A stretch of 64,000 bases of DNA from Pseudodesulfovibrio tunisiensis (lineage in GTDB: Bacteria > Desulfobacterota > Desulfovibrionia > Desulfovibrionales > Desulfovibrionaceae). The stretch lies in contig NZ_CP094380.1 of the NCBI RefSeq assembly GCF_022809775.1, positions 806,001-870,000 of the forward strand. Direction: 5' to 3'. Position 1 is the first letter of the stretch. Each line of letters begins with the position of its first letter. The notes beneath the pieces were generated by a model that was not told the DNA's origin, ran no database searches, and saw only the letters and a program-made list of their open reading frames with translations. Of the stretch, positions 1 through 64,000 are shown piece by piece. The position numbers and the translations under genes are program-made.

Positions 1-803
1 TGGAAATCCTTGAACGGGCCGAAAAATATCTGCTTCTGGACGGATCGGACACCTCATCGGTTCTGGACCGTCTCAATGCTCTTGCCGTGGAACGGGAATC
101 GCAGTTGCAGGAACTGGCTGGCGAAAAGGCCAGGATGGAACGCAAGCGCGCTTCACTGGAAAAACGGTTCGAACAGGAACGCAAATCCGTTCTGAACGAA
201 ATTCAGGGACAGGCGCAGGCCATTGTCAAGCAGTGGCAGGCCGACAAGATCGGTCGCAAGGAAGCACGCCGCAAACTGGCGGAAAAACGGGACGCGGTCG
301 AAACCATGACCGGCAAGCCGCAAGCAAGGACGGAAGGGCTTGACTGGAAGGATATTGTTCCCGGCAGAAAAGTGGCGTATCTGGCATGGAACAAGACCGG
401 AACCGTTCTGGAAGTCAATGACCGGAAAAAGCAGGCCAAGGTGGACGTGAACGGCGTGGCCATGTGGGTCAAGGCCGAGCATCTCGGCCTGTGCGGCGCG
501 AAATCCGGTGGCAGCAAATCCGGCAGACAATCCGCCGGAGGCGTCCAGCACCAGCCCACGGTCATGCTGGAGCTCGACCTGCGAGGACGACGCGCCGACG
601 AGGCGCTCAGCGAATTGGAACGTGCTCTGGACAACGCAATCATGCGCGGAGCCGCCGGTCTGGAGATTGTTCACGGCAGGGGAACCGGGGCTCTGCGACG
701 TGAAGTTCACGAATTTCTCAAGCATTATCCTGCGGTGGATCGTTTTGAACTGGCCCCGGAAGACAGGGGCGGCGACGGCATGACCGAAGTGTTTCTCAGG
801 TAG
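1..803 (+). CDS. mutS2: Endonuclease MutS2, C-terminal part (5' end outside window)
   Basis: The frame is open from base 3 to the TAG at 801-803, so the window catches only the last ~267 residues. The visible part begins with a highly charged coiled coil rich in Arg, Lys and Glu. It continues through a small beta domain around the stretch reading WKDIVPGRKVAYLAWNKTG and ends with a Smr domain. Smr hallmarks are the LDLRG motif and the HGRGTGALRREV motif. In the family these C-terminal domains provide nuclease activity, and MutS2 acts on branched DNA or stalled, collided ribosomes. The ATPase domain lies upstream. The gene is 25 bp from dnaG in the same direction, so co-transcription is likely. 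The Smr domain makes the assignment firm; only the N-terminus is unseen. Confidence 0.9.
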   Translation, partial: EILERAEKYLLLDGSDTSSVLDRLNALAVERESQLQELAGEKARMERKRASLEKRFEQERKSVLNEIQGQAQAIVKQWQADKIGRKEARRKLAEKRDAVETMTGKPQARTEGLDWKDIVPGRKVAYLAWNKTGTVLEVNDRKKQAKVDVNGVAMWVKAEHLGLCGAKSGGSKSGRQSAGGVQHQPTVMLELDLRGRRADEALSELERALDNAIMRGAAGLEIVHGRGTGALRREVHEFLKHYPAVDRFELAPEDRGGDGMTEVFLR

Positions 804-828
804 CCGCCAGCGAATTTGGTGGAACGGC

Positions 829-2566
829 ATGGAAAAAAACGGAATTGAAGCCGTCAAAGCACGCATCAGCATTGTTGATGTGGTAAGACGTTATGTCGAC
901 CTGAAACCGGTTTCGGGCCGTTGGATGGGGGCATGTCCCTTTCATCAGGAAACCAAACCCTCCATGTCCGTGAACGACGAGGAAGGGTTCTTCTACTGTT
1001 TCGGTTGTCAGGCTTCCGGTGATGTCATTGATTTCTACATGCGCATCAACGGCCTTGAATTCCGTGAAGCCCTGGAACAGCTTGCAGCGGAAGCCGGTAT
1101 TGAACTCGGGTATTCCGCTCCTGACCCGCATGCTGCGGAGCGCAAGGCCCGCAAGAAGCTGATGCTCGACATCCATGACGAGGCCTGCGCGTGGTTCAAG
1201 CGCAACCTGCGCATGGAAACCGGTCGAATTGCCCGGGATTACCTGTCCCGGCGAGGCATTGCCGCCGAAGTCATCGACAAGTTCGGACTGGGCTACAGCC
1301 CGGACGATTGGCACGGTCTGGACAGGCATTTCCGGTCCAAGGGAATTTCTCAGGAAGATTCCGTGTTGGCCGGCATGTTGGTAAAAAATGAAAAAGGCAA
1401 CATTTACGACAGGTTCCGATCGAGACTGATTTTCCCCATCCAAAATTTGTCAAGCAAGGTTATTGCTTTTGGCGGCAGAATAATTAGTGAAGGAGAACCA
1501 AAGTATCTCAACAGCTCGGATACGCCCATCTACAAGAAGGGCGATCATCTGTACGGACTCAATCTGGCGCGCCCCAGCATGACACGCACCCGGCGGGCCA
1601 TTCTGACCGAGGGATACATGGACGTGATCTCGCTGCACCAGTTCGGATATACCGATGCCTGCGGCGTGCTGGGAACCGCATTGACCCCGGATCAGGTCAA
1701 GCGGCTAGCCGGGTTCTGTTCGCGGGTGGATCTGGTTTTCGACGGTGACAATGCAGGACGAAAGGCCGCACTCAAAAGCAGCCGGATGATACTGCTTCAG
1801 GGCGTTGCCTGCCGGGTCCTGCTCATGCCGGACGGCGAGGACGTGGACAGCCTGCTGCAGACGCACGGCCGGGACGGCTTCGAGCAATGCGCGGAAACCG
1901 CACCGGACGGCCTGGACTTCTGCCTGTCCACCTTGCGCGAAAAATTTTCGCCAAGGGAAATAATGGACTGGGCCAAGGGATTTCTCAAGGACCTTGGAGA
2001 TTCGTCTCTCAGGGCCTATTATCTGCCTCGAATAGCCAACGGGCTCGGGTTGAACGAGGCGGAACTTCGGCAGAATGCCGGAGGCGCATGGTCGGCACAG
2101 ACCACGCGGGCAAAAAAAAAGCCCGAAAACAATGAAGCCGCACAGACAAGACCTGTCGGCAAGGATGACAAGGACGACAAGTATTTCATCAGTTTTCCGA
2201 TCCAGTATCCGGATTACATCCGGGATTTGGATAAAAAGGGTTTTGAACGCATTCTGGCCACGAACTGGGCCAAGGCCTTGTGGGAGAAGCTCAAGACACA
2301 GCAGCCAGGAGCAGACATTCTGTCTCGGCTGAACGACAATGAAAAGCGCTTCTACATCCGTTGTCGTGAGAGATTGCGGGAAAACATGCTTTCCGGAAAG
2401 CAACTGCTGGACGAATGGGAACATATCTGTAATAAAATCGCCTCTGGACAACAGCGGTTGAATAGATGGCAGCTCAAAGAGGCCCTGCTACAGGCACAGC
2501 AGGCGGGCGACAGTCAACGAATCATGCAATGTCTCCGGGCCTTGAATGAATCTCTCGGGAGGGATG

Positions 2567-2580
<14 letters not shown>
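829..2580 (+). CDS. dnaG: DNA primase
   Basis: This 583-residue protein synthesises RNA primers at the replication fork. The N-terminal zinc-binding domain is visible, with ligands Cys36, His39, Cys57 and Cys60 (CPFH and CFGC). The catalytic TOPRIM core follows, with the acidic segments [10 protein letters not shown] and [10 protein letters not shown]. The C-terminal ~150 residues form a less conserved helicase-binding region. Length matches bacterial DnaG. It sits between mutS2 and rpoD, the classical dnaG-rpoD pairing of the macromolecular synthesis operon. Its 3' end overlaps the 5' end of rpoD, so the two genes are likely translationally coupled. No rpsU is seen immediately upstream. Confidence 0.97.
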
Positions 2581-4321
<1,741 letters not shown>

Positions 4322-4328
4322 CAGAAAA

Positions 4329-4357
4329 GGCCGGGATCGATTCCCGGCCTTTTTTTT
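4329..4357 (+). terminator. Rho-independent terminator after rpoD
   Basis: An 8-bp GC-rich stem (GGCCGGGA, 4329-4336, with TCCCGGCC, 4342-4349) with a 5-nt loop is followed by eight T residues. It starts 8 nt past the rpoD stop and ends the dnaG-rpoD transcript. Confidence 0.93.
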
Positions 4358-4375
4358 CGGCCACCACATCGTATC

Positions 4376-5314
4376 ATGGGCATAAGCATTACTTCCTTTC
4401 TTGTCCCGGCTGCATCCATTGTTCTGGATCGTCTCGTCGGCGACCCGCAGAACTGGCCCCATCCGGTCAGGTTCATCGGCAAGGGGTTGGACCTTGCCGA
4501 ACGAACAATCCGCCAACACAGGCTGTCCCCACAGGCAAGCGGGTGGTGCGTACTGATTCTTTTTTCCGGCATTGCCTGGGGTGCAGCCCACGCTCTGGCT
4601 GGAATTCCCTATCTCGGACCGATTCTGGCCGTGTATCTGGGGTTTGCCGGACTGGCCATGGGCTCACTGCTCAGGGAATGCCGCAACGTGGCAGAACTGA
4701 TTGATGACAACAGGTTGCCGGAAGCCCGTCATGCCCTGTCCATGCTGGTTTCCCGGGATACGGAAAACATGGGTGAAAGCGAGTTGCGCCGCAGTCTGGC
4801 CGAAACCCTGAGCGAAAATCTGAATGATGGTTTCGTAGCTCCGGTCTTCTATCTCTGCCTGTTCGGCCCGGCCGGACTCTGGGCCTACAAGACCGTCAGC
4901 ACCCTGGATTCCATGTGGGGGTACCTTACCCCGGAGTACGCGGAATTGGGGTATGCCGCAGCCAAAACCGATGATGTGCTGGCCTTTGTTCCGGCTCGCA
5001 TCGCGGCAGGCTGCCTGCTTGTGGCCGGAAAAATGGCGGGGCTGGATTGGCGTACGGCCATGCAGCGTTTTCCCGCTGATGCACACAAGATGGAAAGCCC
5101 CAATGCGGGGTGGCCCATGGCGGCCTCGGCCTGGCTGACAGGCCGGCGGATGGGTGGCAACACCATTTATTTCGGAAAGGTCAAAAGCAAGCCGATCCTC
5201 GGGCCGGAGAACCGGAACTGGGATGCACAGGCCATCCGCACCTTGCTGAAGCTGGTGGATCGGGCCGGCATTATTGCAGCGGTCACCTGCCTTCTCTTGC
5301 TGCCTTGGCTATAG
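4376..5314 (+). CDS. cbiB: Adenosylcobinamide-phosphate synthase CbiB/CobD
   Basis: Integral membrane protein of 312 residues. In the family it joins aminopropanol (or its phosphate) to adenosylcobyric acid late in corrinoid synthesis. The N-terminal signature DRLVGDPQNWPHPVRFIGK is characteristic, and a second conserved stretch reads SENLNDGFVAPVFYLCLFGP. Five or so hydrophobic segments are visible. The C-terminal stretch with GWPMAASAWLTGRRMGG also fits. Only 54 bp separate it from the rpoD stop, with the terminator in between, and no clear Shine-Dalgarno precedes the ATG. No other cobalamin genes occur in the window and no cobalamin riboswitch fits in the short leader. Confidence 0.92.
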   Translation: MGISITSFLVPAASIVLDRLVGDPQNWPHPVRFIGKGLDLAERTIRQHRLSPQASGWCVLILFSGIAWGAAHALAGIPYLGPILAVYLGFAGLAMGSLLRECRNVAELIDDNRLPEARHALSMLVSRDTENMGESELRRSLAETLSENLNDGFVAPVFYLCLFGPAGLWAYKTVSTLDSMWGYLTPEYAELGYAAAKTDDVLAFVPARIAAGCLLVAGKMAGLDWRTAMQRFPADAHKMESPNAGWPMAASAWLTGRRMGGNTIYFGKVKSKPILGPENRNWDAQAIRTLLKLVDRAGIIAAVTCLLLLPWL

Positions 5315-5315
5315 A

Positions 5316-5990
5316 CTATCGGCCTTCATCCGCCATTTCCCGCAAAACATCCGGCGCAAGAATGCGAATCTTCCTGCCGTCCATGGCAATGGTTCCCTGT
5401 TCCGCAAAACGCTTGAAAATGCGAGACAGGGTCTCCTGTATTGTGCCGAGATAAAAGGCAATCTGTCCTTTGGGCAAATCCAGCTCAAACACGTCCGCCT
5501 TGTGCGTCGCCCTGAGCAGAAGCAGGTAGGAGGCAACCCGGGCCGGAGTCTCCTTGAGGCTCAGGTCATCGATTTTCCTGACCAGCAAGCGGAGTTTCTG
5601 CGAGAGCACGGCCATCATCTTCATGGCCAGATCCGGATCGCGTCGAATGATTTCCACAAAATTCCGACGCGGAAAAAACAGCAGTTCGCCAGCTTCCAGG
5701 GCCTGCGCATTGGCCGGAAAGGTACTGCCCTCGAAGACAGGCACTTCTCCAAACACCTCGCCCGATCCGAACACATGGATGATCTGCTCCTTGCCGGAAG
5801 GGGAGTTGCGGAAAACCTTCACACGGCCCGTTCCCACACCATAGAATCCATTGGCCTCGGTTCCGGCCTCGAACAGCAACTCGTTCTTCACGATTTTTCT
5901 TCCCGTGGCTATCTCCGCAAGAGCGGAAATCTGTTCCTCGGGCAATCCATCGAAAAACGGCATCGTTCGGATCAACGTTTTCACATCCAT
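5316..5990 (-). CDS. Crp/Fnr-family transcriptional regulator (HcpR/FNR-like)
   Basis: Cytosolic regulator of about 224 residues. Residues ~1-125 form a cyclic-nucleotide-binding-type sensor domain (SGKEQIIHVFGSGEVFGEVPVFEG). The C-terminal ~75 residues form a winged helix with the recognition region LGTIQETLSRIFKRF. There is no N-terminal cysteine cluster of the FNR iron-sulfur type, so ligand or haem sensing is possible but unseen. The start is the ATG at 5990, preceded by AGAGGG; an in-frame extension to 6023 is less likely. It is divergent from the NapH-like gene with an FNR-like palindrome in between, which suggests it controls that redox cluster. Its stop lies 1 nt from the convergent cbiB stop. 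Confidence 0.9.
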   Translation of the reverse strand: MDVKTLIRTMPFFDGLPEEQISALAEIATGRKIVKNELLFEAGTEANGFYGVGTGRVKVFRNSPSGKEQIIHVFGSGEVFGEVPVFEGSTFPANAQALEAGELLFFPRRNFVEIIRRDPDLAMKMMAVLSQKLRLLVRKIDDLSLKETPARVASYLLLLRATHKADVFELDLPKGQIAFYLGTIQETLSRIFKRFAEQGTIAMDGRKIRILAPDVLREMADEGR

Positions 5991-6024
5991 GTTTTTCCCT
6001 CTGAAAAGAATCTGTCCGATCAAT

Positions 6025-6050
6025 TTGACCTAAGTCATGGTTAAGGTCAA
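6025..6050. promoter_or_regulatory. FNR/HcpR-like operator in divergent promoter
   Basis: TTGACCTAAGTCAT at 6025-6038 fits the 14-bp TTGAC-N4-GTCAA symmetry of Crp/Fnr-family sites with one mismatch. It also forms the left arm of a wider inverted repeat whose right arm is TTAAGGTCAA (6041-6050). It lies between the Crp/Fnr gene and the NapH-like gene. That the neighbouring regulator binds it is inferred. Confidence 0.6.
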
Positions 6051-6085
6051 AGAATGGGTGAATAGTGACCTTGGAGTCGAATGAT

Positions 6086-7399
6086 ATGCACATGCTCATG
6101 ACCATACCCATGCTGGCCCTGATTCTGCTCGGGGCACACGTCCTGCGACAAGGAGACCCCGGTCTGGCCTCGGCCTTTCTTGTTCTGGCCGCACTCGTTC
6201 CCTTTCGTCAGGCATGGACCCGCTGGGTGATTCCGGCTGTACTGGCTTGGGGGGCTTTTGTCTGGGCGGACAGCGGAATTCATCTGATTCGCCTCCGTCT
6301 GGAGTTGAACCAGCCATGGATGCGACTCGGCCTGATCATGGCCGGGGTGCTTCTGTTCGATGTGCTTGCCCTTGCCGTGCTTCTTGGCAGACGGGCCGAA
6401 TTCCATTTTCTTCGCAACCGAGAAGCAGCTCCTGCCCAGACAGGCATGTTTGTGCTGACTGTACTTGGACTGGGCATGGCTCGCGCCAAGGTATCGTTTC
6501 CGATCCTGCTGGCTGACCGTTTTTTCCCGGGCTGGGGCTGGCTGGAAATCCTGCTTCTCGCCCTGTATGCGACATGGATCGGCGGCAAGATGCTGACCCC
6601 GGCAAAGCACAGAAATTTGCGTCCCGTAATCTGGGGAGGTTTTTCCCTGATATTTTTCCTGCAATTCGCCGCAGGACTTGCCGGAGTCGAAGAACTGCTC
6701 ATGACCGGGACACTGCATATGCCTGTGCCTGCTCTCATCACGGCAGGTCCGGTCTTCCGCGGAAGCGGACTGTTCATGATCATCCTGTTTTCCGTCACGG
6801 TCCTTCTGGTCGGACCGGCATGGTGCAGCCATCTTTGCTACATCGGTGCATGGGATGATGCCATGAGTCGGGCCACACGCAGAAAGCCCTTGGCTGAATC
6901 CGTGGCGCGTTGGACCATTCCCGGAAGGATCAGCACGCTGGTTCTGACGCTGGGCACGGCATGGCTGCTGAGAATAGCCGGAGTCTCCGGACTTGTCGCA
7001 GCAGGGCTTGCCGCTGGCTTCGGCCTGATCGGCGTGGGCATCATGGTTATGATCTCTCGCAAAGCCGGAGTCATGGCGCACTGTACCACATATTGTCCCA
7101 TGGGCCTGATTGCGAACGTGGCGGGAAAACTTTCACCTTGGCGAATACGCGTTCATTCCGATTGCACAGGATGCGGTGCATGTTTTCCCAGTTGCCAATA
7201 TAATGCCCTGAGTCTGGACCAAATGGCAACAGGCAGGCCGGGCCTGAGCTGCACCCTGTGCGGCGACTGCGTTTCCGCCTGTCCGCATGGTCATCTGGAA
7301 TACCGATTCCCGGGGCTTTCTTCACGAACGGCACGAACCATTTTTCTCGTGATTGTCGTCAGCCTCCATGCCGTATTCCTCGGCGTGGCAAGAATATGA
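6086..7399 (+). CDS. Membrane-bound 4Fe-4S protein, NapH/NosR-type
   Basis: A protein of about 437 residues, mostly hydrophobic, with many predicted membrane helices in the first ~350 residues. Cysteine motifs in the membrane part (WCSHLCY and CTTYCP) resemble those of NapH and NosR. Two classical ferredoxin motifs follow in the C-terminal domain, CTGCGACFPSC and CTLCGDCVSACP, each able to bind one [4Fe-4S] cluster. Such proteins pass electrons between the quinone pool and redox partners; the direction is unknown here. I chose the ATG at 6086, with GGAG 9 nt upstream, over the GTG at 6065. It is first in a rightward five-gene cluster with a ferredoxin, a cupin and two siroheme-protein homologues. 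Confidence 0.85.
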   Translation: MHMLMTIPMLALILLGAHVLRQGDPGLASAFLVLAALVPFRQAWTRWVIPAVLAWGAFVWADSGIHLIRLRLELNQPWMRLGLIMAGVLLFDVLALAVLLGRRAEFHFLRNREAAPAQTGMFVLTVLGLGMARAKVSFPILLADRFFPGWGWLEILLLALYATWIGGKMLTPAKHRNLRPVIWGGFSLIFFLQFAAGLAGVEELLMTGTLHMPVPALITAGPVFRGSGLFMIILFSVTVLLVGPAWCSHLCYIGAWDDAMSRATRRKPLAESVARWTIPGRISTLVLTLGTAWLLRIAGVSGLVAAGLAAGFGLIGVGIMVMISRKAGVMAHCTTYCPMGLIANVAGKLSPWRIRVHSDCTGCGACFPSCQYNALSLDQMATGRPGLSCTLCGDCVSACPHGHLEYRFPGLSSRTARTIFLVIVVSLHAVFLGVARI

Positions 7400-7421
7400 A
7401 ACAAAAGCGAGGGTTATCCGC

Positions 7422-8198
7422 ATGTTGAGCACCCGAAAAATCATCAGGATCGACGAAGAAAAGTGTGACGGTTGCGGTCTGTGTGTTCCTTCCTGCGAAG
7501 AGGGCGCATTGCAGATCGTGGACGGCAAGGCCAGACTGGTCAAGGAAATCTACTGCGACGGACTTGGAGCATGTCTTGGGGAATGTCCGCAGGGCGCACT
7601 GACCATCGAGGTGCGCGAAGTCGAGGATTTCAACCCCGATGCCGTAACGGATCATCTGCAATCACAGGGCAGGAAAGTGCCAAACCACATGCCCAGCCCG
7701 GAATCCCTGCGCATGGATTCGCCACCCCGGCCGGGCGGATGTCCCGGAGCAGCGGCCATGCAGCTCAGTCCATGCGCCAAGGCCAACCAGCCTAGCTCCA
7801 ATGCATCCGAAAACAGCGCGTTGAGGCACTGGCCCGTTCAACTCCGACTGGTTCCGCCCGAGGCACCGTTTTTCAAAGAGGCAGACCTGTTGCTGGTCGC
7901 GGATTGCGTTCCGGTTGCGCTTCCGGGATTTCATCAGGACTTTCTTGCCGGACGCGCGGTTGCCATGGGGTGTCCCAAATTCGACAACCAGATGGAATAC
8001 GTGGAAAAGCTCGCCCAGATCATCTCGGCCAACAACCTGAAATCCATCACGGTCATGGAAATGGAAGTTCCCTGCTGCTCCTCCATGAGCGTCATTCTGG
8101 GCAAGGCCATGCAACGAGCCGGGAAAACAGTTCGCACCGAACGAATCATAGTCGGACGCAACGGGACCGTTCTTGCAAAGGAAAATGTAAATGTATAG
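7422..8198 (+). CDS. Soluble 4Fe-4S ferredoxin-like protein (FrdX-like)
   Basis: A cytosolic protein of about 258 residues. The N-terminal ferredoxin domain has one complete motif, CDGCGLCVPSC, and a second, CDGLGACLGECP, in which the second cysteine is replaced. This variant is common in a family often found next to hcp in anaerobes. A Pro/Ser-rich linker (about residues 85-140) leads to a C-terminal domain with LLLVADCVPVALPGFH, AMGCPKFDN and EVPCCSSM, which adds more conserved cysteines. The ATG at 7422 has GAGGG 8 nt upstream. It lies 22 nt past the membrane ferredoxin gene and 12 nt before the cupin gene, so an operon is likely. Probable electron carrier; the partner is inferred from context. 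Confidence 0.82.
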   Translation: MLSTRKIIRIDEEKCDGCGLCVPSCEEGALQIVDGKARLVKEIYCDGLGACLGECPQGALTIEVREVEDFNPDAVTDHLQSQGRKVPNHMPSPESLRMDSPPRPGGCPGAAAMQLSPCAKANQPSSNASENSALRHWPVQLRLVPPEAPFFKEADLLLVADCVPVALPGFHQDFLAGRAVAMGCPKFDNQMEYVEKLAQIISANNLKSITVMEMEVPCCSSMSVILGKAMQRAGKTVRTERIIVGRNGTVLAKENVNV

Positions 8199-8210
8199 GA
8201 GGATATTCTC

Positions 8211-8528
8211 ATGAAGAAAATGGATGTCTTTGCCGAAAACGGATTCAAGGATGCAACCTTTTCCAACTTTCTGGTTCACGAATCGGAATTCATGAAGGTC
8301 ATCAATTTCAACTTCAGGGCAGGGCAGACGCTTCCGGTCCACTCCCATGACATTGAAGGGGAGCTGACCATCACGGTACTGCAAGGCGAAGGGGAATTCC
8401 TGGGCGCGGACAATGCGGCAATACCGGCAAAGCCCGGCAATGTCCTGATTTCCGCCATTGCTACCCCCCACGGGATCCGCGCCACTACCGACATGCGTGT
8501 GCTGGTTGCCATTGCCCCACCAATCTAG
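8211..8528 (+). CDS. Small cupin-domain protein
   Basis: A single cupin barrel of 105 residues. The first cupin motif is visible as GQTLPVHSHDIEGELTITVLQGEGEF, with metal-ligand candidates His and Glu. The second motif is weaker, at GNVLISAIATPHGIRA. A strong AGGAGG precedes the ATG. It is the third gene of the redox cluster and may sense or bind a metal or small molecule; no substrate can be named. Length suits a stand-alone cupin. Confidence 0.85.
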   Translation: MKKMDVFAENGFKDATFSNFLVHESEFMKVINFNFRAGQTLPVHSHDIEGELTITVLQGEGEFLGADNAAIPAKPGNVLISAIATPHGIRATTDMRVLVAIAPPI

Positions 8529-8538
8529 GAACCACACC

Positions 8539-9237
8539 ATGCCCGAAAACAAGGAAAACGCCGGGCTCCCCAAGGGAGTCCGGCGGCAACGCAATGGCTG
8601 CTACTCCATTACTCCGCGCATGCCGCTGGGGGTTGTTTCTGCTGAAAAACTTGCGAGAATACAGCATGTTGTCGAAGTCTTTCAACTTGAGGAAATCCGT
8701 GTAACCGCTGGGCAACGACTCATGATTCCCAACATCCCGAAAGAAAGACTTCAAGCAGTGCTTGAAACATTGGGCCTGATGGGCGACACCTGCAAACAGT
8801 ATGTACAGGCATGCCCCGGTGCAGTGACCTGCCGGATGGGAATGCGGGATTCCCAGACAATGGGCCTTGAGCTGGAAAGCTTTCTGAACCAGTTCGATCT
8901 GCCGGCAAAAGTCAAATCCGGAGTGGCTGGCTGTTCCATGTGCTGCGCGGAAAGCTATGTGCGTGACATCGGCCTTGTTGGCAGAAAGAACGGCTGGACC
9001 ATTCTGTTCGGCGGCAATGCAGGCAAACGCGTACGCAAGGGCGATGAACTGGCCCGAAACGTGTCTGAGGACGAGGTTCTTGATATTCTGGCGAAGGTCC
9101 TTGATTTTTACAGGGAAAATGCCAAGGCTGGAGAACGAACCGCGCGATTCGTGGAACGGGTCGGCATCGAGTCGATTCGACGAGTCATGAGCAAGGCGGA
9201 AATTCAGGAACAGGACGGAGAAAATGGACATGTCTGA
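8539..9237 (+). CDS. Single-domain siroheme sulfite/nitrite reductase-like protein 1
   Basis: A protein of about 232 residues resembling the small assimilatory-type (low-spin) sulfite reductases described from Desulfovibrio. An N-terminal ferredoxin-like half is followed by the siroheme/[4Fe-4S] cysteine signature: CPGAVTC (C-X5-C) and CSMCC (C-X3-C), which can coordinate the coupled cluster and siroheme. It starts at the ATG 8539 with AGGA 8 nt upstream; the longer open frame into the cupin gene is not needed. Its 3' end overlaps the next gene, a paralogue. The physiological substrate (sulfite, nitrite or other) cannot be read from the sequence. Confidence 0.88.
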   Translation: MPENKENAGLPKGVRRQRNGCYSITPRMPLGVVSAEKLARIQHVVEVFQLEEIRVTAGQRLMIPNIPKERLQAVLETLGLMGDTCKQYVQACPGAVTCRMGMRDSQTMGLELESFLNQFDLPAKVKSGVAGCSMCCAESYVRDIGLVGRKNGWTILFGGNAGKRVRKGDELARNVSEDEVLDILAKVLDFYRENAKAGERTARFVERVGIESIRRVMSKAEIQEQDGENGHV

Positions 9238-9889
9238 CGAAACACCCAAGGGAGCCATTCTGCAAAGGGACAGGAAGACCTACGCCATTGTCCCCAGAAC
9301 ACCTGCCGGACTTGTGACCCCGGACATTCTTGAAGCCCTGGCCCGCGTGGGAAGGAAATTCTCCGTTCCCATCATGAAGATCACGTCGGGACAGCGCATC
9401 GCTCTGGTCGGGCTGGAACCGAATCAGATCGATCAGGTATGGGATGACCTGAAAATGGATGCAGGACCTGCCGTAGGGCTCTGCGTGCATTATGTGCAGG
9501 CCTGCCCGGGGACCGAGGTCTGCAAGCTCGGTGTACAGGACTCCCTCGGACTGGGATTGGAGCTGGAGGAAATGTTCGTGGGCAGGGAACTCCCGGCCAA
9601 GCTCAAGGTCGGGGTCTCGGGATGTCCCATGTGCTGTGCGGAAAGCTACGTGCGCGACGTGGGGCTGATAGGCAAACCCAAGGGATGGACGATGGTCGTG
9701 GGTGGCAACGCCTCGGGCCGTCCGCGCATTGCCGACGTGTTGGCGGAAAAACTGACTCGGGACGAAGTGATTCGACTCGTGGAACGCTTTCTCGACTTCT
9801 ACCGGGAAAACGGAGGCAAACGACTGCGCACGGCAAGGCTGCTCGACAAGGTCGGCATTGACGCAATAAAACAGGCAATATTAGAATAG
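9224..9889 (+). CDS. Single-domain siroheme sulfite/nitrite reductase-like protein 2
   Basis: A 221-residue paralogue of the gene just upstream, with the same domain layout and signature cysteines CPGTEVC and CPMCC. The surrounding stretch CCAESYVRDVGLIG is nearly identical in both. The frame overlaps the upstream gene by 14 nt, implying coupled translation. ATGs at 9224 and 9230 are both possible; the GGAG at 9217-9220 spaces better to 9230. Tandem duplication inside one operon suggests either a heteromeric enzyme or divergence to two substrates. No clear terminator follows. Confidence 0.88.
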   Translation: MDMSDETPKGAILQRDRKTYAIVPRTPAGLVTPDILEALARVGRKFSVPIMKITSGQRIALVGLEPNQIDQVWDDLKMDAGPAVGLCVHYVQACPGTEVCKLGVQDSLGLGLELEEMFVGRELPAKLKVGVSGCPMCCAESYVRDVGLIGKPKGWTMVVGGNASGRPRIADVLAEKLTRDEVIRLVERFLDFYRENGGKRLRTARLLDKVGIDAIKQAILE

Positions 9890-10027
9890 AAATTCAACAT
9901 TTCGTTCAACTGGGGATGCGGTATATTGGTTTGACTGTTTGATTCCACGTCCGACTGTTGCGTTGGTCGCGAAAGAAGCGTAGTAGAGCGGTGATTTCGC
10001 GCTTTGGCGCAGCAATAGGAGTTTTCA

Positions 10028-11398
10028 TTGCGAATCATTATTATCGGCGCTGGCGAAGTGGGATTTCACGTTGCCCAGCGTCTTGCCGTTGAGAACAAGG
10101 AAGTCGTGGTCATCGACCGGGATGCCGAAGCACTCCGCAAGGTGGCCGAAACCTCCGATGTCCAGACCATTCAGGGGTCGGGCAGCAGTCCCAGGATTCT
10201 CACCGAGGCCGGCATCGAAACCGCCGACATCCTGCTTGCCGTGACCGACAGCGACGAGGTCAATCTCATCGCCTGCTTCTTTGCCAACATGCTTTCGAAC
10301 GGCAAGCTCACCAAGCTGGCGCGCATCCGCAGCAGGCAATACACCAGCTACAAGCATCTTCTCACCGGGGAAGGGGCACAGATTACCAAGATCATCAATC
10401 CCGACGAGGAAGTGGTGAACTCGGTACTCCGACTCATGAGCGTGCCCGGAGCCGTGGAAATCAACGAATTCGCCCAAGGAAAGATTCGACTCATCGGCAT
10501 GAGCCTGCCTGACAACAGTCCGGTCATGGGAGTCAAGCTGCACCAGCTTCGAGAACAGGTCGGTCAGGAACTTCGGTTCGTGATTGCGGCCCTTGTCCGC
10601 GACAACCGACTGATAGTTCCGTCCGGCGGAGACGCCATCATGCCGGGCGATGTGGTGTATTTCGCCTGTGACATTCAGGATCAGGAGGAAATCCTGCACA
10701 GATTCGGCGTGGAAGCCGAGCCGGTCCGGGAAGTCCTCATTGTCGGGGGCGGCAACATCGGCTACAGGCTGGCCAAGGCGCTGGACAACAAGTTCTATCA
10801 TACCCGACTTCTGGAAGCCCGCCAGTCCCGTTGCGAATTCCTCTCGGAACGTCTGGACAGGCCCATCGTGCTCATGGGCGATGCCACGGATCAGGACATT
10901 CTCCGGCAGGAAAGCATTGAGGACATGGACATGGTCATCGCCGTGACCGGGGATGAGGAAACCAACATCCTCACCTGCCTGCTTGCCAAAAGTCTGGGGG
11001 CCAAGAGCACCATTACCAGAATCAACAATTTCGGCTACATGCCGCTGATCGAACCCATCGGCATCGACCATCTGGTCTGCCCGAGGCTTTCGGCCATCAA
11101 CTCCATTCTGCACCACATCCGGCGAGGCAAGATCATTTCGTCCATCAGCATTCAGGGCGAGGAGGCCGAAGCGCTGGAAGCCATTGCCGAGGCCAACTCT
11201 CCGATAGTGGGCAAACCCATCATGGATCTCGGTTTTCCCAAGGGATGTCTGGTGTTGTGCTTCCAACGCGAAGACGAGGTCATCATTCCCAGAGGCGACA
11301 CCGTGATCGAGCCCGAGGACCGACTCATCATCCTGTCCATGCGGCGAAACATTCCCAAGGTGGAAAAAGCCCTGACCGTCAAGGTGGAGTTCATGTAG
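10028..11398 (+). CDS. trkA: Trk potassium uptake regulatory protein TrkA
   Basis: A 456-residue cytoplasmic NAD(H)-binding gating subunit for a Trk potassium channel. Two tandem Rossmann RCK domains are seen, with GAGEVGFHVAQRLA at the N-terminus and GGGNIGYRLAKAL near residue 240. Each is followed by an RCK-C domain, and the last contains FPKGCLVLCFQREDEVIIP. Translation starts at a TTG; GGAG at 10018-10021 lies 6 nt upstream, and the conserved N-terminus begins right there. The stop TAG is followed at once by the ATG of trkH, so the two subunits form an operon. Confidence 0.96.
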   Translation: MRIIIIGAGEVGFHVAQRLAVENKEVVVIDRDAEALRKVAETSDVQTIQGSGSSPRILTEAGIETADILLAVTDSDEVNLIACFFANMLSNGKLTKLARIRSRQYTSYKHLLTGEGAQITKIINPDEEVVNSVLRLMSVPGAVEINEFAQGKIRLIGMSLPDNSPVMGVKLHQLREQVGQELRFVIAALVRDNRLIVPSGGDAIMPGDVVYFACDIQDQEEILHRFGVEAEPVREVLIVGGGNIGYRLAKALDNKFYHTRLLEARQSRCEFLSERLDRPIVLMGDATDQDILRQESIEDMDMVIAVTGDEETNILTCLLAKSLGAKSTITRINNFGYMPLIEPIGIDHLVCPRLSAINSILHHIRRGKIISSISIQGEEAEALEAIAEANSPIVGKPIMDLGFPKGCLVLCFQREDEVIIPRGDTVIEPEDRLIILSMRRNIPKVEKALTVKVEFM

Positions 11399-12856
11399 AT
11401 GCGTTGGAAATATGTCCTGCACATCATTGGTGCCCTTGTTGCCTGTGTCGGGCTGACCATGCTCTGGCCCCTGCTTTGGGCCGTCTATTATGACGACGGT
11501 TCGGCTGGCGCGCTCGCGCTGGCCCTGAGTGTTTCCGTTGTGAGTGGAGCTGCGCTGTTTTTTCTGTTTCGAAATCCGGACTATTCGCGACGGCCGATGA
11601 GCCACCGCGAAGGCATGGCCATCGTGGCTCTGGGGTGGTTTGCCGCTGGATTGGCAGGTGGGTTGCCATTCTTTTTCGACGGTACCTTCGACCTGTTCGT
11701 GGACTGCGTGTTCGAATCCCTGTCCGGCTTCAGCACCACGGGCGCATCCGTGCTGTCGGACATCGAAGCCGTTCCACGCGGCATTCTGTTCTGGCGCAGC
11801 CTGACCCATTGGCTGGGTGGCATGGGCATCATCGTGCTCTCCCTTGCCATTCTTCCATTTCTGGGCGTCGGCGGCATGCAGTTGTACAAGGCCGAAGTGC
11901 CCGGCCCCGTGCCGGACAAACTCAAGCCCAAGATCAAGGACACGGCCATGACCCTGTGGAAGGTCTATGTCCTGTTTTCCATTCTGGAAACCATGCTGCT
12001 CATGATCGGCGGCATGGATTTGTTCGATTCGCTGTGCCACACCTTCGGCACCATGGCCACGGGCGGTTTTTCCACGAAGAACACGTCGGTCGCCTATTTC
12101 GACAGCGCATACATCGATTACGTCATCACGATTTTCATGTTCATTGCAGGCGTGAATTTTTCCCTGCATTATCTGCTGCTCAAGGGACGCCCGAAATCCC
12201 TGATTCGCGACCCGGAATTTCGCGTCTTTGCCGCAATGATGCTCGGGTTCACGGTTATCATCACGATTGCGGTACTCATGAACAGCAACTACGAAAACGT
12301 GCCGGATGCGATCAGATACACCTCGTTTCAGGTGGCTTCGATCCTGACCACGACCGGTTTTGCCACGGCGGACTATGAACTCTGGCCCGGGCTGGCCCAG
12401 GCCATTCTGCTGTTCTGCATGTTCGTGGGCGGCTGTGCAGGCTCAACAGGTGGCGGCATGAAGGTCATGCGCATGATGCTGATTCTCAAGCAGTCCTATC
12501 AGGAGCTGTTTCGCCTGATCCATCCCAGAGCCATCAGCCGCATCAAGATGGGCCGCACCGTGGTGCAGGACGACGTCATGAGTGGCGTGTGGGGCTTCTT
12601 CATTCTCTGGCTCGGATTGCTGACGCTGGCCGCATTCGTGGTGGCCGCTTCAGGCGTGGATGTGGTGACATCATTTGCCTCGTCCCTTGCCTGCATCGGC
12701 AACATTGGCCCGGGCATTGGCGGGGTAGGGCCCACGGACAATTACGCATGGCTTCCGGAAACCGCAAAATGGGCCCTGACATTCTGCATGGTTCTGGGGC
12801 GGCTGGAAATCTACACCGTAATCATCCTGTTCGTTCCGGAATTCTGGCGGAAGTAG
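11399..12856 (+). CDS. trkH: Trk potassium uptake channel TrkH
   Basis: A 485-residue membrane protein, the pore-forming partner of TrkA. Four selectivity-filter repeats typical of TrkH/KtrB are visible: GFSTTGASVL, ATGGFSTKN, TTTGFATADY and GNIGPGIGGVGP. Around ten hydrophobic segments surround them. The start codon directly abuts the trkA stop. A GC-rich hairpin terminator follows 24 nt downstream. Confidence 0.96.
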   Translation: MRWKYVLHIIGALVACVGLTMLWPLLWAVYYDDGSAGALALALSVSVVSGAALFFLFRNPDYSRRPMSHREGMAIVALGWFAAGLAGGLPFFFDGTFDLFVDCVFESLSGFSTTGASVLSDIEAVPRGILFWRSLTHWLGGMGIIVLSLAILPFLGVGGMQLYKAEVPGPVPDKLKPKIKDTAMTLWKVYVLFSILETMLLMIGGMDLFDSLCHTFGTMATGGFSTKNTSVAYFDSAYIDYVITIFMFIAGVNFSLHYLLLKGRPKSLIRDPEFRVFAAMMLGFTVIITIAVLMNSNYENVPDAIRYTSFQVASILTTTGFATADYELWPGLAQAILLFCMFVGGCAGSTGGGMKVMRMMLILKQSYQELFRLIHPRAISRIKMGRTVVQDDVMSGVWGFFILWLGLLTLAAFVVAASGVDVVTSFASSLACIGNIGPGIGGVGPTDNYAWLPETAKWALTFCMVLGRLEIYTVIILFVPEFWRK

Positions 12857-12880
12857 CCAAAACCGATTTCCGCAAAGCAA

Positions 12881-12911
12881 AGGCCGTGCTGTCGAACAGC
12901 ACGGCCTTTTT
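12881..12911 (+). terminator. Rho-independent terminator after trkAH
   Basis: An 11-bp stem (AGGCCGTGCTG with CAGCACGGCCT) and a 5-nt loop, followed by five T residues. It lies between trkH and the convergent lipoprotein gene. Confidence 0.9.
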
Positions 12912-12936
12912 CATGCAAGCGGACACAAGGGAACTC

Positions 12937-13692
12937 CTATTCCTCTGGCATGGAAAGATCACCTTTCCTGGCGCAACCATGCAGAACACGGCCATCGAAT
13001 TTCACCTCCGCAGACCAACCGAAGATTTCATCCACCATGGTGTCACGGCAGCGTTCCGGACGAATACGCAGCCGAAGCGAATGCCCGCCGTTCGAAGCAG
13101 CCATTTCCACAACCTCGTTCCGTATCCGATGCGAAAAACGAGTGAACGCGAATGTTCCGTCCATGCTGTAGGACGTCACGGAATCCGGAATGACGACAAC
13201 CATCATGCCCGGTTCGTTGCATTGCACCTTCCACGCGAACTCCGCATATTTTTCCCGGCAGGCCCAGGCATCCTCAAGGCGCGAGGCGTGAACCACTTCC
13301 AGCACGACAAGTGAAGCATCATGATCCGCGCCAAATCCGTCTTTCGGCTTTCGGCCCACAAATCCGTGTACCTCGACAAAAATCGGTTCATAGGGCTTGC
13401 GAGTCAATTCCTCATATAGGTCGGCCAGGTCGCCATTGGTTCGATCAACCACCCAATATTCCTTTTTTTCCCCGCATGGCGAGAACGAATGCGTCTCATG
13501 CCCAAGCCTCAACAGGCCTCGAAAAGTTTCAAGATTGTCTAGAGAATTATTAGATACGTTGTCCGGCAATGGTTTCCAGCCATTCTCCGAGGTTGCGCGA
13601 TGCTTGGCGGACGCGGAAAGCGTTACGCAGCCTGACAGGGCCGCCAGCAGGATCAGCCAGATTCCAAAACGGGTTTTCAGCATTGATATCAT
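12937..13692 (-). CDS. Putative lipoprotein of unknown function
   Basis: A protein of about 251 residues. The chosen start (ATG 13692, AGGA about 8 nt upstream) gives a signal peptide MLKTRFGIWLILLAALSGC with a lipobox Cys near residue 22, so export and lipidation are likely. The mature part has alternating beta-like segments with no family I recognise, including VFVEVHG-like and MMVVVIPDSVTSYS stretches and five cysteines. The open frame extends further upstream to 13857, but that part overlaps the nadB terminator and is not supported. It is convergent with trkH and downstream of the nadCAB operon on the same strand. Confidence 0.7.
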   Translation of the reverse strand: MISMLKTRFGIWLILLAALSGCVTLSASAKHRATSENGWKPLPDNVSNNSLDNLETFRGLLRLGHETHSFSPCGEKKEYWVVDRTNGDLADLYEELTRKPYEPIFVEVHGFVGRKPKDGFGADHDASLVVLEVVHASRLEDAWACREKYAEFAWKVQCNEPGMMVVVIPDSVTSYSMDGTFAFTRFSHRIRNEVVEMAASNGGHSLRLRIRPERCRDTMVDEIFGWSAEVKFDGRVLHGCARKGDLSMPEE

Positions 13693-13761
13693 GAAAAAAG
13701 TCCTGTGATTGATGTGCAAAAGGCAAGATTTGAAGCCGAAGTAGACAGGATAGAACAGGAT

Positions 13762-13803
13762 AAAAAAAAGAAAAAGCCCTGCCGCACAAGACGTGGCAGG
13801 GCC
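13762..13803 (-). terminator. Rho-independent terminator after nadB
   Basis: Read on the minus strand, an 8-bp stem (GCCCTGCC with GGCAGGGC, 13776-13783/13795-13802) is followed by TTTTTCTTTTTTTT. It closes the nadCAB operon. Confidence 0.88.
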
Positions 13804-13863
13804 ATTTTCAACGGGGTGACCTTTTTGAAAGCAGCGCAGCAAATTGCCGCTTTTCAAGGGAGG

Positions 13864-15468
13864 CTAATCGGCCCGATAATGACAGCCATTGGTCTTCTTG
13901 TTGCGAAGCGAGGCCAGCGTGATGGTATACGCAGCCTGACACCCGTGAAAAAGATCGATCAGCGGCTTGGTAAGGGGAGTCTGCTTGTAGAAATCCTGAA
14001 GGTTCTTGGACAGCTTGCGCAAATCCGTAAAGGCTCGATGCAGCCGGGCGCTGGTGCGGGTAATGCCCACATAGTTCCACATGGTGTTGCGGATGGCGGC
14101 CCAGTCCTGAGCAATGAGAGCGGGGTCCTCGTTATGCACGTTGCCCGGGGATTCCCAATCCGGAATGTTGTCCATGAGCTTGCGGCTGAGCTGGGAGCTT
14201 CGGGTAAGCCGCTGGGCAATGTCGTTGGCGGCACTGTGGCCCCAGAGCATGCCTTCAAGCAGGGAAGTACTGGCAAGCCGGTTCGCGCCATGCACGCCGG
14301 TGCAACTGCATTCTCCTGCCGCATAGAGTCGATCCAGAGTCGTGCGGCCCCGGGTGTCCACCAGCACGCCGCCGCAGAAGTAGTGCGCGGCCGGAACCAC
14401 CGGAATCGGGTCCTTGCAGATATCGACGCCGATTTCCCGGCAGCGTTGCGAAATCGTGGGAAAACGTTTGAGAATGTCACATTTGACGTTGTTCGCCACG
14501 TCCAGATACACGCAATCGTCGCCGGAATGCAGCATCTCGTCCATGATAGCCCGGGTCACGATATCCCGGGGAGCGAGATCCGCACGCTGATCATAACGCG
14601 GCATGAACTGTTCCCCTTGGGAATTCACCAGCCGGGCGCCTTCGCCGCGTACGGCCTCGGACACCAGAAAACGCCGTTCGCCGCGCTTGGAACCACCGAA
14701 CATGACCGTGGGATGAAACTGGACGTATTCGCAGTTCAGCAATTCGGCTCCGGCGCGCATGGCCATGGTCAGGCCGGCACCGATGGAGCCCTTGGTGTTC
14801 GTGGTGTGCAGATACACCTGACCGACGCCGCCGGTCGCAAGGACCGTGAACCGGCTCAGGATGGTCTCCACCTGTCCGAGGTCCTCGTTGTACACATAGG
14901 CACCGACGCACTGATTCGAGAGACTGTACTTGAAGTCGTGATGTCTTCCGTGATGACGGGTGGTCAGCAGGTCGATGGCCGTACGTTTGGTGAGAACCCG
15001 AATGTTCGGGCATTTTTCCACGGCCGCGGAAAGGGTTTCGATGATGTTCTTGCCGGTATGATCATCACAGTACAGAATGCGGGCAAGGGAATGACCGCCT
15101 TCCTTTGTCAGGAACCAGTCCCCGGGCTCACGGTGATTGAAGGGGACGTGGTAGCGATCTATGAACAATTCCTTGAGAACTTCCGGTCCCTTGCGGCAAA
15201 GATACCGTACTGCCTTGGTATAGTTGTGTTTCCAGCCCGCGGTCAGGATATCCTTTTCCAGAATGCTCGGGTCATCGTCCTCGGCCTGATAGACAATGCC
15301 GCCCTGAGCCAATTGCGTATTGCCCGAGGTCAGGGCCTCCCCGGCGGTAAGCAGCACCACGTCGACACCCTGATTGGCAAGCGTGAGCGCGGCAGTGGCT
15401 CCGGCAATGCCGGACCCGATGACCAGTACGTCGGATTGGAGGCGAAAATCATTCATGGCTGCTGACAT
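13864..15468 (-). CDS. nadB: L-aspartate oxidase
   Basis: A 534-residue FAD enzyme that oxidises L-aspartate to iminoaspartate, the first step of de novo NAD synthesis. The N-terminal FAD-binding motif is seen at VLVIGSGIAGATAAL. Further FAD and substrate motifs are SGNTQLAQGGI, VLATGGVGQVY, GECSCTGVHGANRLASTSLLEG, and the catalytic-loop region HYFCGGVLVDTRGRT. Length matches the family. ATG 15468 has AGG upstream. It is the last gene of nadC-nadA-nadB on the minus strand and lies 18 nt after nadA. In anaerobes fumarate can replace oxygen as electron acceptor; that is known for the family and not seen here. Confidence 0.96.
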   Translation of the reverse strand: MSAAMNDFRLQSDVLVIGSGIAGATAALTLANQGVDVVLLTAGEALTSGNTQLAQGGIVYQAEDDDPSILEKDILTAGWKHNYTKAVRYLCRKGPEVLKELFIDRYHVPFNHREPGDWFLTKEGGHSLARILYCDDHTGKNIIETLSAAVEKCPNIRVLTKRTAIDLLTTRHHGRHHDFKYSLSNQCVGAYVYNEDLGQVETILSRFTVLATGGVGQVYLHTTNTKGSIGAGLTMAMRAGAELLNCEYVQFHPTVMFGGSKRGERRFLVSEAVRGEGARLVNSQGEQFMPRYDQRADLAPRDIVTRAIMDEMLHSGDDCVYLDVANNVKCDILKRFPTISQRCREIGVDICKDPIPVVPAAHYFCGGVLVDTRGRTTLDRLYAAGECSCTGVHGANRLASTSLLEGMLWGHSAANDIAQRLTRSSQLSRKLMDNIPDWESPGNVHNEDPALIAQDWAAIRNTMWNYVGITRTSARLHRAFTDLRKLSKNLQDFYKQTPLTKPLIDLFHGCQAAYTITLASLRNKKTNGCHYRAD

Positions 15469-15486
15469 AGCGTACCTGTCTTTGTG

Positions 15487-16527
15487 TTAGGAGCAGACCT
15501 CAAGCATTCGTTCAAGGGCGGCTCTGGCCGGTTCGCGAACATCGTCCGGGACGTCCACAGGTTCGGCCTGATCAAGGGATTGAAGCTGGGCGGCGAGTTT
15601 TTCAAGGGTGATTTTGCCCATGTCTTCGCACTGGCTCGCCTTGAGGGGAATGATGGTCTTGCGTCCTGCATGCTCTGCGGCAAGGCGGCGGACCAGGTTC
15701 TCTTCGGTACCCATGTATATGATGGCTCCCTCGGGAGCTTTTTCCGCAAATCTGATGAGATAGGACGTGGAACCGTTGCCGTCCGAGGCACTCACCACAT
15801 CGGGCGGGCATTCGGGGTGCACAACGATTTTCGCGTCGGGGTCGGTTTGGCGAATCCGGGCAACGTCCGCAACCGTGAATTCCTCGTGAATGGGGCAGAA
15901 GCCCGGCCAGACAATCAGTCTCTTGCCTCGGGCCAGAGAGGCATCCACATACAGGGCAGGGTCTCCATGGATCACGTTGTCATTGAGGATGACCCGTTCG
16001 TCCTCGGCAACACCCAGCGCGTTGGCCGTATTCACGGCAAGATGCCTGTCCGGCAGAAAAAGCACGCCGTCGCCTTGCGCCAAAGCCCATTTCATCATGG
16101 TCTGCGCATTGGCGGACGTACAGACTGAACCGTTGAAACGGCCCACCACGGCCTTCACCGCAGCAGAGGAATTCACGTAGGTCAGGGGGATGATCCGCTG
16201 CTCGGCGCTGTTCAGGATCGACAGCACGGTTTCCGCATTTGCGGCATTGGCCATGTCCGCCATGGGACAGGACGCAGAGGTGTCGGGAATGAGAATCTTC
16301 TGCCCGGACCGCCGCAGAATGGCAGCGGATTCAGCCATGAAGTATACGCCGCAGAACACGATGTACTCGGCATCCAGACCATTGATCTTGCGGGCCAGTT
16401 CCAGGGAATCGCCACGAATGTCGGTATGTGCGATTACCGCGTCCGACTGGTAGTGGTGGCCCAGAATGGCCAGGGAAGAACCGCGCTGATTGCGAATTTC
16501 AGCGATGATGTCATCGTGATTGGGCAT
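15487..16527 (-). CDS. nadA: Quinolinate synthase
   Basis: A 346-residue [4Fe-4S] enzyme that condenses iminoaspartate with dihydroxyacetone phosphate to quinolinate. The NadA triplication fold is recognisable from GHHYQSDAVI, VYFMAESAAIL, PLTYVNSSAAVKA, HPECPPDVV and ASQCEDMGK. Cysteines in VFCGVYF, VVHPECPP and ASQCED are candidates for the cluster ligands. It starts at an ATG with AGAGG 5 nt upstream. It is middle gene of the nadCAB operon, 12 nt after nadC. Confidence 0.96.
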   Translation of the reverse strand: MPNHDDIIAEIRNQRGSSLAILGHHYQSDAVIAHTDIRGDSLELARKINGLDAEYIVFCGVYFMAESAAILRRSGQKILIPDTSASCPMADMANAANAETVLSILNSAEQRIIPLTYVNSSAAVKAVVGRFNGSVCTSANAQTMMKWALAQGDGVLFLPDRHLAVNTANALGVAEDERVILNDNVIHGDPALYVDASLARGKRLIVWPGFCPIHEEFTVADVARIRQTDPDAKIVVHPECPPDVVSASDGNGSTSYLIRFAEKAPEGAIIYMGTEENLVRRLAAEHAGRKTIIPLKASQCEDMGKITLEKLAAQLQSLDQAEPVDVPDDVREPARAALERMLEVCS

Positions 16528-16539
16528 GGCTACCTCTGG

Positions 16540-17412
16540 TTAGTCGTCGAAAAGGGAAAACTGCATGCTGAAGTCCGAGGCCGGGGCGGAGTGGGTCAGC
16601 CTGCCAACGGAAATGAAATTCGGTCCGAGTTCCGCGATGGAACGGATGTTTTCCAGTGTCACGTTGCCACTGACTTCGGTCTCAATGGATTCCGGCACGA
16701 TTTTCAGGGCCTCCCGAATGCCGTCTGCGTCCATGTTGTCGAGCATGATGCGATCCACCTCGCACTCCACGGCCTCACGCACTTCCTTGAGATTGCGGCA
16801 TTCCACCTCGATGGGGGGGCAGGTGGAGAGTTCGGTACGCAGCCGTTCCACAGCCGGAACAATGCCCCCGGCGCGGTCGATGTGGTTGTCCTTGAGCATC
16901 AGCATCTCGCTCAGATTCAGCCTGTGATTCGTGCCGCCCCCGACAAGCACGGCGTATTTTTCCGGATACCTGAGCCCGGGCAGGGTCTTGCGTGTATCCA
17001 GAACCTGGGCTCCGGTTCCCTTGATCGCATCAACATATTTTGCGGTCTGCGTGGCAATGCCGGAAAGATGGGAGAGAAAATTGAGAATGACGCGTTCGGC
17101 CTTGAGCACGATCGGGGCAGGGCCCTGAAGGGCCGCAACCAGTGTTCCCTCGCTCACGCGGTCGCCCTCGTCCACGTTCAGCAGGACCTGACACTCGTTG
17201 CTGCCGAATTCCAATACAAGAGGAACAAGGTCGATGCCCGCAACCACGGTGTCCTGCTTGGCCACAATTCTGGCCTGCGCCGTGTCGGTTTCCTTGAACA
17301 ATGCCTGGGAAGTCAGATCGCTGCCATCCTCGGCCAGGGCAATGCGGATGGTTGTAAGCAGAAACATCCGGGCTTCTGCCTGAAAAAAATTCTCGAATAT
17401 ATCGGAAGCCAT
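16540..17412 (-). CDS. nadC: Nicotinate-nucleotide pyrophosphorylase (quinolinate phosphoribosyltransferase)
   Basis: About 290 residues; converts quinolinate and PRPP to nicotinate mononucleotide. Signature segments are AERVILNFLSHLSGIAT, VLDTRKTLPGLRYPEKYAVLVGG split around the conserved DTRKT, and HRLNLSEMLMLKDNH. The C-terminal barrel includes EVECRNLKEV and VSGNVTLENI. ATG 17412 is preceded by GAGG with 7 nt spacing, and the longer upstream frame is not supported. First gene of nadC-nadA-nadB. A 157-bp gap separates it from divergent mgtE and should hold both promoters. Confidence 0.96.
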   Translation of the reverse strand: MASDIFENFFQAEARMFLLTTIRIALAEDGSDLTSQALFKETDTAQARIVAKQDTVVAGIDLVPLVLEFGSNECQVLLNVDEGDRVSEGTLVAALQGPAPIVLKAERVILNFLSHLSGIATQTAKYVDAIKGTGAQVLDTRKTLPGLRYPEKYAVLVGGGTNHRLNLSEMLMLKDNHIDRAGGIVPAVERLRTELSTCPPIEVECRNLKEVREAVECEVDRIMLDNMDADGIREALKIVPESIETEVSGNVTLENIRSIAELGPNFISVGRLTHSAPASDFSMQFSLFDD

Positions 17413-17569
17413 GACAAACCTCGCTTTTTTGATAACTTGCTCGCTCGTAAGCCACGGGCGGATTTTCGTCAAGGCGCGGCCGACTTCATGAAATATTTCA
17501 CAAATACGTAGCGTTGCCGGGATGTTATTTCTTTGACCTCGACCGTGAATTGAGCTAGGGAGAGGAGCC

Positions 17570-18907
17570 ATGACTGAGAAGCCCGAGAATACCGAAACGG
17601 TCGCAAGAACTGACGAAGATCAGAACCTCGCGGACCTCGAGAACCAGCACCCCGCAGATGCGGCGGAGCATATCGAGGGACTCGACGTTGTTGACCAGAT
17701 CAAGTTCGTCAAGCAGCTCCCCATCAGGGATGCGGCCGAATCCATTGCGGAGATGGACGCCTACGACCAGGTGGTCCTGATCAGGAACCTCAACGAGGGT
17801 CTTGCCGCACGCATCGTGGAGCAGATGGCTCCCGACGATGCCACGGACATTCTCGAGGAACTCGATGAAGGCCTTCGCAAATCCATCCTGAGCAAGGTCG
17901 CAGCCGAAGACAGGGCGGAAATCAAGACCCTGCTCACCTTCGACCCGGACACCGCCGGTGGCGTCATGAACACCGAGGTGGTCATACTGGATCAGGACCT
18001 CAGCGCAGATCAGGCCATCACCCAACTCCGGGATGCGGTCGAGGACAAGGAAATTCCATACTATGCCTACCTGGTGGATCGTCGCGAACGCCTGGTAGGC
18101 GTTGTCTCTCTCCGCGATCTCATTCTCGCCCGAAGAGGGGTCACCCTCAAAGGTCTGGTCAAGACCCAGAATCTCATTTCCGTCAATTACAACATAGACA
18201 AGGAAGAGGTGGCGCGCCAAATCGCCCACTACAATCTTCTGGCTCTGCCCGTGGTGGATTTCGGCAACCGCCTGCTCGGCGTGGTGACTGTTGACGACGT
18301 CATCGACATCATTCACGAGGAAGCCAGTGAGGACATGCAGGCAATGGTCGGTGCCGGCGCGGACGAAACCACGGATTCTCCATGGTTGTATTCCGTGCGC
18401 ATGCGGCTTCCCTGGCTGATCATCAATGTGCTTTTTTCAGCCATCTCGGCCTGGGTAGTGCATCTTTTCGAAGGCAACATTGCGGAAATGGCCGTGCTCG
18501 CCGTGCTCATGCCCATCGTGGCCAATCAGGCGGGCAACACGGGCCAGCAGGCTCTGGCAGTCATGATCCGTCAGCTTGCCATGGAAAAATTCGACCGCAG
18601 AAAAGCCTGGCTAGCCGTGGTGCGGGAACTCCGCATCGGCATGCTCAACGGCCTGATCGTCTCGTCTCTGGTGTTGTGCGCCGTTCTGCTCATAACGGGC
18701 AAATGGCTGCTCGCTGCAGTCATGGGCGCGGCGTTGGGCATAGACATGATAGTCGGTGCCTTTGCCGGAGCATCCATACCCCTGATTCTCAAAGAGCTGG
18801 GACGCGATCCGGCTCAGGCTTCGAGCATTTTTCTGACCACCATCACCGATTCCATGGGCTTTCTGTTCCTGCTTGGTCTGGCAGGGGTCGTACTCATGGG
18901 CGGCTGA
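17570..18907 (+). CDS. mgtE: Magnesium transporter MgtE
   Basis: A 445-residue inner-membrane Mg2+ channel. An acidic N-terminal superhelical domain (residues ~20-125) is rich in the ADAAE/ DATDILEEL type repeats. Two CBS domains follow (YLVDRRERLVGVVSLRDL and LPVVDFGNRLLGVVTVDDVIDII). The C-terminal membrane domain has five helices with the pore motif PIVANQAGNTGQQALAV. The start has a GAGAGGAG Shine-Dalgarno. It is divergent from nadC. I see no M-box riboswitch in the 157-bp upstream gap. Confidence 0.96.
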   Translation: MTEKPENTETVARTDEDQNLADLENQHPADAAEHIEGLDVVDQIKFVKQLPIRDAAESIAEMDAYDQVVLIRNLNEGLAARIVEQMAPDDATDILEELDEGLRKSILSKVAAEDRAEIKTLLTFDPDTAGGVMNTEVVILDQDLSADQAITQLRDAVEDKEIPYYAYLVDRRERLVGVVSLRDLILARRGVTLKGLVKTQNLISVNYNIDKEEVARQIAHYNLLALPVVDFGNRLLGVVTVDDVIDIIHEEASEDMQAMVGAGADETTDSPWLYSVRMRLPWLIINVLFSAISAWVVHLFEGNIAEMAVLAVLMPIVANQAGNTGQQALAVMIRQLAMEKFDRRKAWLAVVRELRIGMLNGLIVSSLVLCAVLLITGKWLLAAVMGAALGIDMIVGAFAGASIPLILKELGRDPAQASSIFLTTITDSMGFLFLLGLAGVVLMGG

Positions 18908-18952
18908 TTCTGCTGACGAATACTTCTCACATTATCGGCCCTGAGCCGAAAT

Positions 18953-20179
18953 CTATTTCGATGTCTTCCTGAACTGCTTGACCCAGGCGAGAAGCTTGGG
19001 TTCGATTCCCTGATCCTTGGGCTTGTAGAAATGCCTGCCCAGCAACTCTCCGGGCAGGTAGTCCTGATCGGCCCAGGACTTGGGAAAATTGTGCGGGTAG
19101 AGGTATCCCCGACCATATCCCCACTCCCGCTGAAGCGCGGTCGTGGCGTTGCGCAAATGCAGGGGAACCGGTTTCTGGCCGTTTTCACGTACTTCCTTCT
19201 GCGCGCTGCGATAGGCGGCATAGGTGGAATTGCTCTTCGGGGCCAGAGCAAGATACACGGCGGTCTGGGCCATGGGAATGAAGCCTTCGGGCATGCCGAT
19301 GGTCTCGATCGCCTGATGACAGGCCACCGCCATCTGCAATGCGCCGGGATCACCCAATCCGATATCCTCGGACGCCGAAATGATGAGCCTGCGGGTCACG
19401 AATCGCGGATCTTCACCGCCTTCGAGCAGACAGGCGAGATAATACAAGGCGGCATCCGGATCACTGCCGCGAATGGATTTGATGAGTGCCGAGGCAAGTT
19501 CATAATGTGAATCCCCGCCGCGATCACCGCGTACCACGATTTCGGGCAAAGCCTCGCGCAAGGATTCGGCATCACGCTGATCGCGTGGCAATTCCGCCGT
19601 GTATTCCAAAAGATTCAAAAGTGTTCTGCCGTCTCCACCAGACATGGCAGCCAGCAGTTTCACGCTTTCCTCGTCCAGCTCCAGAGACAGTTCTTCCAGA
19701 CCGCGAGCCGCAACCTGCTCCAGTTCCTCCCGGCTCAACGAGCGCAAGCGGAGGACATGCAGCCGCGAAAGCAACTGCCGGGTCACGGAAAACGAAGGAT
19801 TTTCCGTGGTGGTAGCCAACATGGTGATTTCCCCGGTCTCCAGAATCGGCAGGAAGAAATCCTGCTGCGCCTTGGAAAACCGGTGCAATTCGTCCAGAAT
19901 GAGAATGTCATGCCCGGGCAACCGCTTGCGAAGCTGGGTCAATCCGGCTTCGGGCGCACTGATGCGCAGAAAGGTCTTTCCAGTCAGTTTGGCCAGAAGC
20001 AGGGCAAGGGTGGACTTGCCGCACCCCGGAGGGCCGAACAGCAGCAGGCTCGGCATGCGCTTGGATTTGGCAAACGCTTCCACGCGGTTGCGGATATGAC
20101 TTTGTCCGATGAATTCCTCAAGGGATTTCGGCCGGATGCGATCCGCAAGCGGCTGTCCTTCACTTATTTCAAGTCTCAT
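18953..20179 (-). CDS. rarA: Replication-associated recombination protein RarA (MgsA) ATPase
   Basis: A 408-residue AAA+ ATPase related to clamp-loader subunits, acting at stalled replication forks. Walker A is LFGPPGCGKST, Walker B is ILILDELHRF, and sensor 1 is MLATTTENPSF. The C-terminal tetramerisation region includes SDPDAALYYLACLLEGGEDPRFV split around GGEDPRF, plus ASEDIGLGDP. Its ATG overlaps the rsmE stop by 4 nt, so the two are translationally coupled. Full family length. Confidence 0.95.
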   Translation of the reverse strand: MRLEISEGQPLADRIRPKSLEEFIGQSHIRNRVEAFAKSKRMPSLLLFGPPGCGKSTLALLLAKLTGKTFLRISAPEAGLTQLRKRLPGHDILILDELHRFSKAQQDFFLPILETGEITMLATTTENPSFSVTRQLLSRLHVLRLRSLSREELEQVAARGLEELSLELDEESVKLLAAMSGGDGRTLLNLLEYTAELPRDQRDAESLREALPEIVVRGDRGGDSHYELASALIKSIRGSDPDAALYYLACLLEGGEDPRFVTRRLIISASEDIGLGDPGALQMAVACHQAIETIGMPEGFIPMAQTAVYLALAPKSNSTYAAYRSAQKEVRENGQKPVPLHLRNATTALQREWGYGRGYLYPHNFPKSWADQDYLPGELLGRHFYKPKDQGIEPKLLAWVKQFRKTSK

Positions 20180-20918
20180 TTTTCAACCTGCCGTGCAAAA
20201 AATCCCAGCCCCAGGCAATACAGGGCTGCTGTTTCCCATCGCAAAATACTGTCGCCCAGGGTTACGGGTGCAAAACCACCGTCCATCAGGGCTTCGGCCT
20301 CGTCATCATCGAAACCGCCCTCCGGTCCGATGACAACCAGAGACGATCCATCCTCAAGATGTGCTGGCGAAAGGGGAAATTCCCGTTCCGCTCCTTCCCA
20401 GGCAACAAATTTCCGGTCGAAGCGCTCTCCGAATTCCAGCAATCCCGGCACGCCCCCGGCAACCGTATGCAACTCGGGCAGACACGGGTTGCCGCATTGC
20501 TGCTGGCAGCCTGAACACATTTTTCGGTCCAGACATCCTTGGGGCAATCAGGCATTCCGCCCTGACTGCGCGCCGATTGCCAGAAGGCGACGCCTCCGGC
20601 CCTCAGTTCCACGGCCTTTTCAAACAGAAACCCCCGTCGCGACGATTTGTTCCAGCCACAGGCCACGGTCACGGACGCGGCTGGCGGCTGGTGAAAATCC
20701 AGCTTCACGGCTTCAAGCACGGCCTTGTTTCTGGACGTTTCCGCCACGCGAAACAGGCCTTCGCGGCCACAGCCATCGAAAAGGCGAACAACATCATCGG
20801 TTCTGGTCCGCAGAACCTTGAGCATGTGCCGGGCCTCGGGGCCGTCCAGCAGAGTGGATTCACCAACAGAGGAAGGCCAGGCCGGGGAGGGAAGAAAAAA
20901 CGAATTCAGGCGGGCCAT
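20176..20918 (-). pseudogene. rsmE: 16S rRNA m3U1498 methyltransferase RsmE, frameshifted
   Basis: The gene reads as two overlapping frames. The N-terminal frame (from 20918) has GPEARHMLKVLRTRTDDVV, the FDGCG loop and FLFEKAVELRAGG, up to TEKCVQAA near 20505. The C-terminal frame then takes over, with QQCGNPCLPELH, the SPOUT SAM-binding motif VVIGPEGGFDDDEAEAL, and LGDSILRWETAALY, ending at 20176. The total span of 743 nt is 3n+2, so removing two bases near 20500-20508 restores a 246-residue protein of normal length. A one-base loss is the alternative. It may be a true mutation or a sequencing error. The enzyme normally methylates U1498 of 16S rRNA. It ends in an ATGA overlap with rarA, suggesting the gene was recently intact. 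Confidence 0.85.
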
Positions 20919-20969
20919 GTGGAGTCCTGATCCGCCCGGGGCGCATGATGCGACCCGGGCGACATCGGT

Positions 20970-22208
20970 TTATATTTCGTTGGCAATCAGATCGTCGTAG
21001 GTTTCGCGTTTGCGAGCCACGATGACCTTGTCGCCGTCAACAAGCAGTTCGCAGGCGCGGCGGCGGGAATTGTAGTTGGAAGCCATGGAAAACCCATATG
21101 CCCCGGCGGAATACACCACGAGCAGCTCGCCGCCCATGACCTCGGGCAGCTCCCTGTCGCGTGCCAGAAAATCACTGGACTCGCAGATCGGTCCGACCAC
21201 ATCCACCATTTTTGCCGGGCGGCCATGCTGCACGACCTCGGCAATGGTGTGATGCGAGCCATACAGGCTGGGGCGCACCAGATCGTTCATGGCGCTGTCC
21301 ACAATGAGGAAATTCTTGCTCGGCGTGGACTTGGCATACAGCACCTCGGTTGCGAGAATGCCTGCATTGCCGGCAATGACACGTCCCGGTTCCAGAATGA
21401 CCTTGAGCGGCAAACCGATCAGTTTTTCGCCGAGAGCCTTTCCGAACTCGGTGGGGTGGGGCGGTTCCTCGGCATCATAGGGAATGCCCAGACCGCCGCC
21501 CAGATCAAGATACTGGATGTCCAGTCCCAGATCACGCAACGTCCCGTAGAAATCGAGCAGTTTTTCCAGCGCTTCGAGAAAGGGATCGATGCTGGTGAGC
21601 TGGGAGCCGATATGGCAGTCCATGCCCACGGCCTCGACACCCTTCATGTCACGGGTCATCTTGTAGGCGCGCAGGGAGTTCTCGAAATCCAGACCGAACT
21701 TGTTCTTCTTCATGCCCGTGGAAATGTACGGATGGGTCTTGGGGTCCACGTCCGGATTGATGCGGAATCCGACCCGTGCCACCTTGCCCATGCTTTCGGC
21801 CACTTCATTTATCTTGACGAGCTCGGCAATGGACTCGACGTTGAAGGCATAAATTCCTGTCTCGAGGGCCTGACGGATTTCGGCTTCGGATTTGCCCACG
21901 CCGGAATACACGATCTTTTCCGGGGTGACTCCGGCCTTGATGGCCCGGTGCAATTCGCCGCCGGAAACAATGTCCATGCCTGCGCCCATCTCGGCCAAAA
22001 GCTTGAGGACGGACAGGTTGGAGTTGGCCTTGACCGAATAGCAGGTCATGTGATCCAGGCCCTTGAACGCAGAGTCGAATGCCTGAAAATGACGGCGCAG
22101 CGTGGCTGCGGAATAGACGTAAAGCGGCGTGCCATATTCGCGCGCCAACTCGGGAATACTCACGTTTTCGGCATACAGCGTGCCGTCGCGGTACTCGAAA
22201 TGATGCAT
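20970..22208 (-). CDS. lysA: Diaminopimelate decarboxylase
   Basis: A PLP enzyme of about 412 residues that converts meso-diaminopimelate to lysine. The PLP-lysine motif is YSVKANSN. Other family marks are SGGELHRAIKAG, DCHIGSQLT, LDLGGGLGIPY, EPGRVIAGNAG and the C-terminal GPICESSDFLARDRELP and YSAGAYGFSMASNYN. The start is ATG 22208 with AGGAG 8 nt upstream; a TTG at 22229 is possible. The dapL-like aminotransferase at 31439 would supply the pathway. It lies downstream of a small lipoprotein gene and mutS. Confidence 0.96.
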   Translation of the reverse strand: MHHFEYRDGTLYAENVSIPELAREYGTPLYVYSAATLRRHFQAFDSAFKGLDHMTCYSVKANSNLSVLKLLAEMGAGMDIVSGGELHRAIKAGVTPEKIVYSGVGKSEAEIRQALETGIYAFNVESIAELVKINEVAESMGKVARVGFRINPDVDPKTHPYISTGMKKNKFGLDFENSLRAYKMTRDMKGVEAVGMDCHIGSQLTSIDPFLEALEKLLDFYGTLRDLGLDIQYLDLGGGLGIPYDAEEPPHPTEFGKALGEKLIGLPLKVILEPGRVIAGNAGILATEVLYAKSTPSKNFLIVDSAMNDLVRPSLYGSHHTIAEVVQHGRPAKMVDVVGPICESSDFLARDRELPEVMGGELLVVYSAGAYGFSMASNYNSRRRACELLVDGDKVIVARKRETYDDLIANEI

Positions 22209-22238
22209 CTGGGTCTTTCTCCTTTCCAAAAAAGACGA

Positions 22239-22700
22239 TTAATCGATCTGAGACAGAGTCTCAAAAACCTCGGTGTACTCAAGGTCCATGCCGGACAGTT
22301 CGTTTTCCCCGGCAATGCGGAAGCGGTACTGCTTGTCGGGATTCAAGCCGCACACACTCACCGAAAGCACGTTTCCATTCAGGTCGAACCCCTTCTGGCC
22401 GCGGGCAAAATACTCGGCGGTTCGGGGCATGAACGGACAGCCTTCGCATCCGTCCCCCTCGTCAAGGCCAACGGATTCATACTGAACGTTCACGGCCCAA
22501 AGCCGATTCACGGCGCCGCTCACCCGAATGGAAAGCAGCAGGCAGTCGCCTTCGAACATTCCCTGTTCCACATGAAGGGAAAACCTGTCCTCCTTGGGCA
22601 CGGCGGAAGGCCATTCCTTCTTGCCGATGGCGCAGCCTGAAATCAGAAGCAGGGCCATGGCAAGCAGGGCAGCAGGCAGAATCACGGAAAAACGCATCAT
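22239..22700 (-). CDS. Small lipoprotein, unknown function
   Basis: A 153-residue protein with a signal peptide ending in the lipobox LISGC (Cys23), so probably a lipoprotein. The mature part looks like one immunoglobulin/fibronectin-like beta domain with a Cys-rich loop at GDGCEGCPFMP. It starts within an ATGA overlap with the mutS stop and ends 30 nt before lysA. I do not recognise a named family; such lipoproteins next to lysA are seen in Desulfovibrionaceae, but this is from memory only. Confidence 0.75.
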   Translation of the reverse strand: MMRFSVILPAALLAMALLLISGCAIGKKEWPSAVPKEDRFSLHVEQGMFEGDCLLLSIRVSGAVNRLWAVNVQYESVGLDEGDGCEGCPFMPRTAEYFARGQKGFDLNGNVLSVSVCGLNPDKQYRFRIAGENELSGMDLEYTEVFETLSQID

Positions 22701-25336
22701 TGCTCCATGTCGTCAAGCGTCTGCTTGAGCTGATTGAGCATGACCAACGCCTGAATCGGAGTCATGCCGTTCACGTCCACTTCCCGCAGTTGCGTGACCA
22801 CGGGATGCTCGGTCATTTCTTCCGGAATTTCCACCCTCGGTACGCCGAAGCCGGGCAGCAGGGATTGGGAGGCCCGATCCACAATCTTGCCCGAACGCTC
22901 ATCCTGCGATTTTTCTTCGAGCTTCGCAAGAATTTCCCGCGCCCGTTCAACCACGGGCCGAGGCACTCCGGCCAGCTTGGCCACCTCGATGCCGTAACTC
23001 CTGTCCGCAGGCCCGGGCACCAGCTTGCGCAGAAAAACAATGTCGCCTTTCCACTCCTTGACCGCAATGTTCAGGTTGCGCAACCCGTCGATGGAGCCTT
23101 CGAGACTGGTCAGTTCATGGTAATGGGTGGCGAACAGGGTTCGAATGCCACCCCGGGCGCGCGTGGAAAGTTCCTCGACCACGGCCCATGCCAGCGACAG
23201 GCCGTCATAGGTGCTGGTCCCGCGTCCGATTTCATCCAGAATGACCAGACTGCGCTTGGTGGCCTGACGAAGAATGCGGGCGGTCTCGGTCATTTCCACC
23301 ATGAATGTGGATTGCCCCTGCGCCAGATTGTCCGACGCACCGACCCGCGAAAAAATGCGGTCGGCCAGCCCGATGCGTGCGTGCCTTGCCGGGACATACG
23401 AACCGATCTGCGCCAGAATCACGAAAAGGGCAACCTGCCGCAACACCGTGGATTTACCAGCCATGTTCGGACCGGTGATGAGCAGAATCCGCCGATTTTC
23501 ATCGATCTGAATGTCGTTGGGGATGTAGTTGGCTCCGCCCATGGCGTCTTCCACAACAGGGTGGCGGCCTGCCTCGATTTCGATTTCCATGCCGTCGTGC
23601 AAATCCGGCCGGGTCCAGCCATTGACTCGCGCCACTTCCGCAAGCCCCTGCCAGTAGTCAAGGGATGCCACAGTGTCGGCCATGAACAGAAAACGGCTTC
23701 TGGCTGCGGCAAGCTTGTCGCGCAAATCAAGGAAAAGACGGTATTCCAGAGCTTTGCGTTCGTCCGAGGCCGAAAGCATCCGCTCTTCCATTTCCTTGAG
23801 CTCCGGAGTCACGTAGCGTTCGCTGTTCACCAGAGTCTGCTTGCGGATGAAATGTTCCGGTACCTGCCCCTTGAAGGCCTTGGACACGTCGAAGTAATAG
23901 CCGAAAACCTTGTTGAACCCGAGCTTGAGCTTGGGAATGGCGCTGTTTTCCTGCTCCTTGCGGTGCAGAGCGCGAATCTTGTCTTCACCGTGTTCATGCA
24001 GTTCGATGAGTTCATCCAGTGCAGCGTCATACCCCTTGCGAAACAGGCCACCGTCCGTGATGGCCGGAGGTGGACTGTCCACCAAGGCCCCCTCCAGCAC
24101 CTCGCACAGGTCCTCAAGGGAGTCCCAATTCCGGACAAGTTCTTCCATTGCCGGAGGCATTTCCCCTTCGGAACGCACAAGCGCGTCGCGGATCGTGGGC
24201 AGCATGCGCAGACTCATGCGCAAGGCAATGAAATCCTTGGGTGCGGCTCGGCCGAGAAAAATGCGCGTGGACAACCGCTCCAGATCATAGACCGAATCAA
24301 GCGCGGAACGAAGCTCGGTCCGAAGCATGTCGTTTTCATGCAGAAAGGTGAGGCAGGACAGGTTCTTTTCCAGCGGTCCCAATTCCCGCCAAGGCTGATG
24401 CAGACGGGCTTCGAGCAGGCGGCCACCCATGGGCGTCATGGTCCTGTCCAGCACCTTCCAGAGCGTGCCCACTCCGGCCTTGCCGTCCAGGCGGCGGAAC
24501 AGTTCCAGATTGCGTTCCGTGACCTCGTCCAGAAGCAGGTACTTGGTCATGTTTACGGGACGGAATTCGCCCAGATGTCCGAAATTGCCTTTTTGCGTCT
24601 GCTCCAGATAGGCGAGCAGGGCGCCGCAGGCGCGAACCAGTTCCGGCTTGTCTCCGAGATCCAGAGCTTCAAGCCCGGCGGTCTTCTGCACATCCCTGAG
24701 ACGACGGGCCGCTGCCGCAGCATCAAAATAGGAGCCGGACGGCGTGGTGGTCACCTGAGGCGACAGTTCGCCGAACTGCGGCGGCACCTTGGTTCCCTGA
24801 GGCAACAGCAGTTCCCGCGGATTGATCTTGACTGCCCATTGCCACAGCTCGGCCTGTTTTCTGGAATGCAGCCCGGACCATTGACCGGTTGAAAAATCCA
24901 GCCACGCCAAACCGCCGCGTCCCTTGGATTCACTCCAGAACAATGCGCCGAGATAATTGTGATTCTTGGCATTGAGATTGGCATCTTCCACAACGGTTCC
25001 CGGAGTCAGCACCCGGGTTACGGCGCGTTTGACCAACCCCTTGGCCAGCTTGGGGTCCTCGATCTGATCGCAGATCGCAATCTTGTATCCCTTGTCCAGA
25101 AGCTGGCTCATGTACGGCTCCACGGAATGGTGGGGCACTCCGCACATGGGAATCGGGTTGTCGTCCTTGGGATTCCGGCTGGTGAGCGCTATCTGTACGG
25201 CACGGGCCACGACTTCGGCATCTTCGAAAAAGAGCTCATAGAAATCGCCCATGCGGAAAAACAGCAAAGCATCCGGATGCTCATGCTTGAACTGCAAATA
25301 CTGTTCAAGCATGGGGGTCAGTTTTTTCTCGGCCAC
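22697..25336 (-). CDS. mutS: DNA mismatch repair protein MutS
   Basis: An 879-residue mismatch-recognition ATPase. The N-terminal mismatch-binding motif is seen at MGDFYELFFEDA (Phe and Glu of FYE). The connector, clamp and lever domains follow. The C-terminal ATPase has Walker A in LLITGPNMAGKSTVLRQVA and the signature segments DNLAQGQSTFMVEM and LDEIGRGTSTYDG. Translation starts at a GTG with GGGTGG upstream. Full length. It overlaps the following lipoprotein gene by 4 nt. Together with mutS2 at the left edge, the window carries two MutS-family proteins, with different roles. Confidence 0.97.
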   Translation of the reverse strand: MAEKKLTPMLEQYLQFKHEHPDALLFFRMGDFYELFFEDAEVVARAVQIALTSRNPKDDNPIPMCGVPHHSVEPYMSQLLDKGYKIAICDQIEDPKLAKGLVKRAVTRVLTPGTVVEDANLNAKNHNYLGALFWSESKGRGGLAWLDFSTGQWSGLHSRKQAELWQWAVKINPRELLLPQGTKVPPQFGELSPQVTTTPSGSYFDAAAAARRLRDVQKTAGLEALDLGDKPELVRACGALLAYLEQTQKGNFGHLGEFRPVNMTKYLLLDEVTERNLELFRRLDGKAGVGTLWKVLDRTMTPMGGRLLEARLHQPWRELGPLEKNLSCLTFLHENDMLRTELRSALDSVYDLERLSTRIFLGRAAPKDFIALRMSLRMLPTIRDALVRSEGEMPPAMEELVRNWDSLEDLCEVLEGALVDSPPPAITDGGLFRKGYDAALDELIELHEHGEDKIRALHRKEQENSAIPKLKLGFNKVFGYYFDVSKAFKGQVPEHFIRKQTLVNSERYVTPELKEMEERMLSASDERKALEYRLFLDLRDKLAAARSRFLFMADTVASLDYWQGLAEVARVNGWTRPDLHDGMEIEIEAGRHPVVEDAMGGANYIPNDIQIDENRRILLITGPNMAGKSTVLRQVALFVILAQIGSYVPARHARIGLADRIFSRVGASDNLAQGQSTFMVEMTETARILRQATKRSLVILDEIGRGTSTYDGLSLAWAVVEELSTRARGGIRTLFATHYHELTSLEGSIDGLRNLNIAVKEWKGDIVFLRKLVPGPADRSYGIEVAKLAGVPRPVVERAREILAKLEEKSQDERSGKIVDRASQSLLPGFGVPRVEIPEEMTEHPVVTQLREVDVNGMTPIQALVMLNQLKQTLDDMEQ

Positions 25337-25363
25337 GAGTCGCCCACCCTTTATTTACGTCTT

Positions 25364-26506
25364 TTATTGGGAAAAATCGGTCCTGAAGGCTATGGAATGC
25401 CACGTATGACAGCGCGGACACACGAAAAATACCTGATCGCGCTTGAGCCCGCATTTTCTGCAATAGAACCTGCGAACCTCGTGTGCACGAGCCAGAAAGA
25501 AATTCAACTGTTCCTTGAAGAAGGGAGTCAGGCTCTGCTCGTTTCTGGAAAGCTCGAAAAGTTCCAGCCGAGCCAGCCAGAAGTCCGGATGCAGCAGCAG
25601 CGCCTTTTCAAGCCATGTTCTGGCCTGGGAAATTTCATCGAAGCGAAGCAGTATCTTGGCGGCATAAAACAGGAGCAGCACATCCTGATCACGCTCTTCA
25701 ATGGCCGGAAGCACGGCCTTGAGAACATCCCTGGGAGAACACTCCCGACCTGTTGCCTCGTCGGCATCGGCCTGCCTGCGAGTTTCGGTCCGGTCCACCA
25801 TGCGATACAATTCATCCATGAGCACGAAGCACAATTCCGGCTCCACATTGCCCAGAGCTTCGGCAAAGACCGAAGCCAGCTTGGAACGATTGCCGGAAAA
25901 ATATGCCTGTTCGATCTTCTGCAACCATGCTTCAGGCGATCCGGGATAGGCTCGGAACGCATGCCGGAGAGCTCGAGCCCCCTGGGAATCCGCACCGTCA
26001 CGAAACCGTTCCTGAGCAAGACGGACATAGTAATGCGCCTGAGGCAGGGGAAGACCGAGCTGTCCGTAAGCCTCGGCAGCGCGTTCGAAATCGCTGCGCT
26101 GCGCGGCAAGACGGGCATTTTCCAGAAGAATGGCAGTGGGTTCGTATCCAAGGGAACGCGCTTCGGCAAAAGCGCTGGAAGCCCGATCCAGAAAACCTCC
26201 GCGCCGAAAATCGCGCCCAAGTTCAAACCAGGCACGGGCCTTGAATCTTGCATCAAGGCCCGGCCTGAGGATCAGACTGTTTCTGATCTGAATGGCCCGT
26301 TCTATCTCCCCTTGAGACCTGTACAGGCTGCCAAGGGCAAGGTAGATTTCCACCGCTTCGGGGTCGTTCTTGACAACGCGGCTCAGCTCCTCGATGGCGG
26401 CGCGGGTGTCCTGCACCGGAGGCGCATCGGCTCCTCCGGCCTCCCGGGCCATGTCGAGTTTCGGTGCAATGCCTGTCTTCTTGCGGCGGAAAAAATTCCA
26501 GGCCAT
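25364..26506 (-). CDS. lapB: TPR protein with C-terminal zinc ribbon, LapB/YciM-like
   Basis: A 380-residue protein made of tandem TPR helices (for example AVEIYLALGSLYRSQGEIERA). The C-terminal rubredoxin-type zinc ribbon reads CRKCGLKRDQVFFVCPRC, with four Cys ligands. In E. coli LapB directs FtsH to degrade LpxC and so sets LPS level. The N-terminal membrane anchor of the E. coli protein is not obvious here (MAWNFFRRKK and then hydrophilic). It lies 8 nt after the lapA-like gene, the same pairing as in enterobacteria. Confidence 0.85.
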   Translation of the reverse strand: MAWNFFRRKKTGIAPKLDMAREAGGADAPPVQDTRAAIEELSRVVKNDPEAVEIYLALGSLYRSQGEIERAIQIRNSLILRPGLDARFKARAWFELGRDFRRGGFLDRASSAFAEARSLGYEPTAILLENARLAAQRSDFERAAEAYGQLGLPLPQAHYYVRLAQERFRDGADSQGARALRHAFRAYPGSPEAWLQKIEQAYFSGNRSKLASVFAEALGNVEPELCFVLMDELYRMVDRTETRRQADADEATGRECSPRDVLKAVLPAIEERDQDVLLLFYAAKILLRFDEISQARTWLEKALLLHPDFWLARLELFELSRNEQSLTPFFKEQLNFFLARAHEVRRFYCRKCGLKRDQVFFVCPRCHTWHSIAFRTDFSQ

Positions 26507-26514
26507 ACGGATTC

Positions 26515-26880
26515 CTAGTTCTGTTCGTCCTTTTTCTCTTCCTCGGACGTGGCCGGAAGAGAAGGATCGTCATTGATGGGCATGGTGCGCAGGGAATTCA
26601 ACTCCTGCTCCAGGCTGGCCATGCGGGTGCGGCATTCCTTGAGCTTGGCGGAACCGCGAAACTTGTCGGCCAGAAAATACAGCATGGTCAGAATGGAACC
26701 TGCCGCGAACGCGATCAGCACGATCAGGTAGTAGGGCAGGGGAACCGACTTGAAGCTGGCGATGTAGGGAATATCCAGCACAAGCTGATTTGCCTGGGAC
26801 AAAAATGCGTCGTTCTGGTTGAAGAACAGGATGGACAGAACGAACAGAAGCACCAGAAAAAGGACTTTTACAAAACGCAT
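26515..26880 (-). CDS. lapA: LapA-domain membrane protein
   Basis: A protein of about 121 residues with two N-terminal membrane helices (FVKVLFLVLLFVLSILFF and LPYYLIVLIAFAAGSILTML) separated by a short loop, then a coiled-coil tail (LKECRTRMASLEQELNSL). This is the layout of LapA/YciS, the envelope partner of LapB. ATG 26880 has AGGAG 8 nt upstream. It is followed by the LapB-like gene and preceded by a HIT-family gene. Confidence 0.82.
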   Translation of the reverse strand: MRFVKVLFLVLLFVLSILFFNQNDAFLSQANQLVLDIPYIASFKSVPLPYYLIVLIAFAAGSILTMLYFLADKFRGSAKLKECRTRMASLEQELNSLRTMPINDDPSLPATSEEEKKDEQN

Positions 26881-26891
26881 GCACACTCTCC

Positions 26892-27377
26892 TTAGGCTAT
26901 TTCATCAAAAAGAGGCCTGAGCCTTCCGTACGTGGAGGCAAGGTGTTCGGGAATGACCGTGGTCTCTCCGAAAACCGCCATAAACGAAGCGTCGCCGCTC
27001 CAACGGGGCACAATCTGAAAATGCAGATGCGCAGCAATTCCCGCGCCGGCCGCATCGCCTATGTTGAGTCCCGCATTGATCCCCTGGGGGTTGAAGGCCT
27101 GCTTGAGGATTTTGACGCAGCGACGAACCCAGAGCATGCAGTCATTGGCCTCTTCCTCCGTCAGGTCCGTAATACAACTTACATGCCTGTACGGAGTGAC
27201 CATCAAATGCCCATTATTATAGGGAAATTTGTTCATGATGACAAAGCAGTGCCTGCCGCGGGCGAGCACGAGCCGTTCTTCATCCTCATCCGTGTGTTCC
27301 GGAATGCAGAACACGCATTCATCCGGTTTGGGTCCAAGAATATAATCGAGACGCCACGGCGCCCACAAAACGTCCAT
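26892..27377 (-). CDS. HIT-family hydrolase/phosphorylase
   Basis: A 161-residue histidine-triad protein. The catalytic motif is HLHFQIVPRW. An N-terminal CVFC zinc-binding pair and the conserved NKFPYNNGHLMV and NIGDAAGAGIAAH segments place it with the AP4A-phosphorylase/adenylyltransferase branch. Substrates are probably nucleotide adducts. ATG 27377 has GGAG about 8 nt upstream. It is upstream of lapA-lapB with a 231-bp gap to the next upstream gene, which holds nothing I recognise. Confidence 0.9.
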   Translation of the reverse strand: MDVLWAPWRLDYILGPKPDECVFCIPEHTDEDEERLVLARGRHCFVIMNKFPYNNGHLMVTPYRHVSCITDLTEEEANDCMLWVRRCVKILKQAFNPQGINAGLNIGDAAGAGIAAHLHFQIVPRWSGDASFMAVFGETTVIPEHLASTYGRLRPLFDEIA

Positions 27378-27608
27378 ACCGTATCACTCCAACTCAGATT
27401 TCACCAGTTCCAAGGCAATGCGAAAAAACAAAAAAAGCAACGCAACCGGAACCTTTCAAAAGTCGGGCAGGACGAGCCTGTCGCATTCCAATTCCATCAT
27501 CCGGAACAAGCCAGAGCCAAGCAACGGCGGGACCGGGGCTGCATAATGAAACAGCTTGGTTTATTTACACGTCTTGCCACAAGAGAGCAAGAGCCAACCA
27601 TCGGGAAA

Positions 27609-30293
27609 TCAATTCGCATCCTCTGTATTCTCCGCAAGTCTTCCGGAAAGCTTCAAGGCTAGCTTGAGCTGTTGCTCCCGCGAAACCGTTCGACCATCGA
27701 TCATCGCGGCGGTTACCCGTTCGAGTATCCGGGCATAGACCGGCCCGGGTTCAATGCCCAGCTCCAGCAGATCATTGCCGTCGATTTCCAGAGATTCATA
27801 GCGCAATCTGGCAAGGTACTGGGAAATGTTCCTTCGAATCTCCTCCTTGCGGCTCCGAGCCATGAGAAAGAGTACCCCCTCCAGGGGCATGGGGTCGAGG
27901 ATGAAAAACAGTCGGCTCAATTTGGAGCGGCCCTCCTTCCAGCTCATCAACTTCATGAGCGCGTCCCCGATCATGCTGCGCATATGAATGAACTCACGCT
28001 CCTCGCGCTTGGAGAAATGCAGCCGTCTCGCAACCTGACTGATTTCGTCGCGTTTCACCCCCATGGTCAACCCCAGCATGAAAAGCTTCCACGGCTGGAC
28101 TTCGGGCTCCAGATACAACAGCTTGTACCAGTTGTGCACCTTGACCAGTTCCTGAAGCACGACAACCTTGTCCGAAGTCAGCTTGAGGTGTGGATGAATG
28201 GCTTCGAGAATTCCCAGCTCCTCCATGCGTTCCAGACAGCGCAGAGGATTATCCTCGGCCAGAATCGCCTGCATCTCGTGCATGATTCGGCTTCCGGAAA
28301 GTCTGTTGAACAAATTCAGATTCAGGGCATTCCTGATCAGACGCATGGTCTGACCACCGATATTGAAATCAAAACGCTGCTCGAATCTGATGGCCCGCAA
28401 AATGCGCGTCGGGTCTTCCACGAAGCTGAGGGAATGCAGGACCCGGACAGCCTTGTTCTTGATGTCCCGTTCCGCGCTGAAAAAGTCCACGAGCTGTCCG
28501 AAGCGATCCGGATTCAGGCGAAGAGCCAGGGCGTTGATGGTAAAATCGCGTCGGTACAGGTCCATCTTGATGGAAGACAGTTCAACAGTAGGCAGGGCCG
28601 CCGGATACTCGTAATATTCCAGCCGGGCCGTGGCCACGTCCACCCGCTGGTCGTCCTTGTCCAGAATGACGACTGCGGTCCTGAACTTGCGGTGCGCCTT
28701 GACGCGGCCGCCGAGCTTTTCGGCAAGGGCGTAGGCAAAGGCAATGCCGTCGCCTTCCACGACAAGGTCGATGTCGTAATTCCTTCGGCTGAGCAGAATA
28801 TCACGGACAAAACCGCCGACGGTGTAGACTTCCCATCCCAAATCCTGTCCCAGTTCACCAGCAGCACGAAGCAGTTCAAGCAGATCCGGCGGCAGCCTGT
28901 TGGACACGGTGGAAGCAATGTTCTTTTCCCTGCGCCGATCAGGCAGCAGGGTTTCCGGAATCCGGGCCGGTTCCTCGATGAGCAGATTCATGAGGTCGGT
29001 GCGGGTGATCACTCCGACCAGCTTGTCGTCATCCACAACGGGCAGCATGCGCTGCCGGTTGCCGAGAATGATTTCCATGACCTGATACAAATCCGTGTCC
29101 GGAGCCACGGTATTGAACCTGCGGACCATGTATTCGGTCAGATTGATGTCCCCGAGTCCATGGGAAACCGCCTTGTCCGCAATGTTGTGGCTGATCATGC
29201 CCACGCAGTGTTCGGTTCCCGCAGCCAGCACGGGCACGTCCTTGAGTCCGAACCGCGTCAGCAGTTCAACGGCATCGTCCAGAGTCCTGTCGTCCCCGAT
29301 GGTGATGGGAGGACGCGACATCAGCCCGTCCACAACCACCTGCGGGTTGATCTGCGAGTAGAACAGGGCGAACAGGTCGTCGCGCACCTCGGCAAGAGTC
29401 CTGTCCTTGATGGTGGCGGAAGCCGCGTACGCGTGTCCGCCTCCGCCAAGGGAGGAACAAATCTGGCCCACGTTCACGTCGGGATTCTTGGACCGGGCCA
29501 CAAGATGAATCCGGTCTCCCATGCGTCCGAGCGCGAACACCACGTTGATTTCCTCCATGTCCACCAGCTTGTGGATCAGGAACGCGAAATCCGGGACGAA
29601 TTTTTCCGTGGAAATTTCGGTCACCACCACTTCGATGCCATGAATGTCATATGTAGTGGCATTTTCCAGCAGGGTACCCAGGTTGGTAATCTGCTCCACG
29701 GACAATTCGCGTGACAGCAGGTCGGTTATCACGTCGATGTCCATGCCGTGACCGCGCAGCCATGCTGCAGCGGCAAGATCATGTTCCGTGGTGGACGAAA
29801 AACCGAACGAACCGGTGTCCTCGTATATGCCGAGCCCGAGCATGGTGGCTTCCTCCCGGTTCACCTCGATGCCCAGAGCGCGCATTTCCGCCACAAGAAT
29901 GGCCGTGGACGATCCCCACGGCTTGACCACGCTTTTTTCCGCAGCAAGGTCCTCGTCCGAATCCGGATGGTGATCATATAGATGTATTGTAATGTCATCG
30001 CGCTCAAGAAGAGGGCGCACATGCGGCAATCGCGACCGCTGCCGGGTGTCCACCACCACGAGCAGCTTCACCGAATCCGGGTCTATGTCCTTGAATGCCT
30101 TGAAATTGAAAAGGTACGTCGTGCTCTGGATGTAGAAGTTGCGCAGATTCTTTTCCTGACTACCGGGAAAAATCAGAACAGCATCCGGATACAGCTTGCT
30201 GGCTGCGACAATGGCGGCAAGTGCGTCGAAATCCGCATTGGCGTGGGCGGTGATTATGGTGTCCGCCTGAATCTTGGCTTTGGGTGTGGTCAT
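27609..30293 (-). CDS. DHH phosphoesterase / CBS / tRNA nucleotidyltransferase (poly(A) polymerase family) fusion
   Basis: An 894-residue three-part protein. Residues 1-310 are a DHH/DHHA1 phosphoesterase: TIITAHANADFDAL, then LVVVDTRQRSR, then LYDHHPDSD, then GGGGHAYAASATIK. Residues ~315-440 hold two CBS domains (VLAAGTEHCVGMISHN and LPVVDDDKLVGVITRTDL). From ~465 comes the class II nucleotidyltransferase head and neck: YTVGGFVRDILLSRRNYDID with GG and DxD catalytic marks, and RRDFTINALAL. The family contains A-adding tRNA nucleotidyltransferases that share CCA synthesis with a separate CC-adding enzyme. The combination implies RNA 3'-end synthesis joined to nucleotide or oligonucleotide hydrolysis under adenylate control. 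Its stop-to-start gap to xerD is small. Confidence 0.9.
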   Translation of the reverse strand: MTTPKAKIQADTIITAHANADFDALAAIVAASKLYPDAVLIFPGSQEKNLRNFYIQSTTYLFNFKAFKDIDPDSVKLLVVVDTRQRSRLPHVRPLLERDDITIHLYDHHPDSDEDLAAEKSVVKPWGSSTAILVAEMRALGIEVNREEATMLGLGIYEDTGSFGFSSTTEHDLAAAAWLRGHGMDIDVITDLLSRELSVEQITNLGTLLENATTYDIHGIEVVVTEISTEKFVPDFAFLIHKLVDMEEINVVFALGRMGDRIHLVARSKNPDVNVGQICSSLGGGGHAYAASATIKDRTLAEVRDDLFALFYSQINPQVVVDGLMSRPPITIGDDRTLDDAVELLTRFGLKDVPVLAAGTEHCVGMISHNIADKAVSHGLGDINLTEYMVRRFNTVAPDTDLYQVMEIILGNRQRMLPVVDDDKLVGVITRTDLMNLLIEEPARIPETLLPDRRREKNIASTVSNRLPPDLLELLRAAGELGQDLGWEVYTVGGFVRDILLSRRNYDIDLVVEGDGIAFAYALAEKLGGRVKAHRKFRTAVVILDKDDQRVDVATARLEYYEYPAALPTVELSSIKMDLYRRDFTINALALRLNPDRFGQLVDFFSAERDIKNKAVRVLHSLSFVEDPTRILRAIRFEQRFDFNIGGQTMRLIRNALNLNLFNRLSGSRIMHEMQAILAEDNPLRCLERMEELGILEAIHPHLKLTSDKVVVLQELVKVHNWYKLLYLEPEVQPWKLFMLGLTMGVKRDEISQVARRLHFSKREEREFIHMRSMIGDALMKLMSWKEGRSKLSRLFFILDPMPLEGVLFLMARSRKEEIRRNISQYLARLRYESLEIDGNDLLELGIEPGPVYARILERVTAAMIDGRTVSREQQLKLALKLSGRLAENTEDAN

Positions 30294-30317
30294 GTCGTGG
30301 TTCTGAATTCTGAAGGG

Positions 30318-31247
30318 TTACATGCCTGATCTCGGGTGAAATTCCTTGTGCAGGGCCCGAAGCCGTCCGGCCTGCACATGCGTGTATATCTCCGTGGCAC
30401 TGATGTCCGCATGGCCGAGCAAAAGCTGCACGGTGCGCAAGTCCGCACCGCCTTCCAGCAGATGCGTGGCAAAGGAATGGCGGAACGTGTGCGGAGAAAT
30501 GCTGCGCTTGATTCCGGCCTCGGCAGCATAGCGTTTGATCAGTTTCCACACGCCCTGACGGCTCAACCCCTTGCCGGAGCGGTTGAGAAACAGAAAATCC
30601 TGAGCCGGGCGAAAAGTCGGACGCGTGGTCGAAAGATATTGGGCCAGAACTTCCTGTGCCGTGTAGTGAACCGGAACCAGCCGCTCCTTGGCACCCTTGC
30701 CGAAGACACGCAACAATCCGGTCTGCGGGTCGTAGTCCAGCACTCTGAGTCCGATCAGTTCGGAAACGCGAAGCCCGGCCGCGTACAAAAGCTCCAGCAT
30801 GGCGCGGTCACGCATGCCCAGCCGAGTGCTCGTGTCCGGCAGGGCGAGAATGCGGGCCATTTCTTCACGCAGAAGGAATTCGGGCAGTTTCTTGGGCAGC
30901 TTGGGGTTCTCCAGCAGTTGGGCAGGATTTTCCCTGTACCAGCCTTCCTCGGTGGCGAAAACGAAAAAACCGCGCAGGGAAGAAAGATGCCGAGCCAGAG
31001 AACGGCTCGCCAACCCCCGCACCCTCAGATGCGTGAGATACAAGAAAAGGACGCGGCTCGTCACCTCTTCGAGCGTGGCGGATTTGCTCTCCAGAAAATC
31101 AAGCAGAGAAGAAAGGTCCGTGGAATATCCGCTGAGGCTGTTTTCGGAAAGGCCCTTTTCCACGAGCAGATGCTCAAGATAGCGATCCACCCAGGGGTGG
31201 ACCGCGACCTGTTCGGAAGAAGAGAGGGTATCTGCTGTTTCAACCAT
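30318..31247 (-). CDS. xerD: Tyrosine recombinase XerD/XerC-type
   Basis: About 309 residues from the ATG at 31247, the usual size. All catalytic residues are visible: Arg in GLRVSELIGL, Lys in FGKGAKERLVP, His-x-x-Arg in SPHTFRHSFATHLLEGGADL (H and R), His in LLGHADISATEIY and the nucleophile Tyr in EIYTHV. The N-terminal SAM-like DNA-binding domain has ENSLSGYSTDLSSLLDFL. It resolves chromosome dimers at dif with a partner recombinase. The frame is open up to 31391, but the extension has no conserved features. Shine-Dalgarno is weak, so the start is uncertain. Confidence 0.9.
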   Translation of the reverse strand: MVETADTLSSSEQVAVHPWVDRYLEHLLVEKGLSENSLSGYSTDLSSLLDFLESKSATLEEVTSRVLFLYLTHLRVRGLASRSLARHLSSLRGFFVFATEEGWYRENPAQLLENPKLPKKLPEFLLREEMARILALPDTSTRLGMRDRAMLELLYAAGLRVSELIGLRVLDYDPQTGLLRVFGKGAKERLVPVHYTAQEVLAQYLSTTRPTFRPAQDFLFLNRSGKGLSRQGVWKLIKRYAAEAGIKRSISPHTFRHSFATHLLEGGADLRTVQLLLGHADISATEIYTHVQAGRLRALHKEFHPRSGM

Positions 31248-31374
31248 GCCTTGATCACACGCTTCGGTTGCTGATAAAAAAGCATTTCCGCACATTGCAC
31301 GAATGCGGATTCGGAAAAAGCCTACACGTTCCATCAAACGCCCACAAGAGCGGAGCAGGGCGCAAGGGCGACCA

Positions 31375-31403
31375 TTGACAGTGATGCGCACCCCATTTAT
31401 GAG
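31375..31403 (+). promoter_or_regulatory. Sigma-70-type promoter for the dapL-folK unit
   Basis: TTGACA (31375-31380), 17 nt, then TATGAG (31398-31403), 35 nt before the start codon. A perfect -35 with a 4/6 -10 element and optimal spacing. Confidence 0.65.
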
Positions 31404-31438
31404 TTTCTTTCTTACGTTTTTTCAAGGAGAGAGTATAC

Positions 31439-32605
31439 ATGTCAAATTTCAAGCTCGCTGACAGGCTGGCCATGCTGCCCCCGTACCTTTTCGCCGCCAT
31501 CGACAAGGCAAAGGCGGAGGTCGCGGCACAGGGCATGGACATCATCAGCCTGGGCATCGGCGACCCGGATCTGCCCACTCCCGATTTCATCATTGAAGCG
31601 CTTCATGAAGCCGCGAAAAAGCCCGTGAACCACCAGTATCCGTCCTATATCGGCATGCTGGCGTTCCGGCAGGCCGTGGCGGACTGGTACAAGGAGCGGT
31701 TCAATGTGGATCTGAACCCGAACACGGAAATCGTGAGCCTGATCGGGTCCAAGGAGGGAATCGCGCACTTCCCCCTGGCATTCATCAACCCCGGGGATCT
31801 GGCGATCGTGGCGACGCCGAACTATCCGGTCTATCCGGTTGCCACCAATTTTGCGGGTGGAAGAGTCAAATATTTCCCGCTGCTTGAGGAAAACGACTTC
31901 CTGCTCGATCTCGACGCCATCGACGAAGACACCTGGCGCGAGGCCAAGATGATTTTCGTGTGCTACCCGAACAACCCCACGGCAGCCACGGCCACCCCTG
32001 AATTCTACAGAAAACTGGTGGACAAGGCTCGTGAGTTCAACGTGATCGTGGTGTCGGATCTGGCATACTCGGAAATCTACTACGATCCGGCCAAAAAACC
32101 GCTTTCCATCATGGAAACCCCGGGCGCCAAGGATGTGGCCATCGAATTCCATTCCCTGTCCAAGACCTACAACATGACGGGCTGGCGCATCGGCATGGCC
32201 GTCGGCAACCCGCAGCTCGTGGCCGGTCTCGGCAAGGTCAAGGAAAACGTGGATTCCGGCATCTTCCAGGCTGTTCAGGAAGCGGCAGTCGCCGCTCTCA
32301 GGCACGGCGAACCTCACGCCGAAAAATTCAGGGCCATCTACAAGGAACGCCGCGACGTGGTGAGCCATGCCCTAAACAAGATCGGCATCAGGCATCGCGT
32401 GCCCGACGCATCCTTTTATCTCTGGTGCAACACCCCCGAAGGCCATACTTCGTCCGAATTCGTGACCAGCGTCCTGAAGCAGACAGGCGTGGTGCTCACC
32501 CCGGGCAACGGCTTCGGCAAGCCGGGAGAAGGGTATTTCCGCATCTCCCTGACCGTGAACAATGATCTGCTCGAGGAGGCGGTATCACGGATATCCAAAC
32601 TGTAA
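31439..32605 (+). CDS. dapL: LL-diaminopimelate aminotransferase-like class I/II PLP aminotransferase
   Basis: A 388-residue PLP-dependent aminotransferase. Hallmarks are SLGIGDPDLPTPDFI, the segment YPSYIGMLAFRQAV, VCYPNNPTAATAT, and the PLP-lysine motif HSLSKTYNMTGWRIG. These fit the DapL/DapL2 branch that converts tetrahydrodipicolinate to LL-diaminopimelate in one step, as in other Desulfovibrio. The class includes other aminotransferases, so the substrate is inferred, supported by lysA in the same window. An AAGGAGA Shine-Dalgarno and a good promoter lie upstream. Its last 22 bases overlap the probable start of folK. Confidence 0.85.
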   Translation: MSNFKLADRLAMLPPYLFAAIDKAKAEVAAQGMDIISLGIGDPDLPTPDFIIEALHEAAKKPVNHQYPSYIGMLAFRQAVADWYKERFNVDLNPNTEIVSLIGSKEGIAHFPLAFINPGDLAIVATPNYPVYPVATNFAGGRVKYFPLLEENDFLLDLDAIDEDTWREAKMIFVCYPNNPTAATATPEFYRKLVDKAREFNVIVVSDLAYSEIYYDPAKKPLSIMETPGAKDVAIEFHSLSKTYNMTGWRIGMAVGNPQLVAGLGKVKENVDSGIFQAVQEAAVAALRHGEPHAEKFRAIYKERRDVVSHALNKIGIRHRVPDASFYLWCNTPEGHTSSEFVTSVLKQTGVVLTPGNGFGKPGEGYFRISLTVNNDLLEEAVSRISKL

Positions 32606-33102
32606 CCTGCTACGTCGGCCTTGGTTCCAACATGGGCGAACCCGAGGACAACCTGAACGAGGCTCTGGCGCGGCTGGAAACCTATGGTGACGAGATCACC
32701 CTGAAGCGGCAGTCCGAATACTACCAGACCGAACCGCAGGGCGAGATCAAGGATCAGCCCTGGTTCACGAATCAGGTGGTGGAACTGGAAATCGACGCGG
32801 AAATATGGTCTCCGGAAGGCTTTCTGTCCACCTGCAAGGCCATAGAAGGACAGTTGGGTCGAACCTGCGGGAAAAAGGATGGTCCGCGTCCACTGGACAT
32901 GGACATCCTTCTCTGGGGGGATTCCGTTCAGGAAAGCGATTTCCTGACCATTCCGCATCCCAGAGCGACCAGGAGGGCGTTCGTGCTCATCCCGCTGAAG
33001 GAAATTGCCCCGGACCTCGTGTTTCCCGACGGAACCACAATCGACCAGGCACTCGATTCCATTTCCTACAGGATGGAAGACAGGAAGATCTGGCAGGACT
33101 AA
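32584..33102 (+). CDS. folK: 6-hydroxymethyl-7,8-dihydropterin pyrophosphokinase, apparently non-AUG start
   Basis: Catalyses pyrophosphoryl transfer in folate synthesis. The conserved opening YVGLGSN, the middle GPRPLDMDILLWGD and IPHPRATRRAFVLIPLKEIAPDL are all clear. However, the first ATG in frame (32632) lies after the conserved YVGLGSN, and the frame back to the TGA at 32563 has no ATG, GTG or TTG. A GGAGG (32575-32579) is followed by ATC at 32584 (4 nt) and ACG at 32587 (7 nt); either could serve as a rare start. I annotate from 32584 (172 residues). Overlap with the dapL end supports translational coupling. An indel in the data is the alternative. Confidence 0.82.
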   Translation: MTDIQTVTCYVGLGSNMGEPEDNLNEALARLETYGDEITLKRQSEYYQTEPQGEIKDQPWFTNQVVELEIDAEIWSPEGFLSTCKAIEGQLGRTCGKKDGPRPLDMDILLWGDSVQESDFLTIPHPRATRRAFVLIPLKEIAPDLVFPDGTTIDQALDSISYRMEDRKIWQD

Positions 33103-33133
33103 TGCTCGCGGCCACCGCCGAAAGGACGACATC

Positions 33134-33412
33134 ATGCTGAAATTTGTAATCATAGGCGTTGCCCTGTTCATTGTGTACAAGCTGTTCATGGGCGACAAGA
33201 AGAAGCGGGAGATGAACCAGGCCAAGGAAACCAAGCGTAAAGTCGCTACCGGCGAAATGGTCAAGGACCCTATCTGCGGGACCTACGTCAAAAAGGACGG
33301 AGACATCCGCGTCAGGGAAGGGGACAAGGTTCATGTGTTCTGTTCCTATGAGTGCCGGGACAAGTATTTGAAGCAGCTTGAAGCGGTGACCATTGAAAAG
33401 GAAGACGACTAA
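33134..33412 (+). CDS. Small membrane-anchored YHS/TRASH-like protein
   Basis: A 92-residue protein. The N-terminal hydrophobic stretch MLKFVIIGVALFIVYKLF should anchor it in the membrane. A lysine-rich linker follows. The C-terminal part has KDPICGTYVKKD and VFCSYECRDKYLKQL, a metal-binding cysteine layout of the YHS/TRASH type also found in PP0621-like small proteins. Its role is not known. It follows folK by 31 nt and is closed by a terminator, so it ends the dapL-folK unit. Confidence 0.75.
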   Translation: MLKFVIIGVALFIVYKLFMGDKKKREMNQAKETKRKVATGEMVKDPICGTYVKKDGDIRVREGDKVHVFCSYECRDKYLKQLEAVTIEKEDD

Positions 33413-33430
33413 ATCATCTCGGACACAAAA

Positions 33431-33454
33431 GGGCTCATTTCGAGCCCTTTTTTT
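33431..33454 (+). terminator. Rho-independent terminator
   Basis: Stem GGGCTC/GAGCCC (33431-33436 with 33442-33447) followed by seven T residues, 18 nt past the YHS-like gene stop. Confidence 0.88.
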
Positions 33455-33911
33455 ACGCAAAGAACTTAGTCAGTTGACAAACACACACTTAACCTGCAGA
33501 AATAGTTGACTTTAGGTCATTTGACAAAGCCAGTTTTCCAACCAATCAACGACAGACAGCCCATCCTGACCGGTAAGTGTCTTACCTGAAAAAGCAACAC
33601 TCAAAATTCAGTCGCTGCTTAATTCGGTAAAACCGGTTTTGACCTTTCAAAGAGAACTTGAACCAAGGCCATACTTGACACAACATCCAGATATTAAAGA
33701 GATAAAATCAATATCATTTTGATGTCTCATAATGTAAATTATGTAAACTTTTAAAAATGGCAACCCCCTTTGGACATGTAAATTACGCTTTCCGATGGGT
33801 TTCGATTCGACACAGGACCCAAATTTGCGCCGTTGAGCATTTTTCTGGCTGCTGCTAGATTACACATCGAAAATTTGAAAAAAATGTCCGAGAAACCCCA
33901 TAAGACTGCTC
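33455..33911. other. AT-rich intergenic region without a recognised gene
   Basis: About 450 bp of clearly lower GC than the surroundings. It holds several TTGAC-containing stretches (near 33475, 33505, 33527, 33640, 33674), two copies of GTAAATTA (near 33734 and 33779) and a near-palindrome GGTAAAACCGGTTTTGACC at 33626-33644. I find no convincing coding sequence or known RNA. It probably holds the promoter and regulatory sites of the TPR gene. Confidence 0.4.
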
Positions 33912-36026
33912 ATGAAAGCACCTCTCTTCCATTCCTCTTTTCTGGCTGCATTGTTTTGCGCCCTGCTTTTGGCTGGCGCCGGACCTGCTGACGCGGCTCC
34001 CGCGGAATCCTTTGAGCACTGGCTTGAAAAATATGGCGCATGGGACCAATTGGAAAAGGAATATGCGACTCAGGAATCGGTTGCGACTTCCGAAACATCC
34101 ACCCTCAAGCGCGCCGAGGTGTATCTGAACCTCAACTCGCCGGACAAGGCCCTGGAGATCGTGGAAATGACTCCGGCCTTTGACGACGATCCTTCAGAGG
34201 CTTCCCGGCTGTGGATCGGCGGTCAGGCACACCGGGCCCTTGGAGACCTCTCCCGCGCCGTGCTCTGGTTTTCCCAGGCATCCCGGCACATGGACGACAA
34301 GACACTGGCCGCCCGCTGCAAGGCGGAACCTCGGCTTGATATTGTCTGGCGCGATGCCTGGCGCAATCTTTTATGGACATGTGATGCCAATTTCACCGCC
34401 TCTCGGGAGGCCCAACTGAAAACCCTGAATGAAAGCCTTGAGATTGCGGAAAAAGTCTGGGGAGGTCCATTCTGGGAGAAAGCCCGCTTCATTCTTGAGC
34501 GCATCTCCGGAACCGCCATAGCGGAAGCAGCTCCTCAGACCTCGACATCAAGCACTCCTCCTGCCACCACTGCCGTCTCCCCGAACGATACTCGCGTTAT
34601 CGGCATGGCCGCTGCCGCGCTCTCCCTTCAGCAATTCGACAAGGCCAGGGAACTGCTGAACACGATATCCGCTTCAACCGTCCGCCAATTCTGGCTCGAT
34701 CTGGAATCCTTTCTCGAATCGGGAAGCAGCAATCTGAACATGGCCCCCTACCGCGCCGAAGGCTATCTCAAGCCCTTGGCGTTCTGGTCCGGAGACATTC
34801 TTTCCCGGTATGCGGAAAACCGGGACGCATGGTTCCTCGGCAATCCCGATTCCACGCCGTGGACCCGATTCCGCAACGAGCTTCTGGACATGGCCCCTGC
34901 CGAAGCCTATCAGGCCATCGACAAGGAGCTGGGATCCATGCTCATTTCCGAACAGACCGCCAGACTCCTTCGCAACTTCAAGCTGGCCTATGCACTGACG
35001 CACGGAGAAACCGTTCTGGCCAGCTCCCTCTGGGCCAATGTGGATAAACGGAACCTCCCTCTTTCATTGAAACTGGCAGGAATGCTTCTCTTCAAGGAAA
35101 ACTTGAAGGATGTTCTGACGTCCGATACTCGACTTTCATTTCAGGAAGCCCCTCTCCTCTCCTCCCTGAGTGGCGCTGCAGGGCTGGACCTTGCGGCTTC
35201 CCATGAAGCCCCCTTCTGGACCGCGATTTCCGACGACCAACTGGAAGATTTTGCCACGGACACCTACCCGATGGATCGTCTGCTTCTCCTCGCCTATTGG
35301 CAGCAGCGCCTTGGCGCCGGAGAAGACGTCAATCTGGCCAAACGAGCCGCCTTCCTTTTCAAGGGAACTTCCTTCGGCATCCAAAGTCTGCTTTCACTGG
35401 CCGACCACGAAGTCCGCAAAAAGGATTTGCGGCTTGCCGCCTTCTATCTGAATCAGATCAACGAACGCATGCTGCCCGAACCTTTGCGCGCCTCCTGGCT
35501 CGATGCCAAAATTCGGTTGGAACTGGAATCCGGACGGCCGGACAAGGCTCTTGAGACATATACCGAGCTGGTCAGTCTTTCCAATGACATGGTACCCGCC
35601 ATGACGCGGCTTCGCGTGGCCCTGCTTCTGCAGCAACGCCGCAATTTCAAGGCGGCGGAACGCGAGCTGCTCGCACTCTGGGAACAACGGGGCTCGCTCT
35701 CGACCGAACTTCAGGCCGAAACCCTGTTTTGGCTCGGAGAAGGAGAACAGGGCATGGGCAACAGCCGCAAGGCGCTGGATTATTACCTCAAACTGGCCTG
35801 GCAGTACCCGCAGGAAAATATCTGGGCTCTGACCGCCATGTACCGCGCATCCATCATTTACGAGCGCAATGGGAAATACGAAACCGCCAAACGACTGCTC
35901 GGAACCGTGGTCAAACAAGCCGACCGCAAGGAACAACGCGACGCCGCAAAGGCCCGACTCGCCGCCATCGAGAAGAAGATGGGCAGAAAGACCGACAGAA
36001 AAAGCGCGCTGGTCTACCCCTTCTAG
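33912..36026 (+). CDS. Secreted TPR-repeat protein
   Basis: A 704-residue protein with a classical signal peptide (FLAALFCALLLAGAGPADAAPA, cleavage near residue 29), so periplasmic. The body is helical repeats of TPR type, clearest in the C-terminal third: AETLFWLGEGEQGMGNSRKALDYYLKLAWQYP and AMYRASIIYERNGKYETAKRLL, each about 34 residues. A Ser/Thr/Pro linker lies near residues 205-220. It could be a periplasmic scaffold or outer-membrane assembly helper; no catalytic motif is seen. It stands alone between a long AT-rich leader and a strong terminator. No good Shine-Dalgarno precedes the ATG. Confidence 0.75.
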   Translation: MKAPLFHSSFLAALFCALLLAGAGPADAAPAESFEHWLEKYGAWDQLEKEYATQESVATSETSTLKRAEVYLNLNSPDKALEIVEMTPAFDDDPSEASRLWIGGQAHRALGDLSRAVLWFSQASRHMDDKTLAARCKAEPRLDIVWRDAWRNLLWTCDANFTASREAQLKTLNESLEIAEKVWGGPFWEKARFILERISGTAIAEAAPQTSTSSTPPATTAVSPNDTRVIGMAAAALSLQQFDKARELLNTISASTVRQFWLDLESFLESGSSNLNMAPYRAEGYLKPLAFWSGDILSRYAENRDAWFLGNPDSTPWTRFRNELLDMAPAEAYQAIDKELGSMLISEQTARLLRNFKLAYALTHGETVLASSLWANVDKRNLPLSLKLAGMLLFKENLKDVLTSDTRLSFQEAPLLSSLSGAAGLDLAASHEAPFWTAISDDQLEDFATDTYPMDRLLLLAYWQQRLGAGEDVNLAKRAAFLFKGTSFGIQSLLSLADHEVRKKDLRLAAFYLNQINERMLPEPLRASWLDAKIRLELESGRPDKALETYTELVSLSNDMVPAMTRLRVALLLQQRRNFKAAERELLALWEQRGSLSTELQAETLFWLGEGEQGMGNSRKALDYYLKLAWQYPQENIWALTAMYRASIIYERNGKYETAKRLLGTVVKQADRKEQRDAAKARLAAIEKKMGRKTDRKSALVYPF

Positions 36027-36041
36027 CAGTACCCCAAAAGC

Positions 36042-36078
36042 AAAGGGCGCACTCCGATCGGAGTGCGCCCTTTTTCTG
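36042..36078 (+). terminator. Rho-independent terminator, perfect palindrome
   Basis: AAAGGGCGCACTCC and its reverse complement around a central GATC (36042-36073), followed by T residues. It lies 16 nt after the TPR gene stop. Confidence 0.9.
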
Positions 36079-36188
36079 GTTCATCTCGTCCTTGAAGAAA
36101 TTCCTTTGGTGTCCACCTGTTTGAGGACGCCTCGGCTCTGCCTCATTTCACACCAATTTAGTCTTTATTTACGGAATCATATCTTCTT

Positions 36189-36216
36189 GACACTCCATTC
36201 CTTCTTCGGCTAATCC
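36189..36216 (+). promoter_or_regulatory. Possible sigma-70 promoter upstream of the Fur box
   Basis: TTGACA at 36189-36194, a 16-nt spacer and GCTAAT at 36211-36216 (4/6 match). It lies just upstream of the Fur-like operator. The -10 match is modest. Confidence 0.4.
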
Positions 36217-36228
36217 TCGCCCTTGTTG

Positions 36229-36257
36229 AAAATGAAAACGATTTTCGATTTCATTAA
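36229..36257. promoter_or_regulatory. Fur-box-like operator
   Basis: The 27-nt stretch is built of GAAAAT-type hexamers in inverted order around GAAAACGATTTTC, matching the overlapping hexamer layout of Fur operators (GATAATGATAATCATTATC consensus). It sits 45-70 bp before the outer-membrane protein gene. Iron control is inferred. Confidence 0.65.
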
Positions 36258-36301
36258 AATCCCGGAGGGAAGGATTTGGCAAAAACAAACAGGAGGAACA
36301 T

Positions 36302-37342
36302 TTGAAACGATTATCTTCACTACTCCTTGCCGCTCTTCTGCTGTTTTCCGCAACAGTACCTGAAGCTCTGGCCGGCCCGGTCATGGGTGGAGGCAAGAAC
36401 TCGGAAAAAAAACTGAAGAATCGTCCTGACACAAAACCGGTGAAATGCATCGGACTGGTCAACATGTCCAATGGGATGGTGCTTCCCAGGGGAAAGGTCA
36501 CGGCCTGCGTCAAAGCCAAATACGTGCACAAGGACAAACTGTTTGACGGCAGCACGGAAAAAAAGGGGAATTACAACGGAAAATACGACCGGGTGAACAT
36601 GCTCTATCAAATGACGGCAAAAGCCGGCATTTTCGATAATTTCGAAGCCCGCATCATGGTCCCCTTCTGGGACAAGCAGGTGAAACGCAAAGCAGGGATT
36701 ACCCCGAAGCACGTCGACACCGACAATCTGTCCGGACTTGGCGATGTTGTCATCATGGGCCGCTATGCCCTGATGAGCCAGCGCAAGGGCGACTGGATGA
36801 ATCTGGCCATCGGAGCGGGCCTGAAACTTCCCACGGGGGATGCCGACCACAAGAATCCCCTGCCCTTTTCCAAAACCCACAAGTACATGGGCCCGGGCGG
36901 CCAACTCGGCACCGGCTCCTGGGACCCGAAATTCGAACTTGGCGCGACCAGATTCATGGGACGCTCCCGCGTCGACGCGCACTTCATGTACACGATCCCG
37001 GGCGATGGTGCGCATGGTTCCCGCAAGGGCAATCAGTTCCTGTACAATCTGGGGTACGGCTATGCCCTGAACAAGTACTTTGACCTTGAACTGGAACTGA
37101 ACGGCGTAGCTCAGGAATCACATCGATACGATCATGCCTCGACAGTGAACACCGGTGGGCACACCATATTCCTGACCCCGGGCGTTCATTGGAAAATCAC
37201 GGACAAATGCCATCTGTCACTCGGCGTCCCTCTGGTCATGTATCGCAATCTCAATGGCGAACCCGGAACTCCGGAACGCTTGGGCAAATTCGGGCTGGGT
37301 GAAGAATTCCAAGTCGTTACCCGCCTCGGGTTCAGTTTCTAA
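36302..37342 (+). CDS. Outer-membrane beta-barrel protein, transporter/MetA-pathway-like family
   Basis: A 346-residue protein with an N-terminal signal peptide (LLLAALLLFSATVPEALA). The mature part has alternating amphipathic strands such as FEARIMVPFWDKQV, LAIGAGLKLPTGD and the terminal FQVVTRLGFSF ending in Phe, a mark of outer-membrane barrels. GDVVIMGRYAL and LKLPTGDAD resemble the putative MetA-pathway/transporter barrel family. It starts with TTG at 36302 behind AGGAGGA. It follows a Fur-like box and lies 16 nt before a periplasmic binding protein gene, so the pair may be a metal-uptake unit. Confidence 0.75.
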   Translation: MKRLSSLLLAALLLFSATVPEALAGPVMGGGKNSEKKLKNRPDTKPVKCIGLVNMSNGMVLPRGKVTACVKAKYVHKDKLFDGSTEKKGNYNGKYDRVNMLYQMTAKAGIFDNFEARIMVPFWDKQVKRKAGITPKHVDTDNLSGLGDVVIMGRYALMSQRKGDWMNLAIGAGLKLPTGDADHKNPLPFSKTHKYMGPGGQLGTGSWDPKFELGATRFMGRSRVDAHFMYTIPGDGAHGSRKGNQFLYNLGYGYALNKYFDLELELNGVAQESHRYDHASTVNTGGHTIFLTPGVHWKITDKCHLSLGVPLVMYRNLNGEPGTPERLGKFGLGEEFQVVTRLGFSF

Positions 37343-37358
37343 TCACGAGGATATCCAA

Positions 37359-38321
37359 ATGAAAAACAGAAAATTGATGTTGCTGACCCTGTGCCTGACC
37401 TTTCTCTTTTCGGTCGTGGCCTTTGGTACGGCCTTTGCCCATCCGCATCCGGTTCCGCAAAAAATCAGGGCCATCATGATCGGAGACCGTCTCGTGGACG
37501 TCGCTCTGAAGCTTGGCGTGATTCCCGAAGCCATGTCGGTCCGTGCATCGATCTGGTCAAAAGGGGATCAGTTGCGTCTGGCGACCCAATTGCTCGGCTG
37601 CCCCAACCGGGTCACGGTCAAGGAGCCGGAAACCGTGCCCAACTACATGAAGACTCACGGAATTACCCGTGTCATCATTGAAAGAAATGAAAAATTCTGC
37701 CTGTATTTCCCCAAAGTCAAACCGGAAAGTGCAGCCGAATTGGTCAAGGATATCCCCGGAGTGACAGTCGAATTCGTGGACTTCGGCCAAGGGGTTGCCC
37801 CGGCCATCATGCAGACCGCGCGGCTTTTGAATGTCGAGGAACATGGCAGAAGGGTTGTCGCGGAATATGAAAAGCAGATGGCAAAGGTGGAAAAAAACAT
37901 GCCCAAGGGGCTCGGCAAACGCGTCCTGATCCTGAACGGCAATTATTCCGACCTGTCCGGCAAAGGCTTTGTCCGAATCGAAGCCCCGGGCGGCTATTCC
38001 GACCAGTACATCCTGACTCCGCTGGGTTGTCGCAATGCCGCTGACGCCATGATCTCGGACACCATGAAGATTACCAAGGGGCATGTCTCGGGCGGCAGGC
38101 TCAGAGGGCTTGCCAAGGCTAATCCCGACGTCATCGTGGCGACAGGCGACGCGTTTGCCGTCCAGCTCGCCCTGAAAAAGGCTATCGCCAGGAATCCGGA
38201 ACTCTCGCAAATTCCGGCCATCCGCAACAATGCCGTATACAGCCTTCCGTTTTACGGAGACTCCGGCGTGCTGGAATACCCCCACATATTCCGCCAATGG
38301 AGCCAGGCACTGCAGCAATAG
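37359..38321 (+). CDS. Periplasmic ABC-type substrate-binding protein (iron/metal-type fold)
   Basis: A protein of about 320 residues with a signal peptide ending at AFGTAFAHPHP. The mature N-terminus is His-rich (HPHP). The remainder reads like a two-lobed FecB/TroA-superfamily binding protein: PQKIRAIMIGDRLVDVALKLGV, a backbone helix near VEEHGRRVVAEYEKQM, and the second lobe with NPDVIVATGDAFAVQLALKKA. ATG 37359 has GAGG 8 nt upstream. It follows the Fur-linked barrel gene and is closed by a terminator. No permease or ATPase gene is next to it, which is unusual for an ABC uptake system. The ligand is unknown. Confidence 0.75.
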   Translation: MKNRKLMLLTLCLTFLFSVVAFGTAFAHPHPVPQKIRAIMIGDRLVDVALKLGVIPEAMSVRASIWSKGDQLRLATQLLGCPNRVTVKEPETVPNYMKTHGITRVIIERNEKFCLYFPKVKPESAAELVKDIPGVTVEFVDFGQGVAPAIMQTARLLNVEEHGRRVVAEYEKQMAKVEKNMPKGLGKRVLILNGNYSDLSGKGFVRIEAPGGYSDQYILTPLGCRNAADAMISDTMKITKGHVSGGRLRGLAKANPDVIVATGDAFAVQLALKKAIARNPELSQIPAIRNNAVYSLPFYGDSGVLEYPHIFRQWSQALQQ

Positions 38322-38339
38322 TGCGCACCATGTAAAAAA

Positions 38340-38372
38340 GGGCCGCAACCAATATGGTTGCGGCCCTTTTTT
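38340..38372. terminator. Bidirectional rho-independent terminator
   Basis: An 11-bp stem GGGCCGCAACC/GGTTGCGGCCC (38340-38350 with 38356-38366), T-run on the right and A-run on the left. It serves the binding-protein gene on the plus strand and tRNA-Leu on the minus strand. Confidence 0.92.
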
Positions 38373-38375
38373 ACA

Positions 38376-38462
38376 TGGTGCCGAGGGGGGGATTCGAACC
38401 CCCACGGAATTTCTTCCACTGCCCCCTCAAGACAGCGTGTCTACCAATTCCACCACCTCGGC
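38376..38462 (-). tRNA. tRNA-Leu (anticodon GAG), copy 1
   Basis: On the minus strand a class II tRNA of 87 nt with acceptor GCCGAGG/CCTCGGC, A73 and an encoded CCA. The anticodon stem CTGTC/GGCAG closes loop TTGAGGG, giving GAG. A long variable arm and the T-loop GGTTCGAATCC are present. It reads CUC and CUU leucine codons. It is identical to the copy at 40040-40126. Confidence 0.96.
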
Positions 38463-38728
38463 TCTATGCAATGAACTGCCGAACGTTTGAGTTGGCCTCG
38501 TCGCGTCCGGGAAAAACCTTTTGCCCGGATGCTGCGCATAAGTCAAGGAAGTAATGAAAGAAAAATGATTTTTCTTGAAAAAAAGCCATCAAAACCGTTT
38601 TTTCCCGAAAAACGCCCCGAAAAGAATCCGACAGCCGTTAAAAAAACAGTCGAACGCCCATCCGTATTCGATTGCCTATCCCGTTGGCTTCCCATAAGAT
38701 CGAAACATTTCAACAAGACAAAACAAAT
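38463..38728. other. Upstream region of azlC and tRNA-Leu
   Basis: About 266 bp, AT-rich in its middle with many A and T runs (38550-38650). It should hold the promoter of the leftward tRNA and of azlC. I find no convincing gene or known RNA. Confidence 0.4.
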
Positions 38729-39424
38729 ATGACACAAATTCATTTTCGTCTCACCACGGCATCCATCCGCATTGGAGCGCTACAGACAATTCCCGTGGCC
38801 CTGAGCGTTCTGGCCTACGGCACGGTTTACGGTCTGCTGGCACGAGAGGCAGACATGACACTGCTCGAAGCCGCCCTGTCCAGCGGACTGGTCTATGCGG
38901 GCTCCGCGCAATTCGTTGCTCTGGACATGTGGACACATCCCCTGCCGGTCATGGCCCTGATCGTTACGACGCTGATAGTCAACCTGCGGCACATTCTCAT
39001 GGGCGCGTCGCTCGCTCCGTGGATGCAGGGCATTCCTCCGCGCACCAGTTGCGGCCTGCTGTTCTTCCTCGTGGATGAAAGCTGGGCACTGACAATCGGC
39101 GCGCTCAACAAGAAAACGGCCGACATGGGATTCCTTCTTGGCTGCGGAATCGTGCTCTGGTTTACATGGATGGGCGCAACGCTGAGCGGATACCTGCTCG
39201 GGGCAGCCATTCCGTCTCCGGAAAAATTCGGACTGGATTTCGCCTTCACCGCAGTATTCCTTGCACTGCTGGCCGGACTGTGGCGGGACAACAGAGACCT
39301 GCCCGCGTGGGTTGTAGCCGGAGCAACAGCCCTGTGCGCCCACCACTTCATCCCCGGCAAATGGTACATCATCCTCGGGGGACTGGCCGGGAGCCTGACC
39401 GGACTTTGGAGGGATCGTGGATAA
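38729..39424 (+). CDS. azlC: AzlC-family branched-chain amino acid export protein
   Basis: About 231 residues and highly hydrophobic, with six or more helices. The family mark near the N-terminus is seen as IPVALSVLAYGTVYGLLAREAD, followed by SSGLVYAGSAQFVALDMW and NLRHILMGASLAPWM. AzlC with AzlD exports leucine and related compounds in other bacteria. I start at the ATG 38729; a TTG at 38672 is possible. No good Shine-Dalgarno is visible. It overlaps azlD by 8 nt. It lies between two tRNA-Leu genes. Confidence 0.88.
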   Translation: MTQIHFRLTTASIRIGALQTIPVALSVLAYGTVYGLLAREADMTLLEAALSSGLVYAGSAQFVALDMWTHPLPVMALIVTTLIVNLRHILMGASLAPWMQGIPPRTSCGLLFFLVDESWALTIGALNKKTADMGFLLGCGIVLWFTWMGATLSGYLLGAAIPSPEKFGLDFAFTAVFLALLAGLWRDNRDLPAWVVAGATALCAHHFIPGKWYIILGGLAGSLTGLWRDRG

Positions 39425-39725
39425 CGACAGCATTCTGGCCATAGGCGGCATGGCACTGGTCACCTACCTGACACGAATCTGCGGCCCCTTTTTTGTTCGG
39501 CTGGTCAAGGGCAACCATCGTTTGGAAGCCTGTCTGGCCCAATTGCCTGCAAGCATTCTGGCTGCTCTGCTCGCCCCTCTGGTATTTGCAACAGGCCCGG
39601 CCGAAGCCGTTGCCGCAGGCATCACCCTTGTCATCGCCTTCAAATGCAAAAGCATGCCTCTCGCTTTGATGGCTGGCGTCTGTTCCGTCGCATTTCTCAG
39701 GCAATTGCAGATGTTCGGAGCATAA
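39417..39725 (+). CDS. azlD: AzlD-family branched-chain amino acid transport protein
   Basis: A 102-residue small membrane protein with three or four helices, the right size for AzlD. Conserved parts are ALVTYLTRICGPFF and ASILAALLAPLVFA. It starts with GTG behind GGAGGGATC and overlaps the end of azlC, the usual arrangement. It is the partner subunit of the AzlC exporter. Confidence 0.85.
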   Translation: MDNDSILAIGGMALVTYLTRICGPFFVRLVKGNHRLEACLAQLPASILAALLAPLVFATGPAEAVAAGITLVIAFKCKSMPLALMAGVCSVAFLRQLQMFGA

Positions 39726-39748
39726 TGCAAAAAACAGGAGGAATGAAA

Positions 39749-39979
39749 ATGGCTGAAAATTCCCATATCAAGGACTGGGAAAACCATCCGAATCGACGGG
39801 GGCTGCGTCTTTATGTTGGCAATCGCGAGGGTAAAGTCTCTGCACTTTTCATCAAGCGAACGGTTCGTCCTGAAGGGGAAAAACTTCATGTAGGCGTTGA
39901 GAAAGAAGGACATCCTGTCAAATTGGAACCGGAAGCAATTGGCCGTGCCGTATTGAAGCATATGGGTATTGAAAGTTGA
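39749..39979 (+). CDS. Small conserved-looking protein, unknown function
   Basis: A 76-residue hydrophilic protein (MAENSHIKDWENHPNRRG start) rich in Lys and Glu, with no signal peptide. ATG 39749 has AGGAGG 7 nt upstream, which is strong evidence for translation. It follows azlD by 23 nt and precedes a terminator. I do not recognise a family. Confidence 0.65.
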   Translation: MAENSHIKDWENHPNRRGLRLYVGNREGKVSALFIKRTVRPEGEKLHVGVEKEGHPVKLEPEAIGRAVLKHMGIES

Positions 39980-39996
39980 AAAAAACTTGCACAAAA

Positions 39997-40032
39997 AAAA
40001 GGAACAGCCTGCAATTGCAGGCTGTTCCTTTT
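39997..40032. terminator. Bidirectional rho-independent terminator
   Basis: A perfect palindrome AAAAGGAACAGCCTGCAA and its complement (39997-40032), flanked by A and T runs. It ends the azlCD unit and the second tRNA-Leu. Confidence 0.9.
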
Positions 40033-40039
40033 GATTTCG

Positions 40040-40126
40040 TGGTGCCGAGGGGGGGATTCGAACCCCCACGGAATTTCTTCCACTGCCCCCTCAAGACAGC
40101 GTGTCTACCAATTCCACCACCTCGGC
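40040..40126 (-). tRNA. tRNA-Leu (anticodon GAG), copy 2
   Basis: The same 87-nt class II tRNA as at 38376-38462, with CCA encoded; no base differs between the two. The identity stops at the tRNA and CCA boundaries. It lies just downstream (on the minus strand) of secG. Confidence 0.96.
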
Positions 40127-40139
40127 ATATCGAAGAGGG

Positions 40140-40484
40140 CTATTCGGACTTGGCCTCCCCGGAATCCTTGAACTGGATCGCCGGTTTCTGCTGCTCGGCC
40201 GGGACAATGGGTTTCACCACGCCCTCGCCCTGCATCATGATGGAGTCCTGATCCGCAACCTTGTTGCCCGTAAGCACGTTGTAGCCCAGGGAAGTCAGAA
40301 GAAAAAGCGCGGCAAGTCCGGCGGTCACCTTGGCAAGCAGACCGCCTGCACCAGAACTGCCGAACATGGAGGAACTGCCTCCGCCGAAAATAACTCCCAT
40401 GCCCTCCTGGCCGCTCTGCAGCAGCACCAGGACGATCAGGAAAATGCAAACAAGAACGTGAACAACTATCAGTATGGTTTCCAA
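40140..40484 (-). CDS. secG: Preprotein translocase subunit SecG
   Basis: A protein of about 114 residues with two membrane helices (TILIVVHVLVCIFLIVLVLLQ and AGLAALFLLTSLGYNVL) and the family motif LLQSGQEGMG with the FGGGSSSMFG loop. It is a SecYEG accessory subunit. I start at TTG 40484, with AGAGGAAG upstream and 43 nt clear of tpiA; a TTG at 40541 would overlap tpiA. The Pro/Gln-rich C-terminal tail is typical of the group. Confidence 0.92.
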   Translation of the reverse strand: METILIVVHVLVCIFLIVLVLLQSGQEGMGVIFGGGSSSMFGSSGAGGLLAKVTAGLAALFLLTSLGYNVLTGNKVADQDSIMMQGEGVVKPIVPAEQQKPAIQFKDSGEAKSE

Positions 40485-40527
40485 GGTCTCTTCCTCTATC
40501 CCTGACTCGTTGAAAAAAGCTTGCAGA

Positions 40528-41280
40528 TTAAGCCAGTACAATCTGGCTGAAGCTTTCGCCCTGCAAACTCGCGCCTCCTACCAACACACCATTGACATTG
40601 TCAAGGGAAATGATCTCGGCACAATTGGCAGATTTGACACTTCCGCCGTACAATATTCTGATTTCATTCGCCTTTTCACCAAAGATATCCAAAAGGATTT
40701 TTCTGATGAAACCGTGCGCGGCCTTGATTTCCTCAGGCCCGGCAACCTCTCCGGTACCGATGGCCCAGACAGGTTCATAGGCAATGCTCAACCGCTCCGG
40801 ATCAACATCCCTCGGCACGTCCTGAAGGCCGATCTCCAGCTGCCGCTTGAGCACGTCCTCGACTTTTCCGGCCTTTCTTTCCTCGATCCTTTCCCCGATG
40901 CACAGGATGACGTTCAACCCCTTGTCCAGACCATAGGCAGTCTTGGCCGCAACAAGCTCATCGGGCTCGCCCAGAACATGCCTGCGTTCGGAATGTCCGG
41001 TCAAGCCGTAAACCGCCCCGGCATCGTCCAGCATCATGGGAGAAATTTCGCCGGTAAACGCACCTTCCTCCCCGGGATAAAAATCCTGCCCTCCGGTCAT
41101 GAAGTCGGAGGAAGCAAAAGCCTCGGAAACGCCACGCAAGGCAGTAAAAGGCGGAAAAACAAGCACTTCCCGATCCTCAGGAAGCTGTTTTGCGGCCAGT
41201 TGGACCAGCTCCCGGGCCGTGGCACATGCCTGATCCCAGGTCTTGTACATCTTCCAGTTGGCTGCCATCAATTTCTTCAT
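40528..41280 (-). CDS. tpiA: Triosephosphate isomerase
   Basis: A glycolytic enzyme of about 250 residues. The substrate-binding NWKMYK, catalytic His in YGLTGHSERR, catalytic Glu in IAYEPVWAIGTG and the phosphate loop GGSVKSANCAE/GVLVGGAS are all present. The ATG overlaps the pgk stop (ATGA), so it is coupled to pgk. Full length. Confidence 0.97.
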   Translation of the reverse strand: MKKLMAANWKMYKTWDQACATARELVQLAAKQLPEDREVLVFPPFTALRGVSEAFASSDFMTGGQDFYPGEEGAFTGEISPMMLDDAGAVYGLTGHSERRHVLGEPDELVAAKTAYGLDKGLNVILCIGERIEERKAGKVEDVLKRQLEIGLQDVPRDVDPERLSIAYEPVWAIGTGEVAGPEEIKAAHGFIRKILLDIFGEKANEIRILYGGSVKSANCAEIISLDNVNGVLVGGASLQGESFSQIVLA

Positions 41281-42479
41281 TTCTTCACGCACTCCTTCAA
41301 GGCCTTGAAGCCGGGAAGCTCCTTGCCTTCGAGAAATTCGAGAAAGGAACCACCGCCAGTGGAGATGAAGCTGAACCTGTCCGCAAGTCCGGCCTGATGC
41401 ACCACGGCATCGGTGTCGCCTCCGCCCACGATGGTCAGGGCATCCTCAAGGTCGGCCATGGTCCGGCAAAGGGACAGGGAGCCTTCGGCAAATGCCGGAA
41501 CTTCAAACAATCCCATGGGTCCATTCCAGACTATGGTTTTCGCCTTTTTCAAAACCGCATTGAACGCGGCTGCTGTTTCAGGGCCGATGTCCAGAGCCAT
41601 GCTGTTTGCGGGGATGGCATCCGCAGCGCAAACTCCCGAAGCCTTCTGGGCCTTGACATCTTCGGCATACACGAAATCCGTGGGCAGATGGAGCGTGGAA
41701 CCGCTGGATTCGGCCTTGTCCATGATGGTCCGGGCCTCGTCCACCAAATCCTTTTCCACAAGAGAACGACCGACTTCGTAGCCCTTGGCAAGCATGAACG
41801 TGTTGGCCATGGCTCCGCCGATGATGATGTCATCCACCTTGCCCAGCAGGTTGTGCAGAATGCCCAGCTTGGTGGAAACCTTGGCTCCACCGGAAATGGC
41901 CACATAGGGACGCGCCGGATTCTTCAGGGCTTTCCCGAGATATTCCCATTCCTTCTTCAGCAGAAAGCCGGCGCAGCAGATCGGACTGTGAGCCGGAATG
42001 TCCACGACCGAGGCATTGGCCCGATGGGCCACACCAAAGGCATCATTGACATAGATGTCGGCCAGGGAAGCAAGCCGGGCACCGAAGTCGCCGCGATCTT
42101 CCGGGGTCTTGCCCTGCTCTTCCTTGTGAAACCGCAGGTTCTCCAGCATCAGAATCCGGCCGGGCTTCAATTCGGCGGCCATGCGTTCCACTTCATTGCC
42201 CACGCAATCCGGAGCCAGGTCCACGTTGCATTCCAGAAGTTCGGCAAGGCGCGCGGCAACAGGCGCAAGCGAAAGCTCGGGATGGACCTCTCCCTTGGGC
42301 TTGCCCAGATGCGCACAGACGATCACAGCGGCATTCCTGTCCAGCGCGTATTGCAATGTGGGAAGCGCCGCACGAATACGGTTGTCGTCCGTAATGGTTT
42401 TCCCATCCAGAGGCACATTGAAATCGACACGAAAAAGAAGCTTTTTGTTCGTGATATCAAGTTGATCTATGAATTGCAT
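41277..42479 (-). CDS. pgk: Phosphoglycerate kinase
   Basis: A 400-residue glycolytic kinase. The N-terminal RVDFNVPLD motif, the substrate His/Arg region IVCAHLGKPKGE, RFHKEEQ and the C-terminal nucleotide loop IVGGGDTDAV with STGGGSFLEFLEG are visible. It heads a pgk-tpiA-secG unit downstream of rimI. Confidence 0.97.
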   Translation of the reverse strand: MQFIDQLDITNKKLLFRVDFNVPLDGKTITDDNRIRAALPTLQYALDRNAAVIVCAHLGKPKGEVHPELSLAPVAARLAELLECNVDLAPDCVGNEVERMAAELKPGRILMLENLRFHKEEQGKTPEDRGDFGARLASLADIYVNDAFGVAHRANASVVDIPAHSPICCAGFLLKKEWEYLGKALKNPARPYVAISGGAKVSTKLGILHNLLGKVDDIIIGGAMANTFMLAKGYEVGRSLVEKDLVDEARTIMDKAESSGSTLHLPTDFVYAEDVKAQKASGVCAADAIPANSMALDIGPETAAAFNAVLKKAKTIVWNGPMGLFEVPAFAEGSLSLCRTMADLEDALTIVGGGDTDAVVHQAGLADRFSFISTGGGSFLEFLEGKELPGFKALKECVKK

Positions 42480-42509
42480 GACATATCTCCGATTCTGATT
42501 GCTGCTGTC

Positions 42510-42977
42510 CTACAGGTCACAACGATAAAGCAGGGCGTCCTCCCGGGTGTCCGGGTAATATTTCTTTCGGACGCCAATCTGCTTGTACCCGTATTTTTCA
42601 TAAAGGGCTATGGCCGGCGCATTACTTTCCTTTACGTCCAGAAAACTTTTGGCCACCTGTTTTTCCCGGGAGTACGCAAGCGCGCTCTCCAACAGGACCG
42701 CGCCCATCCCCCGCCGTCTGGCATCGGGATGGACCGCGATATTGAGAATTTCCATTTCATCCAGAATCACGGAAAACGCGATGTAGCCGACAAGTCGTTC
42801 GGCTTCTCGAATGCCGAAGACGACAAAGGCATTTCGTTCCAGACCGAGCAGAAACTGCTCTCTGGTCCAATGATAGGCAAAACATAAGGATTCAAGGGCA
42901 ATAAGGTCATCCACGTCGTTTTCGCCAAGGCGAATGACATTGAACGACGTTTTGCCTGATCGGGACTGGGCACTCAT
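42510..42977 (-). CDS. rimI: Ribosomal-protein-alanine N-acetyltransferase RimI-like
   Basis: A GNAT acetyltransferase of about 155 residues. The acetyl-CoA motif is ARRRGMGAVLLESAL, with the preceding EMEILNIAVHPD strand and the C-terminal NAPAIALYEKYGYKQIGVRKKYY typical of RimI. It likely acetylates the N-terminus of ribosomal protein S18. I start at ATG 42977; a longer frame to 43184 overlaps the Nudix gene and is unsupported. It lies 30 nt before pgk. Confidence 0.87.
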   Translation of the reverse strand: MSAQSRSGKTSFNVIRLGENDVDDLIALESLCFAYHWTREQFLLGLERNAFVVFGIREAERLVGYIAFSVILDEMEILNIAVHPDARRRGMGAVLLESALAYSREKQVAKSFLDVKESNAPAIALYEKYGYKQIGVRKKYYPDTREDALLYRCDL

Positions 42978-43053
42978 AATTCTGGAAAATCCCTGTGATG
43001 CAGTGTATACATAGTTTAAACGTAAAGCAAAACAATTCAGGTACGTGCAGGCA

Positions 43054-43595
43054 ATGACAAACAGAAACGCCTTTCTTGAACCCGACAAGAGGTTCGACGG
43101 TCTGGTCGAAGTGGTGGATGATGCCAGCCGCCGCCCCTTGCCCTGATCCCCAAGGATGTAGCCCACCGGCATCTTCTGTATCACAAGTCCGTGCTGGTGC
43201 TCATCTTTGATCCGGACAACAAGATATATCTACAGAAGAGAAGCAGAAAGAAACAGTTCTACCCGGGCCGCTGGGATGTTTCCGCAAGTACGCACACCGA
43301 ACCGGGCGAATCGTTTTCCGAAGCTGCGGTCCGTGTGGTCCGGGACAAGCTCGGGCTTGAAACCGACCGCCTGCACTTCGTGCGGCAACTCCCCGCCTGC
43401 CCGGAAACCGGGTTTGAATTCGTTTCCATTTTTGCCCTGCATCGAAATACGCTCACCATAACGCCCAACCCGGAAGCTGTGGACGAAGGCTATTACTATT
43501 CAAGAGAAGAACTGACCTGTCTGGTCAGGAACTTTCGGGAACTGCTTACTCCGCAGCTCGTCACCCTGTGGGAAACCGGAACCATTGATTCCTGA
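43054..43595 (+). pseudogene. Nudix hydrolase, frameshifted at a C4 tract
   Basis: From ATG 43054 the frame reads MTNRNAFLEPDKRFDG and EVVDDASRRPLP, then stops at a TGA (43144-43146). The other frame carries on with IPKDVAHRHLLYHKS, then LVLIFDPDNKIYLQKRS and the Nudix box region THTEPGESFSEAAVRVVRDKLG, ending at 43595. The switch falls in CCCC at 43134-43137; one more C restores a continuous protein of about 180 residues. Without it, the downstream part could start at GTG 43191. Substrate unknown; isopentenyl-diphosphate-isomerase-like and NTP hydrolase members share this layout. A homopolymer indel is also a common sequencing error. Confidence 0.75.
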
Positions 43596-43610
43596 TCCGG
43601 CCAGCTCCTT

Positions 43611-44402
43611 CTATTGTCGAGCAAGCAGCCCGGCCATGGCTTCATGCAGAAGGCCGTTGGAGGCCAGTATATTCGGCGAACGCAACCGATGCGGGGTTGC
43701 CGAATCAAACTCGCTGATGCACCCGCCCGCTTCGTTTACCAGCAGAATTCCGGCAGCCACGTCCCAGGGATTCAATGCGCTTTCCCAGAAGGCATCATAT
43801 CGACCGCAAGCCACATAGGCCAAATCCAAGGCCGCGGCCCCGGGCCGACGCACCCCCTGCGAAGCGGGAAGCAGCGTTTGCAAATGACGCAGGACCGTGT
43901 CCAGATGCTCCTCGATGGCATAGGGAAATCCGGTGGCAACCAGAGCGTCCTGCACGTCGTCAACGCGGGAGACATGAATGGGGGCACCATTGCGAAAAGC
44001 CCCCATCCCCTTGCCCGCGCTGTACAATTCGCCCAGCAGCGGCAGATTGATCACACCAGCCACAACACGATCACGATGCCAGAGCGCCACGGAAGTCGCC
44101 ACGAACGGCAAGCCGTGCGCAAAATTCGTGGTGCCGTCCAAAGGATCGATTATCCATGTCAATTCACCCGGTTCGGTCTGCTTGGCCGTCTCCTCGGCAA
44201 GAAAGTCAGCCTCGGGAACCAATGCGGCAAGCTGTTCCTTGAGAAACAGCTCGACACCGAGATCGGTTTCCGTGACAAGATCGTTTCTGCCCTTGTGCCG
44301 AATCCGGCGCTCTCTGCCGTCGGCCTCGCGAATGATTTCGCCGGAACGGGCAACCACGGGAATCAAGGAGTCGAGCAATTGGGAAAGGTCGCTGTTGTGC
44401 AT
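43611..44402 (-). CDS. suhB: Inositol monophosphatase-family phosphatase
   Basis: A Mg2+-dependent phosphatase of about 263 residues. Metal-binding motifs are seen as LAEETAKQTEPGE, DPLDGTTNF and the C-terminal NPWDVAAGILLVNEAGG. Members include SuhB and CysQ-like enzymes; the exact substrate is not decided by the sequence. I start at ATG 44402; an ATG at 44417 is possible. It ends just 16 nt from the convergent Nudix stop. Confidence 0.88.
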   Translation of the reverse strand: MHNSDLSQLLDSLIPVVARSGEIIREADGRERRIRHKGRNDLVTETDLGVELFLKEQLAALVPEADFLAEETAKQTEPGELTWIIDPLDGTTNFAHGLPFVATSVALWHRDRVVAGVINLPLLGELYSAGKGMGAFRNGAPIHVSRVDDVQDALVATGFPYAIEEHLDTVLRHLQTLLPASQGVRRPGAAALDLAYVACGRYDAFWESALNPWDVAAGILLVNEAGGCISEFDSATPHRLRSPNILASNGLLHEAMAGLLARQ

Positions 44403-44413
44403 GCAGTGTACAT

Positions 44414-44446
44414 ACAAAAAAAACGGGCGGTTGAAAACCGCCCGTT
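44414..44446 (-). terminator. Rho-independent terminator after the DUF6485-like gene
   Basis: On the minus strand an 11-bp stem AACGGGCGGTT with its complement and a 3-nt loop, followed by a T-run. It lies between the DUF6485-like gene and suhB. Confidence 0.88.
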
Positions 44447-44465
44447 CAAATTGGAACAGCTCCGG

Positions 44466-44669
44466 CTATGAACGCCGCTGCACAAAGAATTCCACTGTCC
44501 GATTGTAGGTCTTTTCCTCTTCCGGAGTGAAATAGCATCCGGGCAGTTCCCCACGCTGCCGATGGTAGTGCAGGCATTCGCAACAGATACCATGCCTGTC
44601 GCAAGGGTATGTACAGGTACAGTATTGTTCATTGATCTTTGCCCGAGGGCATTGGTCCTTTTTTTTCAT
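44466..44669 (-). CDS. Small cysteine-rich protein, DUF6485-like
   Basis: A 67-residue protein with seven cysteines: [25 protein letters not shown] and LPGCYF. The pattern suggests a metal-binding fold and fits the DUF6485 family from memory. A GGTGG-type ribosome site precedes the ATG. It is followed by its own terminator. Function unknown. Confidence 0.75.
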
Positions 44670-44937
44670 ACCACCCCACCTTGAAAGGAAAAATCAAACT
44701 TGCCAGCCTGTTAACGAGGTCATGAATACTACGTCACCTTTAAACGGGTGTCAATATTCGAGGTCGCAAACCTGATAATCGCACGATTCCCGAATGAAGC
44801 ATTCACACCAGCCCCCGGCTCGACTCTCCCAATAGCCCGTTGCCAAATCCCGAACCTGATTGCATAAAATACTGGTCAACTCAGCCCTTTGCGAATACGA
44901 TGAAATCAATCATCACACGTTCACCAAAAGACCAATA

Positions 44938-46686
44938 ATGTGGGAAAAGGCTTTCAGCGAAGTTCCGGGACTGTTCCGAAAAAATGAATCCAGCGAGGCA
45001 ACTCCGCTGGAGTTGCGTACTATCGAGCAGGTCAAATCCCATTTCGATTGGCTGCATATCAAGCACTGCCTCCTGAAACCGTATTTCGAGACCGAAGAAT
45101 ATCCTCTGGTCGAATCTCGCGAACTGCTTCCCTCCTTTGAAGTGGATCTCTACGAATACAAGGCATTGCCGGGGTTCACGGCAGTTGTCTTCGAGCGTCC
45201 CCTGAGTTCCTTTCAGGAAATATTTCAATATGATTCCCTGCATTCCCTTACGGATTGGCAACTGGATTTCGAAGCCGACGCCTGCTCTCTGGAAGGCAAT
45301 GTCTCGGCAGCCAACACCCGCACGTTTCTGAGCCGCCTGCCCAAACGGCATCACGCCGAATTCGTGAAGCAAATGCACGACTCGGACATATGCGCTCTGG
45401 AAAACTACGAGAACATGCTTCCCTTCCTCCTCGAACTTGAACGCGCGCACATCATTGCCCATGACAGTTCCGGCGCGTTCGGACTTCAGGGGATTTACGC
45501 CTCCCTGCCCTCGAATCTGGATTCCGAGCTCAAGCAGTTCGGCCTGAAAATCGGCAAATTCAAGCCGGGCGACAGCTTCATGTACGAGTGCAACCGACTG
45601 TTCGTGTACCATTTTCTCATGGAACTGCACGGATTTCCCATTGTCTCGGAGCGTCGCACCTCGGCCGCCATGTTCGCTCGCCGCCTGTTGCGTCAGGGGG
45701 AACGATTCATGATCCGCGTCCTCGGCCAGAGCGACAGGACCATCACCACGTTCACGTCTCCGCTGGCAGTCAGCGCAAGACGTCGGAAAGCCCATCCCAA
45801 GGTGGAGAAGATCGCTTTGGTGCAGGTCAATGAGAATCAGACCGAAGCCATCGCCCTGCTCAAGGATCAGGGCTTTTTCGTGGACGAAAAGAAACGGGTC
45901 GTGATACTTCGCGTCACCTACCAGCAGCACGACTACAACTCCCGCAACATCCGGGAAGACAGAGCGCTTTCCGTCCGCACGCAGGAAGTCATTCACCCGA
46001 TCACCGGGCGAATTCTGGATCATCTGAACATCATTCAGGACGTCCAGAACATGATCCTGCGACTCAACGACATCGTGCGCGGCGAATTCAAGGGCACGGT
46101 GAACTACAAGCGCCGGGAAAACGTCACGGACACGGATACGCACGAGAAACGACTGAAATTCCTGTTCAGCTGGCTGTCCAAGCACATGCACCGGATCATC
46201 GACTACTCGGATGAATACTATGCACAGGTGGTGCGCGTTCTGGACGGGTATCTGCTCGCCCCGGACAACTACGACGTCTTCAATGAACTCTTCGACCTTC
46301 ATCAGGAAGTCTGGTCGAAATACAGCCAGATTCAGCAGGCGCGAAAAATCAGGGCGCTTGAGGATCTCCACGCCAGACGCTACAAGGGCGAACGCATCGG
46401 CTACCGAAGGACCTTGGAGCTGATGACATCCATACTCAATGAATTGAAGTTTGAAATCGTCAACTATTTCGACAAATTCGTCGCAAAAGTTCTCGTCATT
46501 GGCGAGGACATGGTCTCGGACAGGTATCTGCAACGCAATTATGTGGAAAAGAAGGACGAGGAGCTGTCCGCATACGGCCTTGAAACCAAGCGGCTGTACT
46601 ATCGCCTCGTGGCGCTTCTGGACGAATTCCGTTCCATCCGGAAATCCCGCATGTCCACCGGCGGCACTCGCAGCATAGGCTTCTAG
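44938..46686 (+). CDS. Large hypothetical protein, unrecognised family
   Basis: A protein of about 582 residues, mixed alpha/beta in character with no signal peptide or membrane helix. An acidic N-terminal half contains ELLPSFEVDLYEY. The C-terminal ~200 residues are strongly helical and charged (RAEDLHARRYKGER-like and VRVLDGYLLAPDNYDVFNELFDLHQEVW). Codon use and GC match the neighbours, so it belongs to the core genome. I placed the start at ATG 44938; a TTG at 44860 would add 26 residues. Neither has a clear ribosome site. It stands 25 nt before gcvT on the same strand. I know of no function. Confidence 0.65.
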   Translation: MWEKAFSEVPGLFRKNESSEATPLELRTIEQVKSHFDWLHIKHCLLKPYFETEEYPLVESRELLPSFEVDLYEYKALPGFTAVVFERPLSSFQEIFQYDSLHSLTDWQLDFEADACSLEGNVSAANTRTFLSRLPKRHHAEFVKQMHDSDICALENYENMLPFLLELERAHIIAHDSSGAFGLQGIYASLPSNLDSELKQFGLKIGKFKPGDSFMYECNRLFVYHFLMELHGFPIVSERRTSAAMFARRLLRQGERFMIRVLGQSDRTITTFTSPLAVSARRRKAHPKVEKIALVQVNENQTEAIALLKDQGFFVDEKKRVVILRVTYQQHDYNSRNIREDRALSVRTQEVIHPITGRILDHLNIIQDVQNMILRLNDIVRGEFKGTVNYKRRENVTDTDTHEKRLKFLFSWLSKHMHRIIDYSDEYYAQVVRVLDGYLLAPDNYDVFNELFDLHQEVWSKYSQIQQARKIRALEDLHARRYKGERIGYRRTLELMTSILNELKFEIVNYFDKFVAKVLVIGEDMVSDRYLQRNYVEKKDEELSAYGLETKRLYYRLVALLDEFRSIRKSRMSTGGTRSIGF

Positions 46687-46711
46687 TTCCAGTACCAACA
46701 AGGAGGAGAAT

Positions 46712-47797
46712 TTGGACTCTCTCGCTGTCACCCCCCTTACCGAATGGCACAGGAAAAACGGGGCGAAAATGGCTCCGTTCGCCGGTTTCGACATGCCCGT
46801 CCAGTACAAGGGCATCATTGTCGAACACAAACACACCCGCTCCAAGGTCGGCATCTTCGACATATGCCACATGGGGGAACTGATTCTGGAGGGCCCCGGC
46901 GCCCTTGAAGCCTTGAACAAAGTTGTCACTCACGATCTGACCACCCTGGCCCCGGGCAAATGCCGCTACGGATTCCTGCTCAATGAATCCGGGGGAATCA
47001 CGGATGACCTCATCGTCTACTGTCTGAAAGATGACGCCTACATGCTCGTGGTCAATGGCGCTTGCCGGGAAAAGGACCATGCCGCAATCTCCGGCAAGCT
47101 GCCCGATGCCCTGCCCCTGAAGGATGTCAGCGACGAAACCGCCAAGATCGACGTTCAGGGGCCCGAAAGTCTGGCCGTGATCAACGAAGTTCTTGGCGCG
47201 GACTTCAGCCATTTGAAATATTTCAATTTCGAGCAGTGTCAGGTCGCGGGATGCTCCATGATCGTCAGCCGCACCGGCTACACCGGCGAATTGGGGTATG
47301 AACTGTACCTGCCTGCGGACAAGGCACTGGAAATCTGGGAAAAACTTGCTGCGGACGAGCGCGTGGAGCCCGTGGGACTGGGCGCACGAGACACGCTGCG
47401 TCTGGAGATCGGCTACCCCTTGTACGGTCAGGATCTGGACGACGACCATACCCCCGTGGAATCCGGCGGCGGTTTCTTCCTGAAAAAGGAAACCGAGTAC
47501 ATGGGCAAAGCCGGCCTTGGAAAAGTTCGGGAAAAGCTCGTTCCCCTGTCCATTCAGGGACGCCGCACCGCCCGTCACGGAGATGACGTCTGCCTGCCGT
47601 CCGGCGAGAAAACCGGCGTGATCACCAGCGGTTCCTTTTCCCCATCCCTTGGGCACTGCATTGCTCTGGCCTATGTCCGGGCCGAGGACGAGGATAATGA
47701 CATCTTCATCGTCAAGACGGCCCGGGCCGAGCTTGAGGCCGCCAAGGTCGGTCTGCCCTTTTATGCCGAAGGAACTGCCCGAAGGAAAATCGCCTAG
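46712..47797 (+). CDS. gcvT: Glycine cleavage system aminomethyltransferase (T-protein)
   Basis: A 361-residue folate-binding enzyme that moves the one-carbon unit from the aminomethyl group on H-protein to tetrahydrofolate. Family marks are FAGFDMPVQYKGI, GIFDICHMGE, SRTGYTGELGYELY and the C-terminal GLGARDTLRLEIGYPLYG. It starts at TTG 46712 with AGGAGG close upstream. No gcvH or gcvP is nearby in the window. A strong terminator follows. Confidence 0.93.
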   Translation: MDSLAVTPLTEWHRKNGAKMAPFAGFDMPVQYKGIIVEHKHTRSKVGIFDICHMGELILEGPGALEALNKVVTHDLTTLAPGKCRYGFLLNESGGITDDLIVYCLKDDAYMLVVNGACREKDHAAISGKLPDALPLKDVSDETAKIDVQGPESLAVINEVLGADFSHLKYFNFEQCQVAGCSMIVSRTGYTGELGYELYLPADKALEIWEKLAADERVEPVGLGARDTLRLEIGYPLYGQDLDDDHTPVESGGGFFLKKETEYMGKAGLGKVREKLVPLSIQGRRTARHGDDVCLPSGEKTGVITSGSFSPSLGHCIALAYVRAEDEDNDIFIVKTARAELEAAKVGLPFYAEGTARRKIA

Positions 47798-47823
47798 GCA
47801 ATCATCTCATGGAAAACAAAAAA

Positions 47824-47853
47824 ACGGGGGACAGCAATGTCCCCCGTTTTTTT
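47824..47853. terminator. Bidirectional rho-independent terminator
   Basis: A 10-bp stem ACGGGGGACA/TGTCCCCCGT with a GCAA tetraloop, A-run on the left and T-run on the right. It separates gcvT from the convergent lptG. Confidence 0.92.
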
Positions 47854-47879
47854 GTTTTTTCAATGCAATGAACTCTGCG

Positions 47880-49010
47880 TCACACTCTGCCGAAACGCAA
47901 TCCGGCCAACCAGTTTTTCACGGAATCCGCCAACCCGGGCACGGAAACCCAGGCCAACCGCAGCACGGCCAGCCCGCCCATGACCATGTTGCCGAACCAT
48001 GCCCCCAGAACGGGCGGCACAGTGCCCTGCTGTCCCGCGGAAACACCGACTACATGAAAACCGTAGTGCACGAACACGAGAGCCAGAGCCAAACCGATGT
48101 TCAGGAACAGGTTGTCCGACACCGTGGACAGGGCCAAGGCGAGCAAGGCCATGACACAAACGGAAAAGGCATAGGCAAAGCGGGAGTGCCACACGGTTTC
48201 CAGCTGATTCACGTTGGCACCGGACACCTTGAGATTCCCAATGACATCCCCCAGTTCCCACAGAGGCAACTGGGCCTTGTCATTACTCAGCTTGACAGCG
48301 GAAAAGGACTCCAGATTCTGCCGAACCGACAGGAATTGTGAAAGTCGTTCCGCCGCCCTGAAGGTCCGGGTGTCCAATTCATGCACATCGAGCAGGCCCC
48401 AGCCGTTGTCGTCCACCAGAGCCTTTTTCGCGGAAATGATTCGAATCAGCCGCTCGCTGTCCGTGGCGAATTCATACACAGTGACACCCGTAGCCCTGCT
48501 CTTGCTGGGTTGGGCCTCCTCGGCATGCACCACAAACGGGCCGTCCCGAAACCAAAGGTGCTTGATTCGCAACTCATCCAGTTGCCGCTTGCGAACCTCC
48601 TCCTTCCAGATGCGGTTGGCCTCATGCTCGCCATAGACGCCCACAACCTGGGAAAAACCGAATTGCACGCCGCTCCAGAACAGTCCGTACCAGACGAAAA
48701 ACATGATGAACCATGTCCATGACACCCCTCCGGCGCGCAAGGCCAGCATCTCTTTCGATCGAGAAAGAATGCCCAATTGAATGACCATGGCCAGCACGAA
48801 AATCGCGGGCATGAGCTGGGAGATGATGAGCGGAATCTTGACCAGAAAATAGAAGAATATCGTTTCGGTTCCGACTTCGGCCTGCACGAAATTGTCCAGC
48901 CTGTCGAACACGTCGGACAACAGGTACAAACAGGCGCCGCAACACAGGCAGATAAGCATGTAATACATGTTCTGCCGCAGCAGATATCGGGAGAGCACGC
49001 CGAACCGCAT
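47880..49010 (-). CDS. lptG: LPS export permease subunit LptG
   Basis: About 376 residues in the YjgP/YjgQ family. Three N-terminal and three C-terminal membrane helices flank a periplasmic beta-jellyroll domain (residues ~110-270). The helix 1 stretch LSRYLLRQNMYYMLICLCCG and the conserved LSRSKEMLALRAGGVSW loop are clear. ATG 49010 overlaps the lptF stop by 1 nt (TGATG). With LptF and LptB it would extract LPS from the inner membrane. Confidence 0.92.
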   Translation of the reverse strand: MRFGVLSRYLLRQNMYYMLICLCCGACLYLLSDVFDRLDNFVQAEVGTETIFFYFLVKIPLIISQLMPAIFVLAMVIQLGILSRSKEMLALRAGGVSWTWFIMFFVWYGLFWSGVQFGFSQVVGVYGEHEANRIWKEEVRKRQLDELRIKHLWFRDGPFVVHAEEAQPSKSRATGVTVYEFATDSERLIRIISAKKALVDDNGWGLLDVHELDTRTFRAAERLSQFLSVRQNLESFSAVKLSNDKAQLPLWELGDVIGNLKVSGANVNQLETVWHSRFAYAFSVCVMALLALALSTVSDNLFLNIGLALALVFVHYGFHVVGVSAGQQGTVPPVLGAWFGNMVMGGLAVLRLAWVSVPGLADSVKNWLAGLRFGRV

Positions 49011-50170
49011 CAGGCCGATCTCCTTCGCAAACGCGTCGCCCAGACGACAATCGAGGGAAGCCGTTCCAGATTGGCATATCTGAAGCCCATAACGGAAAAA
49101 AGAGCAAACAGGAGATTCGGCACCCACAGAGCCAATCCGGGATTCGACGCCCCGGATTCCCCCATGCTCACCCCCACGGAGAATACGCTGTAGTAGACAA
49201 GAAAAAAGACAAGGGCGAGCAACAGACCGTATTTCTGATTCAAGCCCTGAAAAAATACTGCCATGGGCAAAGCGAACAAGCCGAGAATGAAGCAGCCAAG
49301 CGGCAAGGTCAGCCTCTTGTAATACTCCGTATGTATCTTGTTGAAATTCCGCGTGGAATACCGCATATCCGCGTTGCCCTGTTCCAACAGTTCCCCCAGC
49401 TGGGCAAACGACATTTCCTTTGGTTTTTCCTCGCCGGAAAGGGAAATTCCCCCGACCATGTTGGCGAACGGCAGCCGTACGGAATACTTGCCGAATTTCA
49501 GCAGTGTCAGGCTGTCGCCCTGATTCTTGAAAATGCTGCCGTTACGGAATTCGATGCGAATATCCCCGGTATCATGATCAAAATGCACCTGTCCGGAAGG
49601 TGCGGTCACAACCACCTTGACGCTCCTGTTCGTCCTGTCCTCCACGAAGATGTCCTTGAAGGAACTGGTGGCCGGGTCCACCTTGCGGGCATATATGGTG
49701 AGGTTGGGGTATTCCTGATTGAAAATGCCCGGCTGAATGGCCAGTCTGGATTTTGTTCTGGCCAGTTCCACAAGTCGCACCTTGAAGGCGTCGTAACAGG
49801 TGGAAATGCCGTAAAAGGAAACCCCGTACGTCAAGGTCGTGACCAGAGCGCAAAACAGCAACGGTGCCGGGAGCATCCGAAACAGACTGACCCCGCTGGC
49901 CTTGAGCGCGGTCAGCTCATTGTCGGAACTCATGCGCAAAAAGGTCAGAAACACGCTCAGCATGCAGCTGATCGGCGCGATGAGCAGCATGAAAAGCGGA
50001 CTCATCAGAAAAAAAAGCTGCAACAGATCAAGCACGCCGAGATCAAGCGCGAGCAGCAGCGTGCGCAATTGCAGCATCCGGCCGATGAGAATCAACCCGA
50101 GCAGACAGGACACCGTCAGGCCGAACAGCTTGACGAGTTCCATGAATATGTGACGATGGAGCAACTTCAC
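49010..50170 (-). CDS. lptF: LPS export permease subunit LptF
   Basis: A 386-residue member of the same family. Helices at the N-terminus (LFGLTVSCLLGLILIG), the SSDNELTALKASGVSLFRML loop that contacts the ATPase, a periplasmic jellyroll and C-terminal helices (PLGCFILGLFALPMAVFFQG). It starts at GTG 50170 without a strong ribosome site; ATG 50143 is possible. It pairs with lptG. Confidence 0.92.
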   Translation of the reverse strand: MKLLHRHIFMELVKLFGLTVSCLLGLILIGRMLQLRTLLLALDLGVLDLLQLFFLMSPLFMLLIAPISCMLSVFLTFLRMSSDNELTALKASGVSLFRMLPAPLLFCALVTTLTYGVSFYGISTCYDAFKVRLVELARTKSRLAIQPGIFNQEYPNLTIYARKVDPATSSFKDIFVEDRTNRSVKVVVTAPSGQVHFDHDTGDIRIEFRNGSIFKNQGDSLTLLKFGKYSVRLPFANMVGGISLSGEEKPKEMSFAQLGELLEQGNADMRYSTRNFNKIHTEYYKRLTLPLGCFILGLFALPMAVFFQGLNQKYGLLLALVFFLVYYSVFSVGVSMGESGASNPGLALWVPNLLFALFSVMGFRYANLERLPSIVVWATRLRRRSA

Positions 50171-50179
50171 CGGCGGGAA

Positions 50180-50362
50180 TTACCGTTCCTGTTCAGCGAG
50201 AAAACGCTCCAGAAATTCCACATCCCTGGGGCCGAGATTGAAACGCATGGCGGCCTCCTCGACCAATTTGGAAAGCGGTTTTTCCGGATTGTCCTGGCGG
50301 GCCTGACTGATCCAGGCCACGGCCTTCTTGGCCAATTCGCTGTGAGTCATGACTGTCGTCAC
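50180..50362 (-). CDS. Small helical protein upstream of lptF
   Basis: A 60-residue protein, mostly helical and charged (MTTVMTHSELAKKAV start, DVEFLERFLAEQER end). GTG 50362 has AGGAG 7 nt upstream. It lies 9 nt before lptF, so it is probably in the same operon. Function unknown. Confidence 0.65.
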   Translation of the reverse strand: MTTVMTHSELAKKAVAWISQARQDNPEKPLSKLVEEAAMRFNLGPRDVEFLERFLAEQER

Positions 50363-50562
50363 GGCATTCTCCTGTGGTTCAAGATTTCGCGGCTAAACTA
50401 CACCACCTTACAAGGGGTTGCAAGGCGGGCCGCCTTGGGCTAGCAGGCTGGTTACCCATGCGGATTTCCAGCGCCTCGCATCAAGTTGCCGAGGCGGCAT
50501 CCATGTTCCATGGCATGTCGGCAAATTCGCTGAACACGCAGCACACACCACAAGGGGTGACA

Positions 50563-51354
50563 ATGACTTCATGGTACGTGGCCGTCATTCTCGGCATAAT
50601 CGAAGGCCTGACCGAATTCCTTCCGGTTTCCAGCACCGGGCATCTCATCATTGCCGGGCACCTGCTCGGCTACACCGGCCCCAAGGCGGAAACCTTTGAA
50701 ATCGTCATCCAGCTTGGTGCCATTCTCGCCGTGGTGGTGCTCTATTGGGAACGCTTTTACGGACTTCTCGATTTTTCCGGCAAAAGGAATTTCTCGGGAA
50801 TACGAGGACTTTGGCTCCTGTTCCTGACATCGCTGCCCGCATCCGTTGTCGGCCTGCTGGCTCACAAGTTCATCAAGACCCACCTGTTCTCCCCGGTCAC
50901 GGTTGCCTGGGCCCTTGGCGTGGGCGCGGTCATCATTTTCATCGTGGAAGGCATGAACAAGAAGGAAACCGCTGCCGAAATTGACGACATCACGCCAGCC
51001 TTGGCTTTCGGAATCGGCTGTTTCCAGTGCCTCGCCCTGTGGCCCGGCTTTTCCCGCTCCGCGGCCACGATCATGGGCGGCATGCTCCTCGGAGTCCGCC
51101 GCTCAACCGCCGCGGAATACTCCTTCATCGCCGCCGTCCCCATCATGTGCGCGGCCACGGGCTACGATTTCCTGAAAAACTACCAATTGTTCGAGGCCGG
51201 AGATATGCTTTTTCTGGCCATCGGATTCAGCGTCTCCTTTTTTTCCGCCTGGGCCGCGGTCAAGGGATTCATTTACCTGTTGGGAAAAACCACGCTCCGC
51301 CCCTTTGCTGTTTATCGTCTGGCTCTGGCTCCGCTGGTTTTGCTTTTTTTATAA
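50563..51354 (+). CDS. uppP: Undecaprenyl-diphosphate phosphatase
   Basis: A membrane enzyme of about 263 residues (BacA/UppP) that recycles the undecaprenyl carrier for peptidoglycan and LPS synthesis. The two active-site motifs are EGLTEFLPVSSTGHLI and LWPGFSRSAATIMGG. About seven helices are seen. I start at ATG 50563, behind AAGGGGTG, rather than at upstream alternatives. The 200-bp gap to the divergent small gene holds nothing I recognise. It is divergent from the lptFG unit. Confidence 0.95.
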   Translation: MTSWYVAVILGIIEGLTEFLPVSSTGHLIIAGHLLGYTGPKAETFEIVIQLGAILAVVVLYWERFYGLLDFSGKRNFSGIRGLWLLFLTSLPASVVGLLAHKFIKTHLFSPVTVAWALGVGAVIIFIVEGMNKKETAAEIDDITPALAFGIGCFQCLALWPGFSRSAATIMGGMLLGVRRSTAAEYSFIAAVPIMCAATGYDFLKNYQLFEAGDMLFLAIGFSVSFFSAWAAVKGFIYLLGKTTLRPFAVYRLALAPLVLLFL

Positions 51355-51388
51355 GTAATTTCAAATCGTAAAAAAATTCATTTTTTAC

Positions 51389-51418
51389 TTGCCAAGCGTC
51401 TCAAAGTCGGTCTATATG
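51389..51418 (+). promoter_or_regulatory. Promoter of the tRNA gene
   Basis: TTGCCA (51389-51394), 18 nt, TATATG (51413-51418), 34 nt before the tRNA 5' end. Similar to the ssrA promoter downstream. Confidence 0.6.
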
Positions 51419-51451
51419 CTTTTCCGCGCTGAGGGCGCGACCCCAAAACGT

Positions 51452-51528
51452 GGCGGGGTAGCTCAGTTGGTCAGAGCATGCGGCTCATATCCGCAGAGTC
51501 GGAGGTTCAAGTCCTCTCCCCGCTACCA
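51452..51528 (+). tRNA. tRNA with CAU anticodon (elongator Met, or Ile2)
   Basis: A 77-nt cloverleaf with acceptor GGCGGGG/CCCCGCT (one G-U pair), D-stem GCTC/GAGC, anticodon stem TGCGG/CCGCA with loop CTCATAT (anticodon CAT), T-loop GGTTCAAGTCC and an encoded CCA. CAT anticodons are shared by elongator Met, initiator Met and lysidine-modified Ile2. The first pair is not the mismatched initiator type. Met or Ile2 cannot be told apart with certainty here. Confidence 0.93.
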
Positions 51529-51538
51529 CGGTAACACA

Positions 51539-51577
51539 AAGCTCGCAGGATTCATCTTGCGGGCTTTTTCTTTTCTC
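51539..51577 (+). terminator. Rho-independent terminator after the tRNA
   Basis: AAGCTCGCA and its near complement TGCGGGCTT form a hairpin ending in TTTTTC, shortly after the CCA end. Confidence 0.75.
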
Positions 51578-51639
51578 CAATTCACAATTCAACAAAAGTT
51601 CGGCGTACGGGCATTTCAAAGATATTCCAACTTTTTCCC

Positions 51640-51667
51640 TTGCCAAGAGAGCCTTGATCCTTATATA
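51640..51667 (+). promoter_or_regulatory. Promoter of ssrA
   Basis: TTGCCA (51640-51645), 16 nt, TATATA (51662-51667), about 30 nt before the mature tmRNA 5' end, leaving room for a short leader removed by RNase P. Confidence 0.6.
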
Positions 51668-51696
51668 GGTCTTGACCTCAAGAGGTTCTTTGAAAT

Positions 51697-52083
51697 GGGG
51701 GCGCATTGGTTTCGACGGGGATAGTCGATGCCAAGGTTGCAGGTCGAGGTTGGTCGATGGCCTCGTAAAAATCGACCAAGCACACAAGTGCCAATAACGA
51801 TTACGAATACGCTATGGCTGCCTAGCGCAGAGTAGCACCTGACAACATCTGATTGTCACGACTCCTTCTCCGAGGCTTCATAGGAGGAACGAGTCGTCAA
51901 TTCATGAAGCTGGCGTCTTCCGTTTGCACGTTGCGGAAGGCGTGAGAACTAAAAGCGCGCTGGCCTGACGGCCGCCCTGGGCCGGGGCAATCCGTCAGGC
52001 GAGATTCACAAACGGTCCTAAACCTGTAGACGCCTTGAGCAAAGCGTTCTCGGACGGGGGTTCGACTCCCCCCGCCTCCACCA
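51697..52083 (+). ncRNA. ssrA: tmRNA (SsrA)
   Basis: The 387-nt RNA has tRNA-like ends: 5' GGGGGCG pairs with CGCCTCC followed by A and an encoded CCA (52081-52083), and the T-arm GGTTCGACTCC is present. The tag frame starts at GCC 51790 and reads A-N-N-D-Y-E-Y-A-M-A-A then TAG at 51823-51825, a Desulfovibrio-type proteolysis tag. It rescues stalled ribosomes with SmpB. Its 3' end abuts a phage integrase gene, and is the likely attachment site. Confidence 0.97.
52050..52083. other. Probable prophage attachment site (attL) in the ssrA 3' end
   Basis: Tyrosine integrases often use the 3' end of ssrA. Here the integrase stop is only 74 nt away and phage genes follow without a break. The exact core cannot be set because the other junction lies beyond the window; I find no second copy of the ssrA 3' end inside it. 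Confidence 0.55.
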
Positions 52084-52157
52084 TTTATCCTCAATCTTTT
52101 CAATTATTTGCGCTGCAAACACCCCGAAAACCCGTGGTGTTGATGTGGTGCACATAA

Positions 52158-53354
52158 TTACCCTCCTCCACGTCGTTTCAAGTGAACGATTTTCTCGCCG
52201 TTCCCCTGTGCACGGCGAATCAGTTTCGACATCTCGAAAGCCCGCTCTCCCTGGAGCTGGCAGTACCGATCAAACGCCTTGTTGGTGTCATGCTCGGACG
52301 CATCCTTGGCAGCGTCCCGGCCAGCCAGCTTGGCGAGCTGCGTTGTCGAGGTGTGCCGGGTTCCGCCGTACAGATCCACGCCTTCAACCCCGACCAGCTT
52401 GCAGGCCCGCTTCCACCAGACATAGAGATACTTCTGCCCGAAGGGCGTTCCCTCCTTCACGGGCGGAATGGCATTGTGATGCCGGAAGAACAGCGTGCCG
52501 GGCAGCGCGGGATATTTCCGCTTGAGCCAGTCCAGCACCTCCACATGCTCGTCCAGCAGCCGCACGGTCTTGCGCCGGTTCTTGCGTTTGGTCGGGCGCG
52601 GGAAATCCAGCACGCCGTAGTGCAGGTCAATGTGGCCTTCTTCCAGCCGGAGCAGGTCCAGCGGCCGCAGATTGGTGTAGATCGAAAGCAGGTCGATCCC
52701 CACGTATATCTTTGGATTGAGGTCCCACGTCAGCTCCCGCACCTTGTCCTTGATCTTCTTCTGGGTCTCCCAGTCCGTGAAGTTGCGCCAGCCCAATTCG
52801 AATTCGATGACCGGAAGGACAGGCACCTGATCACGGGTCAGGATTTCCTCTTCGACCAGCCACCGGGTGAAAAACACGTTCAACACGCTTCGATAGTTTG
52901 CCCTGGTCTTGCTCTTCACGTTCAATCCGAGCAGGAAGTGCTTGATCTCGCGCCGCCCGATGGATTTGACGTTCCGGTCGCCCCACGCCTCGATGGCCAT
53001 TTTCATGACCCGCGTCAGCTTCTGCTTGTAATTGTCGGACAGATTCGTTTCCGCGTGCCTCTCGTCCACGAATTCCTCGGCCAGCTTTTCAAAGGATAAT
53101 GGGTTGTCGGCCTGATAATCCCGAAAATCCAGAGTTCCCTTGTCCTCCTCGAACCGGATCCCGTTGAGGAATCGCTCGGCCTCGGCGTAGGTCCGGAAGC
53201 ACTTCCGCAGCTCGCGGCCGAACTTGACGTAGAACTGACGGTACGCCGCCACATGCGGATGTCTGGGACAAAAGCATCCGCCCCGCCGCTCGTCATGCCG
53301 CAGGGGACCACCACAAATGCCACACTTCTGCCGAGTGTAGATGTTGCCTTTCAT
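52158..53354 (-). CDS. int: Prophage tyrosine integrase
   Basis: About 398 residues. An N-terminal zinc-ribbon-like segment (CGICGG and CFCPRH) is followed by an arm/core-binding domain (LSFEKLAEEFVDERH) and a catalytic domain. Catalytic residues seen are Arg in IYTNLRPLDLLRLEEG, a basic cluster near PTKRKNRRKTV, Arg-His in DLYGGTRHTSTTQLA, His in ASEHDTNKAFDRY and the nucleophile Tyr there. The usual HxxR histidine appears replaced by Gly. ATG 53354 has AGGAGG upstream; the frame to 53417 is unneeded. It is read toward ssrA and lies at the left end of the prophage. Confidence 0.92.
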   Translation of the reverse strand: MKGNIYTRQKCGICGGPLRHDERRGGCFCPRHPHVAAYRQFYVKFGRELRKCFRTYAEAERFLNGIRFEEDKGTLDFRDYQADNPLSFEKLAEEFVDERHAETNLSDNYKQKLTRVMKMAIEAWGDRNVKSIGRREIKHFLLGLNVKSKTRANYRSVLNVFFTRWLVEEEILTRDQVPVLPVIEFELGWRNFTDWETQKKIKDKVRELTWDLNPKIYVGIDLLSIYTNLRPLDLLRLEEGHIDLHYGVLDFPRPTKRKNRRKTVRLLDEHVEVLDWLKRKYPALPGTLFFRHHNAIPPVKEGTPFGQKYLYVWWKRACKLVGVEGVDLYGGTRHTSTTQLAKLAGRDAAKDASEHDTNKAFDRYCQLQGERAFEMSKLIRRAQGNGEKIVHLKRRGGG

Positions 53355-53484
53355 GCATAAACCTCCTGATAAACCCACAGGAGTAGCATGCTGGCTATGG
53401 TGGTACAACCTGTTCATTTTCTTAATGAGTTTCCTTATGGTTTCTCATCATGCGGACCATGACCGGAAAGACATCAAGCCATGA

Positions 53485-53721
53485 TCAGCCTTTGACAGTT
53501 TGTTCGGTGCGGGCGACAAGCGCATCAAGGTCAGCGGCCAGAACCGGATATTCATCCCGGCACGACTCAGCGTAAGCACGCAAAGCCGGAATCGCATGCG
53601 GATCATGGGTGACATCCAGAACGAAATACTCACACCCATCATGCTTTTCACCGGGAGCATCCCGCCGGTCCGTTCGAAACACGACATACTTGTTGTAAAT
53701 GCCCTTGCTTTTGTCTTTCAT
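53485..53721 (-). CDS. Small phage protein
   Basis: A 78-residue protein with the stretch YVVFRTDRRDAPGEKHDGC followed by YFVLDVTHDPHAIPALRAYAESC. I recall similar short proteins in Desulfovibrio phages, without a known function. ATG 53721 has GAGGGG 6 nt upstream. Confidence 0.72.
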   Translation of the reverse strand: MKDKSKGIYNKYVVFRTDRRDAPGEKHDGCEYFVLDVTHDPHAIPALRAYAESCRDEYPVLAADLDALVARTEQTVKG

Positions 53722-53790
53722 GATGCCCCTCTTCCCCAAAAGTTGTTGTGACGGCCCCCAGCGTAGGCTCCAGGGGCTGCCTTGGTTGCG

Positions 53791-54039
53791 CTACAGTGCG
53801 CAAACGGTGTCGCCCTGATCGTTCATCAGGTACGCTTTCCTGTCGTAGTAAACGGCCACCACGTCGCCGTCGTATCGGGCTAGGATCAGCCGCTTGCAGT
53901 CTTTGGCCGTGTCGTCCATTCCAAACGAGTACGAGCACTCTTCATCAGCCATGGCCGGGTTGACTCGTTCGTTTTGGGTGTCCAGCTTGACGCACTCCAT
54001 GAAGCTCCATCCGTGTTCGGTTTCAAACTTTGCAATCAT
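53791..54039 (-). CDS. Small phage protein
   Basis: An 82-residue protein, acidic, with ILARYDGDVVAVYYDRKAY near the C-terminus. AAGGAGA precedes the ATG by 6 nt. Unknown function. Confidence 0.65.
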   Translation of the reverse strand: MIAKFETEHGWSFMECVKLDTQNERVNPAMADEECSYSFGMDDTAKDCKRLILARYDGDVVAVYYDRKAYLMNDQGDTVCAL

Positions 54040-54102
54040 TGCGTATCTCCTTGCGTGCTTACGTTCGTGCCTACGGAAAAATTGTGATGATTGCGGATAG
54101 GG

Positions 54103-54399
54103 CTAGATTGTTGCGGCCCGTTCGTAATACGCGGTTGCCTGTCCCATCACCCAAGCCCTCTTTTGAGAGAGCTTTTCGATGGCTGCATCGTGCTTCTCAG
54201 GGGAGAACCCCCACTGAGATTCCATTCCACAGGCGCGTTGCTGACAGGCGTTGATCATTTCGACCAGCATCATGTTTGCTGCCCGCTGATAGCGGTACGC
54301 CCTCTCCAAAAATAGGACGCGCCGGGCCTGCCTATCAATGGAGCCATAGGTCGGCTTTTGATTCCTGTCGGCCCACGCCGCTTGCCTGATTTTATTCAT
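54103..54399 (-). CDS. Small helical phage protein
   Basis: A 98-residue protein, basic and helical (RRVLFLERAYRYQRAANMM). ATG 54399 has AGGAG 6 nt upstream. Unknown function. Confidence 0.62.
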   Translation of the reverse strand: MNKIRQAAWADRNQKPTYGSIDRQARRVLFLERAYRYQRAANMMLVEMINACQQRACGMESQWGFSPEKHDAAIEKLSQKRAWVMGQATAYYERAATI

Positions 54400-54424
54400 G
54401 GTCAACTCCTGACTGCTGATAGTC

Positions 54425-54685
54425 TTAGAAATTCGGATGGGCCTTGCTGTAGACGGCCCACAGATAGGAGCGCCCCTTGGGTGTGAGGTCGTACTCAGCG
54501 GTCACCAGTCCATGCTTTTCGGCGATGGTGCGCGAGGTGTGGCCCTGGTAGTAGCCGGACGCAACCTTGAGCACGGCCATATCAACCACTTCGCGCTTGG
54601 TGATGTGGTCGCCAAAATCCGCGTATGCGTGGACGCGCTCGATTTCTTCGTCCGAGATGATGCTTTCCGGGGTTTCCATGGTCAT
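54425..54685 (-). CDS. Small phage protein, possible regulator
   Basis: An 86-residue protein (MTMETPESIISDEEIER start) with a helix-rich middle and a C-terminal beta pair (GLVTAEYDLTPKGRSYLW) that reads like a winged-helix wing. ATG 54685 has AGGAG 7 nt upstream. DNA binding is a guess only. Confidence 0.62.
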   Translation of the reverse strand: MTMETPESIISDEEIERVHAYADFGDHITKREVVDMAVLKVASGYYQGHTSRTIAEKHGLVTAEYDLTPKGRSYLWAVYSKAHPNF

Positions 54686-55017
54686 TTTGTGTCTCCTGAT
54701 TTTGAAGCATTGGTCTGCGGGGTATTTGCAATAAATTGATACGGGGTGCATAGTCCCCGTAAAATCGGGAGGCCAACAAATGACAAGCTGGGCGCATGAA
54801 AAAGTAGACCAATTGTGTGGTGGCTTTTTTGGGTGGCAGGAGGGAAACTGCCAAAGCACCTTTTGCCGTTATTTTTGGAAAAGCCTTTGGAATCTGACAG
54901 TTTTTTTTGTCGGGTTCTGCGTGCTCTTTTTGGGAGACCTTGCCCTTGCTTTTCTTGTGGACCCAACGAAGGCCTGGATACTGAGTTTGTTCGGTTCATA
55001 AAATTGCCTCACTTCTA
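54686..55017. other. Stretch between leftward phage genes
   Basis: About 330 bp with no clear leftward gene. It contains the plus-strand candidate at 54780. The rest shows nothing I can name. Confidence 0.4.
54780..55001 (+). CDS. Candidate small membrane protein on the opposite strand
   Basis: A 73-residue open frame lying against the direction of all its neighbours. GGGAGG sits 7 nt before the ATG, an ideal ribosome site. Residues ~38-60 (LTVFFVGFCVLFLGDLALAFL) form a credible membrane helix, and the N-terminal part is Cys- and Trp-rich. No family is recognised. The strong start signal is the main support; chance is possible. Confidence 0.38.
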   Translation: MTSWAHEKVDQLCGGFFGWQEGNCQSTFCRYFWKSLWNLTVFFVGFCVLFLGDLALAFLVDPTKAWILSLFGS

Positions 55018-55752
55018 TCAATTTTGCGGCCAGTTGGCGGGCCGTTCAGTGCGCTCGAACTCGTACACCCACACCCAGTCATTTCTCTCCCATGAGCCGG
55101 GGTAGAGGTCGTGCCACAGGGAGTGGAACAACTCCCTAGCGGACAGCGCACCGCAAGCCTCGCAGCCCTCGCCGTCGTACCAAGCGTCGGAATGAATCCT
55201 GTCGCGTCTGACCGGACACGGCGTTTCCTCATCACCAATCCCCTCGGCGATACAGTCCTCAATGGAGATGTCCTGAACCCGCTCGACGCGAACGTCGGTG
55301 ATCTTGACGAAGAGACGGGCGGCTTCCTTAAAAATGCCGTTGGGTATGCCCTGTTTTTTCCAGACCCAATTAGGCGCACCATATGGGAACTTCTGGCCGT
55401 TAGAGTCCCAAACCTCAGACATCCGCCATGGGGTGTTGATTTCTTCTTCGTGATCATCGGCCATATATTTGATCCGCATCCATTCATACTGGCAGTCCGG
55501 TGATTCTTCGTAAGCAACCACACGGCCAGGTTCACGAATCCAAAGGACATCGCCTTTTTGATGCGGGGCGAACCGTTCTCCTGGATAAAAGTCACCGTAT
55601 GAATTTTCGGCAAAGAAGTATGTCGGGTCGTTTTTATCGATGTCCGCGTTAATGGTCAGACGGTCAGGGATAACCCTTCGCGTCTGCGTCTTGCGGCCCT
55701 CCAAGATGGAGAGCGCAAGCGAAGCGGTGAACGGCATGCAACCTAATTCCAT
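55018..55752 (-). CDS. Phage ASCH-like protein
   Basis: A 244-residue protein that begins with MPFTASLALSILEGRKTQTRR, the opening typical of ASCH-superfamily phage proteins, which may bind RNA or nucleotides. GDVLWIREP and RVERVQDISIEDCIAEGI fit the same group. Several Cys in the middle (CPVRRD and CEACG) may bind zinc. The start at 55752 has AGGG 8 nt upstream; an ATG at 55737 is possible. Confidence 0.72.
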   Translation of the reverse strand: MELGCMPFTASLALSILEGRKTQTRRVIPDRLTINADIDKNDPTYFFAENSYGDFYPGERFAPHQKGDVLWIREPGRVVAYEESPDCQYEWMRIKYMADDHEEEINTPWRMSEVWDSNGQKFPYGAPNWVWKKQGIPNGIFKEAARLFVKITDVRVERVQDISIEDCIAEGIGDEETPCPVRRDRIHSDAWYDGEGCEACGALSARELFHSLWHDLYPGSWERNDWVWVYEFERTERPANWPQN

Positions 55753-55871
55753 AAACCTACCCTCTCATTCCCCGATGCGAAATTCAGGAGGGCGGGCGAT
55801 GCGCGCTGCCCCTCGCCTTGTCTCGGTCCATGGCCCGAAACGCGGCTCGATCCCTCCAAAGACTTTACGAC

Positions 55872-56237
55872 TCAACCGCCCCGCCCTGACTGAAAATTGG
55901 ATCGCCCACGGGCGCGAACTCCCGCGTCTCCCACACCTGTTCCGGGGACGGCATGGACGCGCCAGTGCAGTTCCACGAAACGGATGGCCCGGCTGGCAAG
56001 ACGGATTTCGCTCGGACGGCCCTGACGCGGCAGGCCGCAGGAGTCCACGAACTTGGCGAATCCCCCGAGAGAATGGATGTCCGCCTCTCCGGGCAGATTG
56101 TCCTCGCCGAACTCGCTCCAGAGCTGGCCGATGCGCACGGCCTTTTCACCCTTCACGATGCAGCCGTACAGCTGCTCGGCCAGCCGCCTGACCCTCGTCC
56201 TGTAGATGGCCTCACGATCCTTGCGACTTCTTCCCAT
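55872..56237 (-). CDS. Small phage protein
   Basis: A 121-residue protein, basic (start MGRSRKDREAIYRTRVRRLAEQ). It has GGGAGG before the ATG. No family recognised. Its start lies 24 nt past the short membrane protein gene upstream. Confidence 0.62.
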   Translation of the reverse strand: MGRSRKDREAIYRTRVRRLAEQLYGCIVKGEKAVRIGQLWSEFGEDNLPGEADIHSLGGFAKFVDSCGLPRQGRPSEIRLASRAIRFVELHWRVHAVPGTGVGDAGVRARGRSNFQSGRGG

Positions 56238-56322
56238 GGCTCCCTCCCCTGTCGAAAACGCGCCGGACCAGCAGACATACGCCCACGGCCAGACCGATGA
56301 CGAACAGCATTTCCCCGACCAT
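56212..56322 (-). CDS. Tiny membrane protein
   Basis: 36 residues with one helix (EMLFVIGLAVGVCLLVRRV) and a basic tail. Its ATG overlaps the stop of the preceding small frame (TGATG), and it overlaps the next gene by 26 nt. Phage early regions often carry such peptides. Function unknown. Confidence 0.45.
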   Translation of the reverse strand: MVGEMLFVIGLAVGVCLLVRRVFDRGGSHGKKSQGS

Positions 56323-56492
56323 CACAACCCCCGAGGCACGGTCAGCCCGCGCCGACGGCGCAGGATCCACGACCAAAGGATGCGGCACATGTGGGCCGCA
56401 GCCAGCAGGGACGCAGCGTAAAGGGGGGATGAACTCGCGTCCCTGCATCTGCTGAGGAGGTCTCGGCGGATTCCGAACAGGTCAAAGATCAC
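56322..56492 (-). CDS. Candidate tiny membrane protein
   Basis: A 56-residue frame from GTG 56492 with a hydrophobic middle (PLYAASLLAAAHMCRILWSW) and a very basic end. Its TGA overlaps the ATG of the next small gene. No good ribosome site is visible. The 1-nt overlap is the chief support. Confidence 0.33.
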   Translation of the reverse strand: MIFDLFGIRRDLLSRCRDASSSPLYAASLLAAAHMCRILWSWILRRRRGLTVPRGL

Positions 56493-56531
56493 ATGGCGGC
56501 CCGGACAACCCGGGACAGCCGGAAAAAATCG

Positions 56532-56738
56532 TCAATCCAGACGGCAGCCGCGATGTACGTCGCCGGACGCGGGCGGCACCAGAGCCAGTGGCTTGCGTCC
56601 GCGCAGATGCCCGATGGAGACCAGAGCCACGTTCAGGGCGCGCCGGGCCAGCATGTCCTGCGGATAGAATCGCTTGGCCGCCTCAAGATGCCGCTGCGCC
56701 TCTGCCAGATGCTGTTCAACCGAAGTCGCGCCCTGCAT
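56532..56738 (-). CDS. Small helical phage protein
   Basis: A 68-residue protein (MQGATSVEQHLAEAQRHLEA start) with an amphipathic helix. GGAGAG precedes ATG 56738. It follows the CII-like gene by 14 nt. Unknown function. Confidence 0.58.
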   Translation of the reverse strand: MQGATSVEQHLAEAQRHLEAAKRFYPQDMLARRALNVALVSIGHLRGRKPLALVPPASGDVHRGCRLD

Positions 56739-56752
56739 GTCTCTCCCCTCCC

Positions 56753-57259
56753 CTAGATGCGGTCCCCGGGCTTGCCCGCGATGGGCCGGAGCCGGGACAC
56801 CATGAGCATTCCACGATTGATCACGTCCACGAGCTCGCGGATGATCTGCCGCGCCTCGCGCTGGGAAATGTGGCACCCCTTGTCGCCGTCATCATGCACG
56901 GCATCCCCGCCAGCCTTGGCAACCTCGCCCATCTCGCGGAACAGGTCGCCCAGACTGTCGAGCAGGGACACGCAATCCAGCGCCGCCACTTCCAGCTCCA
57001 CCGCGCCGATCTCCACCTGCGCCCCGATCCAGTCCAGCACCAGCGTGGACCGGCAGGCCGAACAGAACCGCGCCAGCTTGGGCAGCGTGGGCCAGTAATC
57101 ATCCTTGGCATCACGGATGCGGTTCACGTTGGCAGGCCCCCAGCCGACCATGTTGGCCACGGTCTCCCAGCTCCTGCCGGAGGACGTGACCATCAGCTGC
57201 AACACGTCCGGCAGCGCCAGCGTTGTCAGGTCAATGGACTCGTGCGGATTGCTGTTCAT
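56753..57259 (-). CDS. Phage regulatory protein, CII/CP76-like
   Basis: A 168-residue protein. The N-terminal half holds a HTH (SGRSWETVANMVGWGPANVNRI) and then LPKLARFCSACRSTLVLDW, a layout I associate with the phage CII (CP76) family. The C-terminal half is helical. It would act as a transcription activator or copy-control factor in the lysis/lysogeny decision. ATG has GAGGG 10 nt upstream. Confidence 0.68.
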   Translation of the reverse strand: MNSNPHESIDLTTLALPDVLQLMVTSSGRSWETVANMVGWGPANVNRIRDAKDDYWPTLPKLARFCSACRSTLVLDWIGAQVEIGAVELEVAALDCVSLLDSLGDLFREMGEVAKAGGDAVHDDGDKGCHISQREARQIIRELVDVINRGMLMVSRLRPIAGKPGDRI

Positions 57260-57335
57260 GGTGGATATTCCCTCGTGCTCTTATCTTGCGGATGCGTCTG
57301 CTTTTCGAAAAACTGAACATCAGCCGGAAAACGAA

Positions 57336-57641
57336 CTACCGAATCGCCTCACCCGGATGCGTTCCGAACTGCTCCAGCTTGGACCAGCACCAGGCAAGCT
57401 CCCGGCGAAGCCGCTTGTTCTCGGCCAGCAACTGCCCCTTGGGCTTGGTCGGATACGGCAACAGATGCTCGGGAATGCCGTATTCCCGGCACAGCTCGAC
57501 GAATTTCGGAGGGCATGTCTTGAGATTGACCAGATAATTGTAGGCCGCCTGCTTGGAGCAGCCATAGACTTCCCCCAGCTCGACGAAGTTCAATTCATGA
57601 TCAATGAGCCACTTTTTTATCTCTTTCTTGCGGTCAACCAT
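57336..57641 (-). CDS. Phage HTH DNA-binding protein (Cro/Cox-like candidate)
   Basis: A 101-residue protein with a HTH (FVELGEVYGCSKQAAYNYLVN) and a C-terminal basic coiled-coil-like segment (LLAENKRLRRELAW). It is the second gene leftward from the divergent repressor, the usual position of Cro/Cox. The ATG 57641 has only a weak AGAGAG upstream. Confidence 0.68.
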   Translation of the reverse strand: MVDRKKEIKKWLIDHELNFVELGEVYGCSKQAAYNYLVNLKTCPPKFVELCREYGIPEHLLPYPTKPKGQLLAENKRLRRELAWCWSKLEQFGTHPGEAIR

Positions 57642-57702
57642 TTTTTTAAATATTCTCTCTAAAATTTGAAAAGGGGCAGCCCATGAAGAAGCTAGGCTGG
57701 GC

Positions 57703-58029
57703 TTATGCCTCCGAAAAGAAGCGGTCGAACTGACCAAGCGTCGCGTCCAGATTTTCGGGGTCGCATTCCCGGTCAGCCCAGCAGAACCTTATGGAAGGCG
57801 TATCCAGACCGGCCAGCATGGACGATCCCGAAATCGTGATGCCCTGCTCTTCGTGGAGCACCACGACAACCCGGGTCCGCGTTCTGGTTTTCTGGGAGAA
57901 GAAGACCTTGGTCCATGACCGTCCGGGAACATCGTCCACATAGTCGTGCCGCTCCAGCGAGGCATGAATGCGGGCTAACGCAAACTCCGGGCACCCCAAC
58001 GGGCCAACAGGTATGGCGACTTGACTCAT
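57703..58029 (-). CDS. Phage protein, first gene of the leftward early operon
   Basis: A 108-residue protein, beta-rich (WTKVFFSQKTRTRTRVVVVLH). AGGAG precedes ATG 58029. No family recognised. It is divergent from the repressor with the operator region in between. Confidence 0.65.
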   Translation of the reverse strand: MSQVAIPVGPLGCPEFALARIHASLERHDYVDDVPGRSWTKVFFSQKTRTRTRVVVVLHEEQGITISGSSMLAGLDTPSIRFCWADRECDPENLDATLGQFDRFFSEA

Positions 58030-58159
58030 GACATGCTCCTTGCACAACGCGTGTCAGGTTAAGGACCATTTTAGGAAACTGTTTTCTGGTGTTGAGCTAC
58101 TTTTATTTGAAAATCTGAAAACGGTCAATAGTTTTTCGGAAATCTATTTGAGAAAATAA
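58030..58159. promoter_or_regulatory. Divergent immunity region, likely repressor operators
   Basis: 130 bp of AT-rich sequence between repressor and leftward operon. GGAAACTGTTTTCTGG (58073-58088) is an inverted repeat of the GAAAAC/GTTTTC type, and a related pair is AAAACGGTCAATAGTTTTT (58118-58136). GAAAA elements recur. These are the best candidates for CI-type operators. Confidence 0.5.
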
Positions 58160-58546
58160 ATGAAAATTAACGAAAGATTACTTTATTTAGCTGAAAAACT
58201 TGAAAAATCACGCTCGATATTCAGCGACAAGATTGGGGTAAACAACTCCACTTTTCACGGATATCTGGTGGAAGACGGTGCACAAAGGGTTAAGTTATCT
58301 CTCCTCCTGAACATTCTGGAGAAATACCCCACAGTGAATCGAAATTGGCTTGTCTTTGGCGAGGGAAAACCCTTTCAAAAATCTGAAGAAAACCAAGAAT
58401 CATCCCCGACTCACACAATAGCTACTCCGGTAGCGGATGCAGTCCGGACGGCAGAGACAGCGCTTCGTCAGGCCGGAGCCACGGATGCCGTGGTCTGGCA
58501 GACCGTCATGGGCTTGGCCAAGGTCAACGCGGACAAAGAGGAATAA
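58160..58546 (+). CDS. Phage CI-type repressor, short form
   Basis: A 128-residue protein. The HTH region (SIFSDKIGVNNSTFHGYLVEDG and LLLNILEKYPTVNRNWLVFGEG) matches the N-terminal domain of CI repressors. The self-cleaving serine-protease domain of ~100 residues usually found after it is absent. The C-terminal tail may dimerise. Lack of the protease suggests induction through an antirepressor rather than RecA. It faces the leftward early operon across an operator region and is closed by a terminator. Confidence 0.8.
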   Translation: MKINERLLYLAEKLEKSRSIFSDKIGVNNSTFHGYLVEDGAQRVKLSLLLNILEKYPTVNRNWLVFGEGKPFQKSEENQESSPTHTIATPVADAVRTAETALRQAGATDAVVWQTVMGLAKVNADKEE

Positions 58547-58550
58547 AGGA

Positions 58551-58576
58551 AAAAGCCGCTTTGTCGCGGCTTTTTA
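58551..58576 (+). terminator. Rho-independent terminator after the repressor
   Basis: A stem AAAAGCCGC/GCGGCTTTT (58551-58559 with 58566-58574) ending in a T-run, 4 nt past the repressor stop. Confidence 0.85.
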
Positions 58577-58625
58577 TGTACCCACTTCAACTCGTTTTAC
58601 GAATTACTTCGTCAATGAAAAACAG

Positions 58626-59249
58626 ATGAAACGATCAGGCTGTCTTGCAATCATCCTTTTCATGGCTGCGACATGGTTTGCCATCTCCCTAGTCGAGGAA
58701 TGGGAGGCGGTTACTGTTGGCAACCAGCAAACCAAAGCCATCGCTCGCCTGAACGCCAATCCGGATGAGGTTCTTGCCGAGATACAAACACTGGTGGATG
58801 CCCATGCCTATCACGCCGCCCTCGCTGAAACCGACAAATACAAGAACTACTCGAACCAGAACCTTCAGGCTCTGCGCAATCAGATACAAGAACAGCTTCT
58901 GCTTGAGGAAATGAAGGACATCCCCGTCTCCCATGTTGGCGAACGACTGGCGGCCTACGAACAACTGACCCGATTTGCCCCGAACAATCACGAATACAGA
59001 GCCGACCTCGACCGCTGCCAGCAAACACTGGATCGGGCGTTGAAGGCCGTACTCAACGAACAAAAGATCATTGCTGCGGAATGGCAAGACCAGACACTCA
59101 TGACAGCAGTCACCCCCTACAAGGGGTCTCATGACGGCTTTGCCCAGTATTTGTGTGGCGTACTGGCAGACCATGGAATCACGGGCGCAAACGTGGCGAT
59201 AAAGGACAAAGAAGGGAAACAACTGGGCTTTGCATCTTGCCCGCAATAG
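58626..59249 (+). CDS. Membrane-anchored phage cargo protein
   Basis: A protein of about 207 residues. An N-terminal helix (GCLAIILFMAATWFAISLV) precedes a helical domain (PDEVLAEIQTLVDAHAYHAALAE) that resembles TPR-like pairs. It may sit in the membrane with the rest in the periplasm. No good ribosome site before ATG 58626. It follows the repressor and lies in the lysogenic conversion position. Unknown function. Confidence 0.62.
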   Translation: MKRSGCLAIILFMAATWFAISLVEEWEAVTVGNQQTKAIARLNANPDEVLAEIQTLVDAHAYHAALAETDKYKNYSNQNLQALRNQIQEQLLLEEMKDIPVSHVGERLAAYEQLTRFAPNNHEYRADLDRCQQTLDRALKAVLNEQKIIAAEWQDQTLMTAVTPYKGSHDGFAQYLCGVLADHGITGANVAIKDKEGKQLGFASCPQ

Positions 59250-59295
59250 TGATGTTTTTTGCTCTCACTCTCAACCGCATAGCGAGGATACGACA

Positions 59296-60132
59296 ATGTC
59301 TTTTCATGAAAGTGTCGAAGGGTTCGTCAAGCCAATTTGCCTATTAGCATTTGCACTTTGTGTCTTTGGATGTACGGAACCAACCCTTGACACGACATCG
59401 AAGGCAACCTTTGAAACGTCAACCGAACAAATCATGAAATCCTTGGACGCAACAAAAAGCGAAGAATTCAAAGAAGCTCTCACTTTTCTTATCGGCAATT
59501 CCATAGACCTCGGCTCCGCCATGCGTGCGTCCTTGGCGGGCAAGGAATATGATCCTTTCGCATCTCTTCAGGACCTGAAAGGCATGAACGCAGACCAGAT
59601 AATAACACATGCCAACCAGGTCATGAAGGAACGAGAAGAAAAGATGCGAGAACAAGCCCTTAAGGAAATCGCCGAACTTGAGGCCTCCAAGATCAAGGCG
59701 GAAGAAGCTCAAGTGGAACTTGAGAAATTCAAAGTGCTCAAATCCCGCTTCTACAAATACAAAAAAGAGCACTCTTTCACTGCAAAACCAATTATCGAAT
59801 TGAAGGTCAAAAACGAAACGACATATCCGATCTCCCGCATATATTGCCAAGGCGTTTTGGCTAGCCCCGGCAGAGCCATCCCTTGGCTGCAAGAAGAATT
59901 CAACTACCAGATAGCAGGAGGATTGGAACCCGGCGAAATTGGCGACTGGTCGCTTGCGCCCAATTCCTTCAGCACATGGGGGAAAGTGGATGCGCCAAAA
60001 GATGCTGTTCTCACAGTGACCATCACACGCCTTGACGGGCCAGACGAAAAGGAACTGTTCTCCTCTGACTTTTCCGAATCCAAAAGGAAACGATTGGAAG
60101 AACTTAAAGCCAAATATCAATCACAAAACTGA
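59296..60132 (+). CDS. Phage-encoded lipoprotein, DUF6694-like
   Basis: About 278 residues. A signal peptide ends in LCVFGC (lipobox Cys near residue 23). The mature N-terminus (LDTTSKATFETSTEQIMKSL and EEFKEALTFLI) fits DUF6694 lipoproteins, which are often found in prophages. A coiled coil (REEKMREQALKEIAELEASK) leads to a beta-rich C-terminal domain. GAGGA precedes ATG 59296. It may act in superinfection exclusion; inference only. Confidence 0.72.
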   Translation: MSFHESVEGFVKPICLLAFALCVFGCTEPTLDTTSKATFETSTEQIMKSLDATKSEEFKEALTFLIGNSIDLGSAMRASLAGKEYDPFASLQDLKGMNADQIITHANQVMKEREEKMREQALKEIAELEASKIKAEEAQVELEKFKVLKSRFYKYKKEHSFTAKPIIELKVKNETTYPISRIYCQGVLASPGRAIPWLQEEFNYQIAGGLEPGEIGDWSLAPNSFSTWGKVDAPKDAVLTVTITRLDGPDEKELFSSDFSESKRKRLEELKAKYQSQN

Positions 60133-60249
60133 CGTAACAAAACAGATCCGCCTCTTCCCTGCCCGGCTCGAAAAGCCGTGGAGAATCACACGGAATGTCC
60201 CATGCTGCACGCATACCGTAATCGACATTCCACGTGAAGGAGGCACCCA

Positions 60250-60435
60250 ATGGACCATCAGCTGGAAATCATCAGAGAGTTGCATGAAATGGGGGACGCG
60301 CTTCTGCTCATCGCCAAGGCACACTTCGAGGAACACCCGGGCAATGCCTACCTCCAGAGCCGCATTGCCCAACGGCTCCACGAGATTGCCGACGAAATCG
60401 TCGTTGCCCAACCGTCCGAGGAAAATCAGACCTAG
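60250..60435 (+). CDS. Small helical protein
   Basis: A 61-residue protein (MDHQLEIIRELHEMGDALLL start), helical and acidic. AGGAGG sits 6 nt before the ATG. It is followed by a perfect hairpin. Unknown function. Confidence 0.68.
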   Translation: MDHQLEIIRELHEMGDALLLIAKAHFEEHPGNAYLQSRIAQRLHEIADEIVVAQPSEENQT

Positions 60436-60437
60436 CA

Positions 60438-60467
60438 CAAGAGGCCCGGCTCGCGCCGGGCCTCTTG
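60438..60467. terminator. Strong hairpin after the small helical gene
   Basis: A 13-bp GC-rich inverted repeat CAAGAGGCCCGGC around TCGC. No clear T-run follows, so termination is likely but not certain. Confidence 0.55.
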
Positions 60468-60550
60468 GCTACGCCTTGTAAAATATGGACAATCAATCAG
60501 AATCAATTGAGCATTATTTCAATGAAACAATGCGACAAAAGGGAACTATA

Positions 60551-60560
60551 GGGGGGGGGG
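60551..60560 (+). repeat. G10 homopolymer tract
   Basis: Ten consecutive G residues one base before the ATG of the nuclease-like gene, inside an upstream frame that starts at ATG 60485. At 8 or 11 G the upstream frame would join the downstream gene, at 10 G it does not. Confidence 0.9.
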
Positions 60561-60561
60561 A

Positions 60562-61854
60562 ATGCCACTTAATATGGAAAACGCTATTGCACATCTTGCA
60601 GAATTTAACTCATACCTACAAGAAAGACTCGGCAATCAATACGGGGAAAGGATTGACGGAATCATTACCTTTCTAGGAACCGGAGATCCCATATATAGGA
60701 ATTGTCCAGATCGATTATTTCTATATGTTTTTTATGCACAATCGATAATAAATAACGACTTCACTTTGTACAACTTTAACGAAGGGGCTAGATCCATTCC
60801 AATGTTCGTGAATCTAGCTCAAAAATGGCCAAACATTTATGAAATAGGAAATTATGAAGATAAAATAACTGAGATGTGCGACGTTGCGAACAACAATATC
60901 GACGCTACCATATTTGAAATATTAGTAGCACTAGGGTATGTAGGATTGGGTTATAATGTATCGTTTGTGCCAGTAGGGAATAGACGTACTCCCGATTTAC
61001 AAATTGAAAAAAATGGAGTCTTGAGGCATGTTGAATGTAAAAAAATGCAACGAGGAAACCAATACTCATATAAAGAATTGGTAAGGTGGTACGCAATAGC
61101 TGATGGCATAAAAAAAATCATAACCGAAACAGAACTATCTGGGCACATTCATATCAAATTTTTGCAGGTCTTAGAAAAAATAAATCCAAAGCGGATTTTT
61201 CGTAAAATCTACAAAAAAATTGATGTATGCCAATCAATAACAAGACCTTTTCACATTACCAAAAACAAAGATTTCAAAATTAAATTTTCTCCAATAAATC
61301 CCAATTTAATAAATGTTGACATGGACCCTATGCGCCATGTTCAAGGAGCAACCATAATAGAATATCTAACTGGCAGCTACAGCCCTTTTATTAACTATAA
61401 ACTTCTGCTCAGTGGGCAAATGTATGGACCATATATAGATCGTATAAATTCTGCCTCAGTAATTTCTGGCAATCTCGACAATTATAAATCAGCTCAAAAA
61501 AAGGCCCAACACGCAAAACGAAAAATAGCTGAAGCGACACGTCAAATAAATGCTGGCTATCATGGAGATATTCACATCTTAATTGAAGAATGCAATGGGT
61601 TAAATACCTATCATGAAAGACTTCGCAACAACTTCCAAGAAATACTTTCTTTTGAAGACAATCAGGAAGGCTTGGAAAGAATATATCTCCATATCGCTAA
61701 GTATATAGTTCCTCTTGAGGGCTTATTTGACGTTGAAGAAACAGTGACAACTTTTAATAGAAATGGATTTGTCCCAGAAAACATACAATCCGTTTGGTAT
61801 GCTGGAGAAGAATATGGTGAAGGTTTTGGAAATTTGATGGAAGAATGGCAATAG
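60562..61854 (+). CDS. AT-rich cargo gene, PD-(D/E)XK nuclease-like protein
   Basis: A 430-residue protein of clearly lower GC than its neighbours, so acquired recently. Around residues 115-155 it has TIFEILVALGYVGLGYNVSF, then NRRTPDLQIEKNG and HVECKKMQRG. The E, PD and ExK spacing fits the catalytic core of restriction-type nucleases. The other regions are not recognised; the second half is helical with a Lys/Ala-rich coil. It lies at the 3' end of the prophage cargo block, convergent with the tail genes, where defence or superinfection-exclusion genes often sit. A G10 run precedes the ATG, and an alternative N-terminus from 60485 would add about 26 residues if the run changed length. Confidence 0.68.
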   Translation: MPLNMENAIAHLAEFNSYLQERLGNQYGERIDGIITFLGTGDPIYRNCPDRLFLYVFYAQSIINNDFTLYNFNEGARSIPMFVNLAQKWPNIYEIGNYEDKITEMCDVANNNIDATIFEILVALGYVGLGYNVSFVPVGNRRTPDLQIEKNGVLRHVECKKMQRGNQYSYKELVRWYAIADGIKKIITETELSGHIHIKFLQVLEKINPKRIFRKIYKKIDVCQSITRPFHITKNKDFKIKFSPINPNLINVDMDPMRHVQGATIIEYLTGSYSPFINYKLLLSGQMYGPYIDRINSASVISGNLDNYKSAQKKAQHAKRKIAEATRQINAGYHGDIHILIEECNGLNTYHERLRNNFQEILSFEDNQEGLERIYLHIAKYIVPLEGLFDVEETVTTFNRNGFVPENIQSVWYAGEEYGEGFGNLMEEWQ

Positions 61855-62081
61855 CCTTAAGGTTGAATTAATTATGACAATATAACAATCTCATTACATC
61901 TGTATGCCAAATTTCAATCCACATAACCACATCTTATATCAGTGATTTTGCCCCCACTACCGCGCAAAGCCCTCAAGACTCAAGGACTTCGTAAATGATA
62001 TCGTCACCTTCATCGTCAGAAAAAATTCCGCAAAGAATAACTCAAAAAAAAAAACAATAACCATAGGCTCTCTGCACCCCG
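61855..62081. other. Intergenic stretch between cargo and tail genes
   Basis: About 227 bp, AT-rich on the left side. It should hold the transcript ends of two convergent units. I see no convincing terminator or gene. Confidence 0.35.
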
Positions 62082-62558
62082 TTAAGCATTGGGGATTTCG
62101 GGCCAAGTGACAGAATGGGGAAAACCTGCCTGCAGTGGGATATCCCGCAATTCCTGACGATACAGGGACCAAACATCCTTGACAGTAGAGGACAACGGTG
62201 AATCCGGCAGCTGGGTATGATCGCTGGCCCGCAAAAGGGCATCACGACGGGCACGAACAATTTCAGCCACCTCGTCTTCCGGCAGAAGTTCGAGCACCAC
62301 AAGGACACGATTGTTGGCAAAGTCGGGGGTGATGGAGAGGGTTGAGAATTCGTCCGGTTCGGTATCGGGACCATCGACGTGAAGTACGACCAGCCCCGCT
62401 TCAGCCAGCTTCATGGGGTTCTCGTAATCGCCCCCACCGAATTTTTCTGCCACACCGTCAGCGTTCAGGAAGTGGAAAGTGGAGATGGTGGAGGAAGGAC
62501 CGACAAGCTGATCACCCCCGTCAGGATTCTTGGACGCCGGAAGTTTGTAGTACGTCAT
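62082..62558 (-). CDS. Phage tail (fibre) assembly chaperone-like protein
   Basis: A 158-residue protein. The C-terminal stretch IVRARRDALLRASDHTQL followed by LYRQELRDIPLQAGFPHSVTWP is typical of phage tail assembly chaperones. It lies just after the tail-fibre-like genes in the leftward direction, the usual place for such a chaperone. It overlaps no neighbour; the gap upstream is 10 nt. Confidence 0.8.
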   Translation of the reverse strand: MTYYKLPASKNPDGGDQLVGPSSTISTFHFLNADGVAEKFGGGDYENPMKLAEAGLVVLHVDGPDTEPDEFSTLSITPDFANNRVLVVLELLPEDEVAEIVRARRDALLRASDHTQLPDSPLSSTVKDVWSLYRQELRDIPLQAGFPHSVTWPEIPNA

Positions 62559-62568
62559 GGAAAGCCTC

Positions 62569-63117
62569 CTATGCAGTCACCCAAATTTTCAAATTCTCGA
62601 TGACGAAAAGATTGTTGCTAGGTGCATCACTTTTGACAAAGGTAATGCAACACGGACCAGCTATCGTCCAAGAGCTGACAGTGGCAGGAGGAGTCCAGGA
62701 GAAGGAGAAGGGCTGACCAACCGCAATTGCAACATCCCGGACAACCTTTCCAGTCATGCCACCTCCATCAGTCCATACATGAGTTGATATTTCTCGAAGC
62801 CCAACCGTCGAAGAAGCTGCAACATTCCCGGACACATTGAGGGTCTTGTGCCCGATAGCGGTTACGTCAGCGCCAAGAAATCCGTATGCAGCATCATTCG
62901 CAGTAGTAGCAATGCCGTTCGGCGAATGCAGTTCATTCCAATAATCGTCTGACCAACCGGTAGTACCGGTTGCAAAGTTCCAGACAGCCCAACGGTGTTT
63001 GTAAGCGTCAAAGCCCCACTCCATCCCCATGCAGGATGCCAACTGGCCGACAGAATGGGCGTTGATGCGGGCGATGTGGGCGAAGCTCACTCCATCCATC
63101 GTCGTTAAGACTGCCAT
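62569..63117 (-). CDS. Phage tail-associated protein
   Basis: A 182-residue protein (MAVLTTMDGVSFAHIARINAH start) with Gly/Thr-rich beta-like stretches. ATG 63117 overlaps the stop of the tail-fibre-like gene (TGATG), so translation is coupled. It may be a receptor-binding or tail tip component; family not recognised. Confidence 0.65.
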   Translation of the reverse strand: MAVLTTMDGVSFAHIARINAHSVGQLASCMGMEWGFDAYKHRWAVWNFATGTTGWSDDYWNELHSPNGIATTANDAAYGFLGADVTAIGHKTLNVSGNVAASSTVGLREISTHVWTDGGGMTGKVVRDVAIAVGQPFSFSWTPPATVSSWTIAGPCCITFVKSDAPSNNLFVIENLKIWVTA

Positions 63118-64000
63118 CACGCCACCTCGAAGTAGGTCAGGGACGGGTTGACCAGAATTATGTCGGAGGTCACGGCGACCCCAATGGCCTGAACAATGTC
63201 TCCGCTGCCGTTCGGCGGAGTGCTGATAGTCTGCCCGCCAACAGGCGAAGCATACAGAATGTCGCCGGGAGTGAAGGACCACGCTGTATGACGAAAGAAC
63301 CCGTGAACCAGGATCGGGCGGACCGTTCCCGCCGCGCCTGCCCAGCACTGGATACCGATGGCGGGCATGGTGGCGAACGCGTCCGCGTCGGCAGGCGCGG
63401 CTTGGCCGGTGCTGTTTACGCAGACCAGCGTACCGGCATTCGTGGCTGCGGCAAGCTGACGTTCCACGACCACTCCGACAAACGTATTGTCCGTCATGTC
63501 AGTCAAAGAAATCATCTGCCGAGGGACATCGCCGGATGTGAATGCCGCAGTGGGGGAATTGTCATCAGTTAGCACCGTGGTGCCGTTCCAAGCGAAGCTT
63601 CCGTCATAACCGATTTCGAGATATTTGTAGGAATCACCAGCATCATTGTACACGGAAAATCTGGCGGTATTCGTGCTCATTGAGGCATTCAGGTTTGCAC
63701 GAATCTTTTGAGTTACGTCACTGCGCAAGCGCAATTCGGCGTATGCGCTGGACGAGTTTACATACAACGGAGAGGTCATCAGGGCACTGATATCCCTGCG
63801 TGCAAATTGGCTCGCCTCCAGCCCGTCCAGTTTGTCCGCGACCAGGTTCACGCAGCGATCACCGTTCGATACGGGGATATTGCCGCTGGCGTTGCCCGGA
63901 GACGCGTGTCCAAGGTTGGACACGTTCATGTTGAATTGATCGGTCAACGGCCCCCATGATGTGCCGTCATAAATTTCGAACCGCTTGTTCGTCGAATTCC
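63117..64000 (-). CDS. Tail fibre-like protein, 3' part (5' end outside window)
   Basis: The frame is open through base 63998 and beyond the right edge, so at least 294 residues are present. A repeat-rich, Asn/Thr/Ser-rich composition and stretches such as SYKYLEIGYDGSFAWNGTTVL and YDGTSWGPLTDQFN suggest a tail fibre or spike. A TTG at 63947 is not needed as start. It is read leftward, toward the tail chaperone. Confidence 0.7.
   Translation of the reverse strand, partial: NSTNKRFEIYDGTSWGPLTDQFNMNVSNLGHASPGNASGNIPVSNGDRCVNLVADKLDGLEASQFARRDISALMTSPLYVNSSSAYAELRLRSDVTQKIRANLNASMSTNTARFSVYNDAGDSYKYLEIGYDGSFAWNGTTVLTDDNSPTAAFTSGDVPRQMISLTDMTDNTFVGVVVERQLAAATNAGTLVCVNSTGQAAPADADAFATMPAIGIQCWAGAAGTVRPILVHGFFRHTAWSFTPGDILYASPVGGQTISTPPNGSGDIVQAIGVAVTSDIILVNPSLTYFEVA

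Follow-up and report, generated by a model that had tools for sequence, protein, structure and literature searches.

A prophage gene for a probable PD-(D/E)XK nuclease behind a run of ten G

Two kinds of described defence system are among those closest to the locus reported here. A G tract in pglX, of the Streptomyces coelicolor Pgl system, is reported to phase-vary phage defence (PMC4365076). Nuclease-like defences carried by prophages are also a known kind (PMC9519451; PMC9122126). Our locus lies in a 64,000-nucleotide stretch of Pseudodesulfovibrio tunisiensis DNA (hereafter the window), where an original prediction made from the letters of the sequence had placed a run of ten G (G10) beside a nuclease-like prophage gene and proposed a phase-variable defence switch. 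The whole explanation that we favour, and hold to be somewhat probable, is a different one: that the gene is prophage cargo (a 'moron') for a nuclease with an anti-phage or anti-DNA role, translated from ATG 60562, with the G10 run in its leader.

The gene in its prophage

The integrase, CII-like, repressor-like and tail fibre assembly genes found around the gene (Table 1) agree with the prophage cargo position that had been claimed for it. Past the end of the window, tail fibre J, minor tail protein and tape measure genes continue the prophage (locus L055). The gene is AT-rich, as the original prediction had it, with a G+C content of 0.35 against 0.55 for the window.

The neighbouring lipoprotein-like gene shares a 146-base DNA match with a Pseudomonas phage gene that its record names lipoprotein. 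A distant-mode search of the phage collection returned one record, which matched this lipoprotein-like gene alone.

A second observation concerns the far side of the prophage. An AT-rich RloB-like gene (G+C content 0.40) lies 3' of the prophage tail genes (L055 18372-19049, about G000:C1:888271-888948); it matches Pfam RloB (E 2e-15) and PADLOC AbiLii (E 3e-15), and is possibly further defence cargo.

Table 1 Features around the cargo gene, in positions of the window
Feature	Position	Strand	Basis
Prophage integrase	52158..53417	-	PHROG 1 integrase, E 2.6e-17
CII-like gene	56753-57259		Pfam/PHROG searches
Repressor-like regulator of prophage	58160..58546	+	PHROG 147 transcriptional regulator, E 1.7e-4
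Lipoprotein-like prophage gene, close to cargo gene	59230..60132	+	PHROG 7468, E 3.3e-84; DUF6694, E 1.1e-11
Perfect 12-bp GC-rich inverted repeat, 5' of cargo gene	60438..60467 (arms 60438-60449 and 60456-60467)	+	Computed
63-residue frame from ATG 60485, entering the G-run	60485..60676	+	ORF list
AAAAGGG, Shine-Dalgarno-like (putative function)	60537..60543	+	Sequence read
G10 run, directly 5' of ATG 60562, in ribosome-binding-site position	60551..60560	+	Sequence read
Cargo gene, 430-residue PD-(D/E)XK nuclease-like protein	60562..61854	+	ORF, motif, predicted fold
Predicted nuclease core, residues 113-200	60898..61161	+	AlphaFold2 model, secondary structure
Tail fibre assembly protein, convergent with cargo gene	62082..62558	-	Phage_tail_APC, E 1.1e-23; PHROG 4912

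The predicted nuclease and its relatives

The product of the cargo gene is probably a PD-(D/E)XK nuclease, as motif and predicted fold suggest. We aligned 14 sequences (the window protein and its relatives from two related genomes, one phage and ten plasmids), and all 14 share F118, E119, D145, E158, C159 and K160, with D145 occurring as PD or ND. The acidic residue, the D and the (D/E)-x-K of the motif (E119, D145, E158 and K160) thus stand in the expected order in every aligned sequence.

The predicted structure places these residues in a matching core. An AlphaFold2 model built from 12 sequences has a mean pLDDT of 64, with values of 83-91 over residues 111-160 and 57-71 over residues 161-200. 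The modelled secondary structure runs H113-128, E132-135, E146-150, E153-161, H170-190 and E194-200, which is the alpha-beta-beta-beta-alpha-beta order of PD-(D/E)XK enzymes. In the model E119 sits on the helix and D145 and E158-C-K160 go with the strands, before the following helix and strand.

Comparison with solved structures suggests that the modelled core weakly resembles the Holliday junction resolvase Hjc and the homing enzyme I-Ssp6803I. Foldseek gave local matches to Hjc (1ob8; probability 0.98, 1.2 Å over 43 columns) and to I-Ssp6803I (2ost; probability 0.97, 2.0 Å over 50 columns). The local matches span about 43-56 residues, each with an E-value above 0.001, and rows for the unrelated acetyl-CoA carboxylase, which we take for noise, score equal to or above the nuclease rows. 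Sequence searches against solved structures gave nothing better than E 0.001; in the A1 profile search the PD...ECK of the family aligns with that of 1ob8 at E 0.11. The likeness to Hjc and I-Ssp6803I lies in the PD...(D/E)-x-K motif and the core order, whereas the window protein differs from both in its 430-residue length, its N-terminal helical part and its long insertions. Motif, predicted fold and these weak matches together bear out the earlier description of the protein as PD-(D/E)XK-like.

Profile libraries give a divided answer. In Pfam the window protein matches PDDEXK_5 alone, below the cut-off (E 0.009); the weak Pfam matches obtained include PDDEXK_5, Mrr_cat and AHJR-like, none of them above the cut-off. 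NCBIfam and PADLOC returned no match to the window protein, and the PADLOC 2.0.0 defence models matched none of the 14 family members at E values up to 1. The earlier statement that the family is not recognised therefore holds for Pfam above its cut-off, for NCBIfam and for PADLOC; it fails for PHROG 37220, a family of unknown function that matches the window protein at E 2e-12.

We looked for homologues in related genomes and in viral, plasmid and phage collections. Matches occur in three of 98 genomes of relatives and in two of 395 genomes of the phylum (the window genome counted in both cases), and the other two related genomes carry versions that are 28-29% identical. Beyond these, relatives are present in 65 plasmid records, one phage record and 18 viral contigs; scans of the genome contig collection gave no confirmed relative, nor did two of the viral scans, the 18 contigs all coming from a third. 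The version in phage 899 is present in 42 of 5,426 complete E. coli genomes and is annotated 'hypothetical protein' among the matches listed (12 of the 42), while the L067 version has no match in E. coli genomes. A direct phage-plating test of the phage 899 version in E. coli would be simple.

We inspected the gene neighbourhoods of 15 loci, namely those in the two related genomes, that of phage 899, and 12 drawn from the 65 plasmid records. In nine of them, genes for defence or DNA modification, known or by annotation, are close by, a raw count taken with no control set. A type ISP enzyme, MkoC and an HNH protein lie near the homologue in L003/L101; GajA and GajB are nearby in L056, and L063 has the same product names; a PADLOC 'Aga_TIR' is found in L060, SspA/DndA in L062, a type I subunit and Abi (by annotation) in L007, and a SIR2 family neighbour in L057. 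DNA methyltransferases lie nearby in L005 and L059, though these may be plasmid housekeeping genes. The six loci that we did not count as defence-adjacent, by annotation or ORF list, are L002, L004, L006, L058, L061 and L064, the last of which has a UvrD-like helicase nearby. L101 (G034:C1:448000-467500) is an island in its own right, with an integrase, a 406-residue protein of unknown function, the nuclease homologue, an HNH nuclease, the type ISP enzyme and MkoC.

The relatives are thus located on plasmids, islands and phages, and this recurrence near defence genes and in phages agrees with the idea of a prophage defence-type gene. The nuclease might instead serve the phage itself, in recombination, junction resolution or host takeover, and the Holliday junction resolvases among the best structural and profile leads would fit such a role. 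We consider this unlikely, given the 65 plasmid records with relatives, the L101 island, which on our reading of its ORFs has no phage structural genes, and the nine defence-adjacent loci. The family is probably one of widespread, unnamed PD-(D/E)XK defence nucleases, and the window gene would most likely protect the lysogen from other phages or from DNA entering it, with the nuclease presumably acting without partners.

The G-run and the start codon

Direct reading of the DNA gives ten G flanked by A 60550 and A 60561, with ATG 60562 following. The G10, the 63-residue frame from 60485 and the 430-residue ORF at 60562 are all as the original prediction described them, by direct reading and the ORF list, and its arithmetic is also correct: 60562 - 60485 = 77, so that either 8 or 11 G would bring both frames into register.

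A dinucleotide model predicts 0.13 runs of at least ten G on each strand of 64 kb, and 0.0016 within the AT-rich gene stretch. A G10 set against the start codon of an AT-rich gene is unusual, but it was spotted after the fact. The whole genome has 19 runs of at least nine G and nine of at least ten G after merging of matches, where about 53 and about 15, respectively, would be expected if the dinucleotide make-up of the window held genome-wide. Of 36 genomes in the genus (window genome counted), 34 contain ten-G runs; these counts are of overlapping matches and show the presence of runs and not their number. Because nine runs are observed against about 15 expected, and because such runs are so widespread in the genus, a G10 as such is ordinary for this genome.

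Could the length of the run be an artefact of sequencing or assembly in front of an ordinary leader? Elsewhere in this assembly a doubtful stretch (L038 3965-4007; G000:C1:42964-43006) accounts for two of the nine runs; these are 16 and 18 G long, and T-/A-rich low-complexity sequence comes after them. A tRNA-like sequence, recognized by eye, adjoins it; ARAGORN finds no tRNA there. That stretch is probably flawed assembly. The run at 60551, by contrast, is of moderate length and lies in ordinary sequence to left and right, and with ten-G runs so common in the genus, we regard an artefact as rather improbable.

Two further observations on poly-G were made along the way. An 11-G run (L051 2238-2248) falls in the final codons of an ORF some 355 residues long, with a relatively AT-rich flank (G+C 0.42). 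In five congeners (G003, G007, G017, G029 and G034) overlapping G10 matches are very numerous; those of G003 come from runs of tens of G, and the matches may be real or artefactual.

We also examined 28 runs of at least ten G, namely eight of the nine in the window genome (leaving out that of the cargo gene) and 20 from four congeners. Nineteen lie inside ORFs, three precede an ORF of 80 residues or more by no more than 60 nt, and six lie in neither position; the ORFs were listed mechanically and are uncurated, several are on the opposite strand and most have no identified product. With no pattern around defence genes among the 28, poly-G phase variation across the genus was set aside.

What the run at 60551 can do depends on where translation starts. 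From ATG 60562 there are 30 residues from the first methionine to an invariant arginine, and 11 of 24 relatives have 26-31. These short N-termini are not independent of one another, as there are near copies among them (L056/L063, L057/L064 and L004/L079), and for the viral loci we picked the start codon among several candidates. The other 13 relatives have 44-53 residues, 14-23 more than the window protein, and a start at 60485 brought into register would give 55 or 56. Judged by length alone, a longer start would be compatible with the family, as 13 of 24 have longer N-termini. One of these 13, L002, has by eye a further ATG behind AAAGGAG inside its coding sequence, which would move it to the short group.

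Other evidence points to 60562. The ORF from this codon already takes in the conserved region of the family. Compared with the 13 longer N-termini, the first 22 residues read from 60485 are no closer than shuffled sequences (at best, 67 of 500 shuffles did as well). Moreover, GGAG, GAGG, AGGG, GGGG or AGGA occurs within 20 nt before the start in 19 of the 26 relatives for which upstream DNA is available, and none of these tetramers is found in the 20 nt before 60485. We conclude from the sequence that the 60485-60676 frame is probably not translated and that the G-run appears to belong to the leader and not to coding sequence. Because the run lies 5' of ATG 60562, its length cannot frameshift the 430-residue ORF.

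This bears on the switch that was first proposed, in which the true start would be 60485, the gene would be OFF at 10 G and would turn ON when slippage left 8 or 11 G. Such a switch has the correct frame arithmetic on its side, together with the 13 longer relatives, the long homopolymer itself (a feature expected of genes that phase-vary by slippage) and the precedent of the pglX tract (PMC4365076). The complete ORF at 60562, the shuffle comparison and the missing Shine-Dalgarno-like tetramer all count against it. So do the relatives: none of 33 (26 with upstream DNA) has a G-run above 5 near its start, so the tract is not kept at this gene in the family, although with relatives all at 29% identity or below this is a weak test. 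The 18-base flank of the tract, searched as a DNA pattern in viral contigs, gave no match. With a start that resembles 11 of 24 relatives, a tract that lies 5' of it and an unsupported 60485 frame, the claimed N-terminus switch is not supported, nor did the proposed comparison of tracts among relatives come out in its favour; we hold the ON/OFF reading to be very improbable indeed.

A gentler form of control deserves consideration. AAAAGGG lies 18 nt 5' of ATG 60562 because the G-run sits between them; nearer to the ATG it would be a normal Shine-Dalgarno stretch. In relatives such as L058, L070 and L079 a Shine-Dalgarno-like stretch does lie closer, no more than about 10 nt from the start. 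The length of the run could thus set initiation at 60562, so that the level of nuclease would vary from cell to cell. None of the 33 relatives has such a run, however, and G-runs of many different lengths can themselves pair with the anti-Shine-Dalgarno sequence, so that a change in length would be buffered. A slippage-tuned ribosome-binding site of this kind is, in our view, quite unlikely, and the full proposal of an unnamed prophage PD-(D/E)XK defence nuclease with its level set cell by cell through slippage between Shine-Dalgarno and start is very unlikely.

The reading that we favour asks less of the run. Translation would begin at ATG 60562, the gene being complete as it stands, and the G10 in the 5' leader would either serve as a Shine-Dalgarno stretch rich in G or simply be a spacer behind AAAAGGG. 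Slippage would leave the N-terminus unswitched and at most tune translation. Further upstream, the inverted repeat perhaps marks the end of the upstream transcript; it is absent from the output of the + strand terminator scan and has no T-run behind it. No sigma-70-like promoter was found at 60200-60700.

Comparison with known defence systems

In titles and opening abstracts, the literature searched names neither this nuclease family nor a ribosome-binding-site switch in a defence gene, which leaves absence unproven. If the G-run did tune the nuclease, the ribosome-binding site would, speculatively, be an unusual place for phase-variable control of defence.

The setting of the gene recalls the defence hotspots of P2-like phages. 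The window copy adjoins a tail fibre assembly gene, and the relative in phage 899, which we take to be P2-like, is flanked by the tail fibre assembly and tail sheath genes and accompanied by one more hypothetical ORF; by gene order this is presumably the fun locus. In L066 and L067 the relative likewise lies beside an integrase, at 10 and 2 bp, and we assume these integrases to be of P2 type. The window prophage departs from this pattern in its matches to tail fibre J and a lambda-type tape measure, which make it unlike P2. The family also differs from the P2-hotspot defences (PMC9519451; PMC9122126) in having no PADLOC 2.0.0 model.

With Pgl the locus shares a G-run at a probable phage-defence gene. 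The position of the run sets the two apart: the pglX tract lies inside the gene, whereas the window tract lies 5' of the likely start codon.
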